From NCBI GenBank assembly GCA_003724185.1, contig RHGM01000007.1:1-64000 (forward strand): a DNA stretch of 64,000 bases, in the 5' to 3' direction. The translations under genes were made by a program, and so were the position numbers. The stretch is from Porphyrobacter sp. IPPAS B-1204. Lineage in GTDB: Bacteria; Pseudomonadota; Alphaproteobacteria; Sphingomonadales; Sphingomonadaceae. The notes beneath the pieces were generated by a model, which had not been told where the DNA came from, did no database searches, and worked only from the letters and a program-made list of their open reading frames with translations. Of this stretch, positions 1-64,000 are shown in pieces (within the stretch, counting starts at the first letter, position 1; every line of letters starts with the position of its first letter).

Positions 1-53
1 CACCATAACATAGTGGTACTATTGGTGGCCGGGTGGGGAGGCGGGGCGGGGGG

Positions 54-80
54 TCTGGGGTTCGCGCTAGCGAACCCAGA
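54..80 (-). terminator. inverted repeat after ABC exporter gene
   Basis: The arms TCTGGGGTTCGC and GCGAACCCAGA pair around a short loop, with one bulged G. The hairpin lies just beyond the stop codon of the minus-strand ABC exporter gene. There is no T tract after it on the minus strand (the following bases are C-rich), so intrinsic termination is only a guess. Confidence 0.3.
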
Positions 81-83
81 AAA

Positions 84-1935
84 CTACGCAGCGTCGGCGA
101 ATTGCAGCCGGGCGAGGCGCGCATAAAGCCCGCCAGCCTTGCTCAGCGCATCATGCGTGCCCTGTTCGGCGATCCGGCCTTCGTCGAGCACGATGATCCG
201 GTCCGCTGCGCGCACCGTGGCAAGGCGGTGGGCGATCACCAGCGTGGTGCGGTTCTGCATCAGCCCTTCCAACGCCTGCTGCACCAATTGTTCGCTTTCG
301 GCGTCCAGCGCGCTGGTCGCTTCGTCCAGCAGCAGGATCGGCGCATCGCGCAGCAGCGCGCGGGCAATGGCGACGCGCTGTTGCTGCCCGCCCGAAAGCT
401 GCGTGCCGCCTTCGCCCAGATAGGTGTCGAGCCCATTGGGCAACGCGCGCAGGAAGCTTTCGGCGTTGGCAGCGCGGGCGGCGTTCCAGATGTCCTCGTC
501 CGAGGCGTCCCACTTGCCATAGCGCAGGTTGTCGCGGGCGTTGGCGCTGAACAGCACCCCGTCCTGCGGCACCAGCGCGAGGCGCGAACGGATGTCGGCC
601 GGGTCAGCGCTCGTCAGCGGCACGCCGTCCAGCCGGATCGTGCCGACCTGCGGATCGTAAAACCGTTCGACCAGCTGGAAGATCGTGGATTTGCCCGCGC
701 CCGACGGGCCGACAATGGCGATCGTCTCGCCCGGCTCGATTTCAAGCGTGAAGTCGCGCAGGGCCGCCACTTCGGGGCGGGCCGGATAACGGAAGGTCAC
801 ATTGCGGAAAGACAGGCTGCCGCGGGCCGGTTCGGGCAGGCGTTCGGGCCGGGCGGGGGGGCGCGATGTCGGGCTTGGCCTCCAGCAGCTCCGCCAGCCG
901 GCTCGCCGCGCCGGCACCGCGCAGCAGATCGCCATAGACTTCGGTCAGCGAACCCAGCGCACCTGCCACCAGCCCGCCAACCAGCACGAATGCCGTGATC
1001 GTTCCGCCGGAAATCACCCCCTCGGTCACTGCCAGCGCGCCGCGCCACATGACCAGCACGACCCCGCCGAACACCAGCACGATCACCACCGATGTCATCG
1101 CTGCGCGCAGCATGATGCGCCGCCGGGCGGTGGCGAAGGTATCTTCGACCACGCTGGCGAACCGTTCCCCCTCGCGCTGCTGCTGCCCGAAGCTCTGGAC
1201 GATCTTCATCGCTGACAGCACTTCGGTCACATAGGCGCCGACATCGGCGATCCGGTCCTGGCTGGAGCGTGACACAGCGCGGATCTTGCGCCCGAAGAAC
1301 ACGATTGGCGCAATCACCAGCGGGATGCCGATCAGCAGGCCCATCGTCAGCGACGGGGCGAGGTAGAACAGCATCCCGATCCCGCCGATTGCCGTCAGCG
1401 AATTGCGCAAGGCGACCGACGCCGTGGTGCCGACCACGTTCTCGATGATTGCCGTGTCACTGGTCATCCGGCTGGAGATTTCCTTGGGGCTGTTGACCTC
1501 GTAAAATCCGGGCGACAGCCGCAGCAGGTTTTGCTGCACCTTCAGCCGGATATCAGCCACCACCCGTTCGCCCAGCCAGCTGACGTAATAGAACCGCAGC
1601 GCCGTGCCGATGCCAAGGATCACCACGATCATCAGCAGATATTGGAACGCGTGGGCAATATCGTCGGCTGTGGCAGAACCACCGAAGGCTTCATCGACGA
1701 TCACCTTGAACCGCCACGGAATCGCTAGCGTCGCCGCCGATGTGATCAGCAGCGCGCCAAGCGCAAAAGCGATCTCGCGCGGGTATTGCATCGCGGTGCG
1801 GAACACCATGCGCAAGGGCCCAAGGTCGCGCGATTTGGGCGCAGCCTCGGCGGGTTCAGGCGTTGCAGTCAACACCTCCCCGGCAGCATCATCGGGGGTC
1901 TCGTCAAGTTCGCGCGTCTGGGGTTCGCCATGCAT
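84..1935 (-). pseudogene. MsbA-type ABC exporter (TMD-NBD), frameshifted
   Basis: Half-transporter of the ABCB/MsbA exporter type: an N-terminal membrane domain (about residues 40–330) fused to an ATP-binding domain. The ATPase part shows Walker [10 protein letters not shown], signature LSGGQQQR, Walker [12 protein letters not shown] and a switch histidine in IAHR. The reading frame breaks at a run of seven G (855–861 on the plus strand). The upstream frame ends in Pro/Arg-rich noise, while the shifted frame resumes with [19 protein letters not shown]. Removing one base from the run joins the halves into a normal protein of about 616 residues. All motifs are intact, so this could be a base-calling error, phase variation or a recent mutation. 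It is divergent from phaZ. The substrate is unknown; lipid or lipid-linked cargo is usual for the family. Confidence 0.85.
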
Positions 1936-2033
1936 GATCGCAGCGCTCTAGCCGCATGGCCCACGAATTTCACGTGCAAAAAGCGGCAAGGCCATCCGGG
2001 CATCGGCCGGGGGACTGATGGCCTCCTATGTAA

Positions 2034-2048
2034 TTGTGCATTGCACAA
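2034..2048. promoter_or_regulatory. perfect palindrome, candidate PhaR-type operator
   Basis: TTGTGCATTGCACAA is a perfect 7-bp inverted repeat around one central base, in the intergenic region between the divergent ABC exporter and phaZ genes, about 80 bp before the phaZ start. A TGC-N3-GCA core resembles the TGC/GCA-rich half-sites described for the PHA-responsive repressor PhaR in alphaproteobacteria. Assignment to PhaR is inference from position and pattern. Confidence 0.4.
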
Positions 2049-2126
2049 CGGAACCTAAAAGCGCATCTGTCGTGGCAAGGTGCCAAGGGATAAGGCGCCA
2101 GCCCGTTCGTCGCCTGAGGTAAACCG

Positions 2127-3365
2127 ATGCTTTATCATGCCTATGAACTCCAGCGCAGCTGGATGAACAGCGCCAGCGCGCTCGCTTCGATCAGCGCCAA
2201 TGTCCTGTCGAACCCCGCCAATCCGCTGTCCTACATGGGCATGGGATCGATGGCGGGACATGCGCTAGATGTGTTCGCCCATGCCACCGCGCATTACGGC
2301 AAGCCCGAATTCGGCATCGCCAGCGTGGACATCGGCGGTAAGGCCCATGCCGTGACGGAGCGCGTGGCGCTGAAGCTTCCCTTCGGCGATCTGCTGCACT
2401 TCACTGTCGAAGGCACCCCCGCAGACCGCCCGCGCCTGCTGATCGTCGCGCCGATGAGCGGCCATTACGCCACCCTGCTGCGCGGCACGGTCGAACGGAT
2501 GCTGGAATCAGCGGACGTGTTCATCACCGACTGGGCCGATGCCAAGATGGTCCCGGCCAGCGCGGGCCGTTTCGATCTTGATGAGTATATTGATTACCTG
2601 ATCACATTCGCCGAACATGTTCACGCCGATGCAGGCGGCCAGCGCATCCACATGATGGCGGTGTGCCAGCCGAGCGTCCCCGCCTTTGCGGCTGTCGCGC
2701 TGCTGAACCTCCACAAATCGCCCGCGACGCCTGCGACGCTGACCATGATGGGCGGCCCGATCGACACCCGCGAATGCCCCACCGTGGTCAACAACATGGC
2801 GATGCAGCGCCCGATCGAATGGTTCCGCCAATCGGTGATCGCCACCGTGCCGCACAAATATCCGGGCGCAGGCCGCCGCGTCTATCCCGGCTTCATGCAG
2901 CTTTCCGCGTTCATGAGCATGAACCTGTCGAGCCACATGATGAGTCATTACGAGATGTTCAAACACCTCACCGTGGGTGACGATGCCTCCGCGCAGGCGA
3001 CCAAGGATTTCTACGACGAATACCGCAGCGTCTGCGACATGACGGCGGAATTCTACCTTCAGACGGTGGAAGAGGTGTTCCAGAAGCACTCGATCCCCAA
3101 GGGCGAATTCCGCCACAAGGGTGAACTGGTCGATATCACGCAGATCACCGACACCGCCCTGCTGGCGATCGAGGGCGAGCGGGATGATATCTCCGGCCTC
3201 GGCCAGACCAGGGCGGCGCTGAAGCTCACCCCGAACCTGCCGGAAGGCAAGAAGCGGTATTACATGGCCGAAGGCGCAGGCCATTACGGCATCTTCAACG
3301 GCAGCCGCTGGCGCACCAAGGTCGCGCCGGTGGTGGAAGAATGGATCGCCGCCCACGCGGGCTGA
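2127..3365 (+). CDS. phaZ: intracellular polyhydroxyalkanoate depolymerase
   Basis: 412-residue cytoplasmic alpha/beta-hydrolase that breaks down stored polyhydroxybutyrate granules to 3-hydroxybutyrate units. The N-terminus (MLYHAYELQR) and whole-length pattern are those of PhaZ1-type intracellular depolymerases. The nucleophile elbow reads MAVCQPS, with Cys180 in place of the usual lipase serine, as in the Ralstonia PhaZ1 family. A C-terminal histidine follows in GAGHYGIFNG, and there is no signal peptide. A GAGGT ribosome site precedes the ATG. It stands alone on the plus strand, divergent from the ABC exporter, with a palindrome upstream that may bind a PHA-responsive repressor. phaB lies about 11 kb away, so PHA genes here are scattered rather than in one operon. 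Confidence 0.93.
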   Translation: MLYHAYELQRSWMNSASALASISANVLSNPANPLSYMGMGSMAGHALDVFAHATAHYGKPEFGIASVDIGGKAHAVTERVALKLPFGDLLHFTVEGTPADRPRLLIVAPMSGHYATLLRGTVERMLESADVFITDWADAKMVPASAGRFDLDEYIDYLITFAEHVHADAGGQRIHMMAVCQPSVPAFAAVALLNLHKSPATPATLTMMGGPIDTRECPTVVNNMAMQRPIEWFRQSVIATVPHKYPGAGRRVYPGFMQLSAFMSMNLSSHMMSHYEMFKHLTVGDDASAQATKDFYDEYRSVCDMTAEFYLQTVEEVFQKHSIPKGEFRHKGELVDITQITDTALLAIEGERDDISGLGQTRAALKLTPNLPEGKKRYYMAEGAGHYGIFNGSRWRTKVAPVVEEWIAAHAG

Positions 3366-3378
3366 CCCCCGGCAGCGC

Positions 3379-3972
3379 CTAATCGGTGCGCGGGTCCGCT
3401 GCATATCCCGTCACGACGACAGCGCCGAGCATCCCCTCGGCGATTGTCACGTTGACTGTGCCCGGCGGCTGTCTGTTCCAGCTTTCGTATAGGTCTTCGG
3501 GGATGAAGTAGCGCCCCGGCCCTGCCGGCGAGCCCGGTGCCTTGGGGCGGAGCCAGACCCAGTGATTGCGCTGGCTGCTTCTGCTGACCGGTGTGGATTC
3601 CGTCCGCTCCAGCACCATCGGCACCGTCTGCGGCTGACCGAGGCTGTAGCCGTTGACGCTTGGCATGATGCCGACGCTCCAGACCGGCCAGCCCATCAGA
3701 CCGACAACCCCGCACAGAAGGACAGTCGCCATGCGCACGCGCGCGTCCGTGATCCCGCGGGTCATCAGGCGCCAGACCAGCAGGCTCGTCAGTGCGGTCG
3801 CGACGAACCCCGCCAGCTTGAGTCCCGATCCGGGGACCATGGTGCGCGGCCAATCTTCACCGACAAAGGCGACCAGCGCAAAGGTCAGCAGAACGGGAAT
3901 CGCGAAGGGCAGCAGAACCAGCGCGAAGAATCGCGGGGAAACCTTGGGCCGGGAGGCTGTAGCCTTGTTCAT
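3379..3972 (-). CDS. hypothetical membrane protein
   Basis: 197 residues, not recognised. Three hydrophobic segments are visible (about residues 15–37, 52–68 and 80–98), followed by a soluble C-terminal half rich in Pro, Arg and Trp (for example WVWLRPKAPG and YFIPEDLYESW). The N-terminus MNKATASRPK is positively charged, so an inside N-terminus is likely. It converges with phaZ with only 13 bases between them. No catalytic motif is apparent. Confidence 0.7.
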   Translation of the reverse strand: MNKATASRPKVSPRFFALVLLPFAIPVLLTFALVAFVGEDWPRTMVPGSGLKLAGFVATALTSLLVWRLMTRGITDARVRMATVLLCGVVGLMGWPVWSVGIMPSVNGYSLGQPQTVPMVLERTESTPVSRSSQRNHWVWLRPKAPGSPAGPGRYFIPEDLYESWNRQPPGTVNVTIAEGMLGAVVVTGYAADPRTD

Positions 3973-4033
3973 CCCGTCATGATCGCACAGGTGTTTTACG
4001 AAATTGCTCCCGCCCGTCCCTTGGAAGCGGGCC

Positions 4034-4723
4034 TTACATTATCCGCCAGTCTATCGCGCCCCGCCCGGCCCCTTCCAGAAAGGCGTTGGTCTGGCTGAAC
4101 GGGCGTGATCCGAAGAAACCGTTGTGCGCGGACAGCGGGCTGGGATGGGCCGAGGTCAGCACCAGATGGTGAGACGACCGCCCCAGCACCGGCACCCGGC
4201 TGGCCTTCTTCTTGGCATGGCTGCCCCACAGGATGAACACCGTCGGTCCTTCCCGCGCAGCGGCCGCGGCAACGCAGGCATCGGTGATCGCATCCCAACC
4301 GCGCCCGGCATGGCTGCCCGCCAACCCGGCCTCCACCGTCAACGTGTTGTTGAGCAGCAGCACACCCTGCCGCGCCCAAGGCGTCAGATCGCCGGTGCTG
4401 GCGCGGGGCAGGCCAAGATCGGCCTCCAGCTCCTTGTAGATATTCACCAGCGAAGGCGGGACGCGCACGCCCGCCTGCACCGAAAACGCCAGCCCGTGCG
4501 CCTGTCCAGGGCCGTGATAGGGATCCTGCCCGAGGATGACGCAGCGCACCTCATCCAGCGGGGTCAGCGCCAGCGCGGCCAGCCTTGTGCCGCGGGGCGG
4601 GTAGACCTGCTTGCCTGCGCTTTCTTCCGCCTTGAGCCACCCGCCCAATTTGCGCGCCTCGGGCGCCGCCAACACGGGTTCCAGCGCAGGGCGCCAGCTT
4701 TCTGGGATGGTTTCGCTTGCCAT
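4034..4723 (-). CDS. ung: uracil-DNA glycosylase
   Basis: Family-1 uracil-DNA glycosylase, which removes uracil from DNA and starts base excision repair. The water-activating motif GQDPYHGPGQAHGLAFS, the uracil-pocket segment LLLNNTLTVEAG and the HPSPLSAHNGFFGSRPF loop are all present. The ATG start (MASETIPESW) gives 229 residues, the usual length. An in-frame GTG nine codons upstream (position 4750) is possible but begins with an atypical leader. It diverges from the RNase D-like gene, with about 80 bases between them. Confidence 0.95.
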   Translation of the reverse strand: MASETIPESWRPALEPVLAAPEARKLGGWLKAEESAGKQVYPPRGTRLAALALTPLDEVRCVILGQDPYHGPGQAHGLAFSVQAGVRVPPSLVNIYKELEADLGLPRASTGDLTPWARQGVLLLNNTLTVEAGLAGSHAGRGWDAITDACVAAAAAREGPTVFILWGSHAKKKASRVPVLGRSSHHLVLTSAHPSPLSAHNGFFGSRPFSQTNAFLEGAGRGAIDWRIM

Positions 4724-4803
4724 TGCTGCCAAACTGACACGCCCTGCCACCCCGCGCCACTCGCCCCTTCCCCTCTTTCCCCAATCGGCGTAGGGCGTCG
4801 CGT

Positions 4804-5424
4804 ATGGCAGTGCATTTTCATGAAGAAGACCTCCCCGCCGGCGTGCTGGTGAATGATCGCGCCATCGCGGTCGATACCGAGACGATGGGCCTCATCACCA
4901 CCCGTGACCGGCTGTGCGTGGTGCAGCTTTCGGACGGGACGGGCGACGAACACCTCGTGCGCTTCGGCCCCGGCAGCGCCTATGATGCGCCGAACCTCAA
5001 GGCGGTGCTGTGCGATCCTTCGCGGGTGAAGATCTACCATTTCGGCCGCTTCGATCTGGCCGCGATCCATCACTACCTTGGCGTGATGGCCGGGCCGGTG
5101 TTCTGCACCAAGATCGCCAGCAAGCTGGTGCGCACCTACACCGATCGCCACGGGCTCAAGAACCTGGTCGAAGAACTGCTGGGGGAAAGCATCTCCAAGC
5201 AGCAGCAATCCTCCGATTGGGGCGGGCCGGTGCTGTCCGATGCGCAGCGCGATTACGCCGCGTCGGATGTGCGCTATCTCCACCGCCTGCGCGACGAATT
5301 GACGCTGCGGCTTGAGCGAGAGGGGCGCAGCGAGATGGCGCAGGCGTGCTTCGATTTCCTGCCCACCCGCGCTTTGCTGGATGTCGCTGGCTGGGCCGAG
5401 AGCGACATCTTCAGCCACATGTAA
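4804..5424 (+). CDS. ribonuclease D-like 3'-5' exonuclease
   Basis: 206-residue DEDDy-type 3'-5' exonuclease. The acidic residues are seen in VDTETMG (Asp24, Glu26), HFGRFDLAA (Asp84) and YAASDVRYL (Tyr151, Asp155). It is about half the length of E. coli RNase D and lacks the HRDC domains, as is common for the short alphaproteobacterial paralogue. It probably trims structured RNAs such as tRNA precursors. lptC follows after 24 bases on the same strand, so it may be cotranscribed with the lptC-lptA pair. Confidence 0.88.
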   Translation: MAVHFHEEDLPAGVLVNDRAIAVDTETMGLITTRDRLCVVQLSDGTGDEHLVRFGPGSAYDAPNLKAVLCDPSRVKIYHFGRFDLAAIHHYLGVMAGPVFCTKIASKLVRTYTDRHGLKNLVEELLGESISKQQQSSDWGGPVLSDAQRDYAASDVRYLHRLRDELTLRLEREGRSEMAQACFDFLPTRALLDVAGWAESDIFSHM

Positions 5425-5448
5425 GGAAGCCGCTGGCACAGCCCCGTC

Positions 5449-6114
5449 ATGGCCCACGAGCAGAGCATCGAAACCAGCGAAGCCCGGATGCTGCGCAGCC
5501 GGCGGCAGAGCTTCGCTGCGCCGGGCGGTTCGCATGACCGGCTGGTGGGCTTTCTCGCCCGGGCGCTGCCGATGGGCGTGGGCGTGATCGCCGCGCTGAT
5601 GATCATCACGCCCTTGAGCCCGCGCGGCGAGGTCAGCTTCCTGCTCGATCGCAACAAGGTCGCCATGATCGACGAACGCCTGAGCGTCGACAACGCCATG
5701 TACCGCGGGCGTGACAATCAGGGCCGCCCGTTCTCGCTGCTGGCGGGTGAGGCGGTGCAGCGTTCCAGCGCCGAAGGTCTGGTGCGGATGCGCGATGTGG
5801 TCGCACAATTGCTGCTGACCGAAGGGCCAGCGCGCCTCGGAGCAGAGGGCGGCACCTATGACATCGAAGCCGAAACGGTGCAGGTTGACGGCCCGGTGCG
5901 GCTCACCGCGTCTGACGGCTATGCCATGACCGCACGCGGGGTCTCGGTCGATTTGAGGGCGCGCACGATGCGCGGCGACGATGGCGTGTCGGGCGAGGTT
6001 CCGGCCGGCACCTTTTCCGCCAACACCTTGCGCGCCGATCTGGCTGCGCGCACGATCACGCTTGAAGGCGATGCGCGCCTGACCATGATTCCCGGCCAAT
6101 TGAGGATGCCGTGA
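5449..6114 (+). CDS. lptC: LPS export periplasmic-bridge protein LptC
   Basis: 221-residue bitopic inner-membrane protein of the Lpt machine, which carries lipopolysaccharide from the inner membrane to the outer. After a charged cytoplasmic N-terminus there is one transmembrane helix (about residues 43–60, PMGVGVIAALMIITPLSP), then a periplasmic beta-jellyroll region. It overlaps lptA by four bases (ATGA type), as expected for partners that form one protein bridge. The family is identified by architecture, length and neighbour; the sequence itself is weakly conserved. Confidence 0.85.
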   Translation: MAHEQSIETSEARMLRSRRQSFAAPGGSHDRLVGFLARALPMGVGVIAALMIITPLSPRGEVSFLLDRNKVAMIDERLSVDNAMYRGRDNQGRPFSLLAGEAVQRSSAEGLVRMRDVVAQLLLTEGPARLGAEGGTYDIEAETVQVDGPVRLTASDGYAMTARGVSVDLRARTMRGDDGVSGEVPAGTFSANTLRADLAARTITLEGDARLTMIPGQLRMP

Positions 6115-6689
6115 TGCCCCAGCCTGCTGCAAAACGCCGCCCCCTTGTCCGTCTGGCCCTCGTCTGGGGGATCGGCGGCTTCGCGATGACCGCGATGCTG
6201 GCGGGGGGCATGCACCTTTCCGCGCAGGGCATTGCGCGCCACAACACCAACGCGCCGGTGACCTATGATGCGGGCAAATTCGTGCTTGATGACCGCGCCA
6301 ATCAGGCGATCTTCAGCGGGGGTGTGATCGTCAACCAGGCCGACCTGCGCATCCAGTCCGATCGTATGCTGATGAACTACACCGATGCGGGCAGCCTCCA
6401 GATCCAGCGCATCACCGCCACCGGCGGGGTCGTCATCACCCGCGGCGACGAACGCGCCAGCGGCGACAATGCGATCTATGACTTCAACCGCCGCATCATC
6501 ACCATGGCCGGCAATGTTGCCTTGCGCCGCGGAACCGACACCCTCAACGGCGGGCGGCTGGTGATCGATCTCAACAGTGGGCTTTCGACCGTGGATGGCA
6601 GCGCATCGGGCAGCGCGGCGGTTCCGGGAACGCCTTCGGGCCGGGGCCGCGTCACCGGCACCTTCACGGTGCCGCAGAAGACTCAGTAA
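6111..6689 (+). CDS. lptA: LPS transport periplasmic protein LptA (OstA-like)
   Basis: 192 residues with a hydrophobic signal segment (about residues 18–36), then an OstA/LptA jellyroll. The repeated beta-strand pattern is visible in DDRANQAIFSGGVIVNQ, ADLRIQSDRMLMNY and GGVVITRGDERASGDNAIYD. It forms the periplasmic filament between LptC and LptD. The C-terminus has a Gly/Ser/Ala/Pro linker ending in TFTVPQKTQ. It overlaps lptC and converges with the sugar transferase gene, sharing seven bases at the 3' ends. The outer-membrane partner LptE is encoded at about 9.5 kb on the other strand. Confidence 0.9.
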   Translation: MMPQPAAKRRPLVRLALVWGIGGFAMTAMLAGGMHLSAQGIARHNTNAPVTYDAGKFVLDDRANQAIFSGGVIVNQADLRIQSDRMLMNYTDAGSLQIQRITATGGVVITRGDERASGDNAIYDFNRRIITMAGNVALRRGTDTLNGGRLVIDLNSGLSTVDGSASGSAAVPGTPSGRGRVTGTFTVPQKTQ

Positions 6690-8086
6690 GCGTTGTCGTG
6701 CTTCAGCACCAGGACGGTGCGCAGCACGATCTCGATATCGCGCCGCAATGACCAGCCCGCGATATATTCAAGGTCCGACTGCAGGCGGTCGGTCAGGTCC
6801 TTCTCGCGCTCGGTCGCGCCGCGATGGCCGCGCACCTGCGCCAGCCCCGTCAGGCCGGGCTTGAGGCAGTGACGCTGCCAGTATTTGCGGTCGACCTCCC
6901 AGAAGAACTTGTTGTTCGCCGTGGAGCCCAGCGCGTGCGGGCGCGGGCCGACAATCGACATGTCCCCCTTCAGCACGTTGATGATCTGCGGCAGTTCATC
7001 GATGCTGGTGCGGCGGATGAAGGCTCCGACGCGGGTGACGCGGTCATCCTCGCGCGAGGCGGAGCGATTGCCGTCGTGATCGAGCTTCTCCTCGCGCATC
7101 GAGCGGAACTTGAACATGTCGAAAAACTGGTTGCCGCGTCCCAGGCGCCGCTGGATGAACAGCGCCGGGCCGCGATCCTCCAGCTTGATAGCGATGGCGA
7201 CCGCGATCAGCAGCGGTGACAACACCAGCAGCGCGCTTCCGGCCACCGCAACATCGAAAGCCCGCTTCAGAATGCGCGCACGCAAGCCCAGCGGCCCGGT
7301 CGACACCACCAGCGTCGTGCGATCAAGCGCGTCGTAGCGATGCACGCCAACCGCGCCGAGGGTGTGCGCCGGCTCGCTGACGATTTCGCCATAGACCCCC
7401 GCCGATTTGAGCAGGAAAGCCCAGCCCTCGCGCCGTTCACGCGGGCAGCTGACAACCACCTGATCCTGGTTGCGCAGCAGCTTGCCCAGACGGTCGAGCA
7501 TGAAGGGATCATGGCTTGAGGGATCAAGGTTGTATTCGGCCGCCGAAATCCGCTCGGCCCCATCGAACAGGAAGCTCGACCCGCCATCGTCGATCACCAG
7601 CCGGTTGGTGACCCGCCCACCCCAGCGCTGATTAATCAGCGTGGCCACCACGCGGCGCAAGGCGACCAGCATCAGGGCGGTGAACAGCAGGCCCAGCGTG
7701 ACCGCAGCGCGCGAGAAATCCTCGTTGGTCTTGGTGTAGAAGCCGACGAAGTTGATCAGCCCCGCAGAAATCACCAGCGCGATCACCGCCTTGCGCGCCG
7801 CAAACAGCCAATCGCCCAGCGCTCGCACACCATAGGACCGATTGTACAAAGCAATGGTGAAATACACCGGCAGCATCGCCTGCGCGGCAAGCATTGTGCG
7901 CGGTTCCCACCAGCGCCCTTCCCACAACAGCGCGGCCAAAGCGAAGCTGAGATTGAACAGCGCGCCATCGGCCAGCAGCATTGTCGCATAGGCGCGCAGA
8001 CGGCGCCGTTCCAGCGAGGGGACGACTTTGCTATCGACCGACTGATGTCTTACCGATTCCAGAAGTTTCGGCGTGACGCGATTCAT
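6683..8086 (-). CDS. polyprenyl-phosphate sugar-1-phosphate transferase (WcaJ-like)
   Basis: 467-residue initiating glycosyltransferase for exopolysaccharide or capsule, transferring a sugar-1-phosphate onto the lipid carrier undecaprenyl phosphate. The N-terminal half has several membrane helices and a CoA-binding-like domain. The C-terminal catalytic domain starts with [20 protein letters not shown], then [21 protein letters not shown] and the signature [12 protein letters not shown] and [10 protein letters not shown]. This is the bacterial sugar transferase family (PglC/WcaJ/WbaP). No other polysaccharide genes lie beside it, so the initiating enzyme is separate from its export cluster. 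The exact sugar cannot be told from sequence. Confidence 0.9.
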
Positions 8087-8198
8087 TGAAGAACTTTCCC
8101 CCCAAAGGCGCGACCCTCGGGTGCTGGTGCCATACTAAGTGTTCTTACAGATGAAAATGCCAATTGTGCGACTGCGAGATGCGGTTTGTCACATTTTG

Positions 8199-9263
8199 TT
8201 ATCGCTTCGCAGCAAATCGTCCGATTTCCGCAAGTTCCTGCGCCAGCAACAGCTCTGCGGCCTGGCTGTTGGCGAGCAAAGTGCGGTGCAGCGCGGCAAG
8301 GCGGGGAATCAGCCGGTCAAGCCGGGTTTCGGCGGAACCGCGTGCGGCCGGCATGGTCCAGCGCTTGAACTGGACACCGATATCGCGCTTCTCCTTGAAG
8401 AAAATGCCGAGCCGCATTTCCGCGCCCTTGTCGATCCGGTCAAAATTGCCGCGGGGGCCGAGATAGGCGGAAATCTGCGCCAGCTGCGCCGCACGCCGTT
8501 CCAGCGCGAGCGCGACGCCGACAGGATTGAGGCCCAGTTCGCGCATCCGCCGGATCTCCCCGGCAATCCGGCCCAGTTCCCCGCCCAGCACAGCGTTGAC
8601 CAGCGGGGCAAAGCCGTCCTCCTCGGTCGAAGCGCCGATGGCTGCGTAATCTTCAGGCGTGGCCGGGCGCGGGGCCTGCGGGTCGGCATCGCAATAGAGC
8701 GCCAGCTTATCCACTTCGGACTGCGCCAGCCGCACATCCAGCCCGGCGGCGCGCGCGATCCGCTCGGCCAGATCGCCGCCGAGCCTGAGGCCCGCCGCAT
8801 CCGCCATGCCCCGCACCGCCTGCGCCACAGCGCCCAGATCGGGCTGGTGGAACATGGCGACCAGCGCATCCTGCCGCTTTTCCAGCAGCTTGGCCGTGCG
8901 CGACTTGTCGGTGGCCGAGGTCGCCACCACGAACACCGGCGCCGCGGTGCCCGCGCCCGCATCGGCCGTCTCGATCAGGAATTGCAGCGCGTCATGCGCG
9001 TCATCGCCGGTTGCACGCACCCAGATGTGGCGCGCCCCGCCGAACAAGGATGTCGATCGCGCCTCGTCCCCCAGCAGCGCGGGATCGCGTTTCAGGTCAG
9101 CGCCCGCCAGTTCGACCCGCTCACCCGCATCGGGGAGCGCGGCGGCAAGACGGGCAGCTGCCGCGCTGGCCCCGGCCTCGTCCGGGCCGCAGAAAAAGAA
9201 GATCCGGGCAGCCAGCGCGCCGGACGGAAAGCCGCGCAGAAAATCGCTGTTCTTGGCCTTCAC
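8199..9263 (-). CDS. holA: DNA polymerase III subunit delta
   Basis: 354-residue delta subunit of the clamp loader, which opens the beta clamp during replication. It is recognised by the overall HolA pattern: N-terminal FFCGPDEAGASAAAARLAAAL, the middle segment AAPVFVVATSATDKSRTAKLLEK (a degenerate AAA+ domain), and the C-terminal collar domain. It overlaps lptE by four bases and is last in a leuS-lptE-holA gene string, an order known from other bacteria, E. coli included. Confidence 0.92.
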   Translation of the reverse strand: MKAKNSDFLRGFPSGALAARIFFFCGPDEAGASAAAARLAAALPDAGERVELAGADLKRDPALLGDEARSTSLFGGARHIWVRATGDDAHDALQFLIETADAGAGTAAPVFVVATSATDKSRTAKLLEKRQDALVAMFHQPDLGAVAQAVRGMADAAGLRLGGDLAERIARAAGLDVRLAQSEVDKLALYCDADPQAPRPATPEDYAAIGASTEEDGFAPLVNAVLGGELGRIAGEIRRMRELGLNPVGVALALERRAAQLAQISAYLGPRGNFDRIDKGAEMRLGIFFKEKRDIGVQFKRWTMPAARGSAETRLDRLIPRLAALHRTLLANSQAAELLLAQELAEIGRFAAKR

Positions 9264-9760
9264 TGGCCCGCAGCGGCGCGGTTGCGCAGCGTCACCGCGA
9301 TCTGCGTCGCCATCCGGTCGGCGACATCCACGGCGAGGTTTTCCAAGGCCTTCTGTTCGGCAGCGATGGTGGCATATTCGCTGCTGACCACGTCGATCCC
9401 CGCGTCGGAGCCCGCGGTGGCATCGAGCAGCACCGATCCGGTGGCAAGGTCGACCAGCTGATAGCGCGCGCGCAGGATGCGGCGTTCGCGGCTGATGGTG
9501 TCATCGTTGAGGACGCCCAGGGCTTCGAGCGAATCGTCCAGCCGCACATCGAGCCGGTATTGCGGCGTCGTTTGCCCCGCGACACCCAGCCGGGCATCGA
9601 GCGCATTCTTGACCAGCCACCCGCCGCGCCCCTGAATGGCGGGCACATCGATGGCGGCAATGCCCTGCGCGATTCCCGCGCTGGTCCCGCCCGCGTACAT
9701 CGGCTGGAGGCCGCAGGCGGAAAGGGCGCACAGGGCCGCAAGGGTGACGAGCATCCGCAT
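9260..9760 (-). CDS. lptE: LPS-assembly lipoprotein LptE
   Basis: 166 residues. It begins with a lipoprotein signal and lipobox ending LSAC (Cys16), followed by GLQPMYAGG, the start seen in alphaproteobacterial LptE proteins. LptE plugs the LptD barrel in the outer membrane and helps insert LPS. Its start codon overlaps the leuS stop by one base, and its 3' end overlaps holA, so all three are probably one transcript. Sequence conservation in this family is low, and the call rests heavily on the leuS-lptE-holA order. Confidence 0.87.
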   Translation of the reverse strand: MRMLVTLAALCALSACGLQPMYAGGTSAGIAQGIAAIDVPAIQGRGGWLVKNALDARLGVAGQTTPQYRLDVRLDDSLEALGVLNDDTISRERRILRARYQLVDLATGSVLLDATAGSDAGIDVVSSEYATIAAEQKALENLAVDVADRMATQIAVTLRNRAAAGQ

Positions 9761-12279
9761 CAGGTGACGATATTCACCAATCGGTCGGGCACGACAATAA
9801 CCTTGCGGATCGCCGCGCCATCGACCGAGCGTTGCAGATTGGCCGAAGCCAGCGCCAGCGCTTCGAGATCCTCCTTCGATGCCCCCTTGGGCGCGGTGAC
9901 GGTGTCGCGCAGCTTGCCCATGTGCTGGATCGCGATGGTGACTTCATCGTCGACCAGCAGCGCGGGATCGACATGCGGCCATGCGGCGTCGGCGATCAGG
10001 CCCTCTCCCATCGCTGCCCACGCTTCTTCGGCAAGGTGCGGCATCATCGGCGCGGCGAGGTGGACCAGCGCCCTGATCGCGGCGCTGCGGCTCGCGGAGG
10101 GCGCGGCCTTTTCGGTTGCGCCGGTCAGCTCGTAAATGCGCGCCACGGCCTTGTTGAAGCCCAGCGCTTCAATGTCACTGGCGACGGCGGCGATGGTCTG
10201 GTGAGTCTTGCGCATCAGCGCCTTGTCCTCGCCCTCAGCCGAAGCGTCGTAGACGCTGAACAGCCGCCACAACCGCTGCACGAAGCGCGCGCAGCCCTCG
10301 ATCCCGGCGTCGGACCACGGCAGATCGCGTTCTGGCGGGCTGTCCGACAGCATGAACCACCGCACCGCATCCGCACCGTGGCGGGCGATGATCGCGTCGG
10401 GGTCGACGACGTTCTTCTTCGACTTCGACATCTTGATGACGCGGCCGACTTCGATCGGAGCGCCATCGGCCAGCAGGGTTGCGCCATCGGAGGTGCGGTC
10501 GACCTCCTCGGGGCCGAAGAACACCGGCACCCCGCGCCCTGCGTCGATACGGCTATAGGTCTCGTGCGTCACCATGCCCTGCGTGAACAGCGCCGCGAAC
10601 GGCTCCTGCACGGTGATCTTGCCGATATGCGCCAGCGCCCGCGTCCAGAAGCGGGCGTAGAGCAGGTGCAGAATCGCGTGCTCGATCCCGCCGATATAGT
10701 GCTGCACCGGCATCCACTTGGCGACCTCTTCGGGGTCGAACGGACGGTCTGCGGGCTGGCTGGCGAAGCGCAGGAAGTACCACGAGCTATCGACAAAGGT
10801 ATCGAGCGTATCGGTCTCGCGCCGCGAAGCCTTGCCGCACTTGGGGCAATCGACGTGCTTCCACGTCGGGTGGCGTTCGAGCGGATTGCCGGGGATGTCG
10901 AAGCTGACATCATCGGGCAGGGTGACGGGCAACTGGTCCTTGGGCACAGGCACCACGCCGCAGGCATCGCAATGGATGAAGGGGATCGGCGTCCCCCAAT
11001 AGCGCTGGCGGCTTACACCCCAGTCGCGCAGCCGCCATACGGTGCGCCCTTCGCCCCAGCCTTCGCTTTCGGCGCGGGTGATGACTGCCTGCTTGGCGTC
11101 CTCGACGCTCCTGCCGTTCAGGAAATCGGAGTTGACGATCACTCCGTCACCCGCCTCGGCCTCGCCCTTGAAGGGCTCGTCGGCGCGGGCCGGATCGGTG
11201 GCGACCACGCGCAGGATCGGCAGTTCGTATTTGGTGGCGAATTCGAAGTCGCGCTGGTCATGCCCCGGCACGCCCATCACCGCACCGGTGCCGTATTCCA
11301 TCAGCACGAAGTTGGCGATGAAGAGCGGAAGGTCCGCTCCGCTGAAGGGATGCCTAGCCGTGATCGACGTCAGGTAACCCAGCTTTTCCGCCGTTTCGAC
11401 TTCCGCTGCCTTGGTCCCGCCGCGCTTGCACGCCTCGATGAAGGCGGCGACCTCTGGATCACCCGCCAACCCTTGGGCAATCGGGTGATCGGCGGCGATG
11501 GCGCAGAAACTCGCGCCGAAGATCGTATCGGGCCGCGTGGTGTAGACGGGCAGCTTCCCGCCATCGGAAAGGTCGAAGCTGAACTCCAGACCTTGGCTCT
11601 TACCGATCCAGTTCTCCTGCATCAGCCGGACCTTTTCAGGCCAGTCTTCGAGCTTGCCCAGCCCCTCCAGCAGATCATCGGCAAAGTCGGTGATCTTCAG
11701 GAACCACTGGTTGAGCTTGCGCTTCTCGACCTCCGCGCCCGAACGCCAGCCTTTGCCGTCGATCACCTGCTCGTTGGCGAGCACGGTCATGTCGACCGGG
11801 TCCCAGTTGACGGTCGATTCCTTGCGGTAGACCAGCCCGGCCTCGTAGAGGTCGGCGAACAGCGCCTGTTCGTGGCCGTAATATTCGGGATCGCAGGTGG
11901 CGAATTCGCGCGTCCAGTCGAGCGCGAAGCCGATGCGCTGCAATTGCGCTTTCATCTGCGCGATGTTCTGGCGTGTCCAGCCGCCGGGGTGCACACCCTT
12001 TTCCATCGCCGCGTTTTCCGCCGGCATCCCGAAGGCATCCCAGCCCATCGGGTGCAGCACCTCGAACCCGCGCATCTTCTGGTAACGCGCCAGCACATCG
12101 CCCATCGTGTAGTTGCGCACGTGGCCCATGTGGATGCGCCCCGAGGGATAGGGGAACATCTCGAGGATGTAGCTTTTGGGCTTGGGGCTGTCGGAATCGG
12201 CGGTGAAGGTCCCCGCCTGCTCCCATGCGCGCTGCCAGCGCCCGTCAGCGACGGACGGATCGAAACGGGTTTCAGTCAT
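9760..12279 (-). CDS. leuS: leucyl-tRNA synthetase
   Basis: 839-residue class Ia aminoacyl-tRNA synthetase that charges tRNA-Leu. The HIGH-type motif is in [14 protein letters not shown] near the N-terminus, and the KMSKS loop reads [13 protein letters not shown]. The connective editing domain lies between ([32 protein letters not shown]). A CxxC pair is visible around HCDACG and CPKCG. Length is normal. It heads the leuS-lptE-holA string; a DUF3576 lipoprotein lies 32 bases upstream on the same strand and may be cotranscribed. Confidence 0.97.
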
Positions 12280-12311
12280 GTGAGCCTATCCGTGGAAGGG
12301 CGGGTTTGGTG

Positions 12312-12752
12312 TTACGAAGCCAGCGCCTGACGGCGCAGATCGCGGGCCTTGGTGAGGATGATGTCCTCAAGCTTCTGCACGGTCGCCGCCTGCACCGGGG
12401 CTTCGACCCAGTTACCGCCTTCATTCACCTGACGGCTCGCTGCGACGCGCAGGGCATCGGCGCGCAGATCCTGATCGAGGATCGTGACGGTCAGCTTGAC
12501 CCGCTCGGTCGGGTTGGAGGGGTTGGCATACCAGTCGGTCACGATCACGCCGCCCGCACTGTCGGCCTGCACCAGCGGCGCAAAGGCCACCGTGTCGAGC
12601 GCCGCACGCCACAGATAGGCGTTGACCCCGATGGTGTTGAGCTGTGCCGCCGAAAGCTCGGTCGTCGGACGACCACCGCCGCCGCACGCGCTGAGACCGG
12701 CGAGCGAAACGCCGAGCAGCGCAAGCCCGAGCGTGCGGCGGACAGCCGACAT
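12312..12752 (-). CDS. DUF3576 lipoprotein
   Basis: The preferred start MSAVRRTLGL gives 146 residues, with a signal peptide and a lipobox ending LSAC followed by GGGGRP. An upstream in-frame ATG at 12896 would add 48 charged residues before the signal and is unlikely. The mature part (TIGVNAYLWRAALDTV, VIVTDWYANPSNPTERVKLTV) matches the DUF3576 family, found in alphaproteobacteria immediately upstream of leuS. The function is unknown; an envelope role is likely from the lipoprotein signal. It is probably cotranscribed with leuS. Confidence 0.82.
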   Translation of the reverse strand: MSAVRRTLGLALLGVSLAGLSACGGGGRPTTELSAAQLNTIGVNAYLWRAALDTVAFAPLVQADSAGGVIVTDWYANPSNPTERVKLTVTILDQDLRADALRVAASRQVNEGGNWVEAPVQAATVQKLEDIILTKARDLRRQALAS

Positions 12753-13147
12753 TCCGGGGGCCTTGGAAAAGTTGGCGGAGTTGGCGCGTGTCACAGCCGG
12801 ATCATCCTCATCATCTGTATCGCCCCGCTCTATAGCCGCGCGGCCCCGTGCGGCAAGCATCATCCGCGAGGTTTGCAGACGGGAACGCCGCTGCAAGACG
12901 CCTTGCGGGCTTTACGAAGCCTGAATTAACCCCGACTCGCAAGGAAATGTGTGCAAGCTGCCACAGGTTGAACGCGAATCCGGTGCACCCTACGGCAAGG
13001 CCATTGCACAAGGGTGCAGCGTGCCTATCACTATGTTTCAACACCTACGCGACTCAGGCGCGGTTAAGGTGAATCGTGGTGGGGCGGAAGCCTGAAACGG
13101 AATGGTTCGGCGATACGGCCGGTGATGACGGGAATGCAGGAAGCATA
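12753..13147. other. 395-base intergenic region between divergent genes
   Basis: No convincing gene is visible. Two TGCA-centred palindromes are present: GGTGCACC (12982–12989), and TGCAC-N4-GTGCA (13005–13018), which lies about 130 bases before the secreted-protein gene. They resemble the core of the palindrome before phaZ. Their role is unknown. Confidence 0.4.
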
Positions 13148-13912
13148 ATGGGAAGGCAGCACGACAGGACAGCAAAGGCGCGGCACTCGCTGCCGCTGGC
13201 CGCGCTGTTGGGCGGCGCCCTCGTGCTCGCCGTGCCAACTGCCGGGCTGGCCCTTGCGGGCGATATTGCTCCGGTGCGCACCGCCGCTTCCTTTGATGCG
13301 CTGGGCCTCGGGATGTTCACACCCGCATCGGTCGATCCAGCCCTTGCGGCCCGCGTGGCTGACAAGGCGCGCGCACGCGGCGTCCATTTCACGCCCGCGA
13401 GCGCTTCGGCCTTGGCGGGCACGCGGACAATGACCGTCGCTGTCCGCGTTGATGATGACACCGCGCGGGCGATTTCGGTGCGTAAGCCGCTTGAAACCGC
13501 GCCGGGCCGCGGGTTTGGCCTTGCAGGGTTCGATGCGAGCAAGTTCCAACTCGGTTCGGCACGCGGCTATCAAAGCTTCACCCGCTCGGTCGATCTGTCG
13601 GCCCGTGTGAACAATGTGGCCCTGCCTGATCTGGCGCAGTTTGAACCTTCGCGCCCTGCCGCCGAAGACAAGCCCAGCCGCCTGCAACCGCGGATCGAAC
13701 TGGAAGATCGCCAGATTGCGGGCCGTTCGCCCAATACGCTCGATTCCTCCGCCGCGCAGACGGTTGATGTCGGTGGCAGCTTCCGCCTCTCGCCCAATCT
13801 GAAGGTGACAGCGGGCGTGCGCTATTCGCAGGAACGCGAACGGCTCGATCCGCTGACCAATTCGGTGCAGGACAGCCAGGCCGTTTACGTGGGCACCCAG
13901 ATCAAGTTCTGA
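13148..13912 (+). CDS. secreted hypothetical protein, possible outer-membrane fold
   Basis: 254 residues from the ATG at 13148, which is preceded by a CAGGAAG ribosome site; an in-frame start at 13076 lacks one. A long signal peptide (about residues 1–36, ending GLALA) precedes a polar domain. The C-terminal part has alternating beta-like stretches (NLKVTAGVRYSQERERLDPL) and ends in a terminal Phe (YVGTQIKF), a feature of outer-membrane barrel proteins. At about 220 mature residues a small barrel or barrel-associated protein is possible. I do not recognise the family. phaB follows after 214 bases. Confidence 0.7.
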   Translation: MGRQHDRTAKARHSLPLAALLGGALVLAVPTAGLALAGDIAPVRTAASFDALGLGMFTPASVDPALAARVADKARARGVHFTPASASALAGTRTMTVAVRVDDDTARAISVRKPLETAPGRGFGLAGFDASKFQLGSARGYQSFTRSVDLSARVNNVALPDLAQFEPSRPAAEDKPSRLQPRIELEDRQIAGRSPNTLDSSAAQTVDVGGSFRLSPNLKVTAGVRYSQERERLDPLTNSVQDSQAVYVGTQIKF

Positions 13913-14126
13913 TTGTTGGATTTGCCGGAGCCTTGAACGGGCCCCGCTTCTGCACGTCGCCCGATTCGGTCTTGCCCGCCCCAGATCACGCCAGACCCCT
14001 GCCAGACCGGCCCAGCCCCCGGCTTGCCCCGCCTCGGCCCGCATAGCTATTCCCCGCTTCCCCTGACCCTACGGCAACGCTAGGTTGCGGGCTGTCAAAC
14101 GCATTGAGACTTGGGGAGGAATTGCC

Positions 14127-14849
14127 ATGGGCCGGGTAGCCATCGTCACCGGAGGAACACGCGGGATCGGGGCGGCGATCTGCAAGCGGCTGCAACGGCA
14201 GGGCCATATCGTCATCGCCAATTACGCCGGGAACGAGGAAAAGGCGCAGGCCTTCACAGCGGAAACCGGCATCCGTGCCTACAAGTGGGACGTCGGCGAC
14301 CACGAAGCGTCGCTGGACGGCTGCGCTCAGGTCGAGCGGGATTTCGGCCCGATCGATATCGTGGTCAACAACGCCGGGATCACCCGCGACGGGACGCTGC
14401 GCAAGGTCAGTTTCGATGACTGGAACGATGTCATCCGCATCAACCTTGGCGGGTGCTTCAACATGGCCAAGGCGACCTTCCCCGGCATGTGCGAAAGGGG
14501 CTGGGGTCGGATCGTCAACATCGGCTCGATCAACGGGCAGGCGGGGCAATACGGGCAGGTCAATTATGCCGCCGCGAAAAGCGGAATTCACGGCTTTACC
14601 AAGGCCTTGGCGCAGGAAGGTGCGAAGTTCGGGGTGACGGTGAACGCGATTGCTCCGGGCTATATCGACACCGACATGGTCGCCGCCGTGCCGCCTGCGG
14701 TGCTGGAAAAGATCGTCGCCAAAATCCCCGTCGGCCGCCTCGGCATGGCCGAGGAAATCGCCCGCGGCGTGGCGTTCCTGACCTCCGAGAACGGCGGCTT
14801 CATGACCGGTTCGACCATGAGCATCAACGGCGGGCAGCATATGTATTGA
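14127..14849 (+). CDS. phaB: acetoacetyl-CoA reductase
   Basis: 240-residue short-chain dehydrogenase that reduces acetoacetyl-CoA to (R)-3-hydroxybutyryl-CoA, the precursor for PHB. It shows the cofactor loop TGGTRGIG, NNAG, and the catalytic serine (GSINGQAG) with Tyr-x3-Lys in NYAAAKSG. It ends in the PhaB-like INGGQHMY. The start is set by a strong GGAGGAA site six bases before the ATG; fourteen additional in-frame upstream codons are not used. phaA and phaC are not adjacent. Its physiological partner here is phaZ at 2.1 kb. FabG is the main alternative, but the N- and C-termini favour PhaB. Confidence 0.9.
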   Translation: MGRVAIVTGGTRGIGAAICKRLQRQGHIVIANYAGNEEKAQAFTAETGIRAYKWDVGDHEASLDGCAQVERDFGPIDIVVNNAGITRDGTLRKVSFDDWNDVIRINLGGCFNMAKATFPGMCERGWGRIVNIGSINGQAGQYGQVNYAAAKSGIHGFTKALAQEGAKFGVTVNAIAPGYIDTDMVAAVPPAVLEKIVAKIPVGRLGMAEEIARGVAFLTSENGGFMTGSTMSINGGQHMY

Positions 14850-14909
14850 GGCACGCAGCCGAGTAGCGCAGCTACGAGGCGACCGCGTGCCGCAGGCCAT
14901 CCCCCCCGA

Positions 14910-15677
14910 CTAATCGAACACAATCCCCACCACCTTCCATGCGCCATCTTCCCAAGCCACCGACAGGCTCTCGGTCTGCGCGGTGCCATTGGCATAGGTC
15001 GAGCGGAACTTGACGAGGCGGTAGCCTTCGGGCGGTGCGGGGACGTATTCGTTGGCGACAAGATCGCGGGTGAGCAGCTTGCCAAGCGGGGGACGCACCT
15101 GTTCGGACACCTCGGCCCAGCGTTCCAGCGTGTTGAGCGACCGGAACTGCGCCCCGGTGGCGGCGTAGCTTTCGGCCCAGCGGCTTTCGTCAACCAGGGC
15201 GAGAAAGTCCTCCGCAGCGCGGGCAGCGGCAGCCTCGGTCGGCTCGGCGGCCGTGCTGCCTGCGAGCGACACGGGCAGCACCGACAGCGGCGAGGCGGGG
15301 ATGAGCAGGGCGGCAAGGATCAACGACATGGCAAGCACTCCGGCAAGTGTGAGAGCATGGCCAGACCCAAGTCCAAACCAAGCCCGCCGCTGGGAAGCGG
15401 ATGCCGGGTGCTGTGCCGCGTCCGCTGCCGCCAGCGCATCCCCCAAAGCCTTGTCCCCCAGAGTTTCGGGGGCGGGCTGTTCCTCGGCCAGCAGCCGCCG
15501 CGCCGCCTCACGGCTGCTGGTCACGCCCAGTTTGCGCCGCGCATCGCGCAGCCGTTCGTTGACGGTGTGCACCGAAAGCCCGAGTTCCCGCGCCGAGGAT
15601 TTGGCATCATGCCCGCGCAGGATCAGGCGCAGCGTCTGCTTTTCCTTGTCGGTCAGCGTGTCGAGCCCGGTGGTCAT
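14910..15677 (-). CDS. membrane-tethered LuxR-type regulator with DUF4019
   Basis: 255 residues. The N-terminus is a GerE/LuxR-type helix-turn-helix (LTDKEKQTLRLILRGHDAKS, ELGLSVHTVNERLRDARRKL). A single hydrophobic segment follows (about residues 109–135), then a DUF4019 domain (EDFLALVDESRWAESYAATG, LVKFRSTYANGTAQTESLSV, WKVVGIVFD). The order HTH–membrane helix–DUF4019 implies a one-component regulator that binds DNA inside the cell and senses something in the periplasm. It converges with phaB and diverges from the FMN reductase gene, which may be a target. The ligand is unknown. Confidence 0.85.
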   Translation of the reverse strand: MTTGLDTLTDKEKQTLRLILRGHDAKSSARELGLSVHTVNERLRDARRKLGVTSSREAARRLLAEEQPAPETLGDKALGDALAAADAAQHPASASQRRAWFGLGSGHALTLAGVLAMSLILAALLIPASPLSVLPVSLAGSTAAEPTEAAAARAAEDFLALVDESRWAESYAATGAQFRSLNTLERWAEVSEQVRPPLGKLLTRDLVANEYVPAPPEGYRLVKFRSTYANGTAQTESLSVAWEDGAWKVVGIVFD

Positions 15678-15811
15678 GCGCCGGGTCTAGGGCGCGGGCC
15701 GTGGAGGGGCCACCCCGAAATTTTCGTATCGCATCCACGCACCGGCTCACCCGGAATCGACAAGCCTTTGGCACCAGCGCGCGCTAGCCTGCGCCGCAAA
15801 GGAGACATCCA

Positions 15812-16402
15812 ATGGCTGACCGCATCCTCGTATTCTATGGCTCGTACCGCAGCGACCGGCAGGGCATCCGCCTCGCCGATTACTGCGTTCGCCAGTTGGT
15901 GGAGCTGGGGGCCGATGTGGAGCTGATTGATGCGCAGGCGGTGGGCCTGCCGATGCTCGACCGGATGTACAAGGAATACCCCAAGGGCGAGGCTCCGCAG
16001 GCGCTGGAGACGCTGGCAGCCAAGATCCGCGCCGCTGACGCTTTCCTGTTCGTGGTCGGCGAATATAACTGGAGCGTCCAGCCGGGGCTGAAGAACCTGA
16101 CCGATCATTTTCTGGAGGAATGGTTCTGGAGGCCCGCCGCCATCGCCAGCTATTCCGCCGGGCGGTTCGGCGGGGTGCGGGCGGCGCTGGCGTGGCGCGA
16201 CATTCTCGGCGAGATGGGGATGGTGGTGGTGTCGAGCACCATCGCGGTCGGCCCGATGAAGGACTCGCTGGACGAGGATGGCGCACCGGTGGGTGATGGC
16301 GGAAAGGCGCTGGAAAAGCAGTTTCCGCGGTTTGCCGATGATCTGGCGTGGTGGACCGCGGCGGCCAAGGCGCAGCGGGAGCGGGAGAAGCCGCCTTATT
16401 GA
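15812..16402 (+). CDS. NADPH-dependent FMN reductase family protein
   Basis: 196-residue flavodoxin-fold oxidoreductase. It has the FMN phosphate loop GSYRSDRQGIRLADY near the N-terminus and EYNWSVQPGLKNLTDHF in the middle, hallmarks of the NADPH-dependent FMN reductase/quinone reductase family. It probably reduces flavins, quinones or similar electrophiles in the cytoplasm. Its start is 134 bases from the divergent LuxR/DUF4019 regulator. It converges with the next gene at a seven-base gap. Confidence 0.87.
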   Translation: MADRILVFYGSYRSDRQGIRLADYCVRQLVELGADVELIDAQAVGLPMLDRMYKEYPKGEAPQALETLAAKIRAADAFLFVVGEYNWSVQPGLKNLTDHFLEEWFWRPAAIASYSAGRFGGVRAALAWRDILGEMGMVVVSSTIAVGPMKDSLDEDGAPVGDGGKALEKQFPRFADDLAWWTAAAKAQREREKPPY

Positions 16403-16409
16403 CAGTCTC

Positions 16410-16892
16410 TCAGCCGTTGAAGGCGGTGACAGAGATCGGAGCCGCGCCTGCGTCATTGCGATTGGCGTCACCGAGTTCGATCCAGTGCCCTTCCATCTGG
16501 GTATCGAATGATCCGTCCGGGTTTTGAATGGTCTTGCTGGTGAACGCGAAGGGCTCGTCGAAGCGATAGATCGCCGTTGCCGAGGCCAGCGTGCGGCAAT
16601 CCGGCGCGAACCTTCCATTAACGGCGACGCTGACGAAATAGCTGCCAAGCGGGACGCCGCGAATCGTCATCTCGGCCTCGGCATCGATGAAATAAATGTG
16701 ATCTTCGCCGCGCCCGGTCTGTTCAAGCTTGACCAGCACGGGGCTCTTTTCGCGATTGCGAATGGTGAAGTCCGGCAGACTGGGCGAAGGCGCAAAGCCG
16801 CCTCGCACCGCTGACCCGTTGGGCAGCGCAATGGGACATGGGGCCGGCTGCTGCGCCAGCAGCGCCATGACAAGAGCCGGAGCAAACATCAC
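16410..16892 (-). CDS. secreted hypothetical protein
   Basis: 160 residues starting with a short signal-like segment (MMFAPALVMALLAQQ). The rest looks like a small beta-sandwich: TIRNREKSPVLVKLEQTG, EMTIRGVPLGSYFVSVAVNG, TAIYRFDEPFAFTSK. Two Cys residues (PCPIALPNG and DCRTL) could form a disulphide in the periplasm. No family is recognised. It lies just downstream of the acyl-CoA synthetase on the same strand (13-base gap), so it may be a distal gene of that transcript. Confidence 0.65.
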   Translation of the reverse strand: MMFAPALVMALLAQQPAPCPIALPNGSAVRGGFAPSPSLPDFTIRNREKSPVLVKLEQTGRGEDHIYFIDAEAEMTIRGVPLGSYFVSVAVNGRFAPDCRTLASATAIYRFDEPFAFTSKTIQNPDGSFDTQMEGHWIELGDANRNDAGAAPISVTAFNG

Positions 16893-16905
16893 CGGATGCC
16901 CGCTT

Positions 16906-18771
16906 TCACCCCCGATACAGCCCGTCCACCCGCTCCTGATACCGCTCGCGGATCTTGTGGCGGCGGATCTTCATGCTCGGAGTCATTTCCTCGTTCTCGA
17001 TGGTGAAGGCCTCGTCCGCGAAGGCGAATTGGCGGACCTTTTCGATCACCGACAGATCGGCATTGGTGCGATCCACCGCGGCGCGCACCGCGTTCTTGAA
17101 GGCGGGGAGTTCCTGAAGCGCCTTCAGATCGAACTTCTCGCCATTGGCCCGCGCCCATTCCAGCGCCCATTCGGCATCGGGCACGATCAGGCCGACGACG
17201 TAAGGCCGCTTGTCCCCGCTCACCATCGCCTGCGCGATTTCCGGCTGGAGCGTCAGCATCCCTTCGACCTTCTGCGGGGCGATGTTGTCACCCTTGTCGT
17301 TGACGATCATGTCCTTCTTGCGGTCGGTGATCTTGATCCGGCCCTTGTTGTCGAAGTGGCCGATATCGCCGGTGTGGAGCCATCCGTCCTGAAGCGTCCG
17401 CGCGGTTTCCGCGTCATTGCGCCAGTAGCCGTGCATCACCAGTTCGCCCCGGACGAGGATTTCGCCATCCTCGGCAATCCGCACCTCGACCCCGCGTAGC
17501 GGCGGGCCGACCGTGTCCATCTTGAGGCCCACCTTGGGGCGGTTGCAGCTGATCACCGGGCCGGCCTCGGTCTGGCCATAGCCTTGCAGCATGGTCAGCC
17601 CCATCGCGTCGAAGAAATTGCCGACTTCCGGGTTCAATGGCGCGCCGCCTGACACCATCGCCTTGATCCGTCCGCCGAACTTGGCGCGGATCTTGGGGCG
17701 CAGGGTCTTTTCGACGAGGAAATCCAGCGGCTTGTCGCGCAGGCGCTTCTTTCCCTCCTTGCTGTTGCCGGCGATTTTCAGCGCGGCATCCATCATGAAG
17801 TTGGCAACCTTGCCCTGCTTTTCGACCTGTTTCATGATGCGGGTACGCAGCACTTCGAACAGGCGCGGGACGACCACCATCAGCGTGGGGCGGGTTTCCT
17901 CGATGTTGCTGGCGAGCTTCTCCAGCCCTTCCGAATAGAAGATTTCCGCGCCCACCCCGATGGGCAGGTATTGCCCACCGGAATGTTCATAGGCGTGGGA
18001 CAGCGGCAGGAACGAGAGGAAACGTTCCTCGGTCAGACCGAAATCCTCGATCAGCACTTCGGCCGCGCCCGAGACGTTGCACAAAATTGCGCCGTGGTGC
18101 TGCATCACCCCGCGCGGCGCGCCGCCGGTGCCGCTGGTGTAGATCAGGCAGGCGGTTTCCGAGCGTTCAATGCGGCTGATGCGATCCTGCACCGCCGCCC
18201 GTGCCGCCGCTGCATCGCCCGTGATCAGCGCGCCCCAGGCGTGATATTCGAAGCTGCCCGATTGCTGGCGCTTCAGATCGTCGATGCCGATCAGATGTTC
18301 GACAAGGCCGGTCTCCGCGATCGCACCGACCACCGGGACGAGCAGCTTCTCGGTCGAGACAACCACCGCCCGCGCCCCCGAATTGTCGAGGATATGGGCG
18401 TGATCGCGGCGGGTGTTGGTGGTGTAGGTCGGCACGGTGATGCATCCGGCGGCCATGATCGCCAGATCGGCGATGCACCATTCGGGGCGGTTTTCCGAAA
18501 TCAGCGCCACACGGTCGCCATCCTCCAGCCCCATCGCCCGCAGCGCTTGGGCCAGCAGGCAAACGTGCTCCGCCGCCGAACGCCAGCTTTGCGTCACCCA
18601 TTGCCCGCCGGTCTTGTGGCCGAGGAACGGGGCATCGCCCTTTTCGTCGGCGCGCTTGAGGAACAGCTCCACAAGGTTCTGCGCGTTGTCGATATCCTGC
18701 AACAGCTGGTGGTCAGCCGGGTTGGCGACGGCGCGGGCAGCGTGAGGCACGGTGGGGGAATGCACTGGCAA
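16906..18771 (-). CDS. long-chain fatty-acid–CoA ligase (FadD15/FAA-like)
   Basis: 621-residue ANL-superfamily enzyme that activates fatty acids to acyl-CoA through an acyl-adenylate. Motifs include the phosphate loop LIYTSGTGGAPRGVMQHHGA, YGQTEAGPVISCN, HTGDIGHFDNKGRIKITDR and a C-terminal AMP-binding lid ending in MKIRRHKIRERY. The length and the YTSGT…SNIEETRP layout fit the eukaryote-like long-chain subfamily. The loop deviates from the consensus TSGTTGxPKG (T to G, K to R). It stands near phaB and phaZ and could feed beta-oxidation or lipid remodelling. Confidence 0.9.
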   Translation of the reverse strand: MPVHSPTVPHAARAVANPADHQLLQDIDNAQNLVELFLKRADEKGDAPFLGHKTGGQWVTQSWRSAAEHVCLLAQALRAMGLEDGDRVALISENRPEWCIADLAIMAAGCITVPTYTTNTRRDHAHILDNSGARAVVVSTEKLLVPVVGAIAETGLVEHLIGIDDLKRQQSGSFEYHAWGALITGDAAAARAAVQDRISRIERSETACLIYTSGTGGAPRGVMQHHGAILCNVSGAAEVLIEDFGLTEERFLSFLPLSHAYEHSGGQYLPIGVGAEIFYSEGLEKLASNIEETRPTLMVVVPRLFEVLRTRIMKQVEKQGKVANFMMDAALKIAGNSKEGKKRLRDKPLDFLVEKTLRPKIRAKFGGRIKAMVSGGAPLNPEVGNFFDAMGLTMLQGYGQTEAGPVISCNRPKVGLKMDTVGPPLRGVEVRIAEDGEILVRGELVMHGYWRNDAETARTLQDGWLHTGDIGHFDNKGRIKITDRKKDMIVNDKGDNIAPQKVEGMLTLQPEIAQAMVSGDKRPYVVGLIVPDAEWALEWARANGEKFDLKALQELPAFKNAVRAAVDRTNADLSVIEKVRQFAFADEAFTIENEEMTPSMKIRRHKIRERYQERVDGLYRG

Positions 18772-18894
18772 AGGCTCCTGATCCCTTCGAGGTTATCGTT
18801 CGCAGGTTCAGGTGCGACCCGCGTTTGGTGCGCAGATTAGAAGGTGAAATCCGTAGCGGCAAGCATCGGGATGGTTGTCGCCCCCAAGCAGGGG

Positions 18895-20610
18895 TCAGGG
18901 GGTGACGACGCTGACAAGGCGCGGCTCGGTCGCCATCTCCCACGTGCCGTCTGCGCGGCGGCCCAGCGCATTGGCCTTGATCGGCGCTGGCCCCAGCCGG
19001 ATGCTGGTGTGGCCCAGCGCGGTCAGTTGATCTTTCATCGCGGCCAGCGTGCTGCCTTCCTCGATCAGCAGCGTGTCACCGAAAGACATCGCGAAGGGCA
19101 GCGCGAGCGCATCCTGCGCGCCCAGCTTGAAGTCGATCACACCGATGATCGCGCGGGCAACGGTCACTGGGATAGTCGGCCCGCCCGCCGCGCCGATCAC
19201 CAGAACCGGCTTGCCCGAAGCGTCGAACACGATGGTCGGCGCCATTGAGGAACGCGGGCGCTTGCCCCCTTCCACACGGTTGGCAACCGGCTTGCCATCA
19301 GCTTCGGGCGTGAGGGTGAAATCGGTGAGTTCATTGTTCAGGTAGAAGCCGCGAAAGTGCAGCCCCGATCCGAACGCACCCTCGATGGTCGAGGTATAGC
19401 TGACCGCGTTGCCGCTGGCGTCCACCACGGCAAAGTGCGTGGTGCCGTTCTCCGGCTCCTCCTGCCCGTCACCCCGGGCGAGCGGTGCGCCGGGGGGGAC
19501 GCCCGCTTCGGGCTTGGCGATCCGTGTGTCGGGCGAAATCAGCGCGGAACGGGCGGCCATGTAGATTCCATCAACCAACCCGTCGGTTGGCACTTCGACG
19601 AAATCGGCATCGCCGGAATAAAGCTCGCGGTCGGCATAGGCGAGGCGCTGGCTTTCGATGAACAGGTGCCAGAAGGTCGCGCTGTCCGGCCCCATTGCGG
19701 CCAGATCGAACCGTTCCAGCTGGCCGAGCATCTGCGCCACGGCAGTCCCGCCCGATGACGGCGGCCCCATCCCGCAGATGCGATAGGTGCGATAGGGCGC
19801 GCACACAGGCGGGCGTTCCTTCGCAGCATAGGCGGTGACATCGGCAGGGGTCATGCGCCCATCCTGCGGGGTTTCGCCTGCGACATAGGCGGCCAGATCG
19901 GCGGCGGCGGCGCTGCCATACATGGCACGCGGGCCTTCAGCGGCGAGCGTGCGGAAGGTGGCGGCGAGTTCAGGCACCCTGATCGTGGTGCCCAGCGGCA
20001 GCGGTTCCCCATCCGCTCCGAAGAACACAGCCTTGGCCGCCGGGGTCTTGTCGGCACGGCCCTTGTTGCCCTTGAGCGATTCGTAAAGGCGCCGGTTCAT
20101 CACGAAGCCGTTGTCCGCCAAAGCGATAGCCGGTTCGAACAGCTTGGCCCAGGGCAGCGTGCCGTGTTCGGCATGGGCCTTGGCGGCGAGCGCGATATTG
20201 CCCGGCACGCCGACGCTGAGGCCGGAAAACACCCGCGCCTCGCGCCCCAGAACCTTGCCGTCTGCATCAAGAAAGCGGACCGGGGTGGCGGCAGCCGGTG
20301 CTGTCTCGCGCCCGTCGATTGTGGTCAGCGCGCCGGTTGCCCCGTCTGCGCGCACCATGAACCCACCGCCGCCGATGCCGGAGCTTTGCGGTTCGACCAC
20401 GGTCAGCGCCAGCATCACGGCAATCGCCGCATCGACCGACGAACCACCCTGCGCCAGAATCGCCTCGCCTGCCGCAGTTGCCCGCGGGTCGGCGCTGCTG
20501 ACCGCGCCTGCCGTGACAGTCGGCGCATCATCTGCGGCAATGGTCTGGGTGGTGGCACAGCCCGAAAGGGCCAGCGCCAACGGGGCGATCAGGGACGGAA
20601 AAATGCGCAT
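18895..20610 (-). CDS. ggt: gamma-glutamyltransferase (lipoprotein)
   Basis: Ntn-hydrolase proenzyme that hydrolyses or transfers the gamma-glutamyl group of glutathione in the periplasm. The start MRIFPSLIAP gives 571 residues with a lipoprotein signal ending LSGC; an earlier in-frame Met (20661) would overlap pyrD. Residues around ENGTTHFAVVDASGN hold the autoprocessing and nucleophile threonine. GGGGFMV, YLNNELTDFT and RPRSSMAPTIV are further family motifs. It follows pyrD by 10 bases on the same strand. The lipidated N-terminus, rather than a free secreted form, is noteworthy. Confidence 0.93.
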   Translation of the reverse strand: MRIFPSLIAPLALALSGCATTQTIAADDAPTVTAGAVSSADPRATAAGEAILAQGGSSVDAAIAVMLALTVVEPQSSGIGGGGFMVRADGATGALTTIDGRETAPAAATPVRFLDADGKVLGREARVFSGLSVGVPGNIALAAKAHAEHGTLPWAKLFEPAIALADNGFVMNRRLYESLKGNKGRADKTPAAKAVFFGADGEPLPLGTTIRVPELAATFRTLAAEGPRAMYGSAAAADLAAYVAGETPQDGRMTPADVTAYAAKERPPVCAPYRTYRICGMGPPSSGGTAVAQMLGQLERFDLAAMGPDSATFWHLFIESQRLAYADRELYSGDADFVEVPTDGLVDGIYMAARSALISPDTRIAKPEAGVPPGAPLARGDGQEEPENGTTHFAVVDASGNAVSYTSTIEGAFGSGLHFRGFYLNNELTDFTLTPEADGKPVANRVEGGKRPRSSMAPTIVFDASGKPVLVIGAAGGPTIPVTVARAIIGVIDFKLGAQDALALPFAMSFGDTLLIEEGSTLAAMKDQLTALGHTSIRLGPAPIKANALGRRADGTWEMATEPRLVSVVTP

Positions 20611-20620
20611 CGCAGGGGTG

Positions 20621-21673
20621 CTATTCGCTTCCCACCGCTTCGGCAATGCTGGCAAAGCCATCGCGCCGCATCAGCCGCTCCAACCCGCGCACGATCTGAC
20701 CGCCAAGGCCGGGGCCTTCATAGACCATGGCCGAGTAAAGCTGCACCAGCGAAGCGCCTGCCCGGATGCGCTCCCACGCGTGCTCGGCCGTGGCAATCCC
20801 GCCGACGCCCACCAGCGGCACGGCGCCGCCAGTGGCCTTGCGGAAATCGCGCAGACGCTGGAGCGCAAGTTCGCGCAAAGGTGCGCCTGAAAGCCCGCCC
20901 GTCTCGCCCGCATGATGCGAACGCAGCGCCGGTCGGCTGATCGTAGTGTTCGATACCACGAGCCCGCCCAGCTGCTTGTCCAGCGCGATCCGGGCAATGG
21001 CATCGATATCGGCAGGTTCGAGATCCGGCGCGACCTTGAGGAAGATCGGCGGCGGCGCGTCACCCGCCGCTTCGCCCCGCGCCGCAATCACCGCGTCGAT
21101 CAACGCGGTCAGCGCGCCTTCATCCTGAAGTGCGCGCAAGCCCGGGGTGTTCGGACTGGAAACGTTGACGCAAAGATAGCTCGAAAATGGAGCCATCAAT
21201 CGTGCCATCACCGCATAATCGGCGATGCGATCGGTGGAGTCCTTGTTGGCGCCGATGTTCACGCCGACAATGCCGCCCCTTGGCCCCGCCCTTCCGGCGC
21301 GCGCCCGAAGCCGCGCCAAAGCCGCCTCCGCGCCGCCATTGTTGAACCCCATCCGATTGATAACCGCCTGATCTTCAACCAGTCTGAACAGGCGCGGCTG
21401 AGGATTGCCCGCTTGCGGCAGGGGCGTGATCGAGCCGACCTCCGTGAACCCGAAACCGAGGCCAAGCAGTGCGTCGGGCACTTCGGCATCCTTGTCGAAC
21501 CCCGCCGCGACGCCCACCGGATTGGGGAAGGCAAGCCCCGCCACTTCAACCGCCAGCAGCCCGGCCGCCGCGGGTGCGCGCCGCGGCAGGGCGGCGAGCG
21601 AGCGAATCGCCAGCCGGTGGCCGGTCTCCGAATCGAGGGCGAACAGGGCAGGCTTGATCAGGCGAAACAGCAT
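20621..21673 (-). CDS. pyrD: dihydroorotate dehydrogenase (quinone), class 2
   Basis: 350-residue membrane-associated FMN enzyme of pyrimidine synthesis, passing electrons from dihydroorotate to quinone. The N-terminal helical extension typical of class 2 (LFRLIKPALFALDSETGHRL) is present. It is followed by FPNPVGVAAGFDKDAEVPDA, TEVGSITPLPQAGNPQPR, MGFNNGG and the catalytic serine in NVSSPNTPGLR, and the C-terminal GVGGI and YSAMVYEGPG phosphate site. Ggt is directly downstream. Confidence 0.96.
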   Translation of the reverse strand: MLFRLIKPALFALDSETGHRLAIRSLAALPRRAPAAAGLLAVEVAGLAFPNPVGVAAGFDKDAEVPDALLGLGFGFTEVGSITPLPQAGNPQPRLFRLVEDQAVINRMGFNNGGAEAALARLRARAGRAGPRGGIVGVNIGANKDSTDRIADYAVMARLMAPFSSYLCVNVSSPNTPGLRALQDEGALTALIDAVIAARGEAAGDAPPPIFLKVAPDLEPADIDAIARIALDKQLGGLVVSNTTISRPALRSHHAGETGGLSGAPLRELALQRLRDFRKATGGAVPLVGVGGIATAEHAWERIRAGASLVQLYSAMVYEGPGLGGQIVRGLERLMRRDGFASIAEAVGSE

Positions 21674-21739
21674 CCTGCGCGACTATGTCAGAGCGTCCGG
21701 CATGTCGAGCAAATCGGCCGGAAAACCAAAAATGCTGCA

Positions 21740-21932
21740 CGATAAGCCATGTATTTCAGAAGGATGACCGCATACCCCCCGAATAGGGGATGATGCGTGT
21801 CGCTTGCATACAATCCCTCTGACGATTCGCTGTCTAAAGGCTGTCTTGCGACCCGAAGGGCTCGGAGCAGCAATGCAAAGAGTTCCTCAACTCAGATAGG
21901 CGGCGTTCCCCATGGGAGCGCCGCCTTTTTTT
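21740..21932 (+). ncRNA. candidate small RNA ending in a strong terminator
   Basis: The 339-base region between divergent pyrD and an AraC-type gene has no convincing ORF, but holds a perfect intrinsic terminator (21898–21932). Upstream there is a hairpin pairing CGCAT and CCCC (21769–21778) with GGGG and ATGCG (21786–21797). A long-range TTGCAT/ATGCAA pairing (about 21804 and 21873) brackets the middle. No gene on the plus strand precedes the terminator, so an independent transcript is the simplest reading. The 5' end is a guess. No known RNA family is claimed; a 6S-like RNA is one possibility to test. Confidence 0.4.
21898..21932 (+). terminator. strong intrinsic terminator with no upstream gene
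   Basis: A 13-bp stem (AGGCGGCGTTCCC pairing with GGGAGCGCCGCCT, with one G·T pair) and a three-base CAT loop is followed by seven T. This is the best intrinsic terminator in the window. It lies between two divergent genes, so it cannot end either of them. Confidence 0.85.
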
Positions 21933-22012
21933 GCCCGCTTCGGCCCGCCTTTGATTGTCTTGCCTGTTTTTGACTGGGGAAAGAAATCTGGCATGAGGCG
22001 TTCGGCCCAGAC

Positions 22013-22933
22013 ATGAACACGCAACTCGCCCCAGATGATGTCACCCACGGCCTGCCGGGCGGCAGTGAAACGCTCACCTCTGCTGCACTGATCGCGGTCG
22101 ATTACATCGCGCCCCCGCCTACCATCGCGCCCTATGTGACCACGCTCTACCATTTCCGCTGCGACGAGCCGGTGATCCGCGATATCCAGCCGGCTGCCGT
22201 CGGCCAGTTGTGCCTGTTTCCGCATGGCACTGGCGAAATGCACTTTGCCGAAGGGCACCGCGATCCCAACCATGCGGTGGGCCTGCTGACCCCGCTTTCG
22301 CGCGCCACGCCGATTATCGTCATGGGGCCGTTCCATGCGTTCGGAGCGGCCTTGACCCCGGTGGGCTGGGCCGCGCTTACCGGTCTGCACGCCGGGCAGC
22401 ACCGTGACCGGCTGCTGCCCGCTGCCAGCGTGCTCGGGCCGGAGATCGACGCGCTGGGCCAGCGGCTGATCGCGGCCTACCGGCAGGGCACCATGACCGG
22501 GCGGGAATGTGCCCTTGCCGTCGGCGGCTTCATCGAACGGGGCGTAAAGCCCGTCAATCCGCGCCATCTGGAACTGGTTGCGGCCACGGGACGCTGGCTG
22601 AGCGCTTCCTTCAATCCCGAGCTGAGCGAGCTTTCCGGTGTGGCCGGCTATTCCGCGCGGCAGGTGCAGCGGCTCGTCGAACGCTATTTCGGCCTGCCCC
22701 CGCGTGCGCTGGCCCGCAAATACCGCGCCCTGCGCGCCGCCGCGCTGCTGTCCGCCCCCCAATTGTCGCTGGAGGACGAAGCCGAAATCGCGGAAGCCTT
22801 CTTCGATCAGCCGCACATGATCCGCGAAATCGCCCATTTTGTCGGGCGCACCCCGGCGCGGCTTGGCGATGAAACAACGCCCTATCTTGCCGAGATGATT
22901 GACGGTCGGAACCTGCGCGAACTCAATCCCTGA
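22013..22933 (+). CDS. AraC-family transcriptional regulator
   Basis: 306 residues. The N-terminal half (about 1–190) is a sensor region starting near IAPPPTIAPYVTTLYHFRCD. The C-terminal part carries two AraC-type helix-turn-helix motifs: ELSGVAGYSARQVQRLVERY, then the second around FFDQPHMIREIAHFVGRTPA. A second AraC-type gene with the same layout follows after 95 bases; the proteins align over both halves (SARQVQRLVERYFG versus SPRQLQRICRRFFG), so they are probably tandem duplicates. Ligand and targets are unknown. Confidence 0.87.
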   Translation: MNTQLAPDDVTHGLPGGSETLTSAALIAVDYIAPPPTIAPYVTTLYHFRCDEPVIRDIQPAAVGQLCLFPHGTGEMHFAEGHRDPNHAVGLLTPLSRATPIIVMGPFHAFGAALTPVGWAALTGLHAGQHRDRLLPAASVLGPEIDALGQRLIAAYRQGTMTGRECALAVGGFIERGVKPVNPRHLELVAATGRWLSASFNPELSELSGVAGYSARQVQRLVERYFGLPPRALARKYRALRAAALLSAPQLSLEDEAEIAEAFFDQPHMIREIAHFVGRTPARLGDETTPYLAEMIDGRNLRELNP

Positions 22934-23028
22934 TCACCGCGCCTCTCGACAAGCGTGCACCAGTCGCGCACAATCATATCCGGGTCGCGCCGTACAGGAG
23001 GGGGGTCTCCGCAAGGAGAGGTAAGGGG

Positions 23029-23892
23029 TTGCAGTTCCGTACAAAGATGATCGCGCCTCCGGCTGATGCGGCCGGGTTGGTCAACACGTTCTACATCATC
23101 GAAACCGGTAGCGAGACCATCGAAGAGGCGATTCCGGCCTATTCGGCTCAGCTGCTGATCATGGTGCGCGGGAAAGTCAGCTTCACCTTCGCCGACGGGA
23201 GCGTGGGGCAATCCTCCACCGTCTTCATCAACGGGCCGCAAATGCGCAGCGCGCGTGCGCTGCTGGAAGGGCCGGTGTTGCAGATTGGCGCTTCGCTCAC
23301 GCACACCGCCTGGCAGCGGCTCGCCAATCTCCCGGCGGACGAGGTGCATGACCAGCTGATCCCTGCCGAGGCCGTGCTGGCTGCCGACCAGATTGCCATG
23401 CTCGAAGCCGCTGCGGCGGCCTGCCGCGAGGGGCGGATCCCGCCCGAGGCGCTGTGCACCCATCTCACTCAGGCCATCGCCTCCGGTCGTCACCGGCTTC
23501 ACGGCGATCAGGTCGCAGTGGTCGAGGCGATCCTGCGCTGGCTGGCGAGCGGGTTCGATCCGGCGCTGGCCGATCTTTACGCCAGCGTCAGCGTTTCGCC
23601 CCGCCAGCTCCAGCGCATCTGCCGCCGCTTCTTCGGGGTGCCGCCCGCGCAGGTGCTGAAGCGCTTCCGCGCCCTGCGCGCAGCCATGCTGCTGGCCCAG
23701 CCGGCGACCAGTCAGGAATTGCACGATCAGCTGATGGCGACCTATTTCGATCAGGCGCATCTGATCCGTGACATCCGCCGTTACGCCGGACGCACGCCGA
23801 CCCAGTTCCGGCGCGAATCGCTGGTCGACGAATTGCTCGATCCGGCAGCGCACGGGGACGCGGGCACGCCGCTGAAGGCCGCTGCCGAGTAG
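23029..23892 (+). CDS. AraC-family transcriptional regulator (tandem paralogue)
   Basis: 287 residues starting at TTG, chosen because AAGGAGAGG ends seven bases before it; the next in-frame ATG (23047) is too far from that site. The N-terminal cupin-like sensor segment contains AYSAQLLIMVRGKVSFTFAD. The C-terminal AraC DNA-binding domain has SVSPRQLQRICRRFFG and TYFDQAHLIRDIRRYAGRTP. It sits between its paralogue and the suf regulator. A role in suf control is possible by position only. Confidence 0.85.
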   Translation: MQFRTKMIAPPADAAGLVNTFYIIETGSETIEEAIPAYSAQLLIMVRGKVSFTFADGSVGQSSTVFINGPQMRSARALLEGPVLQIGASLTHTAWQRLANLPADEVHDQLIPAEAVLAADQIAMLEAAAAACREGRIPPEALCTHLTQAIASGRHRLHGDQVAVVEAILRWLASGFDPALADLYASVSVSPRQLQRICRRFFGVPPAQVLKRFRALRAAMLLAQPATSQELHDQLMATYFDQAHLIRDIRRYAGRTPTQFRRESLVDELLDPAAHGDAGTPLKAAAE

Positions 23893-23929
23893 AACACCCG
23901 CAATCGCCCTGTCGCCGGCGCTTTGGCGG

Positions 23930-23958
23930 TTGTAATCCGAACAAATTGCTCCTAATTC
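23930..23958 (+). promoter_or_regulatory. putative suf operon promoter
   Basis: TTGTAA, then 17 bases, then TAATTC, forming a plausible sigma-70-type -35/-10 pair. It ends 41 bases before the start of the Rrf2 regulator gene. The inverted-repeat operator begins two bases after the -10 box, so it would cover the transcription start. Confidence 0.45.
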
Positions 23959-23959
23959 C

Positions 23960-23984
23960 AATTCGGACTGATTCCGTCCGATTT
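23960..23984. promoter_or_regulatory. putative Rrf2/SufR operator (inverted repeat)
   Basis: AATTCGGAC and GTCCGATTT are near-perfect inverted arms (8 of 9) separated by seven bases, placed between the putative -10 box and the regulator start codon. This is the expected place for an autorepressing Fe-S-sensing Rrf2 regulator such as IscR or SufR. Binding is inferred. Confidence 0.5.
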
Positions 23985-23999
23985 GAGAACCGCTCGCAA

Positions 24000-24433
24000 A
24001 TGCGCCTGTCCAACCTTGCCGATTATGCCGTCATCACGATGTGCCAGGCTGCCCTGCATTGCGGCAACGGGCGGGTGAGCGCGGCTGAACTGGCGGCTGA
24101 GACGGGCCTGCCGGTGCCGACCGTGCAGAAGCTGGTGTCGAAGCTGACGTCGGCGGGTCTGCTCCGCTCTGTCCGCGGCGCGCATGGCGGCTTGCAGCTG
24201 GGCCGCCCGGCGGCGGCGATTACGGTGGCCGACATTGTCGAGGCGATCGAGGGGCGCATCGCGCTCACCGCCTGTGTCGATCACACCGCCTGCGATTACG
24301 AGGCAAGCTGCAACATGAAGCCGCACTGGCCGATCATCAACAACGCGCTGCGCGGGGCGCTGGCGGGGATCACCCTTGCCCAACTGCGCGGACCGGTCGC
24401 AGCGCCGACCCCATTCGTCGAGGACCATCTGGC

Positions 24434-24437
<4 letters not shown>
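24000..24437 (+). CDS. Rrf2-family Fe-S cluster-sensing regulator of the SUF operon
   Basis: 145 residues from the ATG at 24000 ([11 protein letters not shown]); the reading frame extends 18 codons upstream without a usable start. A winged HTH ([37 protein letters not shown]) is followed by three cysteines spaced Cx5Cx5C ([13 protein letters not shown]), the cluster-binding pattern of IscR-like proteins. It probably senses cluster supply and represses its own operon. It is the first gene of the suf string and overlaps sufB by four bases. An inverted repeat lies just upstream. Confidence 0.92.
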
Positions 24438-25941
<1,504 letters not shown>

Positions 25942-25945
<4 letters not shown>

Positions 25946-26265
25946 TGTCCCGGTTTACGCGCAAGGACGAACTTCCTCCGCAAATGCAAGGCGATTGGGT
26001 TGATCCAGAAGATGGCGCAACCCTTGTCATCGCCGGTAGCGATGCCCGCTTTCAGGGTGCATCCATCCAATATGACTGGTTTGAAGTTGAAGAGAAAAGC
26101 GGAGCGTTGTGCGTGTATTTCGGGATTGATGATCCTGCGCGTGAAGACAACTTCGTGAGAGAGAACCTTGTTGGGCTTGTCATTGATCCGGAGGGCAACT
26201 TCCACGGTTACAACACCAAGTTTGGCTGCACCTTTGTAAAAAATCATGCGAGCGCAAATGTCTGA
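25942..26265 (+). CDS. orphan hypothetical protein inside suf operon, lower GC
   Basis: 107 residues, not recognised. It is acidic and soluble, with a possible small beta-barrel pattern ([40 protein letters not shown]). Its codon use and base composition (near 50–55% GC by eye) differ from the neighbouring suf genes, which suggests more recent arrival. Yet it is stitched into the operon: its start overlaps the sufB stop by four bases and its stop lies inside the start of the next gene. It is not a known SUF component. Confidence 0.7.
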
Positions 26266-26839
26266 ACGCAAAACCCTCGCCCTCAACCCCGAGGCTGCCA
26301 CCGCCGAAGCCCCCGCGCTCAAGAAGAAGGGCCGCGGGTGGGAGATTTCGGACAAGCGGCTCGATGCGCTGCACGAACAGGCGCGCGAGTTGCGCCGCCA
26401 TTCGTCCGAGGCGCACAAGGCGCTGGCCGAGAAGTTCTCCAAGGCCGATCTCGGCCGCTACACCTTCAAACGCTTCGCTGTGGTCGGCAGCGCGATTGTC
26501 GATTTCAACTGCCACAACCTCGGCCTCGCGCTCGCGATTGACGAGGAAGGGCAGAACGATGCCCTCGCCAAGCGGCGCGACAAGAGCCTCGAAAGCGTCG
26601 GCATCAAGGTGATGCGCATCGCCGCCGCTGATATCCTTGCCGATATCGACGCTGTGCTCAAGCAGCTCACCCAGGTGATGCGCGACCGGATCGAGGAACG
26701 CAAAGCCGCCGCCCGCGCGCACAAGGCGGCGAACCCCAAGCAGACCTATGATCGCCCCAAGCCTGCGGGCGACGAGCGCAGCAGCAACCGCAATTCCACC
26801 CCCCGAAGCCCTCAAAAACCCCGGAGCCGCCAGCCGTGA
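26258..26839 (+). CDS. DUF559-like (VSR endonuclease-fold) protein in suf operon
   Basis: 193 residues from the [13 protein letters not shown], which overlaps the previous stop; a further ATG four codons upstream is possible. The middle region (RRHSSEAHKALAEKF, FKRFAVVGSAIVDFNCHNLG, LALAIDEEGQNDALAKRRD, VGIKVMRIAAADILADIDAV) follows the DUF559 pattern, a domain related to very-short-patch-repair endonucleases. However, the acidic active-site residues appear partly changed (AIDEEG in place of the usual EIDG). Long basic, disordered C-terminus. The role in an Fe-S operon is unknown. Confidence 0.72.
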   Translation: MSERKTLALNPEAATAEAPALKKKGRGWEISDKRLDALHEQARELRRHSSEAHKALAEKFSKADLGRYTFKRFAVVGSAIVDFNCHNLGLALAIDEEGQNDALAKRRDKSLESVGIKVMRIAAADILADIDAVLKQLTQVMRDRIEERKAAARAHKAANPKQTYDRPKPAGDERSSNRNSTPRSPQKPRSRQP

Positions 26840-27357
26840 TTGCAGCTACCATCCTTGCCCCCCTGCTCGCACTCCAGGCCACCGGCGAAGTGCCTGTCGC
26901 GATCAAGAACGACAATCCGGAAACCTGGACGGTCGAATATCCGCGCCTGATCCAGCCCTATGTCGTCGAATACCGCCGCTGCCTGACGGTCGCCAACCGG
27001 CGCATCTCGGGCACGGCCGATCTGGAAGCCCAGCACGCCGCCGACCTCACCCGCTGCGCGCCGGTGCGGGCGAAGTCCATCGCACAATCGAACGCTGACC
27101 TTGCCGGGGCCAAGACCACGATGAGCCCTGAGCAGGTCGACACGCTGTTCGACAATATCGGGAAAATCCACGTCGCGCGCGGGCGCGATCTCGACCAGCA
27201 GTTCACCTCGCGCATGACCGGGGCTGAAACCGCCAGCAATGCCTACGAGGCCGAACGGCCCAAGGGTCTGGTGATCGAACTGCGGGATGCCAGCGTGGTC
27301 AAGGCGCGCACCGATGCGACCGCCGCGGCCGCCGAAAAGGACAAGGATTCTCAATAA
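26836..27357 (+). CDS. secreted hypothetical protein in suf operon
   Basis: 173 residues with a short signal-like N-terminus (MIAATILAPLLALQATG), a polar helical middle (EYRRCLTVANRRISGTADLE, DLTRCAPVRAKSIAQ) and a charged tail ending KDKDSQ. Two cysteines could pair in the periplasm. It overlaps the gene before it by four bases and touches sufC. A secreted product in the middle of a cytoplasmic Fe-S operon is unexpected. No family is recognised. Confidence 0.7.
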   Translation: MIAATILAPLLALQATGEVPVAIKNDNPETWTVEYPRLIQPYVVEYRRCLTVANRRISGTADLEAQHAADLTRCAPVRAKSIAQSNADLAGAKTTMSPEQVDTLFDNIGKIHVARGRDLDQQFTSRMTGAETASNAYEAERPKGLVIELRDASVVKARTDATAAAAEKDKDSQ

Positions 27358-28112
27358 TGCTGACCATCACCGATCTGCACGCCACGGTTGGCGGCGGCGA
27401 TAATCCCAAGCCGATCCTCAAGGGTCTGACGCTGCACGTGCCTGCGGGCGAGATTCACGCGATCATGGGCCCCAACGGCGCGGGCAAATCGACCCTGTCG
27501 AACGTGCTGGGCGGCAAGCCCGGTTACGAAGTGACGGGCGGCAGCGTCGAATTTCGCGGGCAGGATCTGCTGGCGCTCGATCCGCACGAACGCGCCGCAG
27601 CCGGGCTGTTTCTGGGCTTTCAATACCCGGTCGAAATCCCCGGCGTCTCCAATGTGCAGTTCCTGCGCGAGGCGCTGAATTCGCAGCGCAAGGCACGCGG
27701 TGAGGAGCCCCTGTCGGGCGGCGAATTCCTGAAGCTCGCCAAGGAGAAGGCCGCGCTGCTGAAGATGGACATGGACATGCTCAAGCGGCAGGTGAATGTC
27801 GGCTTTTCCGGCGGCGAGAAGAAGCGCGCCGAGATGGTGCAGATGGGCATCCTCGACCCGGCCTTTGCGGTCTTGGACGAGACAGATTCCGGCCTCGATA
27901 TCGATGCGCTCAGGATCGTCGGCGCAGGGATCAATTCGATCATGCGCGCACCCGATAAGGCCGTGCTGCTGATCACCCACTACCAGCGCCTGCTTGATGT
28001 GGTGAAGCCCGACAAGGTCAGCATCCTTGCCGATGGCCGGATCGTCGAGACCGGCGGGCCGGAACTCGCCCTGCGGCTTGAGGCCGAGGGTTATGATTCG
28101 GTGATGGCGTGA
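27357..28112 (+). CDS. sufC: Fe-S cluster assembly ATPase SufC
   Basis: 251-residue ABC-type ATPase that drives conformational change in the SufBCD scaffold. Walker A is GPNGAGKST, signature FSGGEKKRAEMVQMG, Walker B FAVLDETDSGLDIDALR, and the switch region ITHYQR. It has no membrane domain. Its stop overlaps the sufD GTG start by three bases (positions 28110–28111 shared within GTGA). Confidence 0.97.
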   Translation: MLTITDLHATVGGGDNPKPILKGLTLHVPAGEIHAIMGPNGAGKSTLSNVLGGKPGYEVTGGSVEFRGQDLLALDPHERAAAGLFLGFQYPVEIPGVSNVQFLREALNSQRKARGEEPLSGGEFLKLAKEKAALLKMDMDMLKRQVNVGFSGGEKKRAEMVQMGILDPAFAVLDETDSGLDIDALRIVGAGINSIMRAPDKAVLLITHYQRLLDVVKPDKVSILADGRIVETGGPELALRLEAEGYDSVMA

Positions 28113-28864
28113 CAACAGCAACCCTCCCCACCCGCCGTGACGAGGCGTGGCGCTATGCCGATATGGACGGCGTGGCGCGGCTTGGCGTGGCGGCGCTTGA
28201 CCAGTGGCAGTTAATTGACGTTGCCGCTGGCGACAGCGTGACGCGCTGCATGGTCGTGGGCAGCGATGCGCCCGAACTCCACCGCTTCCGCGTGACATTG
28301 GGCGAAGGCGCCCGGGCCGCGTTCTTCGTCACCAATCGGGGCGCGAACTACACCCGCGTCGAAATCGAGGTGCGGCTCGCCAAAGGGGCGCATTTCGAAT
28401 TCGGCGGCGTCACCATCGGCGGCGGCAGCGCGACCCGCGAATTCGTGACGCAGGTCGTCCATGCCGAGCCCGAAGCGACCAGCAACCAGACGATCCGTGC
28501 CGTCCACTGGAACACCGGCATCGGCAACTTCCTCGGCGAGATCAAGGTCGCCCGCCATGCCCAGAAGACCGACGCCGCGCAGGATTTCAAGGGTCTGCTG
28601 CTGGAGGCCGGCGCGAGCGCCAATGCCGTGCCGCAGCTCGAAATCTTCGCCGACGACGTGAAATGCGCCCACGGTGCCACCGTCGGCGCGCTGGACGAAG
28701 GTGCGCGCTTCTACATGATGGCACGCGGGCTCGATCCGGCTGCGGCGCAGCGCCTGCTGGTGCAGGCCTTCATCGGCGATGCCTTCGTGTCGCTGGATGA
28801 CGAGGCGGAGCGCGAGGCGCTGCTCGATACGGCGCTCTCGGCGCTGGAAGGGGCGCAGCTGTGA
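28109..28864 (+). CDS. sufD: Fe-S cluster assembly protein SufD
   Basis: 251 residues with a GTG start overlapping the sufC stop. It starts TTATLPTRRDEAWRYADM, a SufD N-terminal pattern, and ends with the conserved beta-helix to C-terminal segment DVKCAHGATVGALDEGARFY and RLLVQAFIGDA. Compared with E. coli SufD (423 residues) it is short, the usual compact alphaproteobacterial form. It forms the scaffold heterocomplex with SufB and SufC. Confidence 0.95.
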   Translation: MTTATLPTRRDEAWRYADMDGVARLGVAALDQWQLIDVAAGDSVTRCMVVGSDAPELHRFRVTLGEGARAAFFVTNRGANYTRVEIEVRLAKGAHFEFGGVTIGGGSATREFVTQVVHAEPEATSNQTIRAVHWNTGIGNFLGEIKVARHAQKTDAAQDFKGLLLEAGASANAVPQLEIFADDVKCAHGATVGALDEGARFYMMARGLDPAAAQRLLVQAFIGDAFVSLDDEAEREALLDTALSALEGAQL

Positions 28865-29214
28865 GCCTGATCCCCGCCCTCGCATTCATGCTGGCGCAGG
28901 CCCCGGGCGTCATTGGCACCGTACCCACGCCCAATGCCGAACTGGATGCGGCTTACGCCTGTCTGATCAAGGGCACGGAGCGGTTGCTGGCCGAGCGCCG
29001 ACCCGCGCCTGACGAACAGGCTCGTTGGGGCTGGGCGGTGGAGGTTGCGGCGGGCTGCGAGCCTGAGATCAAAGTGGCCGCCGAAAGCAAAGGCTCCATC
29101 GCGATTTTGGGCGATTATGCGCACAGCAGTATCTCCAAGCGGGACATGCTTCGCGCCGAAGCCGGTTACTTCGTCGATCGCCTGATCCGCGAACATTACG
29201 AGGCAACGGCATGA
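28861..29214 (+). CDS. small hypothetical protein between sufD and sufS
   Basis: 117 residues with a GTG start that overlaps the sufD stop, and an end that overlaps the sufS start. A weak signal-like stretch (LIPALAFMLAQAPGVIGTV) precedes a helical region with two Cys (AYACLIKGTERLLAE, EVAAGCEPEIKVAAE). No family is recognised. The overlaps on both sides imply coupled translation with the SUF genes. Confidence 0.68.
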   Translation: MSLIPALAFMLAQAPGVIGTVPTPNAELDAAYACLIKGTERLLAERRPAPDEQARWGWAVEVAAGCEPEIKVAAESKGSIAILGDYAHSSISKRDMLRAEAGYFVDRLIREHYEATA

Positions 29215-30437
29215 ACGCCCCCGCTACCATCCAGCGCGACCTCGGCGCCGAATTTCCCGGCCTCGTGACGGCCGAAGGCAAGCCCTGGCACTACCTCGAC
29301 ACCGCCGCGACCGCGCAAAAGCCGCGCGCCGTGATCGACGCGATGGCCCGCGCGATGGGCGAGGATTACGCCACCGTGCACCGCGGGGTCTATGCCCGCT
29401 CGGCCGAGATGACGCTCGCCTACGAAACGGCACGCCGCAAGGTCGCCAGCTTCATCGGCGGATCCGAGGATGAACTGGTCTTCACCCGCGGCGCGACCGA
29501 GGCGATCAATCTGGTCGCCAACACCTGGGGCCGGGCGAACCTGAAGCCGGGGATGCGCATTCTGCTGTCGCAGCTTGAGCACCATTCGAACATCGTGCCG
29601 TGGCAGATGGTCGCCCAGCAAACTGGCGCGGTGATCGATGTCTGCCCGCTGACCGCCGACCACCAGATTGATCTGGACGCCGCCGAAGCGATGCTGACCG
29701 AGGCGCACGCGCTGGTCGCCTTCGGCCACGTCTCCAACGTGCTCGGCTCTGTGCTCAATGCGCCGCGGGCCGCCGCGATAGCGCACAAGGTCGGCGCGAA
29801 GCTGCTGCTCGACGGGTGCCAGTCCGCGCCGCACATGCCGGTCGATGTCGCTGCGCTGGGCTGCGATTTCTACGTGTTCTCCGCCCACAAGCTCTACGGC
29901 CCGACCGGCATCGGGGCGCTGTGGGCCAAGGCAGACCTGCTCGCCGACATGCCCCCGTGGGAAGGCGGCGGGGCGATGATCGACCGGGTCACCTTTGGCG
30001 GCACCACCTACGCCTCCGGCCCGCAGCGGTTTGAGGCCGGGACGCCCGCCATCACCGAAGCGATCGCCTTTGGCGCGGCGGTCGATTACGTCAGCGCCAT
30101 CGGGCTTGACCGGATGCACGCTGCGGAAACCGCGCTGGTCGCCCGCCTGCGCCGCGAACTGGGCGCGATGAACGATGTCACCCTCTACGGCCCCGCAGAC
30201 AGCGCCGGGATCGTCAGCTTCACGATTGACGACATCCACCCGCACGACCTCGGCACGATCCTTGACGAAGCCAATGTCGCGATCCGCGCCGGGCACCACT
30301 GCGCCCAGCCTTTGATGGACTACCTCGGCGTTCCCGCTACCGCACGCGCCAGCTTCGGGCTCTATTCGACCGATACCGATATTGACGCGCTGCTGGCCGG
30401 GATCGCCCGCACCCGCCGCATTTTTGGAAAAGGATGA
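29211..30437 (+). CDS. sufS: cysteine desulfurase SufS
   Basis: 408-residue class-II PLP-dependent cysteine desulfurase that removes sulphur from cysteine for cluster assembly. The PLP lysine is in FYVFSAHKLYGPTGIGALW, and the catalytic cysteine in RAGHHCAQPLMDYL near the C-terminus. Substrate-binding pieces TRGATEAINLVA and EHHSNIVPWQ are typical. No sufE or sufU lies in the operon, so the sulphur acceptor must be encoded elsewhere. Confidence 0.96.
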   Translation: MNAPATIQRDLGAEFPGLVTAEGKPWHYLDTAATAQKPRAVIDAMARAMGEDYATVHRGVYARSAEMTLAYETARRKVASFIGGSEDELVFTRGATEAINLVANTWGRANLKPGMRILLSQLEHHSNIVPWQMVAQQTGAVIDVCPLTADHQIDLDAAEAMLTEAHALVAFGHVSNVLGSVLNAPRAAAIAHKVGAKLLLDGCQSAPHMPVDVAALGCDFYVFSAHKLYGPTGIGALWAKADLLADMPPWEGGGAMIDRVTFGGTTYASGPQRFEAGTPAITEAIAFGAAVDYVSAIGLDRMHAAETALVARLRRELGAMNDVTLYGPADSAGIVSFTIDDIHPHDLGTILDEANVAIRAGHHCAQPLMDYLGVPATARASFGLYSTDTDIDALLAGIARTRRIFGKG

Positions 30438-30913
30438 GAGCGATGGACAGCTCAGCCAACCCGTCTGACATGACCAAGCCGCCCCGCGCCCGCGTGGAGG
30501 ACGCCGTCGATCACGACACCGCGCCCGCAGCCGAAGCGCCGCGCAACCGCGATTACCTCGAAGGGTTCCTCGCCGCCAAGACCGGCGATGCCGCTGTCGG
30601 CGGCGAAGGCAGTGACCTGCAGGCCGATGTGATCGCCGCCTTGCGTGAGATTTTCGACCCGGAAATTCCGGTCAATATCTACGACCTCGGCCTGATCTAC
30701 GGGGTCGAGGTCGATGACAACCGCGATGCCACCGTCACCATGACGCTGACGACACCGCATTGCCCGGTTGCGGAATCCATGCCGGCCGAGGTGGAGCTGC
30801 GCGTCTCCAGCGTGCCGGGGATCCGCGATGCCGAGGTCAATCTGGTCTGGGATCCGCCGTGGGGCCCGCACAAGATGAGCGATGATGCGCGGCTCGAACT
30901 GGGGATGCTGTGA
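30434..30913 (+). CDS. sufT: SUF system Fe-S maturation protein (SufT/DUF59)
   Basis: 159 residues: about 55 variable N-terminal residues and then a DUF59/MIP18-like domain (VIAALREIFDPEIPVNIYDL, TVTMTLTTPHCPVAESMPAE, NLVWDPPWGPHKMS). The conserved Cys in PHCP is the likely metal ligand. SufT-type proteins help mature Fe-S enzymes. The GTG/ATG start is uncertain: MRAM gives two options nine bases apart. It overlaps sufS and the GNAT gene by four bases each. Confidence 0.92.
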   Translation: MRAMDSSANPSDMTKPPRARVEDAVDHDTAPAAEAPRNRDYLEGFLAAKTGDAAVGGEGSDLQADVIAALREIFDPEIPVNIYDLGLIYGVEVDDNRDATVTMTLTTPHCPVAESMPAEVELRVSSVPGIRDAEVNLVWDPPWGPHKMSDDARLELGML

Positions 30914-31404
30914 CGCTCGCAGCCGCCCTTACGATCACTCTGGCGGACTACGCTGACCCGCGTGATGCGGCTGATGTGGTCATGCTGCTGGATGCCTATG
31001 CCCGCGATCCGATGGGCGGCGGAGAGCCTCTGGCCGAGGATGTGAAGGCGCGGCTTACGGGGGATCTGGCTGCCAACCCCCACGCCTTCTCGTTGCTGGC
31101 GCGCTTGGACGATCAGGCCGTGGGCCTCGCCAATTGCTTCATGGGCTATTCCACCTTTGCCGCCGCACCGCTGGTCAATATTCACGATCTCGCCGTGCTG
31201 CCCGGCCATCGCGGCGCGGGCATCGGCAGGGCGCTGATGGCCGCTATCGAGGCCGAGGCCTTGAAGCGCGGGGCCTGCAAGGTCACATTGGAGGTGCTGA
31301 GCGGTAACCCGGCGCGGCATCTTTACGCCGCCTGCGGCTATGGCGATTACCAACTCGACCCCGCCACCGGCCACGCGCTGTTCTGGCAGAAGAGGCTGAC
31401 ATGA
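30910..31404 (+). CDS. GNAT-family acetyltransferase in suf operon
   Basis: 164 residues with a GTG start overlapping the sufT stop. It has the GNAT acetyl-CoA loop in DLAVLPGHRGAGIGRALMAA and a C-terminal motif NPARHLYAACGYGDYQL. The substrate is unknown; proteins or small metabolites are both possible. It sits between sufT and the A-type carrier gene with four-base overlaps on both sides, so it is part of the transcript. Confidence 0.85.
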   Translation: MTLAAALTITLADYADPRDAADVVMLLDAYARDPMGGGEPLAEDVKARLTGDLAANPHAFSLLARLDDQAVGLANCFMGYSTFAAAPLVNIHDLAVLPGHRGAGIGRALMAAIEAEALKRGACKVTLEVLSGNPARHLYAACGYGDYQLDPATGHALFWQKRLT

Positions 31405-31766
31405 CCGACACCACCACAACCACCCGCCCCGCCCCCAAGGCTGCCGTGATCCTGACGCCGTCGGCCGAAGCGCGCATCGCCGAACTGATGGGCAAGGCCC
31501 CGGCGGATGCCATCGGCGTGAAGCTGTCGACCCCGCGCCGGGGCTGTTCCGGCCTCGCCTATTCGGTCGATTACGTCACGTCCGAGGCGAAGTTCGACGA
31601 GAAGATCGTCACCCCCGGCGGCGTGTTCTATATCGACGGGGCCAGCGTGCTCTATCTGATCGGCAGCGTCATGGACTGGCGCGAGGATGATTTCACCGCC
31701 GGTTTCGTGTTCGAAAACCCCAACGCCAAGGGTGCCTGCGGCTGCGGCGAAAGCTTCATGGTGTGA
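31401..31766 (+). CDS. sufA: A-type Fe-S carrier (SufA/IscA/HesB family)
   Basis: 121 residues. The three cluster-ligating cysteines of A-type carriers are visible: one in PRRGCSGLAYSV and two in GACGCGESFMV at the C-terminus. It probably takes clusters from SufBCD to target apoproteins. An N-terminal Thr-rich tail (about 20 residues) precedes the domain. It overlaps the GNAT gene by four bases and is the last recognised Fe-S gene of the operon. Confidence 0.93.
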   Translation: MTDTTTTTRPAPKAAVILTPSAEARIAELMGKAPADAIGVKLSTPRRGCSGLAYSVDYVTSEAKFDEKIVTPGGVFYIDGASVLYLIGSVMDWREDDFTAGFVFENPNAKGACGCGESFMV

Positions 31767-31769
31767 GGC

Positions 31770-32243
31770 GTGGCGACAACGGTCACGCTATCGACGACGC
31801 TTGCCTGCACCCTTGACGAAGCGTGGGAGCGGGTGCAGACCTCGGCACTGCTGATCCATGTCGCAGCGCCGCTGATCCGCTTCACCCCTCAGGGAGGTCA
31901 GCCCTTCCCGGCGATCTGGGCTCCGGGCGAATACCGCGCGTGGATGTGGCTATTCGGGATTCTTCCCGTCGGTTGGCAGGCGGTGGTCATCAGTCATCCC
32001 GCACCGGACGGCACAACGCGCTTCATCCGTGACAACGGCTATGGCCCGCTCATCAAGCGGTGGGACCACTGGATCGCGATTGCTCCGGGCGATGGCGGCA
32101 CCACGCATTACACTGACCGGGTGGATGTCGAGGCAGGGCTGCTTACCCCGCTAATCGCCGCCTTTGCACGGGTGTTCTACGCACACCGCCAGCGCCGCTG
32201 GCGCGCATTGGCGCGCTCGGGCTTTTCCGCGCTGAAGGTCTGA
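31770..32243 (+). CDS. SRPBCC-like hypothetical protein
   Basis: 157 residues, GTG start three bases after the sufA stop. The pattern LSTTLACTLDEAWERVQTSA, FIRDNGYGPLIKRWDHWIAI, TTHYTDRVDVEAG suggests an SRPBCC/polyketide-cyclase-like helix-grip fold that binds a hydrophobic ligand. The last part is basic (AHRQRRWRALARS). It is the final gene of the suf string and converges with the next minus-strand gene at a four-base gap. Confidence 0.7.
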   Translation: MATTVTLSTTLACTLDEAWERVQTSALLIHVAAPLIRFTPQGGQPFPAIWAPGEYRAWMWLFGILPVGWQAVVISHPAPDGTTRFIRDNGYGPLIKRWDHWIAIAPGDGGTTHYTDRVDVEAGLLTPLIAAFARVFYAHRQRRWRALARSGFSALKV

Positions 32244-32247
32244 AGCC

Positions 32248-33192
32248 TCAGTCTTCCGCTGCCAGCCGTGCGATCAGGCGGCTTTCCAGCTCGTCGACCT
32301 CGCCATCGGCGTCAATCATACCTTCCAGCCACTCGGTCTCGTGATCGGTCACCACTTCGCCCGCTGCGGCGAGGGCTGCATAGTCCGGGCCGGTGTCCTG
32401 CTTCTTGCCGAACACCTTGCCGAAATGGTTCGCTACCTGCGGCGCCTCGCGCACGACGCGGCCCATGAAGCGGCCAACGCTGACACGGTTGTCGGCGATG
32501 AAAGCTTCCAGTTCAAGCTTGCGCTCGTGGCTGACCTGCGCGTTCTGGAGCGTGAAGCCCTTGAGGTAATTGGCCACGCCATCGATGAACAGGTCGTCCC
32601 ACTCGGCTGCGTTTTCCTCGGCGAGGGTTTCGTCCTTCAACCGGAACAGCATTTCCGCGTCATGGCGGGTGACTGCCGCCGGGCCGTGGCCACCGCTGGC
32701 GAAAATGACGCGGCGGATGATGCGGCATTCGGCGGCACTTATGTGGGTGGCGGACAGATCGCCGCCACAGCGGGTCGGGCCGGTGCCGGTCAGCACCTCG
32801 CGCTCGACCACGCCCAGCACGTAATTCTTGAGCCGGTCGGGCGTGTTCTCGGCGCGTTCGAGGATGCGGACCATGGTTTCCAGCTCGACCATGCTTTCCA
32901 CGACGCCGTCATGATCGATCTGGCCGATCAGCCACTCGGCTTCCTCAAGCGAGCACTGCAGGCGCGGCGGTGTGCCGTTGAGCACGAATTCGCCGATCGC
33001 CTCGACGAAGAAATCGCACCATTCGGTGCTGCGCTCCTGCAGGGCGTTGTTGAGCGCGAACAGCGCCTCGGCCTCGGCGCGGGTGATGATCCCGTCACCC
33101 CAGCCTTCGCGGCGCAGAGCGAGCAGCTCTTCGGCGGTGATCCGGCCATCGGCGGCGGCGGCCTGTGCGACGGCGATGAATTGCGTGGTCAT
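32248..33192 (-). CDS. hypothetical protein with EF-hand-like segments
   Basis: 314 residues, soluble, acidic and mostly helical. Short stretches resemble calcium-binding loops: AAADGRITAEELLAL near the N-terminus, IGQIDHDGVVESM in the first third and MIDADGEVDELESR at the C-terminus. The spacing repeats in both halves (WCDFFVEAIGEFVL and WDDLFIDGVANYLKG), suggesting an internal duplication of about 130–150 residues. No named family is recognised. It follows a lipoprotein gene by 60 bases on the same strand. Confidence 0.72.
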   Translation of the reverse strand: MTTQFIAVAQAAAADGRITAEELLALRREGWGDGIITRAEAEALFALNNALQERSTEWCDFFVEAIGEFVLNGTPPRLQCSLEEAEWLIGQIDHDGVVESMVELETMVRILERAENTPDRLKNYVLGVVEREVLTGTGPTRCGGDLSATHISAAECRIIRRVIFASGGHGPAAVTRHDAEMLFRLKDETLAEENAAEWDDLFIDGVANYLKGFTLQNAQVSHERKLELEAFIADNRVSVGRFMGRVVREAPQVANHFGKVFGKKQDTGPDYAALAAAGEVVTDHETEWLEGMIDADGEVDELESRLIARLAAED

Positions 33193-33252
33193 GCTGCGGT
33201 CTGTCCCCTGCGAATATGCGCGGGGTATGGCACGAACAGGCTTAAGACGGCG

Positions 33253-33666
33253 TTACCGACGCATGATCTCGCGGATGCAGGCCCCCGCATCGGTTGCCCC
33301 GCCGCCCTGCCGCAACCGCGCCTCGACATGGGTGGCGGTCGGCTCGGCGGCGGCGGCGAGGGGGTAGAGGTAGATGTCGACCACGCAGGTCGCACCCGCG
33401 AACTGGAGCTTGCGCGCGTCGCCTTCGGCCAGATCGATGCGCGGCGTGCCGAACCGGCCGGTCAACGCGGCGGCTGGCACGCCGATCACGCCTTCCAGCC
33501 CGGCGGGCGCCATCACCTCGGGCACCACCACGATGGTGCTGCGCGGGGCGGGGGCAGCAGCGGCAGCGCGGGACGGGGCCGAGGGCCGGGACGTGCCCGC
33601 GCCGCTCGCGCACCCGCCCAGCAGCAGCCCGGTCACGGCGAGCGCGAAGGCGAGGTTGCGGATCAC
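33253..33666 (-). CDS. hypothetical lipoprotein
   Basis: 137 residues. A lipoprotein signal ends in LLGGC (Cys19), then a low-complexity Ala/Pro/Ser stretch and a short beta-rich domain (PEVMAPAGLEGVIGVPAAAL, KLQFAGATCVVDIYLYP). A second and third Cys (ATCVVD, GACIRE) may form a disulphide. It overlaps the EI24-like gene by four bases, so the two are probably cotranscribed. The function is not known. Confidence 0.72.
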   Translation of the reverse strand: MIRNLAFALAVTGLLLGGCASGAGTSRPSAPSRAAAAAPAPRSTIVVVPEVMAPAGLEGVIGVPAAALTGRFGTPRIDLAEGDARKLQFAGATCVVDIYLYPLAAAAEPTATHVEARLRQGGGATDAGACIREIMRR

Positions 33667-34349
33667 CGCGCCGCCCCCGCCGCAATCCGCCGCAGCACCA
33701 GATGCGTCCCTGCCGCAGCGCCGATCACCGGAGCGACAAAGTTGAGGAACGGCACCAGCATCATCCCCGCCATCGCCGCTCCCAGCAGCAGCCGCTCGGC
33801 ACGGGGAGAGGGATTGCCTCGCTCATCCCCGCCGCAATGGCGCAGCCACGCCATGTCGGTGAACTCGCGCCCCAGCAGCACCGCATTGACCGCCAGAAAC
33901 ACCAGCGCCGGACCAATGGCGGTGAAGGCCAGCACCGCCGCCAGCGGCAGCGCCAGCAGGTTGTAACCCAAGGCCCGCGCCAGCCCTTTGATCGCGAGGG
34001 CCACCTCTCTCCGCAGCGGGAGAGGCCGCGCCGCGCCTGCCAGGGCGGGAAAATGCCGCGCCTCGACCGCTGCCACCACCTCGTCGGCGAAGAATTGCAG
34101 CACCGCCAGCGCCACGATCCGGAACAACAGCCACATCGCGATCGGCACCAGCAGCACCGCAGCCAGACCGGCCCAGCCCTCGTCCACGCCGTATCGCTGC
34201 CCCGCCTCGACGAGGGCGAAATAGGCCCCCACCCCAAGGGCCACAAACACCACCAGCGTGATGACGATGCTCTTGACCAGCACTGCGAGCACGGCGCGCT
34301 CGCCAAGCTGGCCAAAGGCTTTCACAATCGCGGCGGGGACGGCTGACAT
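33663..34349 (-). CDS. EI24/CysZ-family membrane protein
   Basis: 228 residues from the ATG at 34349 (MSAVPAAIVKAF); the open frame runs far upstream antisense to the kinase but without support. Four or more membrane helices are evident (VLVKSIVITLVVFVALGVGA, LAAVLLVPIAMWLLFRIVAL, YNLLALPLAAVLAFTAIGPA, AAMAGMMLVPFLNFVAPVIG). The pattern, including FLNFVAPVIGAAAGTHL, matches the EI24/CysZ family, some members of which transport sulphate. The substrate here is unproven. It is divergent from the adenosine kinase gene. Confidence 0.85.
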   Translation of the reverse strand: MSAVPAAIVKAFGQLGERAVLAVLVKSIVITLVVFVALGVGAYFALVEAGQRYGVDEGWAGLAAVLLVPIAMWLLFRIVALAVLQFFADEVVAAVEARHFPALAGAARPLPLRREVALAIKGLARALGYNLLALPLAAVLAFTAIGPALVFLAVNAVLLGREFTDMAWLRHCGGDERGNPSPRAERLLLGAAMAGMMLVPFLNFVAPVIGAAAGTHLVLRRIAAGAAR

Positions 34350-34481
34350 GCCTTGTCCGATGCGGTGCGCCGAGTGCGAAGTCAACGCAGGGATGCTGCA
34401 TCGCACACAGATGGCTTGGCGCAGGGCCAGAAGGGGGCTAGGCGGCGCCAAACCGACCCTATCAAGCCCAAGGACGACCCT

Positions 34482-35483
34482 GTGACCGCCAACACCCCCC
34501 CGCGTTATGACGTGATCGCCATCGGCAATGCCGTGGTCGATGTGATTGCCTCTTGCGAGGAGGAGCTGATCGAGGAGCTCCAGCTCAACCGCGGCGGCAT
34601 GACCCTGATCGACGAGGCACGGGCCGACGAGCTTTACGAAGCCATGCCCCCGGCGCGGGAGATTTCGGGCGGTTCGGCGGCGAACACGCTGGCGGGGCTG
34701 GCGACGCTGGGCCTGCAATGCGCCTTCATCGGGCAGGTCGCTGACGACCAGCTCGGCAAGGTGTTCCGCCACGATATGCGCGCCACCGGGATCGATTTCG
34801 ACACCCCGGCGCGGGACGGCGAACCGGCCACGGGCCGCGTGCTCATTTTCGTGACGCCCGATGGCGAGCGCACGATGAACACCTTCCTCGGCGCGGGCCA
34901 GTTCCTCCCCGCCGCCGCATTGGACGAAGAGCTGATCGCCAGCGGCGCGATCCTGTACCTCGAAGGCTATCTGTGGGATCCCGAAGAACCCCGCCGCGCC
35001 ATGCGCCGCGCCATCGAGGTTGCGCGTGACGCGGGCCGCAAGATCGCCTTCACCGCATCCGAAAGCTTCGTGATCGCCCGCCACGGCGATGATTTCCGCG
35101 CCATGATCGAAGATGGCGTGATCGACATTCTGTTCGTCAATGAAAGCGAACTGGCCACCCTGACCGGCGAGGATGATTTCGAGGCTGGCCTCGCCGCCGT
35201 CGCGGGCAAGGTGCCGGTGCTGGTTGCCACCCGCAGCGAAAAGGGCGCGGTTGCGATTGCCCACGGAGAGCGCGCCGAAGTTGCCGCGGTGCCGGTGATC
35301 AAGGTGGTGGACACCACCGGCGCGGGCGACCAGTTCGCCGCCGGCTTCCTGTCAGGCTATGCCAAGGGCGAGCCGCTGACGCAGTGCCTCAAGCGCGGGG
35401 CGATCTGCGCTTCGGAGGTCATCGCGCATTACGGCCCGCGTCCGGAAGCCGACATGCAGGCGCTGATGGCCGAGCGGTTGTAG
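34482..35483 (+). CDS. adenosine kinase (PfkB family)
   Basis: 333 residues from a GTG at 34482, preceded by AAGGACG; 43 additional upstream codons look like noise. The N-terminal YDVIAIGNAVVDVIA, the di-glycine switch SGGSAANTLAGLATLG and the C-terminal anion-hole motif VVDTTGAGDQFAAGFLSGYA define a ribokinase-family nucleoside kinase. In alphaproteobacteria this group is annotated as adenosine kinase, converting adenosine to AMP. A related sugar kinase activity cannot be excluded. An inverted repeat follows the stop codon. Confidence 0.88.
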   Translation: MTANTPPRYDVIAIGNAVVDVIASCEEELIEELQLNRGGMTLIDEARADELYEAMPPAREISGGSAANTLAGLATLGLQCAFIGQVADDQLGKVFRHDMRATGIDFDTPARDGEPATGRVLIFVTPDGERTMNTFLGAGQFLPAAALDEELIASGAILYLEGYLWDPEEPRRAMRRAIEVARDAGRKIAFTASESFVIARHGDDFRAMIEDGVIDILFVNESELATLTGEDDFEAGLAAVAGKVPVLVATRSEKGAVAIAHGERAEVAAVPVIKVVDTTGAGDQFAAGFLSGYAKGEPLTQCLKRGAICASEVIAHYGPRPEADMQALMAERL

Positions 35484-35488
35484 GTGAC

Positions 35489-35511
35489 AAAGGTGACACC
35501 GCGTCACCTTT
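35489..35511 (+). terminator. inverted repeat after adenosine kinase gene
   Basis: AAAGGTGAC and GTCACCTTT form a perfect 9-bp stem with a five-base loop, beginning six bases after the kinase stop. Only three T follow, so termination would be weak or Rho-assisted. Confidence 0.5.
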
Positions 35512-35670
35512 GATCGCTCGATAATAATCCCGTTATTTGAACAGCTTGCCCTGAAAATTGGCAGGGTGACGGACAGGGCAACAGGCCTGTGTTTGCGCGT
35601 CCGTGAGGATGCTGGCTGACAATGCGAAAGAACGCGCCCAGCCTAACCGCTGGCCGCGTCTGTAGGAAAG

Positions 35671-36063
35671 TCACTCGTCCGGCACGTATCCGGCCTTGCG
35701 CAGCGTCACCATGTAACGCGCGATCTGGTCGATCTGCGGACGGGTGAGGGTGAAATCCATGTCCTCGGGATAGTTGTGCGCCACAGCCAGCCAATCGGCG
35801 AGCGACTTTTCCGACAGCCCGCGCCGGTTGGCAATCGCGGCAAAGCTGGGCGAGGCCGGGTTGGGCGAGAGGAACGGCGGCTCGACCGCATGACAGCCCC
35901 CGCAGGCCGCCTCGACAAAGGCCGGGGCGCGGGTATCGGGCGAGGGCGAAGTGGACTTGCCCACCATCGGCGGCGGGTTCTCGCTCCCCGGCGTCTGACA
36001 GGCGGTCAGCGCCAGCAAGGGCGCGGCGAGGAGGGCGATGGCGCGAAGGGGGTGCTGTGTCAT
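35671..36063 (-). CDS. c-type cytochrome lipoprotein
   Basis: 130 residues from MTQHPLRAIALL; a Met 16 codons upstream (36111) is less likely because it would precede the signal. A lipoprotein signal ends LTAC. One haem-binding CxxCH motif is present (CGGCH), with the distal Met ligand candidate in NYPEDMDFTLT. A small membrane-anchored mono-haem electron carrier in the periplasm is likely. Its electron partners are not encoded nearby. Confidence 0.88.
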   Translation of the reverse strand: MTQHPLRAIALLAAPLLALTACQTPGSENPPPMVGKSTSPSPDTRAPAFVEAACGGCHAVEPPFLSPNPASPSFAAIANRRGLSEKSLADWLAVAHNYPEDMDFTLTRPQIDQIARYMVTLRKAGYVPDE

Positions 36064-36380
36064 GGTGCCCCTATGCGCCCTTTCCGCCGCCCTGTCCTTG
36101 ATCGTGGTCAAATTTGTCGCAAGCCACCCGGCAGGAGGCCGATGGGATGGCCGCTTTCGGGCGATGCGCTGTCAGAGGTGAATGGCCGGAAGTGGGTGGA
36201 TTGCTGAAGGTCTGCTTTTTGACGGGACTGTCAAACCAACCAGCTAAGGAGAAAGCTTCTGAGTTGCGGTGCCGGTGCCCGCGGGTCAAATCAGCTTGCC
36301 AGCGGCGTGCTCGTTCAAGAAGAAGCGTCGGGTCAACATGGAGATCCGCTTAATGACAAGCGGCGTTGTAGGTTGGGAGA
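36064..36380. other. 317-base intergenic region, lower GC
   Basis: Lies between the cytochrome c gene and an orphan plus-strand gene. No gene is convincing. Base composition drops to near 55% from about 36200 and stays low to about 37310, marking an island that also contains the next gene. No IS ends or direct repeats were found at its borders by eye. Confidence 0.4.
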
Positions 36381-37082
36381 ATGATCGTGCCGTCAAAACA
36401 CTGGCTTTTGGCAGCAGCTGCTTATCTCGGATTATCGCCGTGGCTAGTGCAAGCGCAGCAGCCTACTTCCGGCTCCTTACCTACGCAGCGAGGTCAGCCT
36501 GATCCATCAAAGCTGGCGGGGATCTGCACCTCAATCTTTCACAATCTTCAAGATGCAAGTTCGCCAAACAATTACACGTACGCGTACGAGCGGCAAATAT
36601 ATGAGGCGGCGGGGGTCGATTTCGAGGCAGACACGCAAGCCGACGCGAGAGACAAAATCCAGCGGCTGTGGATTGAGCAGCGGCACCAATTGCGATGCAC
36701 TGGAGTGAATTTTCGCGTGCCCAATGGGAGCATATTGAAATACGCAATCGAAAATCGCGCTTGGTCAATTTTGGATAATGCGTCCCGCTTTTGGGGCGTC
36801 GATCTTAATTTGGTCGATGAGGCTGATGGAGCAACGGTGCTGGATTACCTCAGCGATCGCATCGAAGATAATTTTGGAAGCCCAATCGCAATCACATTGT
36901 CAAATTACCACGATCGTCTGCGCCGCTACGGTGCTCGTCATTGTGACGAACTTCCCGATACAAGTCTGTGTCGCCCCCGAGAAATCCTTTGCGATCAATC
37001 AGGAAAGGCGCAAGGCTATCAAGATAGCCCGTGGTACACAGGCAGAGCAAGACGTTGTTTGCTCCCCCGAGTTGATCGCTAG
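36381..37082 (+). CDS. orphan secreted hypothetical protein in low-GC island
   Basis: 233 residues with a signal peptide ending near LVQAQ (about residue 26) and then a soluble domain containing six Cys (AGICTSIF, QLRCTGVN, ARHCDELP, TSLCRPRE, EILCDQS, RRCLLP), suggesting several periplasmic disulphides. The segment RAWSILDNASRFWGVDLNLV followed by DEADGATVLDYLSDRIEDNF hints at ankyrin-like helices, but this is weak. The base composition is well below that of its neighbours, which suggests horizontal acquisition. A GGGAGA site precedes the ATG. No family is recognised. Confidence 0.6.
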   Translation: MIVPSKHWLLAAAAYLGLSPWLVQAQQPTSGSLPTQRGQPDPSKLAGICTSIFHNLQDASSPNNYTYAYERQIYEAAGVDFEADTQADARDKIQRLWIEQRHQLRCTGVNFRVPNGSILKYAIENRAWSILDNASRFWGVDLNLVDEADGATVLDYLSDRIEDNFGSPIAITLSNYHDRLRRYGARHCDELPDTSLCRPREILCDQSGKAQGYQDSPWYTGRARRCLLPRVDR

Positions 37083-37262
37083 GGCTAACTTACCCTCTAT
37101 CAATAGCCACCTATGGATCGCGCGGATATGTAGTTTTCCGCTTTGCTGATATCCGGCGGTCTAGGTCCACTGGCTGTCTTCGCCAACATGCGTAGAGCAC
37201 AACGCATTGTCGTTGGGTGTGGCTGTAGCAGCTTTCACCTTTTGAGCGAATGTCCATTCCGG

Positions 37263-37283
37263 GGTCGCAACCAGAAAGGCAGC
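37263..37283 (-). repeat. dispersed intergenic repeat, copy 1
   Basis: A 21-base segment here is the reverse complement of one at 42671–42691, with a single mismatch (shared core TTCTGGTTGCGACC). Both copies are intergenic. Flanking similarity is weaker but may continue on one side, so this is probably a fragment of a longer dispersed element. Confidence 0.6.
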
Positions 37284-37312
37284 TTTTTTCCAAAAGCGCA
37301 GCAAAGCTGTCG

Positions 37313-38587
37313 CTATGTCGAAGCTTCCCGCGCCACTTCGCGCCAGCCGATGTCGCGGCGGCAGAAGCCTGACGGGAAGGTGATCCGGTCAACCGCAGCG
37401 TAGGCCTTAGCCTGCGCCTCGGTGACGCTGGCGCCGGTCGCGGTGACGTTGAGCACCCGCCCGCCGTTCGCCACCAGCGCGCCATCCTTCAGCGCGGTTC
37501 CGGCGTGGAACACCTTGGCGCCATCGGCCTCGGCATCGTTCAGCGCAATCGCGCCGCCCTTGTCGGGCGTGCCGGGGTAGCCCTTGGCCGCCATCACCAC
37601 GGTCAGCGCGGTCTGGTCGCGCAGGGCGACCTCGGTCCCTGCCAATTCGCCCTTGGCGCAGGCGAGCATGATGGCGACCAGATCGTTCTCCAGCCGCATC
37701 ATCAGCACCTGGCATTCGGGATCGCCGAAGCGGGCGTTGTATTCGATCAGCTTTGGCCCCTCGGCCGTCAGCATCAGGCCTGCGAACAGCACGCCCTGAT
37801 AGGGATTGCCCTCCTCGCGCATGGTGCGCACCGTGGGTTCAATAATCTCGGCCATCACGCGGGCTTGCAACTCCGGCGTCAGCACCGGAGCAGGCGAGTA
37901 GGCGCCCATGCCGCCGGTGTTCGGCCCCACATCGCCATCGTCCACGCGCTTGTGATCCTGCGCGCTGCCGAAGGGGACGATGGCGGTGCCATCGGTGAGC
38001 GCGAAGAAGCTCGCTTCCTCGCCCTGCATGAACTCCTCAATCACCACCTGCGCGCCCGCCCCGCCGAAGCCGCCGCCGAACATGTCGGCGAGTGCCTCTT
38101 CCGCATCAGCCAGGGTTTCGGCGATCACCACGCCCTTGCCCGCTGCCAGCCCATCGGCCTTGAGCACATAGGGCGGCTGGAACCGGGCGAGCGCGGCGCG
38201 GGCGTCGGCAAGGCTGGCGGTGCGGACGTATCCTGCGGTGGGAATGCCTGCGCGGGCGCACAGGTCTTTGGTGAAGCCCTTGGAGCCCTCCAGCTGCGCC
38301 GCCGCCTGCGAGGGGCCGAACACCGGCACATGGGCGGCGCGCAAGGCATCGGAGAGCCCGTCCACCAGCGGCGCTTCGGGGCCGATCACGACCAGCGCGA
38401 TGTCCCTTTCGGCGCAAAAGGCGATCACTGCCGCGTGGTCGGTCACATCCAGCGCCACCAGCTCCGCCTCCTCGGCGATGCCGGGATTTCCGGGGGCGGC
38501 GTAGAGTTTGGTGAGGCTCGGGGATTGCGCCAGCTTCCAGCTAAGCGCATGTTCGCGGCCCCCAGACCCCAGAAGCAGGATATTCAT
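37313..38587 (-). CDS. purD: phosphoribosylamine–glycine ligase
   Basis: 424-residue ATP-grasp enzyme of purine synthesis, joining glycine to phosphoribosylamine. Motifs include [20 protein letters not shown] at the N-terminus, [32 protein letters not shown] and [12 protein letters not shown]. The ATG at 38587 is preceded (reading on the minus strand) by GGAGGGG. That site lies inside the coding sequence of the divergent xseA, whose ATG overlaps this one within CATG. Confidence 0.96.
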
Positions 38588-40058
38588 GGCCCCTCCGCCG
38601 ACAAGTGATGATGCCGGGCTGGTAGCGCGTGACCGTGCGGGCGACAATGCGCAGCCGCTCACCATCAGCGAGATTTCCGCGCTGCTGAAGCGCACGGTCG
38701 AGGATCGCTTCGGCTTTGTGCGGCTGCGCGGGGAATTGTCGGGGGTGAAGCGGGCAGCCTCGGGGCATTTCTACTGCGCGCTGAAGGATGAAGGCGCGGT
38801 GATCGACGGGGTGATGTGGAAGGGCAATGCGGCGCGCATGAACTTCCGCGCCGAAGACGGTCTGGAGGTGATCGCCACCGGCAAGCTGACGACCTATCCG
38901 GGGCGGTCCAAATACCAGATCGTGATCGACAGCCTCGAACTGGCGGGCGAGGGCGCGCTGCTGGCGCTGCTGGAGACGACCCGCGCAAGGCTGGCGGCAG
39001 AGGGGCTGTTCGACGCAGGGCGAAAGCGCCGCCTGCCCTATCTGCCGCAGGTGATCGGGGTGGTGACCTCGCCCACCGGCGCGGTGATCAGGGATATCCT
39101 GCACCGGCTCGCGGATCGCTTTCCTTCGCACGTGTTGGTCTGGCCGGTGCTGGTGCAGGGCAATGGCGCAGCCGAGCAGGTGGCGGCGGCGGTGCGGGGG
39201 TTCTCTGCCTTGCAGCCAGGCGGCCCCGTCCCGCGCCCCGATGTGGTGATCGTGGCACGCGGGGGCGGCTCGATCGAGGACTTGTGGAGCTTCAACGAGG
39301 AAGTGGTGGTGCGCGCCATCGCCGAATGCTCGATCCCGGTGATCAGCGCCGTCGGCCATGAAACCGACACCACGCTGGCCGATTTCGCCGCCGACCGCCG
39401 CGCGCCGACACCCACCGCTGCGGCGGAAATGGCCGTGCCGGTGCGCGCTGACCTCGCGCTGACCCTCGCCGATTTCGCCGCCCGCCAGCGCCGCGCGGTG
39501 TACCGCCCGGTCGAACTGGGGCGCGAACGGCTGGCGGCGCGGGCGCGGATGTTGCCGCGGCCCGAAAACCTGCTGCAACCCCAGGCCCAGCGGCTGGACG
39601 ATCTGTCCGAACGCCTGCGCCGTGCGCTGGGTGACCGTTCGGCCAAGGGGCGCGAGCGGCTGGCAGGGGTCGCGGCGCGGCTTTCACCCAGCCTGCTGTC
39701 GCGTTCTGCTGCCGAGGCTGCGCGGCGGCTTGACCGCGCCCGGCTAAGCCCCGCGCTGGTCGAGCGGCCCTTGCGCAGCGGGGCCGACCGGCTTGCCGCG
39801 CTGACCCGCGTGATGAGCCAGCTCCACCCCGAAAAGCCGCTGGAGCGCGGCTATGCCATCATCCGCACACCGCAAGGCAAGGCGCTGACGACCCGCGCCG
39901 AGGCGGCGGGCGAGGCCTTGCTGGTGCTGCAATGGCGCGACGGGACGCTGACCGCCGCACCCGGCGACGCGCCCGCGCCGCCTGCCCCGCCCCCTTCTGC
40001 ACCGGCGCGCAGACGCCCTGCATCCACACCGCCCAAACAAGATGATTTGTTCGGTTAG
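38586..40058 (+). CDS. xseA: exodeoxyribonuclease VII large subunit
   Basis: 490-residue subunit of the single-strand exonuclease VII. The N-terminal OB-fold ([31 protein letters not shown]) is followed by the catalytic region with [36 protein letters not shown] and [20 protein letters not shown]. There is a long coiled C-terminal part and a Pro/Ala-rich tail ending DDLFG. The start shares the CATG tetranucleotide with purD on the other strand. An AGCAGGA site lies about five bases before the ATG, within purD. xseB is not adjacent. Confidence 0.95.
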
Positions 40059-40082
40059 CCTGTCGGTGCTATCATTGGCCTC

Positions 40083-40292
40083 ATGCTGATGTCCTCCGCC
40101 GACAAGACCGCCAAACTCTATTACGGCCCCTCCAGCTTCCGCGTGCTACGGCCCGGCAATCACGTGCTGTGCGCCGTGACCGGAGAGGCCATTGCGCTCG
40201 CCGAACTGCGCTACTGGAGCGCCGAGCGGCAGGAGGCCTATGTCTCCTGCGAGGTCGCGACGCGCCGCCTGCTCGGCCTCGACCGCGCCTAA
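40083..40292 (+). CDS. DUF2093 small protein
   Basis: 69 residues. The pattern AKLYYGPSSFRVLRPGNHVL, CAVTGEAIALAELRYWS, and EAYVSCEVATRRLL matches DUF2093, a short alphaproteobacterial family often found beside xseA. The two Cys (VLCAVTG, VSCEVA) could bind metal, which would suit a nucleic-acid or redox role, but nothing is proven. It lies 24 bases after xseA and is probably cotranscribed. Confidence 0.85.
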   Translation: MLMSSADKTAKLYYGPSSFRVLRPGNHVLCAVTGEAIALAELRYWSAERQEAYVSCEVATRRLLGLDRA

Positions 40293-40314
40293 GCCGCAGC
40301 GCAAAGCCATCCGG

Positions 40315-41310
40315 GTGCGGACCTATCGCTGGTTGCTGCTGGCTGTGGTGGTGCTCGGGCTGTCTCCGGGGACATTCCTGCGCAGCGAGATCGGCACACG
40401 CGGCGATGTCGCGGTGGTCTCCGTTGTCCCTGTTCCCGAAAGATCGGGCGTATCGGGCGAGCTGACGCTGACCGGCGCGTGGGAGCTCACATCATCGCAT
40501 GGCTGGTTCGGCGGCTTTTCGGCGCTTGTCGCGGGTGAGGATGCGGCGCTGATCGCGGGGACGGATCGCGGCTGGCTGCTCGACCTCGACCTGTCCGGCG
40601 ATGCCCCCCGCGCCGTTCCCGGCAGCTACCGTTTTGTCGGCGAGCGCACACGCGGGCGCAAGGAGGTGGTCGATCTGGAATCCCTCGCCCGCGATCCCGC
40701 CACCGGCACGCTGTGGGCGGGGTACGAGGGCAACAACACAATCGCCCGTTACGTCCCCGGCGCCCAGACAGCATGGAGCGCGCCGCCGGCAATGAAGAAC
40801 TGGAGCGCGAACAGCGGCCCCGAAACCATGCTGCGGCTGACCGATGGCCGCTTCATGGTGCTGGCCGAAGGGGCAGTTGATGGCAGCGACACCGTTCACG
40901 AAGGCCTGCTGTTCCCGGGCGATCCGGTGCAGGGCGCACGGCCCTTTGCCTTTCGCTTCATCACCCCGCCCGATTACGATCCGGTCGACGCCACGCAGGT
41001 GCCTGACGGGCGGGTGCTGATCCTGCTGCGGCGGGTGGAATATGCCCTGCCGGCGCGGTTCGACACCGCCATCGCCATCGCCGATCCGCGCGGGATCACA
41101 CCGGGCGCGGCGTGGCCGGCACGGGTGATCCAGCGTCTGAATGGCGGCGTGTTCGCCGACAATTTCGAGGGGCTGGCCTTCGTCCCCTCAGCCGATGATC
41201 CGGCACAAGGGAGCCTCTGGGTGATCGCCGACGACAATTTCTCAATGTTCCAGCGCAGCCTGCTGGCAAGATTTGACTGGAACCCGCAAGCCGGGCCGCT
41301 GGCCCCATAA
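40315..41310 (+). CDS. esterase-like activity of phytase family protein
   Basis: About 331 residues from a GTG at 40315 (RTYRWLLLAVVVLGLSPGTF), a signal/anchor segment. An ATG at 40240 would overlap the DUF2093 gene by 53 bases and add a basic leader. The periplasmic part has the pattern of the esterase-like-activity-of-phytase family: WFGGFSALVAGEDAALIAGT, DLESLARDPATGTLWAGYEG, ETMLRLTDGRFMVLAEG, NFEGLAFVPS, SLWVIADDNF. Such beta-propellers may act on phosphoesters. The start is uncertain. Confidence 0.8.
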   Translation: MRTYRWLLLAVVVLGLSPGTFLRSEIGTRGDVAVVSVVPVPERSGVSGELTLTGAWELTSSHGWFGGFSALVAGEDAALIAGTDRGWLLDLDLSGDAPRAVPGSYRFVGERTRGRKEVVDLESLARDPATGTLWAGYEGNNTIARYVPGAQTAWSAPPAMKNWSANSGPETMLRLTDGRFMVLAEGAVDGSDTVHEGLLFPGDPVQGARPFAFRFITPPDYDPVDATQVPDGRVLILLRRVEYALPARFDTAIAIADPRGITPGAAWPARVIQRLNGGVFADNFEGLAFVPSADDPAQGSLWVIADDNFSMFQRSLLARFDWNPQAGPLAP

Positions 41311-41340
41311 CGAAAAAGCGCCCGGAAACCCGGACGCTTC
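41311..41340 (-). terminator. intrinsic terminator of rpmB
   Basis: On the minus strand, AAGCGTCCGG pairs with CCGGGCGCTT (one mismatch) around a four-base loop and is followed by a run of five T. It lies 37 bases beyond the rpmB stop. The plus-strand side has no T tract, so it mainly serves rpmB. Confidence 0.75.
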
Positions 41341-41376
41341 ATCGATTCGCTAGCGCCCCGAAGGACGGCGCGAAAA

Positions 41377-41664
41377 TCAGGCCGCGGCTTGTGCCTTCAC
41401 CAGTTCACGCTTCACCTTCAGCGCGCCGGCCGAAAGCTTGTCGTCGCTGGTCTTGAGCAGCCAGTTATCGAGCCCGCCATTGTGCTCTACCGAGCGCAGA
41501 CCGTGGGTCGACACGCGGAACTTGAAGCTGCGATCCAGCTTTTCGCTCATCAGCGTCACGTTCTGCAGGTTGGGCAGAAACACGCGCTTGGTCTTGTTGT
41601 TGGCGTGGCTGACATTGTGGCCAGTCATGCGGCCCTTGCCGGTCAGTTCGCAGATGCGAGCCAT
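41377..41664 (-). CDS. rpmB: 50S ribosomal protein L28
   Basis: 95-residue ribosomal protein. It begins [20 protein letters not shown], with the L28 hallmark [15 protein letters not shown] and then [20 protein letters not shown]. The length is normal for alphaproteobacteria, with a C-terminal extension compared with E. coli. It lacks the paired zinc cysteines of some L28 forms (only one Cys is present). It is a single-gene unit with its own promoter and terminator. Confidence 0.97.
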
Positions 41665-41726
41665 GATGTGTCTCTTCTCGTAAAAAAATCGGGCCTAAGC
41701 TTGGGCTCAGGCAAGGAAAGCGGCGC

Positions 41727-41754
41727 GCATAACGGGGCATACCCGAATCGTCAA
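41727..41754 (-). promoter_or_regulatory. putative rpmB promoter
   Basis: On the minus strand, TTGACG, then 16 bases, then TTATGC. A strong TTGAC -35 box and an acceptable -10 box lie about 63 bases before the rpmB start, as expected for a ribosomal protein gene. Confidence 0.5.
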
Positions 41755-41909
41755 GCAAGTTGCGGCCCGGCTTGCGCGATCGGCGCCGGATATCAGGCTC
41801 CGGCCCCGATTACCAATCTATGTAAGGGGGACCATCGCATAGCCAACGCTATGCACCGGCGCTCCGTCCGTGGGAACAGTCCACGGCTCGAAACCCGCAG
41901 GAGACAAAC

Positions 41910-42152
41910 ATGAAGCGTCTGATAGCCGCCAGCCTTATCGCCCCCTTTGCATTGGGGCTCGCCGCGTGCGATGTCGACCAGACCGAAGAAGGCGAAATGC
42001 CCGAGGTCAAGGTAGAGGGCGGCAACATGCCCGAATATGACGTGGAAACGGCGGATGTGGATGTCGGAACCGAGGAAAAGACCGTCGAAGTGCCGACCGT
42101 CGATGTCAAAATGCCCGACGCAGACGGCACGCCGGTCACCGGCGACGAATAA
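41910..42152 (+). CDS. small acidic lipoprotein
   Basis: 80 residues. A lipoprotein signal ends LAAC (Cys20); the mature part is strongly acidic and repetitive (EGEMPEVKVEGGNMPEYDVE, TADVDVGTEEKTVEVPTVDV). The repeating xVxVxxG pattern suggests an extended or beta-rich linker. No family is recognised. A GCAGGAGA site precedes the ATG. Confidence 0.72.
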   Translation: MKRLIAASLIAPFALGLAACDVDQTEEGEMPEVKVEGGNMPEYDVETADVDVGTEEKTVEVPTVDVKMPDADGTPVTGDE

Positions 42153-42185
42153 GCCCGGCGCTACGCCTTATGCAGAGCGCGGGGC

Positions 42186-42641
42186 ATGAACGAGGCGGGT
42201 TTCCGCAGCTTCATGCCCCGCGCCCTCGCCCTGGCCCGCGCCGCTGCCGACACGGGCGAGGTGCCGATCGGCGCGGTCGTGGTCAGGGACGGGCAGATCA
42301 TCGCCGAAGCGCACAATTCCCCCCGCGCCGATCATGACCCCACCGCCCACGCCGAAATCCTCGCGATCCGCCGCGCCGCACTCGCGCTCGGCGATGAACG
42401 CCTGACCGGCTGCGATCTGTGGGTCACGCTGGAGCCCTGCGCGATGTGCGCCGGCGCCATCGCCCACGCCCGCATCGCCCGCCTCTATTATGCCGCGAGC
42501 GATCCCAAGGGCGGCGCGGTGGAACACGGTGCGCGGGTGTTCGACCAGCCCCAATGCCTCCACCGCCCCGAAGTCTACACCGGCATCGGCGAGGCCGACG
42601 CCGCACAGATGCTGCGCGGGTTCTTCAGGGAACGGCGGTAG
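42186..42641 (+). CDS. tadA: tRNA adenosine(34) deaminase
   Basis: 151-residue zinc-dependent deaminase that converts A34 of tRNA-Arg(ACG) to inosine. It shows the catalytic HAEILAIRRA and the zinc cysteines in PCAMCAGAIAHARI. The N-terminal MPRALALARAAADTGEVPIG and YYAASDPKGGAVEHG segments are typical of TadA rather than cytosine deaminase. Interestingly, the tRNA-Arg(CCG) gene lies 13 kb away and does not need this modification. Confidence 0.95.
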   Translation: MNEAGFRSFMPRALALARAAADTGEVPIGAVVVRDGQIIAEAHNSPRADHDPTAHAEILAIRRAALALGDERLTGCDLWVTLEPCAMCAGAIAHARIARLYYAASDPKGGAVEHGARVFDQPQCLHRPEVYTGIGEADAAQMLRGFFRERR

Positions 42642-42998
42642 CGGCGGCTTTCGCGGCTTTGCGAAGAAAGGCTGCCGTTCTGGTTGCGACCACATTGCTG
42701 TCATGACACTCGCCAAGATTTTGACTAAGCCACCCTGATGCCAGCTACGGTCCAAAGAAGCGTCATGCATCACGGAAAGCGCCACAAGTTCCGCGCTACC
42801 GCCAAGGATGACAGCCTCGAAGCCTTCAAAGAAGCGCTCTCGGATCTGGACCGTCAGGTTACTGCCTTTGTTGATGGCAATAAGCCGAAAGTAGCGAGGC
42901 AAAAGTTCCGGCGGAAATAGGGCAGAAATCCATCCAATCACGGTCATTCCGGCCAAACATCCCGCACCCCGAAACCTGCCGTCCGTTCTCAGCTGCCG
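42642..42998. other. 357-base region with repeat copy and doubtful small ORF
   Basis: Contains the second copy of a dispersed repeat (42671–42691) and is lower in GC than its surroundings. A 60-codon open frame (42738–42920, plus strand, product MPATVQRSVMHHGKRHKFRA…) has no clear ribosome site and no recognised family. I regard it as unproven. Confidence 0.35.
42671..42691 (+). repeat. dispersed intergenic repeat, copy 2
   Basis: Plus-strand copy of the 21-base segment also found on the minus strand at 37263–37283, with 20 of 21 bases shared. It starts 30 bases after the tadA stop. Confidence 0.6.
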
Positions 42999-43409
42999 CT
43001 ATTCGTCGGGGCGTTTGCCCGCCTCGAGGATCGGCAGGCCCGCTTCGGTGGGGACATAGATGATCTTGCCCTGCGATTGGGACAGGTTCTCGATGTAGAG
43101 ATAGCGCAGGTATCCCTCCGGCCCGCCCAGCCCGTTGGCGACGATGCGGTTGGCTTCGGCGACCCCCTTGGCGCGTTCGACTTCGGCCTGGGCGAGCAGC
43201 TTGGCGCTTTCCAGCTTGGCCTCGGCCTCCAGCGTGGCGATCTGGCGGTTCTGGCGGGCCTGCGCGAGCTCGGCCTCGCCCGCAGTTTCGGCGTTCCAGA
43301 CGCGCATCGAGTTATAGGCGGCGCAGCTGCCCAGCCCGCCGCCGACCACGACGATCAGCAGAAACAGGATGCCGAGGCTGAGGCTCCAGACATTGCGTGT
43401 GGCATTCAT
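42999..43409 (-). CDS. membrane-anchored SPFH/stomatin-like fragment protein
   Basis: 136 residues. One N-terminal membrane helix (about residues 8–33) is followed by a charged, alanine-rich helix (AELAQARQNRQIATLEAEAK, LESAKLLAQAEVERAKGVAE) and a short tail with a conserved-looking SQSQGKIIYVPTEAGLPILE. This matches the C-terminal coiled-coil part of SPFH/band-7 membrane proteins without the SPFH core itself. It may be a dedicated short homologue. It follows the RNase T2 gene on the same strand. Confidence 0.75.
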   Translation of the reverse strand: MNATRNVWSLSLGILFLLIVVVGGGLGSCAAYNSMRVWNAETAGEAELAQARQNRQIATLEAEAKLESAKLLAQAEVERAKGVAEANRIVANGLGGPEGYLRYLYIENLSQSQGKIIYVPTEAGLPILEAGKRPDE

Positions 43410-43439
43410 TCGGGTGCGACTCCTTGCTGTGTGACATGG

Positions 43440-44138
43440 TTACAGCCCCCGCCAGATCTTGGCGGGCGCGGTGTCTTTCGCCCCCCAGCGCGACGGCGTG
43501 CAGCGCGCCGGACGGAAGGTCTTGGAATAGCACAGGCGGATTTCCTCCAGCCAGCCGCGTTCATTGAGTTTCACGCCGATGGCGCGCTCCGGCCATTCCG
43601 GATTGGCATCGGCAAAGGCGGCGCGGATGCGGCCTGCGGTGAGCGCGTCCTCGCGGCTGATGCGGTCATAATCGGGCAGGCGCAGGCCGGAGCGCAGGAT
43701 GCGGATGACCTTGAGATAGGCGTCAGGGCGGCTGACCATGCAACTGCCATGCTTGGCCCATTGGCGTGCGATGAGGCGCTCCGACGGCATCAGGCACATG
43801 TTGGCGCGCACTTCAGCGGGGGTCGGTGCCCGCCGCGCTGCGCACCATTGCGGCCAGCTCTGCCCGCTTTCGGGCCACAATCCGTGAACCACAAGACCGA
43901 AGCTGCCGTTTCGCCCGCCGCACTGGACCGCGTGGCTGCGCTGGTCGCTGCGGGTCTTGCAGAATTCCGGGCTCCAGCTCAGCGCCATGGTGTAGCCAGT
44001 GACCGGCAGCGTGCGGCGCGGGCCATCGGGGGTGATGGCAGGCACGCTCGCCACCTGCGGGGCGCGGCATTGGTAGGCCTGCGCATGGGCGAGCGAGGGC
44101 AGCGCCAACAGGAGCGCGGCAGCGGAGAGGCTAGTCAA
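43440..44138 (-). CDS. secreted ribonuclease T2 family protein
   Basis: About 232 residues. The proposed start is a TTG at 44138 that overlaps the stop of the membrane protein upstream; no ATG is suitably placed, and the open frame further upstream runs through that gene. A signal peptide (LTSLSAAALLLALPSLAHAQ) is visible. Both RNase T2 active-site segments are present: CAS I LVVHGLWPES and CAS II QWAKHGSC, with several Cys for disulphides. It probably cleaves RNA in the periplasm. The start codon is uncertain. Confidence 0.85.
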   Translation of the reverse strand: MTSLSAAALLLALPSLAHAQAYQCRAPQVASVPAITPDGPRRTLPVTGYTMALSWSPEFCKTRSDQRSHAVQCGGRNGSFGLVVHGLWPESGQSWPQWCAARRAPTPAEVRANMCLMPSERLIARQWAKHGSCMVSRPDAYLKVIRILRSGLRLPDYDRISREDALTAGRIRAAFADANPEWPERAIGVKLNERGWLEEIRLCYSKTFRPARCTPSRWGAKDTAPAKIWRGL

Positions 44139-44577
44139 ACACCGCAGGGCCGTCGTCCTCCTTGCCCGAAAACCAGCGATTGCTGGCCGGCGTAAACAGC
44201 ATCGCCACCGCCAGCAGTCCGAGCGCCAGCGAGACCAGCCACGCGGTGTCCCATTGCCCGCCTGCGGCAATCATCCGCAACCCCTCCGGCACATTGAGCA
44301 ATTTGCCGAGCGCCAGCACCGTCACCATCCAGCGGGCAAAGCGCACCGCGCCAAGCCACACCATCGCAATCGGGATCAGCGCGATCGACAGCCGCGCGCT
44401 GAGGGTCACGATCACCGCATCGCGCGACCAGCCGATGCCGGGAACATTGGCGGCAAGCTCCGCCTGAAGCGCCGGAATATCCCGCAATCCATCAAGAAAG
44501 GCGATGAGCGCGGCGGCGAAGAAGGCGGCGGCAAAGATGTTGATGCTGACAGGACGGGTGCGCGAAAGCGAGATCAT
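44131..44577 (-). CDS. hypothetical membrane protein
   Basis: 148 residues with about four membrane helices: IFAAAFFAAALIAFLDGL near residue 14, IALIPIAMVWLGAVRFARWM, VTVLALGKLLNVPEGLRM, and AWLVSLALGLLAVAMLF. The N- and C-termini are polar (SGKEDDGPAVFD). No family is recognised. It overlaps nadC upstream by four bases and the RNase T2 gene downstream by about eight, so it is part of a small operon. Confidence 0.72.
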   Translation of the reverse strand: MISLSRTRPVSINIFAAAFFAAALIAFLDGLRDIPALQAELAANVPGIGWSRDAVIVTLSARLSIALIPIAMVWLGAVRFARWMVTVLALGKLLNVPEGLRMIAAGGQWDTAWLVSLALGLLAVAMLFTPASNRWFSGKEDDGPAVFD

Positions 44578-45446
44578 GCGGGCGTGAAATCCAGCCCGAT
44601 GTCAGCGGCGGGCGCGCTTTGCGTCAGGCGCCCGACCGAGATGTAATCGACGCCGCTGGCTGCCTTGGCAGCGATGGTGTCGAGGTTGACGCCCCCGCTT
44701 GCCTCGGTCGGCACCCGGCCTGCGACCATGTCGACCGCGGCGCGCAGGGTGGCGGGGTCCATGTTGTCGAGCAGCAGGTGGTGCGCGCCCGCCGCCAGCG
44801 CGGGTTCGATCTGGTCGAGGCTATCGACCTCACAGATGATCCGCGTCACCCCCGCATCGCGCGCGCGCCGCACCGCCTCGCCCACGGAACCGGCGACCGC
44901 CACGTGGTTGTCCTTGATCATCGCCGCATCCCACAAGCCCATGCGGTGGTTCTGCGCGCCGCCCTGGCGGGTGGCGTATTTTTCGAGGAAGCGCAGGCCC
45001 GGAATGGTCTTGCGAGTATCCAGCAGCGTGCAGGCAGGGTTGCCATCGGCCCCGCGCATCGCGGTGACATAGGCCTGCGTCATGGTGGCGATGCCGGACA
45101 GGTGCTGCACGATGTTGAGCGCGCTGCGTTCCGCCGTCAGCAACGCGCGCGCCTTGCCTGCGATGCGCATGAGATCCGTGCCTGCAGGCACCTTGTCGCC
45201 ATCATGGACGAGGGTTTCGATCACGCAATCGGGGTCGAGATGCCGGAAAAACGCCTCGGCCAGCGGCAGGCCGGCGACCACGATGGCATCGCGGCTGTCC
45301 ATTACCCCGGTGAAGCGCGCATCGGCGGGGATGACGCTCTCGCTTGTGACATCGCGCCCGCCGCCGGGAAGGCCTTCACCGAGGTCTTCGGCGAGGGTTT
45401 CACGGATGAATTTGGCGAGGTCGAAGCCGGCTAGCTCGAATGTCAT
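44574..45446 (-). CDS. nadC: nicotinate-nucleotide pyrophosphorylase (carboxylating)
   Basis: 290-residue quinolinate phosphoribosyltransferase of de novo NAD synthesis. Characteristic segments: LLDTRKTIPGLRFLEKYATR, GGAQNHRMGLWDAAMIKDNH and the C-terminal ASGGVNLDTIAAKAASGVDY. Length is normal. It is the first gene of the nadC–membrane protein–RNase T2–SPFH-like string. nadA and nadB are not nearby. Confidence 0.95.
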   Translation of the reverse strand: MTFELAGFDLAKFIRETLAEDLGEGLPGGGRDVTSESVIPADARFTGVMDSRDAIVVAGLPLAEAFFRHLDPDCVIETLVHDGDKVPAGTDLMRIAGKARALLTAERSALNIVQHLSGIATMTQAYVTAMRGADGNPACTLLDTRKTIPGLRFLEKYATRQGGAQNHRMGLWDAAMIKDNHVAVAGSVGEAVRRARDAGVTRIICEVDSLDQIEPALAAGAHHLLLDNMDPATLRAAVDMVAGRVPTEASGGVNLDTIAAKAASGVDYISVGRLTQSAPAADIGLDFTPA

Positions 45447-45453
45447 TTCAACT

Positions 45454-45544
45454 CCCGTTCGTGCTGAGCCTGTCGAAGCACTGTCCTTCTCCTATCCAAC
45501 GGAAAAAGGAAAGTGCAGCCCTTCGACAAGCTCAGGGCGAACGG
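45454..45544. repeat. interspersed palindromic repeat (sphingomonad REP-like)
   Basis: The left arm (45454–45482, core GTGCTGAGCCTGTCGAAG) pairs imperfectly with the right arm (45513–45544, core CTTCGACAAGCTCAGGGCG) around a spacer of about 30 bases. The arms are about 80% complementary. The same element is familiar as an intergenic repeat across sphingomonads and related bacteria, usually read as 'VLSLSK' in translation. It sits between nadC and the response regulator and may act as a transcript stabiliser or terminator. Confidence 0.8.
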
Positions 45545-45547
45545 AGA

Positions 45548-46354
45548 TTAGTGGACAAATCTGGCTACCACATCCCTGTAGCTGCGGCTAACCTTCACCT
45601 CGGCGCCCGATTCCAGCACCAGGAAGCATTCGCCGTTGGTATGGGGCTTCACCTGCCGCACCAGATCAAGGTTCACGATGGTCGAACGGTGGACGCGCTG
45701 GAACTTCCTCGGATCGAGGCGGCGCTCCAGATCCTTCATCGTCTCGCGCAGCACCAGCGAATTGTCGCCGGTGGAGATGATCATATAATCGCCCGCGGCC
45801 TCGATATGCTCGATCGTGTCGACTTCCACGCGGAAAATCTGGCCGCGATCCTTGACGTTGATGAGCTTTTCGAAGCGGTCCGCGCTTTCCGCGGCCGGCG
45901 CGGTGGTCTCGACGAAATCGGCCGCACGGTCGGGCGCGATTTCGGCCAGCACGTCGAGCAATTGCCCGGCATCCTCGGCCGATTTCTTCTCGGCAAGGCG
46001 CTGGCGCACGCGTTCGATGGTGTCGGCGAGCTTTTGCTCATCCACCGGCTTCATCAGGTAATTGACCGCGTTCGCCTCAAAGGCGCGGATCGCGTGTTCC
46101 TCGTAAGCGGTGACGAAGACGAACAGCGGGGGTTCGATCTCCATCACGCCCTTCACGACAGAAAAGCCGTCAAAGCCCGGCATCTGGATGTCGAGGAAGA
46201 CCAGATCGGGCTTTTCGGTCTTGATCTTGCGGATCGCTTCGCGCCCGTTCGCGCAGGTGTCGATGATCTCGACATCCTCGAACGGGGCGAGCCGCAATTG
46301 CAGGCCTTGGATGGCGAGTTTCTCGTCGTCGACGAGGATTGTTCTGATGGTCAT
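45548..46354 (-). CDS. LytTR-family response regulator
   Basis: 268 residues. An N-terminal receiver domain carries the phosphoacceptor Asp55 in DLVFLDIQMPG, with acidic residues in LVDDEKLAI and Lys in NYLMKPVDE. A linker with a Lys/Glu-rich helix precedes the C-terminal LytTR DNA-binding domain (IEAAGDYMIISTGDNSLVLR, FQRVHRSTIVNLDLVRQV). It overlaps the sensor kinase gene by four bases, so the pair is translationally coupled. The regulon is unknown. Confidence 0.92.
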   Translation of the reverse strand: MTIRTILVDDEKLAIQGLQLRLAPFEDVEIIDTCANGREAIRKIKTEKPDLVFLDIQMPGFDGFSVVKGVMEIEPPLFVFVTAYEEHAIRAFEANAVNYLMKPVDEQKLADTIERVRQRLAEKKSAEDAGQLLDVLAEIAPDRAADFVETTAPAAESADRFEKLINVKDRGQIFRVEVDTIEHIEAAGDYMIISTGDNSLVLRETMKDLERRLDPRKFQRVHRSTIVNLDLVRQVKPHTNGECFLVLESGAEVKVSRSYRDVVARFVH

Positions 46355-47562
46355 GCGGGGGTTCCGATGGTTCGTTGGGGGGGATTGAGAGGGATGATGT
46401 TGTCGCCCCCCGCCACGGCAGCGGATACTGCCCTCGCGGGTTCGGGCACATCAGCCCGGGTGAAGGGGATTTCGATCAGCACGGTAAAGCCGCCCCCAGC
46501 TTCCGAACGGGTTTCAAACAGGTGATTGTCTCCATAGGCCTGCGCCAGACGGTTGCGGATATTGGCAAGGCCGACGCCGGTTGACACCGGACGGCCCGGT
46601 GCGGGCGTGCCGGGCGTATCGCCCGCCATGAAGCGCAGCATATCCTCGATGCCCGGTCCGGTGTCTTCCACGGTCAGCCGCAGCCGGTCCCCGATCACGC
46701 GGGCGGTGAGCGAGATCTGCGCGCCTTCCTCCTGCGGACTGACGGCATATTTGATCGCATTTTCGACCAGCGGCTGCAGCAGCATCGCCGGAAGCTGGGC
46801 GGCGAGCGCCGCGTCCTCGATCTCGAAATGGGTGCGCAGGCGTTCTTCGAAGCGCATCCGTTCGATATCGAGATAGAGCTGCAAGGTCTCCACCTCTTGC
46901 GCCAGCGTCACCTGACTGCCCGGCTCGGCGATCAGCGTGTGCCTGAGGAAGCCCGATAGCCGGGTGAGCATCGCATTGGCAGGCTCGGTCTGTTTCAGCA
47001 GCACCAGCGTGGAGATCGAATTCAGGGTGTTGAACAGGAAGTGCGGGTTCAATTGGTAACGCAGCATCGCGAGCTGCGCGGCGGTGGCCTGCGCCTCCAG
47101 CCGCTCCAGCCGGTCCGCCTGCTGTTCCACCGTCAGGAAGAAATTGATCGCGTAATAAAGCGCGCTCCACCCGCCCAGCAGGGTCATCGGCAGATATAGC
47201 AGCCCGATCAGGCGCTGGGCAAAGCTGTCGCGGCCTCCGCCGGTATAGACCCCCTGCACCCAGGCATCGATCGAGGCGTGCAGCACCACGGCAACGATCA
47301 GCACGACCGCGGTCAGCCCCCACGTCACCAGCGGCTGCTGCCGGATCAGCTGGCGATAGATCACCGACAGAATCAGGCTGATCGAAAAACCGGTGATGGT
47401 GGTGACGAGGATCAGCGCCAGCACCGCGAATTCCTGCTTGTTCGCCAGCGAAGACACCGCGCGCAGCAGAAACGCCGCGCCCCAGCCCGCCAGCTGGAGG
47501 TTCCAGAACGCCCGGTTCTTGCTCGCGAAGAACGGCGCCGCCTGGATCTGGAGCACTGCCAT
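46351..47562 (-). CDS. LytS/YehU-type sensor histidine kinase
   Basis: 403 residues. The N-terminal half has about four membrane helices. The kinase part shows the His_kinase (PF06580-type) motif AMLRYQLNPHFLFNTLNSIS with the phosphoacceptor His, then an ATP-binding domain (LVENAIKYAVSPQEEGAQIS, VEDTGPGIEDM, GVGLANIRNRLAQAYG). A compact membrane sensor without a large periplasmic domain suggests it detects a membrane or small-molecule signal. It partners with the LytTR regulator downstream. Confidence 0.92.
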   Translation of the reverse strand: MAVLQIQAAPFFASKNRAFWNLQLAGWGAAFLLRAVSSLANKQEFAVLALILVTTITGFSISLILSVIYRQLIRQQPLVTWGLTAVVLIVAVVLHASIDAWVQGVYTGGGRDSFAQRLIGLLYLPMTLLGGWSALYYAINFFLTVEQQADRLERLEAQATAAQLAMLRYQLNPHFLFNTLNSISTLVLLKQTEPANAMLTRLSGFLRHTLIAEPGSQVTLAQEVETLQLYLDIERMRFEERLRTHFEIEDAALAAQLPAMLLQPLVENAIKYAVSPQEEGAQISLTARVIGDRLRLTVEDTGPGIEDMLRFMAGDTPGTPAPGRPVSTGVGLANIRNRLAQAYGDNHLFETRSEAGGGFTVLIEIPFTRADVPEPARAVSAAVAGGDNIIPLNPPQRTIGTPA

Positions 47563-47648
47563 AGACGTGGGGGTTTAACTCATTTCGTCGCAAACCACAC
47601 ATCTAATCCGTCGTGCCATCCCGGCACCGCCACGGCTTGGCGCAAGGA

Positions 47649-48650
47649 TCACAGCTTTGCGCGCCGGGTGAGCCCGCCATCTGGGTTTATCTCGCGGGCG
47701 AAATGCGTGGCCCAGTCGGCTTTGCCCTCGGCCGCCATGCGCGCCTCGACCAGCGGGACTTCCGCCGCCATCGCTTCGGCGCGTTCGTCCCAGCCTTCGT
47801 GATTGCGGCGCATCCTGAGGCCCGCGTCATGCGCCGATCCCCAGCGGGTCATGAAGGTCACAGCGGCTTGCGGGTCATAACCGGCATTGGCGAGCAGCCA
47901 GGGCACCAGCCGATCAGCCTCACGCTCGATCCGGCGCACATGCTTGGGCTTGCGCCCGTTGCGATCGAGCCATGCGTCGTGGCCCAGCACATTATGCGCC
48001 AGTTCGTGCGCGACCAGTGCGGCGAAGACGGGTTCTTCGGGGTATTCGAAGGCGGGAAAGCCGATGCCGATCACCACCCGCGCCCCGTCAGCCACGGCCT
48101 TGCGCCCCTCGCCCATCAGTTCGAACCGGCTGGCGCAGACCTCCACCGGCTGCACCCGCGCTGTCTCGGCGCCGGCAAAGGTAATGGTGATGCCGCCATG
48201 CCCGGTCAGCATCGCCTCGACATGGTCATGAGCGCGGACCAGACGCTGCCATTCCATTGCGGGGCCAGCGGGCCATTGGTTGGGATCGAAACCTTCGAGT
48301 GCGATGACCTCGCGGTTGCGGGTGAACGCGCCCGACAGGGCGGCGGGGGATCCGCGCGCGGCGGTCTGCACCGCGAAATCGCGCTCCAGCCCCAGCACGG
48401 CGCGGGCGATGGCGGGGGCACCGTAACTCGCCATGTCCTGCAATTGCAGGCCGATGCTCGGCACGACCTTGGGGCAGAAGGCGGCATTGGCACGGGCGAG
48501 CTGCCAGCCCACATCCTGCAAGCGCTGGTCGGCATCCTGATAGCGGCCAATCGCGGCGCGCTCTGCCGTGTAGTCGATGCGCGGGGCGCTGTCCTCGGGC
48601 TGCGCGGCCAGCGCCAGCGCCAGCGCCGCCAGCAGGAGCGCACGCATCAA
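47649..48650 (-). CDS. M48-like periplasmic metallopeptidase
   Basis: 333 residues with a signal peptide (MMRALLLAALALALA). The zinc motif is HELAH (in FAALVAHELAHNVLGHDA), with a third ligand candidate in RIEREADRLVPWL, the pattern of M48-type gluzincins. The N-terminal region (YQDADQRLQDVGWQLARAN, FCPKVVPSIGLQLQDM) is unlike BepA. It overlaps the DsbA-like gene upstream by four bases, and both follow another M48 protease gene, hinting at a periplasmic protein quality-control unit. Confidence 0.83.
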   Translation of the reverse strand: MMRALLLAALALALAAQPEDSAPRIDYTAERAAIGRYQDADQRLQDVGWQLARANAAFCPKVVPSIGLQLQDMASYGAPAIARAVLGLERDFAVQTAARGSPAALSGAFTRNREVIALEGFDPNQWPAGPAMEWQRLVRAHDHVEAMLTGHGGITITFAGAETARVQPVEVCASRFELMGEGRKAVADGARVVIGIGFPAFEYPEEPVFAALVAHELAHNVLGHDAWLDRNGRKPKHVRRIEREADRLVPWLLANAGYDPQAAVTFMTRWGSAHDAGLRMRRNHEGWDERAEAMAAEVPLVEARMAAEGKADWATHFAREINPDGGLTRRAKL

Positions 48651-49357
48651 CCCGCCTCTTGCGGCGCCGCGTCGAGGGCAGCTTTCAGCTTTTCATAGCC
48701 GACCGCCCCGCCAAACGGCGTGTCCCCCGCGATCCATGCAGGCGTGCCGGTAAAGCCCAGTGAGCGGGCGTAATCGAGGTTGCGGGCGATCTCGGTCGAA
48801 ACGGCATCCGATGCCGCATCGCGCGCGGCACGCTCCATATCGAGCCCGGCGGCCTTGGCCGCTGCGGCGGCATCGCCGGTCGCGAACATCGCATCGTGGA
48901 ACGCGGGGTATTTGCCCTGAAGCCCCGCGGCCAGCGCCATGCGCGAGACCTGATCGCTGCCTTCGAATATCGGCCATTCGCGGATCACGACCTTGAGATC
49001 AGGGTCTTCGGCCACCAGCCGCTTCACATCCTTGAGGCTCGCCTCGCAATAGGGGCAATTGTAATCGGTGAATTCGACCAGCACCTTGCTGCCGTTCGGG
49101 TTGCCGAGCACCACGCCGGGGAAGGGGGTGAACACCTCGCCCCCCATCTGCGCCAGCCGCTTGGCGGCTTCCTGTTCCTCATAGGCCTGCGCCATCTGCG
49201 GCAGCAGGTCGGGGTTGCCGAGCAGGAAGCCGCGGGTGCGGTTGTCGGCAAGGCCGGAGATGGACCACACCGCCGCCCCCAGAAAGCCGAACACCAGCGC
49301 GAGGCAAGCGGTCAGCAGCGTGTTGCGCAGGGACGAGGGGGCAGGTTCGGAGGACAT
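48647..49357 (-). CDS. DsbA-family thiol-disulphide protein
   Basis: 236 residues. An N-terminal signal anchor (TLLTACLALVFGFLGAAVWS) is followed by a DsbA-type thioredoxin fold with active-site CPYC in EFTDYNCPYCEASLKDVK and the cis-Pro region SLGFTGTPAWIAGDTPFGG. It resembles the Com1/DsbA group with a helical insert and may act as a disulphide oxidase or isomerase. It lies between two M48-type protease genes on the same strand. Confidence 0.9.
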   Translation of the reverse strand: MSSEPAPSSLRNTLLTACLALVFGFLGAAVWSISGLADNRTRGFLLGNPDLLPQMAQAYEEQEAAKRLAQMGGEVFTPFPGVVLGNPNGSKVLVEFTDYNCPYCEASLKDVKRLVAEDPDLKVVIREWPIFEGSDQVSRMALAAGLQGKYPAFHDAMFATGDAAAAAKAAGLDMERAARDAASDAVSTEIARNLDYARSLGFTGTPAWIAGDTPFGGAVGYEKLKAALDAAPQEAG

Positions 49358-49393
49358 CGGGCTTTTCCGTTATGGCAAAAGGTCGCTGCCAGC

Positions 49394-50761
49394 CTAGCGC
49401 CGGTCGCGCACCCGTTCCAGCTGTGCGCGCGCTTCCAGCGCAACATCCTGTGCGCGGATCCAGTCGGGCGAGCCATAGGGCAGGTAGGCCTCGGCCGCCT
49501 GCGCATTGGCAAGCGCCTGCGGATATTGCCGTTTCATCACCTGCACTTCGGCGCTGGCAAGCCGTGCGCGCGGAATATCCCCCCGCGCTTCGTAGACCAC
49601 GCCAAGCTGATACCAGGCGAAGGGGTTGAAACGGTCCTTTTGCACCGAAGCGCGCAGCACCTGTTCGGCCTCGGTAAAGTAGCTTTTGTCCTCGGTGGCG
49701 ATCAAGGCATGGCCCAGCATCCCGGCTATCAGCGGATGGGCGCGGGTCAGCTCCACAGCGCGGCGCAGCGGCACCAGCGCTTCGACCGGGCGACCGGATT
49801 CAAGCAGCACCTGCCCTTTCAGTTCGAGGAACCATGGATTGTCCGGCTCCAGCGCCAGCAGCGCATCGGCCTCGGCCAGCGCCATGTCGACCCGCGCATC
49901 CTTGTGATAGGCATAGGCGCGGGCATAGCGGGCAGGCACACTGGTGTCGCGCAAGGGGAAGACGTTGAAGGTGCGGCGCGGTTCGGCAAGGTAGCCGAAC
50001 AGCTTGGCCTTGACCCTCAGGAAGCGTTCCTGAAGCGCCGGGTCAGGCGGGGTGTCCCACGCCGGGTCCTGTTCCAGCAAGCCGCGCAAGACCTGGATGC
50101 GATCCCCCGAAAGCGGGTGGGTGCGGGCATAGGCGGCTTCGTCAGCCTGGCTGTAACCGGCGCGGATTTCGTTGCTGCGCAGCCGCTCGAAGAACTGGAT
50201 CATGCCCTTGCCAGTGATCCCCGCGCCCGAAAGATAGCGTGCGCCCGCCAGATCGGTCGAGGCCTCCTGATCGCGGTTGAAGGCGAGAAAGCTGCCCATC
50301 GCAGCCTGTTGCCCGGCGGCGATGATCCCCATCGCGCCCTCGCCCGCGCCCGCCAGCGCCGCGCCCACACCCAGCAGCAGCGACAGGATCGAGATATTGG
50401 TCGCCTGCTTCGTGCGTTCGTTGAAGCGCACCACGTGGCCTGCGGTGATGTGTCCCAGCTCGTGCGCGAGCACGCCCTGAACCTCGTTGGCGCTGCCCGC
50501 TTCGTTGATGAGGCCGGAGTGGACGTAGATCGCCTGCCCGCCCGCAACGAAAGCGTTGATCGAGCCATCATTGATCAGCACCAGCTCGACATTGCCGGGT
50601 TCAAGCTCGCTCGCCTCGATCAGCGGGGCTGCCATGTCGAGCAGCAACTGCTCCGTTTCGGCATCGCGCAGGATCGACTGGGCCCGCAGCGGCTGGAACG
50701 CGACCAGCGCGCTGGCCAGCAGGGCCAGCAGAACGGCGAAAGGGTGGGGGCGACCGCGCAT
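49394..50761 (-). CDS. M48 metalloprotease with TPR repeats (BepA/YfgC-like)
   Basis: 455 residues from MRGRPHPFAVLL; the open frame upstream is not preceded by a start with a ribosome site. A signal peptide ends near LRAQS. The catalytic zinc motif is GVLAHELGHITAGHVVRF, with a third ligand region RDQEASTDLAGARYL. A C-terminal array of TPR-like helices follows (PDNPWFLELKGQVLLESGRP, PFAWYQLGVVYEARGD). The layout is that of BepA, which handles misfolded outer-membrane proteins. Confidence 0.92.
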   Translation of the reverse strand: MRGRPHPFAVLLALLASALVAFQPLRAQSILRDAETEQLLLDMAAPLIEASELEPGNVELVLINDGSINAFVAGGQAIYVHSGLINEAGSANEVQGVLAHELGHITAGHVVRFNERTKQATNISILSLLLGVGAALAGAGEGAMGIIAAGQQAAMGSFLAFNRDQEASTDLAGARYLSGAGITGKGMIQFFERLRSNEIRAGYSQADEAAYARTHPLSGDRIQVLRGLLEQDPAWDTPPDPALQERFLRVKAKLFGYLAEPRRTFNVFPLRDTSVPARYARAYAYHKDARVDMALAEADALLALEPDNPWFLELKGQVLLESGRPVEALVPLRRAVELTRAHPLIAGMLGHALIATEDKSYFTEAEQVLRASVQKDRFNPFAWYQLGVVYEARGDIPRARLASAEVQVMKRQYPQALANAQAAEAYLPYGSPDWIRAQDVALEARAQLERVRDRR

Positions 50762-50846
50762 TGCGCATACCCTACCGCCATTGCGCCTGAACGCAAAGTG
50801 AAGGCGGGGCCGGAGGTATGAATCGCGCGTCAGCGCGATCGAGTTC

Positions 50847-52544
50847 TTACCCCACCAGCTTGCGGGCGGCGCGTTCGATCCATGCGATATCTTCGGGCAG
50901 TTCGGCGAGGATTTCGGCGCAGCCGATCTCGTCACGGCGGATCAGCGCCAGCGCGAATTCCGGCCCCGCGCCGTCCAGTTCCTCCAAGGTGATCGCTTCG
51001 AGCGCACGCAGCTGCTGCGCAAGCGCTTCGCGCACCGCAGAGGCATCCTCGACCGGCTTGCCCTGTTCTTCGCGGCGCAGGCGGCGTTCGGCCTTGACGA
51101 CCGCCTTCACCCCGCCTTCGACTTCGGCGAGGAAGCCCGCAAGGGCCCCGCGCTGGAGGTTGAGGCGGTGGGCGTGGGTCAGCACGGCGGCATATTCGGT
51201 CAGGCGGGTCTTGTCGTAATCATGCCCGAAGACGAGCTTGACCACCGGCGTCATCGGCGCGCGTTCCTGCACCGTCAGCCCGCTTTCCGCGATCAGTTCG
51301 GCATAGTCATCGGGCGCTGCCTGCGCGGCGAGGCTGAAATCATAGGCGCGGCTGACCGCGGCATAAAGCGCGTTACGGCTGCGGTCTTCGGTGCTGTCGG
51401 CGGCGCGGGCGAGTTCGCGCGCAGCGGCGAGGCAATCATACAGGCCGGCATCGTCAGGCAGATCGTCCACAAAGTCCGGTGCATCGGCGACAGGATCGGC
51501 AACCGGATCGGTCCCGACATCCGCGACGTCGTCCGGCACCGCGGACACCGGCACTTCAGGCACGAAGGGGGCCTCTGCTTCGTCGATGGCTTCTTCCAGC
51601 GGCACCGGATCGAATCCGGCAAGATCAATCGCCTTCTTGGCCGGGGCTTCGATGTAATCGGCGAGGCTGGCAAAGCTGTAGGAGCTGGCGTCATCTTCGC
51701 CCGCGTCCTCGTCATATTCCTCGTCCTCGTCTTCATCGTCGAGGGCGTATTGGTTGAAATCGGGCAGCTCGATCGCGCCGTCGTCAAACGCGGTGAGCGC
51801 GCCGAAGTCGGCAGCGAAATCATTGTAGGCGGCAACGGGCTCGGCCTCATCGGATTCGTGCGCGGGCGAATCCGCCCAGTCCGTAACCGGGTCGGCGGCG
51901 CGCAGCACGGGCTCGTCCGCCAGTTCCAGATCGGTGTCCAGCTCCAGCGCCTGATCGATCTCCAGCAGCAGCTCATCGGCGGTCAGCTGGTCGGCCATCT
52001 CTTTCCAGTTGATGACGCCGTAGATGAAATCGATGGTCTGGTCGTCGCTCGAATAGGGCAGCAGGATTCCCCGATAGAGAATCGCCACCCCGGCGTGATT
52101 GACGAATTCCGCCTCGAAGCCGATCGGCGCCTGATTGGCGAGGATCTGCATGTAATGATCGGTGATGCGGCTCAGCAATGAGCGCGGCGGCACGTCCGAA
52201 AGGCGGGTAATGACGCCGTGTGCGCCGCATTCCTGCCCGAGCTTTTCGCCGAGGAACCGCACCGCCGGATTTTCGATGCCGCCGGTGAAATCGAGCAGCA
52301 CCGAATGCGGGCCGAAATCGGGAAGATTGGCCGGGTCGAGGTTGTCGATATGGGGGAACATGCGTTCGCCCAGCAGGCCGGCCCAATGGTTGTAGGCGCG
52401 CACCTGCATCCGGCGCTCGTCCTGACCGATGGCTTCGGGCGGGAGTTCGCGGGCGCGGGCCGGCTCGCCGCTGTCGTCCTCGGATGCGTCCCAGCCCCGA
52501 TCCGCAGACGCATCGGGATCAAAGGTGCCGCGCAGAGTGTCCAT
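50847..52544 (-). CDS. PAS-like N-terminal domain protein with acidic linker
   Basis: 565 residues. An N-terminal region (RAYNHWAGLLGERMFPHIDN, PHSVLLDFTGGIENPAVRFL, FVNHAGVAILYRGILLPYSS) follows the alphaproteobacterial PAS_5-type pattern, while residues 180–370 are a very acidic low-complexity stretch rich in Asp, Glu and Ala. The C-terminal part is helical (ALYAAVSRAYDFSLAAQAAP and an acidic end). A sensory or scaffolding role is likely, but the family is not named with confidence. Confidence 0.7.
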   Translation of the reverse strand: MDTLRGTFDPDASADRGWDASEDDSGEPARARELPPEAIGQDERRMQVRAYNHWAGLLGERMFPHIDNLDPANLPDFGPHSVLLDFTGGIENPAVRFLGEKLGQECGAHGVITRLSDVPPRSLLSRITDHYMQILANQAPIGFEAEFVNHAGVAILYRGILLPYSSDDQTIDFIYGVINWKEMADQLTADELLLEIDQALELDTDLELADEPVLRAADPVTDWADSPAHESDEAEPVAAYNDFAADFGALTAFDDGAIELPDFNQYALDDEDEDEEYDEDAGEDDASSYSFASLADYIEAPAKKAIDLAGFDPVPLEEAIDEAEAPFVPEVPVSAVPDDVADVGTDPVADPVADAPDFVDDLPDDAGLYDCLAAARELARAADSTEDRSRNALYAAVSRAYDFSLAAQAAPDDYAELIAESGLTVQERAPMTPVVKLVFGHDYDKTRLTEYAAVLTHAHRLNLQRGALAGFLAEVEGGVKAVVKAERRLRREEQGKPVEDASAVREALAQQLRALEAITLEELDGAGPEFALALIRRDEIGCAEILAELPEDIAWIERAARKLVG

Positions 52545-52648
52545 GGCTGTAATCCGCCCCTTGGTGAACTTGTGTCACCGGCGGTTCTGGCGGAGCGTGG
52601 TAAAAATCCCGTTAAGACGCGAAGGTGTTGTTGGGCCGCCGGAGCGCG

Positions 52649-53086
52649 CTACAGAAAGTACCGCATCTTGATGGTGAAGCGGTTGATCCCTTCAGCCAGC
52701 GTGAACACCGCGTCCTTGAATTTCGGCGGGGCCATGTTGACCGGCGCATCCCGCGAAAAGCCGTAACCTTCCTTGGGCATCATCCCCATCGCCCGGTCGG
52801 CCTTGCCGTTGTTGTTCTCGTCATGCAGCAGGGCGATGGCATATTGACCGGGCTTGACGCCGGTGAAGCGGATTTCGAGCTTCTGGGCGGCGGGCACCAC
52901 CACCCGGTGGGCGTTCGGATCCTTGATGCACTTGGGGAAAATGTCCGCCCGGGTCGTCATGCAGGCGCGCACCACGCCCTTGGTCGAACGCAGATCGGTG
53001 ACGGTGATGACCACCTCGCCCGCCTGCACCGGAGCCGCCGCAAGGCTGGCAGCCATGCCCGCAAGCACCAGCACGCCCGCCTTCAT
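52649..53086 (-). CDS. DUF2141 secreted protein
   Basis: 145 residues with a signal peptide ending near PVQAG. The body (VVITVTDLRSTKGVVRACMT, KLEIRFTGVKPGQYAIALLH, DENNNGKADRAMGMMPKEGY, FKDAVFTLAEGINRFTIKMR) matches DUF2141, beta-sandwich proteins with a possible metal-binding DExNxNGKxD loop. It overlaps the sterol desaturase-like gene by four bases. A paralogue is encoded at 60.7–61.2 kb. Confidence 0.87.
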   Translation of the reverse strand: MKAGVLVLAGMAASLAAAPVQAGEVVITVTDLRSTKGVVRACMTTRADIFPKCIKDPNAHRVVVPAAQKLEIRFTGVKPGQYAIALLHDENNNGKADRAMGMMPKEGYGFSRDAPVNMAPPKFKDAVFTLAEGINRFTIKMRYFL

Positions 53087-53859
53087 TCCGCCGGCACCTG
53101 TACGGCGTGCCCGGCCTCGGCCACGATCCGCTTCGACAGGCCCTTGTCCGTGCCGCAGAGCCGGTCCCACACCCGGAAATATAGCCCGTAATTGCATCTG
53201 TATTCCTCGTGATGGCGCTCGTGATGGCTGGCGGTTATCAGCCAGTTTCCCAACGGGGAGTGAACGAGCCAGCGCGGGAACATCTCCCAGCCCATGTGAT
53301 TGGTGACGCCCATCACTGTCGCCACGGTCAGCACAAGGCCCAGCATGGCAAGGTGGATCGGCACCAGAAACACCAGCACCGGCACCACGATGGCGCCGGT
53401 CACCGCCTCGATCGGGTGGAAGCTCATCGCGGTCCACGCTGTCGGCGGGCGGCTGTCGTGGTGGACCGCATGGGCGATCCTGAACCACCTGGGCCGGTGC
53501 ATCCAGCGGTGGCTCCAGTAAAAACAGGTGTCCTGAACAAACAGGTAGATCAGCACCGAAAGCGGGTGATACCACAGCGGAAGACTGGCCCAATCGGCTG
53601 TGATCAGTGTCCAGTCGTGGTGCTTCCAGCCCCACAACACGATCCCCGCCGGCGCGCCGTAAATCCCTGCCGACAGCAGCGACCAGCGCACCTCCCGCCT
53701 GATCTGCGCGCCCTTGCCGTCATACAGTCCCGGCCGCATCTTAGCGGTGGCATAGGCGAACAGCCCGCTCGTCAGCGCATAGCGCAAGGCGACAATCAGC
53801 GTGACGGCGAGACTGACGATCAACAGCGCAAGCGGAACGGGGGTATCGGCGGGCAGCAT
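53083..53859 (-). CDS. sterol desaturase/fatty-acid hydroxylase family protein
   Basis: 258-residue membrane di-iron enzyme. The four histidine clusters expected are seen: HRWMH, HAVHH, plus HHERHHEEYR near the C-terminus and NHMGWEMF. Five or so membrane helices precede them. The family hydroxylates or desaturates lipids or carotenoids; the substrate is unknown, though carotenoid or hopanoid lipids are reasonable in this lineage. It is cotranscribed with the DUF2141 gene. Confidence 0.88.
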   Translation of the reverse strand: MLPADTPVPLALLIVSLAVTLIVALRYALTSGLFAYATAKMRPGLYDGKGAQIRREVRWSLLSAGIYGAPAGIVLWGWKHHDWTLITADWASLPLWYHPLSVLIYLFVQDTCFYWSHRWMHRPRWFRIAHAVHHDSRPPTAWTAMSFHPIEAVTGAIVVPVLVFLVPIHLAMLGLVLTVATVMGVTNHMGWEMFPRWLVHSPLGNWLITASHHERHHEEYRCNYGLYFRVWDRLCGTDKGLSKRIVAEAGHAVQVPAE

Positions 53860-53917
53860 CGTTCGCGGGTATGCCGCAATTCGTGCGGGCGCGACAGGGG
53901 TAAGTCGGGGGGCTAGA

Positions 53918-54421
53918 TTAGTTCAGCGAATCGCGCGCCGTCGCCAGCGGATCGATCAGCGCCATGTGCCGCCGCATCGCCACCCGGGCGAGGTGTTCCA
54001 CCTGCGTCTTGCGCCGCGCTGCCGCCAGCGGATCAAGCGCGGCGGGGCGCAGGATTTCGGCGTCATAGCCGTCCGCCACGATCACCCCGCAGGTTTCCGG
54101 GCGATAGGCCTCGCTATCGAGCGGCGCACGGTCCAGCCCGGGCGGCAGACCCCAGTAGAACCGGTCGCAATAATCGAGATAATCGGGCCACTTGGCATCG
54201 CCGAGCAGATCGGCGCGGGCGACCTTGATCTCCACGATCACCACCAGCCCCTTGGCATCGATCCCCATCAGATCGGCCCGGCGACCATTCTTCAGCGGCA
54301 CTTCGGCAAGGCACCAGATGTCGTTGCGCGCAAACAGGCGCCCGATCCCGCGGGCAACATCCGCTGCGGCAAGCGCAGGTGCGGTCAGCGAATCGGACGT
54401 TGGAAGGGGGCGGCCGGACAT
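53918..54421 (-). CDS. mmcB: MmcB-family DNA repair protein
   Basis: 167 residues from MSGRPLPTSDSL; longer in-frame starts lack support. A PD-(D/E)xK-like fold is suggested by RRADLMGIDAKGLVVIVEIK (Asp…Glu-x-Lys) and DAKWPDYLDYCDRFYWGLPP. This is the MmcB family, in Caulobacter part of the LexA-controlled response with ImuB/DnaE2-type repair. No LexA box was sought in detail. It lies downstream of a small helical-protein gene. Confidence 0.85.
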   Translation of the reverse strand: MSGRPLPTSDSLTAPALAAADVARGIGRLFARNDIWCLAEVPLKNGRRADLMGIDAKGLVVIVEIKVARADLLGDAKWPDYLDYCDRFYWGLPPGLDRAPLDSEAYRPETCGVIVADGYDAEILRPAALDPLAAARRKTQVEHLARVAMRRHMALIDPLATARDSLN

Positions 54422-54452
54422 GGCCCAGCGTTGGAACGAAAGCGGAACGCAG

Positions 54453-54839
54453 TCAAGCGGGCTCGACGGTTTCCAGCACACTCACCATCGCCGCCCGGGC
54501 AGCGTGGAATTCGCGCCACAGCACCAGCGCCGGGGCGGCGGTGTCCTGCCCGCGCCGGGTCAGCGTGCCGAGCGCGGCCAAACCACTATCCAGCATCGCG
54601 GCGCAATCGGCGACCGTCTGCGCCACCAGCGCGCGCTGCCACGGATGGGCGCGGGCGATGATGGTTCCAAGCTCGCCGCCGATCTCGGCCGGTTCGGGCG
54701 CCAGCCGTGCCAGCATCGCCAGCGCGGCCGCCTGCCCGTGGAGCGCCACGATCGACTCGGCCAGCACCTCGGGCGCAGAATCGCCGCCGAGGAGGCTGGC
54801 AGCCTGCGGGGGAATCATCTCGGGCGGAAGCGTGGCCAT
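54453..54839 (-). CDS. hypothetical helical protein
   Basis: 128 residues from the ATG at 54839 (MATLPPEMIPPQAASLL). Almost entirely alpha-helical, rich in Ala and Leu (VLAESIVALHGQAAALAMLA, ALVAQTVADCAAMLDSGLAA). No signal peptide, membrane helix or motif. It precedes mmcB by 31 bases on the same strand and may be cotranscribed. The family is not recognised. Confidence 0.6.
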   Translation of the reverse strand: MATLPPEMIPPQAASLLGGDSAPEVLAESIVALHGQAAALAMLARLAPEPAEIGGELGTIIARAHPWQRALVAQTVADCAAMLDSGLAALGTLTRRGQDTAAPALVLWREFHAARAAMVSVLETVEPA

Positions 54840-55004
54840 GCCGGAGAGCCTAGGCAGGCGTCCTTTCCGATTGGTTAAGCCTGTCCCCGTCGCTGGCGCG
54901 GGTGCGGCGTGGGGCGCGGCGCGCCACAATTGTGTGGCATCGCGCCCCGCCTCTTGCTAAGCGCCGCGCCGCACGCAAGAATAGCGCGCAGCGCATGGCA
55001 CCAT

Positions 55005-55081
55005 GCACCCGTAGCTCAGCTGGATAGAGTGCTGCCCTCCGAAGGCAGAGGCCACAGGTTCGAATCCTGTCGGGTGCGCCA
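55005..55081 (+). tRNA. tRNA-Arg(CCG)
   Basis: 77-base tRNA including the encoded CCA. The acceptor stem pairs GCACCCG with CGGGTGC. The D-loop holds AGCTGGATA and the T-arm ACAGGTTCGAATCCTGT. The anticodon stem CTGCC/GGCAG encloses the loop CTCCGAA, giving anticodon CCG, which reads CGG arginine codons. It is followed at once by a strong hairpin terminator. Confidence 0.95.
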
Positions 55082-55119
55082 ACAAGGCCCGCTCCCTTTA
55101 TCAAGGGGGCGGGCCTTGT
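55082..55119 (+). terminator. terminator of tRNA-Arg
   Basis: A perfect 11-bp stem (ACAAGGCCCGC with GCGGGCCTTGT) is extended by an inner CCCTT/AAGGG pairing, giving one long hairpin directly after the tRNA. It is followed by a short T-containing stretch (CGGTTTG). Confidence 0.8.
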
Positions 55120-55171
55120 CGGTTTGATCCGCGCCGCGTCAGAAATCCTCCCGCGAGCGGCCTTACGGCCA

Positions 55172-56764
55172 TCACTGCGGGGAATTCACCGCGTACAAGG
55201 CGCCCTTGCCAGCATGCCGAACAGGTTCGAGCCCCTGCGGTACGACCAGTTCATCGGGCAAGGGGCCGAGGATCCACAAATGCGAAAAACCCGGGTGCGG
55301 GAACTGTTCGAGAACCTTCGACAGCGTCGGATAGACAGGCTGCGCGCATTCGCCTGCGTACACATATTGGGACGGGTCACGCTCGAAGGGCGCGGCTGCC
55401 GGATAGTGAACGATCAGCGGATTGACGCCCGCCGCCTGCCAATGGTTGTTGGCAAAGACATCGCGGCGCGCAAGAGCCACGCCCGCAACGTGGGACAGCA
55501 CCGGCAGATCCCAGGCCTCGGTACAGGGCACCACCACGAAAAAGGCGACGCGTGATCCCTGCGGAATGGCATCGATCGTCGGGAGAACCTCGGACACGGT
55601 CTTTTCATGCGCCAGATAGGCAGCGCCGGTCGTCACCATCCGCGCCGCAAAGAAAGCCAATGCGATCAGGCCCAGCACCCTGCCCATCTGCGCGCCGAGT
55701 TTGCGGGGTGACACCGCCAGCAATGCGGTCATGAGGATATAGGGGGCCAGTCTGATGTCGGCGTACATCGACCCGAAGACCTGCACGGGCAGCACCATGA
55801 AGCTGGCAAGGCATACAAGCGCTGCAATGCCCAGGCGCAGGTCGAATGCCGCCGATTTGCTGCGGATGGCCCAGTAGATCAGGCTGATGGCGACAAACAG
55901 CGAGGCCGTATCGAGGATCACCCACTTGTGACGAAAGACCGATGCCAGGCCCTGAAGCTTGAAGCTCAGCGACCAGCCCATGAGGCTCAAGCCGCCAGTT
56001 CCCGATCGCCACAGGGTCATCGGGACCAGCGGCAGCAGAAGCGGCCAGCACTCGGCAAGGATGGCTCCAAGGGCGGCAAGGGGCCGCTGCCGGCCGGTTA
56101 TCGCATCTGCGAGCAAGGCCGAACCGCACAGCAATCCCAGAAACGCCCAGCCATAGGCGTGGCACACCCAGATCGCCATGCCAGCCAGCCCCAGCCACAC
56201 GCGCGGGACAAGCTTGTTCCCCCGGCGGTGCAGCCGCAGCCAGACCACGAAGGCCAGCATGGCGAGCGCCATGCTCAGGCTGAAATTGAGAAAACCGTAA
56301 TTGAACGCCAAGCCGTAAATCAGGGGCAGCGCCGCAATGGCAAACGGGGTGATGCGGCCATGCAGTTCCCGGCTGACCAGCAACACCCCGGTCGCAGCCA
56401 GCAGCTGCGTGACAATCACGATGCAGCGAACCGCCGTCTCCAGCCCCAGCCACCGGTGCAACAACTGCACCAGCAGATCGGCACCCAGATTGCCGATCAG
56501 CGTCCACTCATAGGAGAAATATTGCTGGAGCCCGGGTCGGTTGTGAAGGTCGGTCTGGACGGCGTAGCGTCCAAGATGGCCATAGAGATCCACCAGCGGA
56601 GGAAAGTCGACGACAAGCAGCGGCGCGATCGCGGCCAGACACAGCATCGCAAAGGCGAGCCGGGTGTCCAGCCATCCGCGATCTTGCGCCGCGCCAAAGG
56701 CATCTGCTGCGATCGGTGGTGTTGCCGCGTTCATATGGGCGCCGGATGCCTGAAGGCGCAGCAT
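55172..56764 (-). CDS. multi-pass membrane protein, GT-C-like
   Basis: 530 residues with roughly ten to twelve hydrophobic segments and a soluble C-terminal part of about 120 residues. The start MLRLQASGAHM or the internal Met at residue 11 are both possible. The first loop (LVVDFPPLVDLYGHLGRYAV) holds acidic and His residues as in GT-C lipid-linked glycosyltransferases, but no family signature is certain. It may glycosylate envelope components. It is isolated between the tRNA and ald. Confidence 0.72.
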   Translation of the reverse strand: MLRLQASGAHMNAATPPIAADAFGAAQDRGWLDTRLAFAMLCLAAIAPLLVVDFPPLVDLYGHLGRYAVQTDLHNRPGLQQYFSYEWTLIGNLGADLLVQLLHRWLGLETAVRCIVIVTQLLAATGVLLVSRELHGRITPFAIAALPLIYGLAFNYGFLNFSLSMALAMLAFVVWLRLHRRGNKLVPRVWLGLAGMAIWVCHAYGWAFLGLLCGSALLADAITGRQRPLAALGAILAECWPLLLPLVPMTLWRSGTGGLSLMGWSLSFKLQGLASVFRHKWVILDTASLFVAISLIYWAIRSKSAAFDLRLGIAALVCLASFMVLPVQVFGSMYADIRLAPYILMTALLAVSPRKLGAQMGRVLGLIALAFFAARMVTTGAAYLAHEKTVSEVLPTIDAIPQGSRVAFFVVVPCTEAWDLPVLSHVAGVALARRDVFANNHWQAAGVNPLIVHYPAAAPFERDPSQYVYAGECAQPVYPTLSKVLEQFPHPGFSHLWILGPLPDELVVPQGLEPVRHAGKGALYAVNSPQ

Positions 56765-56893
56765 TGGCGAGCAGCGACCCGGTTTCGTGTCATCGCTTTC
56801 CCGGCCGCACCGCGCGCGTCGCTTGCATATGTTCGGCCCCTCCCCGTCACCGCACCCCGCTAACGGCTAATGGTAAATACAGACTTTACTGGG

Positions 56894-57988
56894 TCAGCCA
56901 AGCGGCAGGCCCAGTGCATCTGCCACGGCAGCGATGTGGAGCTTGCCATGCGAGACGTTGAGCCCCTCGGCCAGATGCGGGTCGGCGGCCATGGCGTCTT
57001 CAGCACCCATATTGGCCAGCTTCAGCACGAAGGGCAGCGTCGCATTGCCGAGCGCGATGGTCGATGTGCGCGCCACCGCTCCCGGCATGTTGGCGACGCA
57101 GTAGTGGATCACGCCGTCGACCACGAACACCGGGTCTTCGTGGGTGGTGGCGTGGCTGGTTTCGAAACACCCGCCCTGATCGATGGCAATATCGACCACC
57201 ACCGTACCGGGGCGCATCGAGGCGATCATCTCGCGGGTGACCAGCTTGGGCGCAGCGGCGCCGGGCACCAGCACCGCGCCGATCACGAGGTCAGCCCCTG
57301 CCACCGCCTCGGCAATCGCTGCTGACGAGGCAAAGGCGGTCTTGATCTGGTTGCCGAACTGCGAATCAAGCTCGGCAAGGCGGCGGTTGGAAATGTCGAA
57401 AATCGTCACATCGGCGCGCAGGCCCACGGCCATCTGCGCCGCGTTCACGCCCGCAACCCCGCCGCCCAGAATCACCACCTTGCCCGGCTCCACCCCCGGC
57501 ACGCCGCCCAGCAGCACGCCGCGCCCGCCCTGATGCTTTTCGAGATAATGCGCCCCGCACTGCACGCTCATCCGCCCGGCGACTTCGGACATCGGCTTGA
57601 GCAGCGGCAAGGTGCCGTCTGGCGCGGTCACGGTTTCATAGGCGATGCACGTCGCGCCCGATGCCATCAGGCCTTCGGTCTGCGGCTTGTCGGCGGCGAG
57701 GTGGAGGTACGTGAACAGCACGTGGTCAGGGCGCAGCATGGCGACTTCGCCCTTCTGCGGTTCCTTGACCTTCACGATCATGTCCGCCGCACCGAACACC
57801 GCTGCCGCATCGGGCAGAATCTCTGCACCGGCGGCTTCGTAGGCCGCATCGGTGAAGTCCACGCCCAGCCCAGCGCCCGCCTGCACCACGACCGCGTGGC
57901 CCGCACGGGTCAGTTCGGCGACCGCGGCCGGGGTCAGGCCGACGCGGTATTCGTTGTTCTTGATCTCGGTGGGAACGCCGACGCGCAT
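56894..57988 (-). CDS. ald: alanine dehydrogenase
   Basis: 364-residue NAD-dependent enzyme interconverting L-alanine and pyruvate with ammonia. It begins MRVGVPTEIKNNEYRVGLTP, with the substrate-binding Lys in VKVKEPQ and His in YLHLAAD, and the NAD loop VILGGGVAGVNAAQMA. The ATG at 57988 is preceded by AGGAGAGG; 36 extra upstream codons are not used. It diverges from the Lrp/AsnC-type gene across a region with two perfect inverted repeats, suggesting alanine-dependent control by that regulator. Confidence 0.95.
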   Translation of the reverse strand: MRVGVPTEIKNNEYRVGLTPAAVAELTRAGHAVVVQAGAGLGVDFTDAAYEAAGAEILPDAAAVFGAADMIVKVKEPQKGEVAMLRPDHVLFTYLHLAADKPQTEGLMASGATCIAYETVTAPDGTLPLLKPMSEVAGRMSVQCGAHYLEKHQGGRGVLLGGVPGVEPGKVVILGGGVAGVNAAQMAVGLRADVTIFDISNRRLAELDSQFGNQIKTAFASSAAIAEAVAGADLVIGAVLVPGAAAPKLVTREMIASMRPGTVVVDIAIDQGGCFETSHATTHEDPVFVVDGVIHYCVANMPGAVARTSTIALGNATLPFVLKLANMGAEDAMAADPHLAEGLNVSHGKLHIAAVADALGLPLG

Positions 57989-58007
57989 GATGCCTCTCCT
58001 GAAATTT

Positions 58008-58043
58008 TTGTGCGCGCAGATATAACTTAATTCGCGCGCACAA
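58008..58043. promoter_or_regulatory. inverted repeat operator 1 between ald and lrp-like gene
   Basis: TTGTGCGCGC and GCGCGCACAA form a perfect 10-bp inverted repeat with centres about 26 bases apart, around an AT-rich core (AGATATAACTTAATTC). It lies 20–55 bases before the ald start, fitting an Lrp/AsnC-family binding site. Confidence 0.55.
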
Positions 58044-58085
58044 TCTTGGCGATGACGGGGGCATGGCGGCAGGGCCGACGCGAAC

Positions 58086-58117
58086 TTCTTGCGCATGGCT
58101 TATGAAAGGCGCAAGAA
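58086..58117. promoter_or_regulatory. inverted repeat operator 2 before lrp-like gene
   Basis: TTCTTGCGC and GCGCAAGAA form a perfect 9-bp inverted repeat with a 14-base spacer, immediately before the regulator ATG at 58126. Together with the other repeat it suggests looping or joint control of the two divergent genes. Confidence 0.5.
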
Positions 58118-58125
58118 TTGCGCGC

Positions 58126-58566
58126 ATGGATCGCATCGACCGGAAAATTCTTGATCTGCTTGCGACGGACTCGCGCCTGACCGGAGAGCAGCTGGGTGAA
58201 CGCGTGGGCCTGTCCCCCTCCGCCGCGCACCGCCGGGTCAAGGCGCTCGAGGACAGCGGCGCGATCCTCGGTTACCGGGCGCGACTGTCGAAGGCGGCGC
58301 GGGGCAATCCTTCGACCGTGTTCGTGCAGGTCACGCTGACCGATCAGCGTCAGGCAACCATGCTGGCCTTCGAACAGGCCATGGCGAGCACGCCCCAGAT
58401 CGTCGAAGCCTATCTGATGAGCGGGCAATCCGATTATCTGATCAAGGTGCTGGTGCGCGATGATGACAGCTATGAACGGATCCACCGCGAAATCCTGTCC
58501 GCTCTGCCCGGTGTGCAACGGCTGGTGAGCCAGTTCACGATCCGTACACTGGAAGGCGGCGAATAG
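58126..58566 (+). CDS. Lrp/AsnC-family transcriptional regulator
   Basis: 146 residues from MDRIDRKILDLLATDSRLTG; 21 extra in-frame upstream codons overlap the operator region. An N-terminal winged HTH (TGEQLGERVGLSPSAAHRRV) and a C-terminal RAM ligand-binding domain (PQIVEAYLMSGQSDYLIKVL, LPGVQRLVSQFTIRTLEGG) are clear. By its position divergent from ald it is probably an AldR-type regulator that senses alanine, as known for ald–lrp pairs in several bacteria. Confidence 0.9.
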   Translation: MDRIDRKILDLLATDSRLTGEQLGERVGLSPSAAHRRVKALEDSGAILGYRARLSKAARGNPSTVFVQVTLTDQRQATMLAFEQAMASTPQIVEAYLMSGQSDYLIKVLVRDDDSYERIHREILSALPGVQRLVSQFTIRTLEGGE

Positions 58567-58744
58567 CCCCCGCATCCCCGCGCCCGCCTTCGCGTTCGGG
58601 GCACCGCCGGTCGCATCCCGCTGATCATCGGCCACGCCCGCCCTTGCTTTTGGCGGCACGCACCCGATGTCGCCCTCCGGCCTGTTACAGTTCCGGGTCA
58701 AGATTGCGGTAGAAAGTTACTTTTCCGACAAGTATAGGACGATC

Positions 58745-59779
58745 ATGGCAACGCCGATCTACGAATTTGCGCAAATCCCGCGCCTTGATGCCGCGTCCCG
58801 GCCGCGTGGCCGCGTGCGGCGCGTGCGCGATGCGGGGCAGGCGCCCACGGTTGGCGTGATCTACAACCCGCGCAGCCACCGCAATCTGGGCGCCGATTTC
58901 GACTGCGGGCTGTGCCCCCATGTTCACATCGCCCAGCCGCGTGAGCGCGGGCAGTTGCCACTGGCGCTGACCGAATTTGCCGAGAAGGGCATTGATCTGC
59001 TCGTCATCAACGGCGGGGATGGCACGGTGCGCGATGTGCTGACCTGCGGGCAAGCGATCTTTGGCGATGACTGGCCCGCGATTGCGGTGCTGCCCAAGGG
59101 CAAGACCAATGCGCTGACCGTCGACCTTGGCGTGCCGGACGACTGGACGCTGCAGGACGCGATCGACGCGCTTGATCACGGACAGCGCGTGTGGCGCCGC
59201 CCGATGACGGTGGCGCGGGCGGAAGAGCCGCATTCCCGCGTGGCCGGCTTCATCCTCGGCGCAGGGGCCTTCACCAAGGCGACCCAGGCCGGGCAGAGCG
59301 CGCACAAGCTGGGCGCGTTTGACAGCATGGTGGTGGCCGTCACCGGCATGTGGGCGCTGCTGCAATCCATGTTCGCCACCCGCGGCAACCCGTGGCGCAA
59401 GGGTGCGCGGATGCAGATCGGGCTGGGCGCTGCCGATGCCCCGATGGCGCATAGCGGCCAGGGCGATCCGGCGATGCGCCAATTGCTGTTCGCCTCCACG
59501 CTGGAACGGCTGCCTGCGGGGATCAAGCCGTTCGGCGCGCTCAAGAACGGGTTGAAGCTGGTGGCGGTCGACCAGATTTCGCGCCGCACCACCGCGCTTA
59601 TCCCGCTGGTGCTGATCGGCAAGGTCAAGGACGGCCTGCGCCAACGCGGCATCCACCAGCTCGCCGCGACGCAGTTCAGCCTGTCGATCGACGACCAGTT
59701 CATCCTGGATGGCGAAGCTTTCCCGGCGGGCGATTACCGGATCGAGCAAGGGCCGGAGCTCGCCTTTCTGGCGCCATGA
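58745..59779 (+). CDS. diacylglycerol kinase family protein
   Basis: 344 residues from MATPIYEFAQIP; 26 further upstream codons are possible but begin in an unlikely leader. The catalytic core shows VGVIYNPRSHRN at the start, LLVINGGDGTVRDVLTCGQA and LPKGKTNALTVDLGV, the ATP-binding pattern of lipid (DAG/sphingosine/ceramide) kinases. It probably phosphorylates a lipid at the inner membrane, perhaps an unusual sphingolipid in this lineage (inference). It overlaps the next gene by four bases. Confidence 0.87.
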   Translation: MATPIYEFAQIPRLDAASRPRGRVRRVRDAGQAPTVGVIYNPRSHRNLGADFDCGLCPHVHIAQPRERGQLPLALTEFAEKGIDLLVINGGDGTVRDVLTCGQAIFGDDWPAIAVLPKGKTNALTVDLGVPDDWTLQDAIDALDHGQRVWRRPMTVARAEEPHSRVAGFILGAGAFTKATQAGQSAHKLGAFDSMVVAVTGMWALLQSMFATRGNPWRKGARMQIGLGAADAPMAHSGQGDPAMRQLLFASTLERLPAGIKPFGALKNGLKLVAVDQISRRTTALIPLVLIGKVKDGLRQRGIHQLAATQFSLSIDDQFILDGEAFPAGDYRIEQGPELAFLAP

Positions 59780-60688
59780 GCGCGGACGCAGCGGCGCTAT
59801 CGGCACGCATTGCCGAGCGTCTTGCCGCCCCTGTTGACCCCGCCGTTGCCGGTTTCGCCCGCGCTCTCGCCGATGCGGCAGGCGCGCGCGCCGTGCTGTT
59901 CTACGGATCGAACCTGCGCACCGGATCACTGGACGGCGTGCTCGATTTCTACATCCTGCTCCCCGGCGAAAGTGAAAGCGCGATCTGGCCGACGGTCTCC
60001 TATCACGAGCGGGATCATCACCGCACGACCCTGCGCGCCAAGATCGCCACCATGCGTCTTGCAACCTTCGCCCGCGCCGCCAGCGGCGGCCTGACGGACA
60101 CCACCATCTGGGCACGGTTCGTCCAGCCCAGCGCCCTGATCTGGGCGGAGGATGACGCTGCCCGCACCGAAGTGACCGCCGCCATCGCCGCTGCCGCCAC
60201 CACCGCCGCACGGCTCGCCGCGGCACTCGGCCCGGTGAGCGGCACGGCCGAGGATTACTGGCGCGCCCTGTTCCGCGCCACCTACAGCGCCGAATTCCGG
60301 GTTGAGAAAGGCGGGCGCGAGAATGATATCCTTGCCGTCAACGCCGATCACTTTTCGGGGCTACTGCCGCTGGCGCTGGAGGCGGGGGGGGATTGCGCCC
60401 GGCCAGCATGGCGCGATTCTGACCCCGCGCCTGATGCCTGCGGAGCGGGCGCGCATTCTGGGCTGGTGGAATCGCCGCCGCCGAATGGGCAAGCCGCTGA
60501 ATCTGCTCAGACTGGTCAAGGCCAGCACCACCTTCGACGGCGCGGCGCGCTATGCTGCGTGGAAGATCGAGCGGCACACCGGGATGCCGGTCAAGCTGAC
60601 ACCGTTCCGCGAACGCTATCCGCTGCTGGCCGCGCCGCAGGTGCTATGGGATCTGCGCGAGCACCGCCGCCGCCAAAAGACGGGCTGA
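59776..60688 (+). pseudogene. nucleotidyltransferase-like protein, frameshifted at G8 tract
   Basis: The first frame (to about residue 205) begins MSADAAALSARIAERL, with RAVLFYGSNLRTGSLDGVLD, then DFYILLPGE: a GSN…D-x-D-like pattern of the nucleotidyltransferase fold. After an eight-G tract (60384–60391) the sense continues in the next frame (RLMPAERARILGWWNRRRRM, PLNLLRLVKASTTFDGAARY, YAAWKIERHTGMPVKLTPFR). Removing one G yields a 303-residue protein. It overlaps the lipid kinase gene by four bases. The general layout recalls CDP-diacylglycerol synthases of the Tam41 group, but that is a weak impression. Confidence 0.7.
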
Positions 60689-60713
60689 CCGAGCGCGCCG
60701 CGAAAAAGCCGGC

Positions 60714-61235
60714 TTACATATACTGCATGTTGATCGTCATGCGGGTGACACCCTCGCCCGCATTGAAGCGGACCTTGTCCACCGATGGCGGGCGCGGCAC
60801 GAGGCCGAGGATCTTGCGGATCCCCGGATTGTTCGACATCCCCGCCCCGTCTGACAGATCGGACTTGCGGTTGCCGTTGACATCGTGGTGCACTGCGATC
60901 GCATAATCGCCTGCCGCGGGCAGCGGCACGCACACCGTCATGCTGCCGGCCTGCGGCTTCGCATCGACCCGGATGACGTAACGCTTGCTCTCCAGCCAGT
61001 CGCGGCTGTTGGCGGGGTAGGCGCGCACGAACAGGTTCCCGGCAGATGATTTCAGCCCATTCACCGTGACCCGCACCGCCGGGCCCTTTCCGGCAGCGCA
61101 CTGGTTCGGATCATTGTTCATGCTGCGGGCATAGGCATAGCCCTGCGCGGCAAGCGGCGCGGACACCAGCCCGGCCAGCGCCAGCCCTGCCGCAGCGCGG
61201 CGGACAAGCAGGATCGAAGGCGAAAAAGCGGTCAT
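60714..61235 (-). CDS. DUF2141 secreted protein (paralogue)
   Basis: 173 residues from MTAFSPSILLVRRA, with an AAGGACG site upstream. A signal peptide ends near LAAQG. The domain VTVNGLKSSAGNLFVRAYPA, CVPLPAAGDYAIAVHHDVNG, NRKSDLSDGAGMSNNPG and FNAGEGVTRMTINMQYM is DUF2141, as in the gene at 52.6–53.1 kb. The DVNGNRKSD loop may bind calcium. It converges with the broken nucleotidyltransferase-like gene and diverges from rpe. Confidence 0.87.
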   Translation of the reverse strand: MTAFSPSILLVRRAAAGLALAGLVSAPLAAQGYAYARSMNNDPNQCAAGKGPAVRVTVNGLKSSAGNLFVRAYPANSRDWLESKRYVIRVDAKPQAGSMTVCVPLPAAGDYAIAVHHDVNGNRKSDLSDGAGMSNNPGIRKILGLVPRPPSVDKVRFNAGEGVTRMTINMQYM

Positions 61236-61457
61236 GGGCGTCCTTGGGTAAGGGGAGAGGGGCAGGCGCGCAAGCAGGGGAGCGCGGGGTGAGCCGTTGG
61301 AATATTGCAGCCCTTCTGGCAGGGCGTGCCTGAATTGCGGCTTAATTGACCCCAACAGGGGTGTTGGCGGTGGAAAAGACCTCGCTCGCGCCTTGTTACC
61401 CGATTCGCGCGTCCCGTATGGCTGGCACTGCGTCATAAAAGGGCCTTCCGCCGCGCC

Positions 61458-62120
61458 ATGCCTGCACCCTTGATTTCCCCTTCCATCCTGTCCGCCGATT
61501 TTGCCCGGCTGGGGGAAGAAGTGCGCGCCGTCGACGCAGCCGGGGCCGACTGGATCCATATCGATGTGATGGACGGGCATTTCGTGCCGAACATCACCAT
61601 CGGCCCTGACGTCGTGAAGGCGCTGCGCCCGCACACGGCCAAGCCGTTCGACGTGCACCTGATGATCGCCCCGGTCGATCCCTACCTGCAGGCCTTCGCC
61701 GATGCTGGCGCGGACATCATCACCGTCCACCCTGAAGCCGGGCCGCATATCCACCGCACCCTTCAGGCGATCAAGGCGCTGGGCAAGAAGGCGGGCGTGG
61801 TCATCAATCCCGGCACGCCGGTCGAGGTGCTCGACAATCTGATGGACTTGGCCGACCTCATCCTCGTGATGAGCGTCAACCCCGGCTTTGGCGGGCAGAG
61901 CTTCATCCCCTCGCAGCTGAGCAAGATCGCGCGCATCCGGTCAATGATCACGCGCTCGGGGCGGGCCATCCACCTTGAGGTCGATGGCGGGGTGAACGCG
62001 GAAACCGCGCGGCTGTGTGTCGAGGCGGGGGCCGATGTGTTGGTGGCAGGCTCAGCCACGTTCAAGGGCGGGCCGGACGCTTACGCCGCCAATATTGCAG
62101 GCCTGAAAGGCGGGCGCTGA
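61458..62120 (+). CDS. rpe: ribulose-phosphate 3-epimerase
   Basis: 220-residue TIM-barrel enzyme interconverting ribulose-5-phosphate and xylulose-5-phosphate. Segments [70 protein letters not shown] and [16 protein letters not shown] hold the metal and phosphate sites. Its stop overlaps the start of the heparinase-family gene by one base, so they are likely cotranscribed. Confidence 0.96.
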
Positions 62121-64000
62121 TGGCGACGCTGCTGCGCACCCCGGCTGCCGCCCGCGCTGATGCGCTGGTGGAGCGGGTGTCAGGCAATCCGGTGCTGAGT
62201 TTGGCTGAAGGGCAAGAGCCGGGGGCTGAAGGGCAGGAGCCGGCTGCGCTGGCCGAAGCTTCGCCCCCTCCGCCGCCGCAAGAACCCTCGCGCGCGCTGG
62301 CGCTGTCCGATGTGATCGCGGTCAAGGCCGGGCCGGGAGAGGCGCTGATCCGGCTGGCCTATCGCCTTGGTGTTCCGGGTCACGCGCTGGCCGCCCCGTT
62401 CCGCCGCCCGCAGGCGCTGCGCGTGCTGGCAACGGTGGACAGCCCCAACCGTGGTGACCGCACGGCCGGCACGGCCCTGCGCGCCGGGCATTTCCTGATC
62501 CACGGGGTGCGCCTGCCGATCGCCAGCTTCGATTTCTCTCTGCCTGCGCGCCATGCGCCGGGGGTGGAGCGGGTGGTGCACAGCTTCAGCTGGCTTGCCG
62601 ATCTCGCCGCCAGCGCGGACCGCGCCGATGGGGCTGCTGTGGCGGAACGGATCGCGGGCCAGTGGCTCCACGCCCACGGCACCCCCGGCAAGGGGCCGGC
62701 GTGGGAGCCGGAACTGGCGGGCCTCAGGCTGGTGGCATGGCTGGTTTACGCCCCGCTGATGCTGGGCGGCCATGAAAAGGCGCTGAAGTCGCGCCTGCTC
62801 GCCGCCATCGGCGACACCGCCGCATGGCTCGACAAGCGCGCCGTGCGTGAACCTGCGGGCCTGGGTCAGGTGGCCGCTTTCGCCGGTGTCGTGGCGGCAG
62901 GGCTGCTGCTGCCCCATGGCAAACCACGGCGCCTGTTCGGCGAGGCGGGCCTTGTGAAAGCGCTGGGCGATATGGTGGGCGAGGACGGCGGCGTGCTGTC
63001 ACGCTGCCCCGCCGCGCAACTGGACGCGATCCGCCTGCTGACCGATCTTCTCGCATGTTACGAAGCCGTGGACACCGCGCCGCCGCCCGCGCTGGCGGTG
63101 ATGCGCGAACTGCTGGTGCCGCCACTGCTGGCCCTGCGTCATGGTGACGGGGCGCTGGGCAATTGGCAGGGACAAGGCGCGATTTCCGCCGACCGGCTGG
63201 GCGCCGTGATCGAGGCGAGCGGCGTGCGCACGCGCCCCCTCGGCATGGCGGGCGGCTGGGGCTACCAGCGCATCAAATCGGGCGAGACCCTGCTGCAATT
63301 CGACACCGCCCCGCCCCCGCGCAGCAAGCACGCCCGCACCGGCTGCGCCTCCACCCTCGCCTTCGAGCTTTCCGACGGGCCGCAGCGGATCGTCGTCAAT
63401 TGCGGCGGGGCGGCGCTGGCGGGCGGGCAGGTGCCTGCGCGGATCGGGCAGGGGCTGCGCGCCACTGCTGCCTTTTCCACCCTGGTGCTGGATAACGCCA
63501 ATTCCACCGCCGTGCTGCTCCACGCCAGCTCGGCAAGGGGGTCGAGACTGTGGAGTTCGACCGCCGCATGGTCGCCAGCCGGGGCCCGCGCGAGGCAACC
63601 CGGATCGAGGCCGCGCATGATGGCTATGCCGGGCGCTTCGGCCTCACCCATCGCCGCATCCTGACGCTGAGCGGGGACGGCACCGAACTGGCGGGTGAGG
63701 ACATCCTCATCCCCGCCAGCAAGAACGGCAAGCGCGGCAAGATCGCCTTCGCGCTGCGCTTCCATCTCGGCCGCGGGGTCGAGGTGCAACTGTCGGGGGA
63801 CAAGCGGGGGGCAACCCTGCTGCTGCCCGATGGTCGGCTCTGGCAATTCCGGCTGGGCGGCGATAGGGCGGGCGCCGACGCAATCACCCTGTCTGCCGAG
63901 GACAGCCTGTGGGTCGACGGCGAAGGCCGCCCGCATGCTACGGAACAGCTGGTGATCGAAGGACTGGCATTGCGCAGCGGGGGACAATTCTCCTGGCGCT
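62120..64000 (+). pseudogene. heparinase II/III family protein, frameshifted and cut by window end
   Basis: The start is the ATG at 62120 overlapping the rpe stop. The body has the alpha/alpha-toroid and beta-sandwich layout of heparinase II/III-like proteins: RRPQALRVLATVDSPNRGDR, SFSWLADLAASADRADGAAV, GMAGGWGYQRIKSGETLLQF, DGPQRIVVNCGGAAL. Near 63511–63530 the frame changes: after NSTAVLLHAS the conserved LGKGVETVEFDRRMVAS continues in the next frame and stays open to the window end. One base is missing or two extra. Probably a glycan lyase-type or envelope-related protein. Its N-terminus has an odd Glu-rich insertion. Confidence 0.8.
62203..62243 (+). repeat. tandem 20-base repeat in heparinase N-terminus
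   Basis: Two copies (62203–62222 and 62224–62243) share 19 of 20 bases with a one-base gap, and follow GTGCTGAGTTTG. The translation is VLSLAEGQEPGAEGQEP, reminiscent of the 'VLSLSKG' reading of the sphingomonad palindromic repeat. Confidence 0.55.

Follow-up and report, generated by a model that had tools for sequence, protein, structure and literature searches.

SuhB of Sphingopyxis granuli is described, in the cited sections of its report, as an Hfq-dependent translational repressor (PMC6563040), and the mmgR/SuhB family (RF00519) comprises short alphaproteobacterial sRNAs with a hairpin, a C/U-rich stretch and a strong terminator. In Caulobacter crescentus, the short non-coding RNA CcnA carries a C-rich pairing element and has been tied to the cell-cycle regulators CtrA and GcrA, its setting being given in the abstract as Caulobacterales and Rhizobiales (PMC8959179). 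GsrN, a structured sRNA of Caulobacter, exposes a C-rich element in its 5' part. Passages of its report describe it as driven by the EcfG sigma factor and located mostly near the general stress locus, and state that a gsrN-like gene is not apparent in Erythrobacter litoralis (PMC5869019). Among relatives of the sphingomonads, the Zms sRNAs of Zymomonas include some with a role in stress tolerance. SuhB and the Zymomonas set are the only characterised sphingomonad sRNAs in the portions of the literature that we found. The Sphingopyxis granuli genome is credited, in the part of its report cited here, with 11 ncRNAs predicted with Rfam models (PMC4741004), and a prediction of that kind should miss the RNA described below because it is based on Rfam models. 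Sphingomonads, like erythrobacters, are common inhabitants of soil, fresh water and sea water, and a family-wide RNA with an invariant leader would offer an entry point to sphingomonad post-transcriptional control.

Here we analyse a locus of Porphyrobacter sp. IPPAS B-1204 within a stretch of 64,000 nucleotides (contig RHGM01000007.1; the window). A first-pass annotation had pointed to an unannotated small RNA at 21740-21932. We give a probability of roughly 0.7 to the reading that 21848-21932 encodes, as a gene of its own, a trans-acting small regulatory RNA of ~85 nt. Judged from sequence comparisons, it is a real sphingomonad sRNA family that was not found in Rfam or in the literature searched. 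The RNA is ordinary in kind. It shares the short form, hairpin, C/U-rich stretch and strong terminator with mmgR/SuhB and, compared by description only, the C-rich pairing element with CcnA, from which it differs in the setting reported in that abstract; with GsrN it has the structured body and exposed C-rich 5' element in common, although an EcfG-type promoter was not noticed. The constancy of its leader and promoter is striking, and there is possibly a link to the methylation clock.

The locus and its terminator

The gene lies in the 339-base gap between pyrD and a gene for an AraC-type regulator, with the following features.

20621-21673, minus strand: pyrD (dihydroorotate dehydrogenase; Pfam PF01180, 273.5 bits), the conserved divergent neighbour
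21798-21814, plus strand: promoter box TGTCGCTTGCATACAAT (family consensus TGTCGNTTNCATACAAT, 17 bp), at about -50 to -34
21824-21828, plus strand: GATTC, a GANTC (CcrM-type) site, at -24 to -20
21833-21838, plus strand: -10-like element TCTAAA, with TA at -13/-12 in the window copy; putative as an exact hexamer
21848-21932, plus strand: small RNA of ~85 nt, from conservation and covariance model, with a predicted 5' end accurate to 1-2 nt
21848-21857, plus strand: invariant 5' leader GCGACCCGAA, unpaired in the consensus structure; candidate seed
21858-21885, plus strand: stem-loop, GGGCTC (21858-21863) with GAGTTC (21880-21885)
21867-21869 / 21874-21876, plus strand: inner helix GCA/TGC, closing a loop that is often GNRA-like
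21885-21897, plus strand: pyrimidine-rich linker with CCTC (21885-21888), from sequence and fold
21898-21932, plus strand: intrinsic terminator, stem 21898-21926 and T run 21926-21932; 8 of 8 scored pairs change on both sides
22013-22933, plus strand: AraC-type regulator gene (PF12833), a frequent downstream neighbour of the RNA

The terminator hairpin has 13 pairs (10 G-C) and a loop of 3, followed by the seven T that the first-pass annotation had listed. That annotation had also called it the best terminator of the window, and in stem length this holds: the runner-up sites have 11 pairs (41340-41315, minus strand) and 10 pairs (53400-53378, minus strand), and scans over the whole window found no second terminator-like site reaching 13. 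Being placed between pyrD on the minus strand and the AraC-type gene on the plus strand, it serves as the end of neither, as had been noted. It should be mentioned that terminator-like sites are about as numerous in the window as chance predicts (12 versus 11.0 expected), with counts close to the shuffle mean in three of four scans and somewhat above it in the fourth (15 versus 10.1); the case for the sRNA thus depends on conservation, and the hairpin taken by itself would give a modest lead. Folding of 21740-21932 (193 nt) gives z -3.7 against shuffles, with 0 of 200 equally good, and 21817-21932 gives z -3.1, with 1 of 200.

Conservation and distribution

A search with 21730-21940 matched 59 of 100 genomes, namely our own and 58 of the 60 others of the genus (G002 and G023 had no match), and 0 of 39 genomes of other families of the order. 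The conservation anticipated for a real RNA gene is thus present within the genus. In relatives the earliest match starts at 21775 and the stronger ones mostly at 21786-21798, and many of the weaker ones do not begin before 21841-21848; the ends mostly fall at ~21932-21936. The conserved unit consists of the promoter at 21798-21847 and the RNA of ~85 nt at 21848-21932. A compact hairpin (~21770-21796) and a long-range pairing, which had been taken as parts of the unit, fall away, the sequence upstream of the promoter box being variable; a proposed size of 100-190 bases shrinks accordingly to ~85 nt.

A covariance model, R1, was built from an alignment (A1) of 63 of the 67 loci L001-L067. L062 was left out as it has no recognisable terminator, and L061, L066 and L067 because they repeat retained rows. 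R1 matches the window's own copy at 21846-21933. At E<=0.01 its matches cover 200 of the 298 GTDB-family genomes and 76 of 96 genera; about 144 genomes (hand count) reach E<=1e-5 in the same survey, so the weaker matches may include chance ones. L062 itself (in G008) keeps the box and leader while its linker and terminator are unrecognisable, and may be a decayed copy or an assembly fault.

A second covariance model, built from 60 wider copies, matched 85 of 196 genomes in an order-level sample at E<=0.01, of which 81 belong to the family and four are weak matches outside. Three of these four (L373, L374 and L375) contain neither GCGACCCG nor GACCCGAAG; the fourth is in G435. In a class-level sample of 289 the same model gave four matches at E<=0.001, three of them in the family. 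The remaining one, L282, contains GCGACCCGAAGGGC but has neither the box nor a T-tailed terminator in its stretch, and we judged it a chance match. Among the outside genomes sampled, no copy beyond the GTDB family appears convincing.

An exact-pattern scan of named genomes returned at least 118 stretches. Eighty loci listed from such genomes (L091-L170) were used solely for covariance-model scoring; 77 score >=34 bits and carry the RNA, and the other three, MAG loci labelled Gammaproteobacteria or Lysobacterales, reach 18-23 bits only. Named hosts include Erythrobacter, Porphyrobacter, Qipengyuania, Altererythrobacter, Aurantiacibacter, Altericroceibacterium and Novosphingobium sp. B1. Some genomes have three or four matches (e.g. 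G171). Our own genome has one, the next match there reaching 25.6 bits (E 0.016). A plasmid- or phage-borne origin was rejected, as 21794-21934 has no match at E<=1e-5 in either collection.

Synteny and promoters were counted over 125 loci, made up of L001-L067 and 58 loci hand-chosen for diversity (18 of the 30 loci of the family survey and 40 further regions). The match L086 (same site as L053) and the antisense match L269 lie outside the 58 but are included in alignment A2, described below.

Structure of the RNA and coding potential

The transcript part begins GCGACCCGAAGGGCTC, after a variable spacer that puts the end of the promoter box 32-33 nt before GCGACC. RNAalifold consensus structures from A1 and from A2, an alignment of 60 diverse rows, agree on an unpaired leader, an outer helix GGGCUC/GAGUUC, an inner helix GCA/UGC, a linker and the terminator. 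In A1, whose 63 nearer copies were aligned by sequence alone, changes on both sides of a pair are confined to the terminator, and the stem-loop hardly varies. In A2, 96.9% of cells are paired versus 83.6% in shuffles, both-side changes occur at 13 of 17 pairs (shuffle mean 8.2, reached by 0 of 500) and 110 cells show such changes versus 23.3 in shuffles; the fitting of A2 to R1, whose structure stems from A1, biases these figures towards the structure. When the pairing partner is shifted by 1-3 columns, pairing falls to 32-61%. Within the stem-loop, 98.6% of outer-helix and 97.3% of inner-helix cells are paired, with both-side changes at 2 of 6 pairs (5 cells) and at 3 of 3 pairs, respectively.

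A rival 5' hairpin, CGA-CCC-GAA-GGG-UCG, was rejected. It pairs in 92.7% of cells, but both-side changes are seen at 0 pairs and 17 of 51 cells fail to form its outer pair. Over 100 copies the mean predicted probability is 0.86 for the outer helix and 0.07 for the alternative 5' hairpin. In the window's own copy the family fold (0.47 versus 0.27 for the local 5' hairpin) is not dominant. The linker varies across the family (UUCUUUUCCUUA, UUCUCGACUU, UUCUCUCCUU), and in the window copy it is able to form a small local hairpin, GAGUU-CCUC-AACUC.

The stretch had been described as holding no ORF. Mechanical frames do cross 21740-21932, for example 21797-21973 on the plus strand (58 aa), and an ATG at 21873 starts an 8-codon frame inside the RNA; both look non-coding, so that the sense of the description stands. 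The ATG of the short frame is absent in 29 of 125 copies, and the start of the T run relative to the leader uses all three phases (44, 40 and 33 copies), on which grounds we rejected a small-ORF reading. Covariation, together with the lack of a conserved ATG or phase, argues for a conserved, structured, non-coding RNA. An unannotated small RNA, as first proposed, appears by far the best reading of 21740-21932. It is supported by family-wide conservation, compensatory changes, a dedicated promoter and stand-alone extra copies.

The leader and a possible mode of action

Positions 1-8 of the leader are identical in all 125 loci, which were all retrieved with queries containing the leader, and positions 9 and 10 are kept in 122 and 123, respectively. 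Its mean predicted unpaired probability is 0.65-0.90 for nt 1-7 and only 0.29-0.57 for nt 8-10. From these predictions the leader would be the best candidate seed. The linker carries an anti-Shine-Dalgarno-like CCUC or UUUUCCUU which, together with the U tail, we take to resemble an Hfq-binding module, and Hfq domains are encoded in the same genome. One open frame of 228 aa there (L376, G000:C6:170633-171058) contains two Hfq domains; tandem Hfq is known from Zymomonas.

We infer the following course from these features. RNA polymerase would initiate at ~21848 from the dedicated promoter and stop at the terminator. The resulting RNA would expose the leader GCGACCCGAA, followed by the branched stem-loop, the pyrimidine-rich linker and the U-tailed terminator. 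The leader, and perhaps also the CCUC/UUUUCCUU linker, would base-pair with mRNAs near their ribosome-binding sites, with Hfq on the linker and U tail assisting the pairing. The probable role of the RNA is to turn other genes on or off, and this may follow the cell cycle.

In five of five genomes, exact matches to the complement of the 10-nt leader are outnumbered by the reversed control (11 versus 49 in our own genome, G000). Of the 79 places that match in these genomes, 77 were judged by eye and revealed no recurring gene; the other two and three of the 77 are the sRNA's own site. That this search gave no mRNA target is one point in favour of a protein-sequestering RNA of the 6S or CsrB-like kind, in which a protein would bind the leader and stem and no mRNA would be paired. 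Pairing with mRNA targets that drift would, moreover, hardly seem to call for a leader this constant. We consider such a role unlikely. The RNA has no 6S match, a repeated motif within one molecule was not noticed and the protein partner is hypothetical.

Gene neighbourhood and extra copies

The gene pyrD is found upstream and divergent in 102 of the 125 loci, with its start codon 107-250 nt from the sRNA in 101 and at 1034 nt in the exception, L025. Predicted pairing with pyrD mRNA over 101 loci is -34.0 kcal/mol for cognate, -33.8 for non-cognate and -33.2 for shuffled partners. The cognate value carries no signal, and pyrD as a cis target was rejected.

Downstream, an AraC-type gene on the plus strand is present in 72 of the 125 loci and an Rrf2-type regulator gene in 54. 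In the window, 22013-25945 contains two AraC-type genes, then an Rrf2-type regulator gene, then sufB; in several relatives the Rrf2-type gene directly follows the sRNA in place of the AraC-type gene. A second kind of copy, here called type II (11 loci: L056, L059-L061, L064-L067, L232, L237 and L259), has the leader, box remnants and terminator at a different genomic place. In 11 of 11 the next called gene downstream is on the opposite strand. Of five that were inspected, four are flanked by a minus-strand gene on their left side as well; the left gene of L065 was called plus. The RNA stays constant while its neighbours change and so looks like an independent gene, and the extra copies with only an opposite-strand gene downstream point to a stand-alone sRNA rather than a leader. 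The arrangement is that expected of an independent, terminator-ended transcription unit, as far as sequence can indicate.

Alternatively, the RNA may belong to the downstream AraC-type gene as its 5' leader or attenuator, with the terminator deciding read-through. The AraC-type gene lies on the same strand in those 72 loci, including 11 of the 23 without a pyrD match; the distance from the T run to its start is only 30-160 nt in 60 of the 72, and at the main locus the following gene often has the same orientation and begins 40-100 nt downstream. However, 53 of the 125 loci have no AraC match in the flank examined. For these, the next gene according to a rough gene caller is a plus-strand gene in 25 loci (Rrf2-type and peptidase-like genes among them) and a minus-strand gene in 20, with none called in 8; a few of the 20 minus calls resemble the antisense of an Rrf2 gene. 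A regulated same-strand gene in every copy, as an attenuator or riboswitch leader would have, was not found, the gene after all 11 type II copies being on the opposite strand. No anti-terminator was noticed on casual inspection. In addition, 11 of 60 gaps contain TTGAC (3.3 on average in shuffles, 9 at most), which hints at a separate araC promoter; a stricter -35/-10 pattern in the gap gave 2 matches only. We regard the attenuator as quite improbable. It is noted that L004, L015, L016, L032, L041 and L042 have promoter-like arrangements (TTGAC...CATNNT/NAG or TTGTGTC...GCTA) directly after the T run and a short way before the AraC start, perhaps the AraC gene's own promoter.

Relation to known RNA families

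An Rfam search at the gathering score gave no match to the sRNA region, and 6S RNA is absent both there and among the five matches at E<=10. The 6S models suggested at first are therefore of no help, and 6S RNA or membership in any Rfam family was rejected. That the RNA is a remote member of the mmgR/suhB family (RF00519) is very improbable: a sub-threshold alignment covers its 3' part (14.3 bits, E 1.8) and one sRNA copy (L086/L053, G005:C151) scores 32 bits, but the gathering score of 41 is not reached, a true copy lies elsewhere in the same genome (L080, G000:C6:1605135-1605210, 48.4 bits) and is not reported by R1 at E<=0.01, and leader and box are absent from the RF00519 copies listed. 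The RNA differs from mmgR/SuhB in leader, promoter and locus, and orthology with mmgR was rejected on the score and on the separate true copy. A shared ancestor is hard to exclude, the 32-bit copy hinting at a very old link or at convergent design. RF00519 matches occur in 98 of 100 genomes at E<=0.001, and in 82 of 100 above the cut-off.

A literature search for the leader sequence found nothing. The main text of two Zymomonas Zms sRNA papers contains no mention of pyrD, dihydroorotate or GCGACCC, and the sRNA is not described in titles or abstracts on small RNAs of sphingomonads and relatives among the matches listed. The RNA may well be listed without a name in an RNA-seq table.

The promoter and its GANTC site

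A loose form of the box occurs in 124 of 125 loci, the exception being L025. Promoters sharing <75% identity in the 60 nt that precede the leader were treated as non-redundant (100 of 125); the box could be aligned on GTCG in 98 of them, giving the consensus TGTCGNTTNCATACAAT. Its position is the one expected for a class II activator or an unusual -35 element. A 20-mer containing the box, searched in our own genome with up to 3 mismatches, hits its own site only. In the -10 region, T at -12 is found in 60 and A at -11 in 70 of the 100 promoters.

Caulobacter cell-cycle promoters with GANTC between -35 and -10 form a recognised class in the sections cited, which place the site at ~-29 in ctrA P1 and at -24 in podJ P2 (PMC4287350). 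The window copy has its site within this interval, at -24 to -20. In the family, GANTC falls within -36 to -15 in 48 of the 100 non-redundant promoters, compared with 427 of 12404 windows taken from the flanks and 38 of the 700 lying at -150 to -55 in the same loci (3-5%). The latter control matters because GANTC is, as part of one report states, generally over-represented in alphaproteobacterial intergenic DNA (PMC7987155). The 33-nt spacers carry GANTC in 51 of 100 cases (mean 10.2 and maximum 23 in 1000 shuffle rounds) and seven other pentamers of the same shape in 2-14 each; the central base is A in 22, T in 17, C in 11 and G in 1. These statistics ignore relatedness among promoters, and a p-value derived from them is not a fair probability.

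The placement of GANTC suggests control of the promoter by GcrA and CcrM. About half of the family promoters have no such site, so methylation cannot be the sole control. Just 31% of GcrA-bound cell-cycle start sites in Caulobacter have GANTC within 50 bp, according to the portion of the report cited (PMC4287350), which implies that GANTC and GcrA are not equivalent. We propose, tentatively and with the balance somewhat against it, that the sRNA is an epigenetically clocked riboregulator across sphingomonads: GcrA, a CcrM-methylated spacer GANTC and a further factor at the TGTCGNTTNCATACAAT box would allow one firing per replication, and the invariant leader would adjust a conserved set of mRNAs. 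With a GANTC-bearing promoter in hand, the idea of a methylation-timed sRNA is directly testable.

The same genome encodes GcrA (PF07750), a methylase with N6_N4_Mtase and RAMA domains, whose top NCBIfam model is CcrM (599.9 bits, under the model cut-off of 830), and a DUF1153 protein, presumably of the SciP family. The leader starts with GCGAC, given in the cited part of the Caulobacter report as the half-motif of the cell-cycle repressor SciP (PMC4287350).
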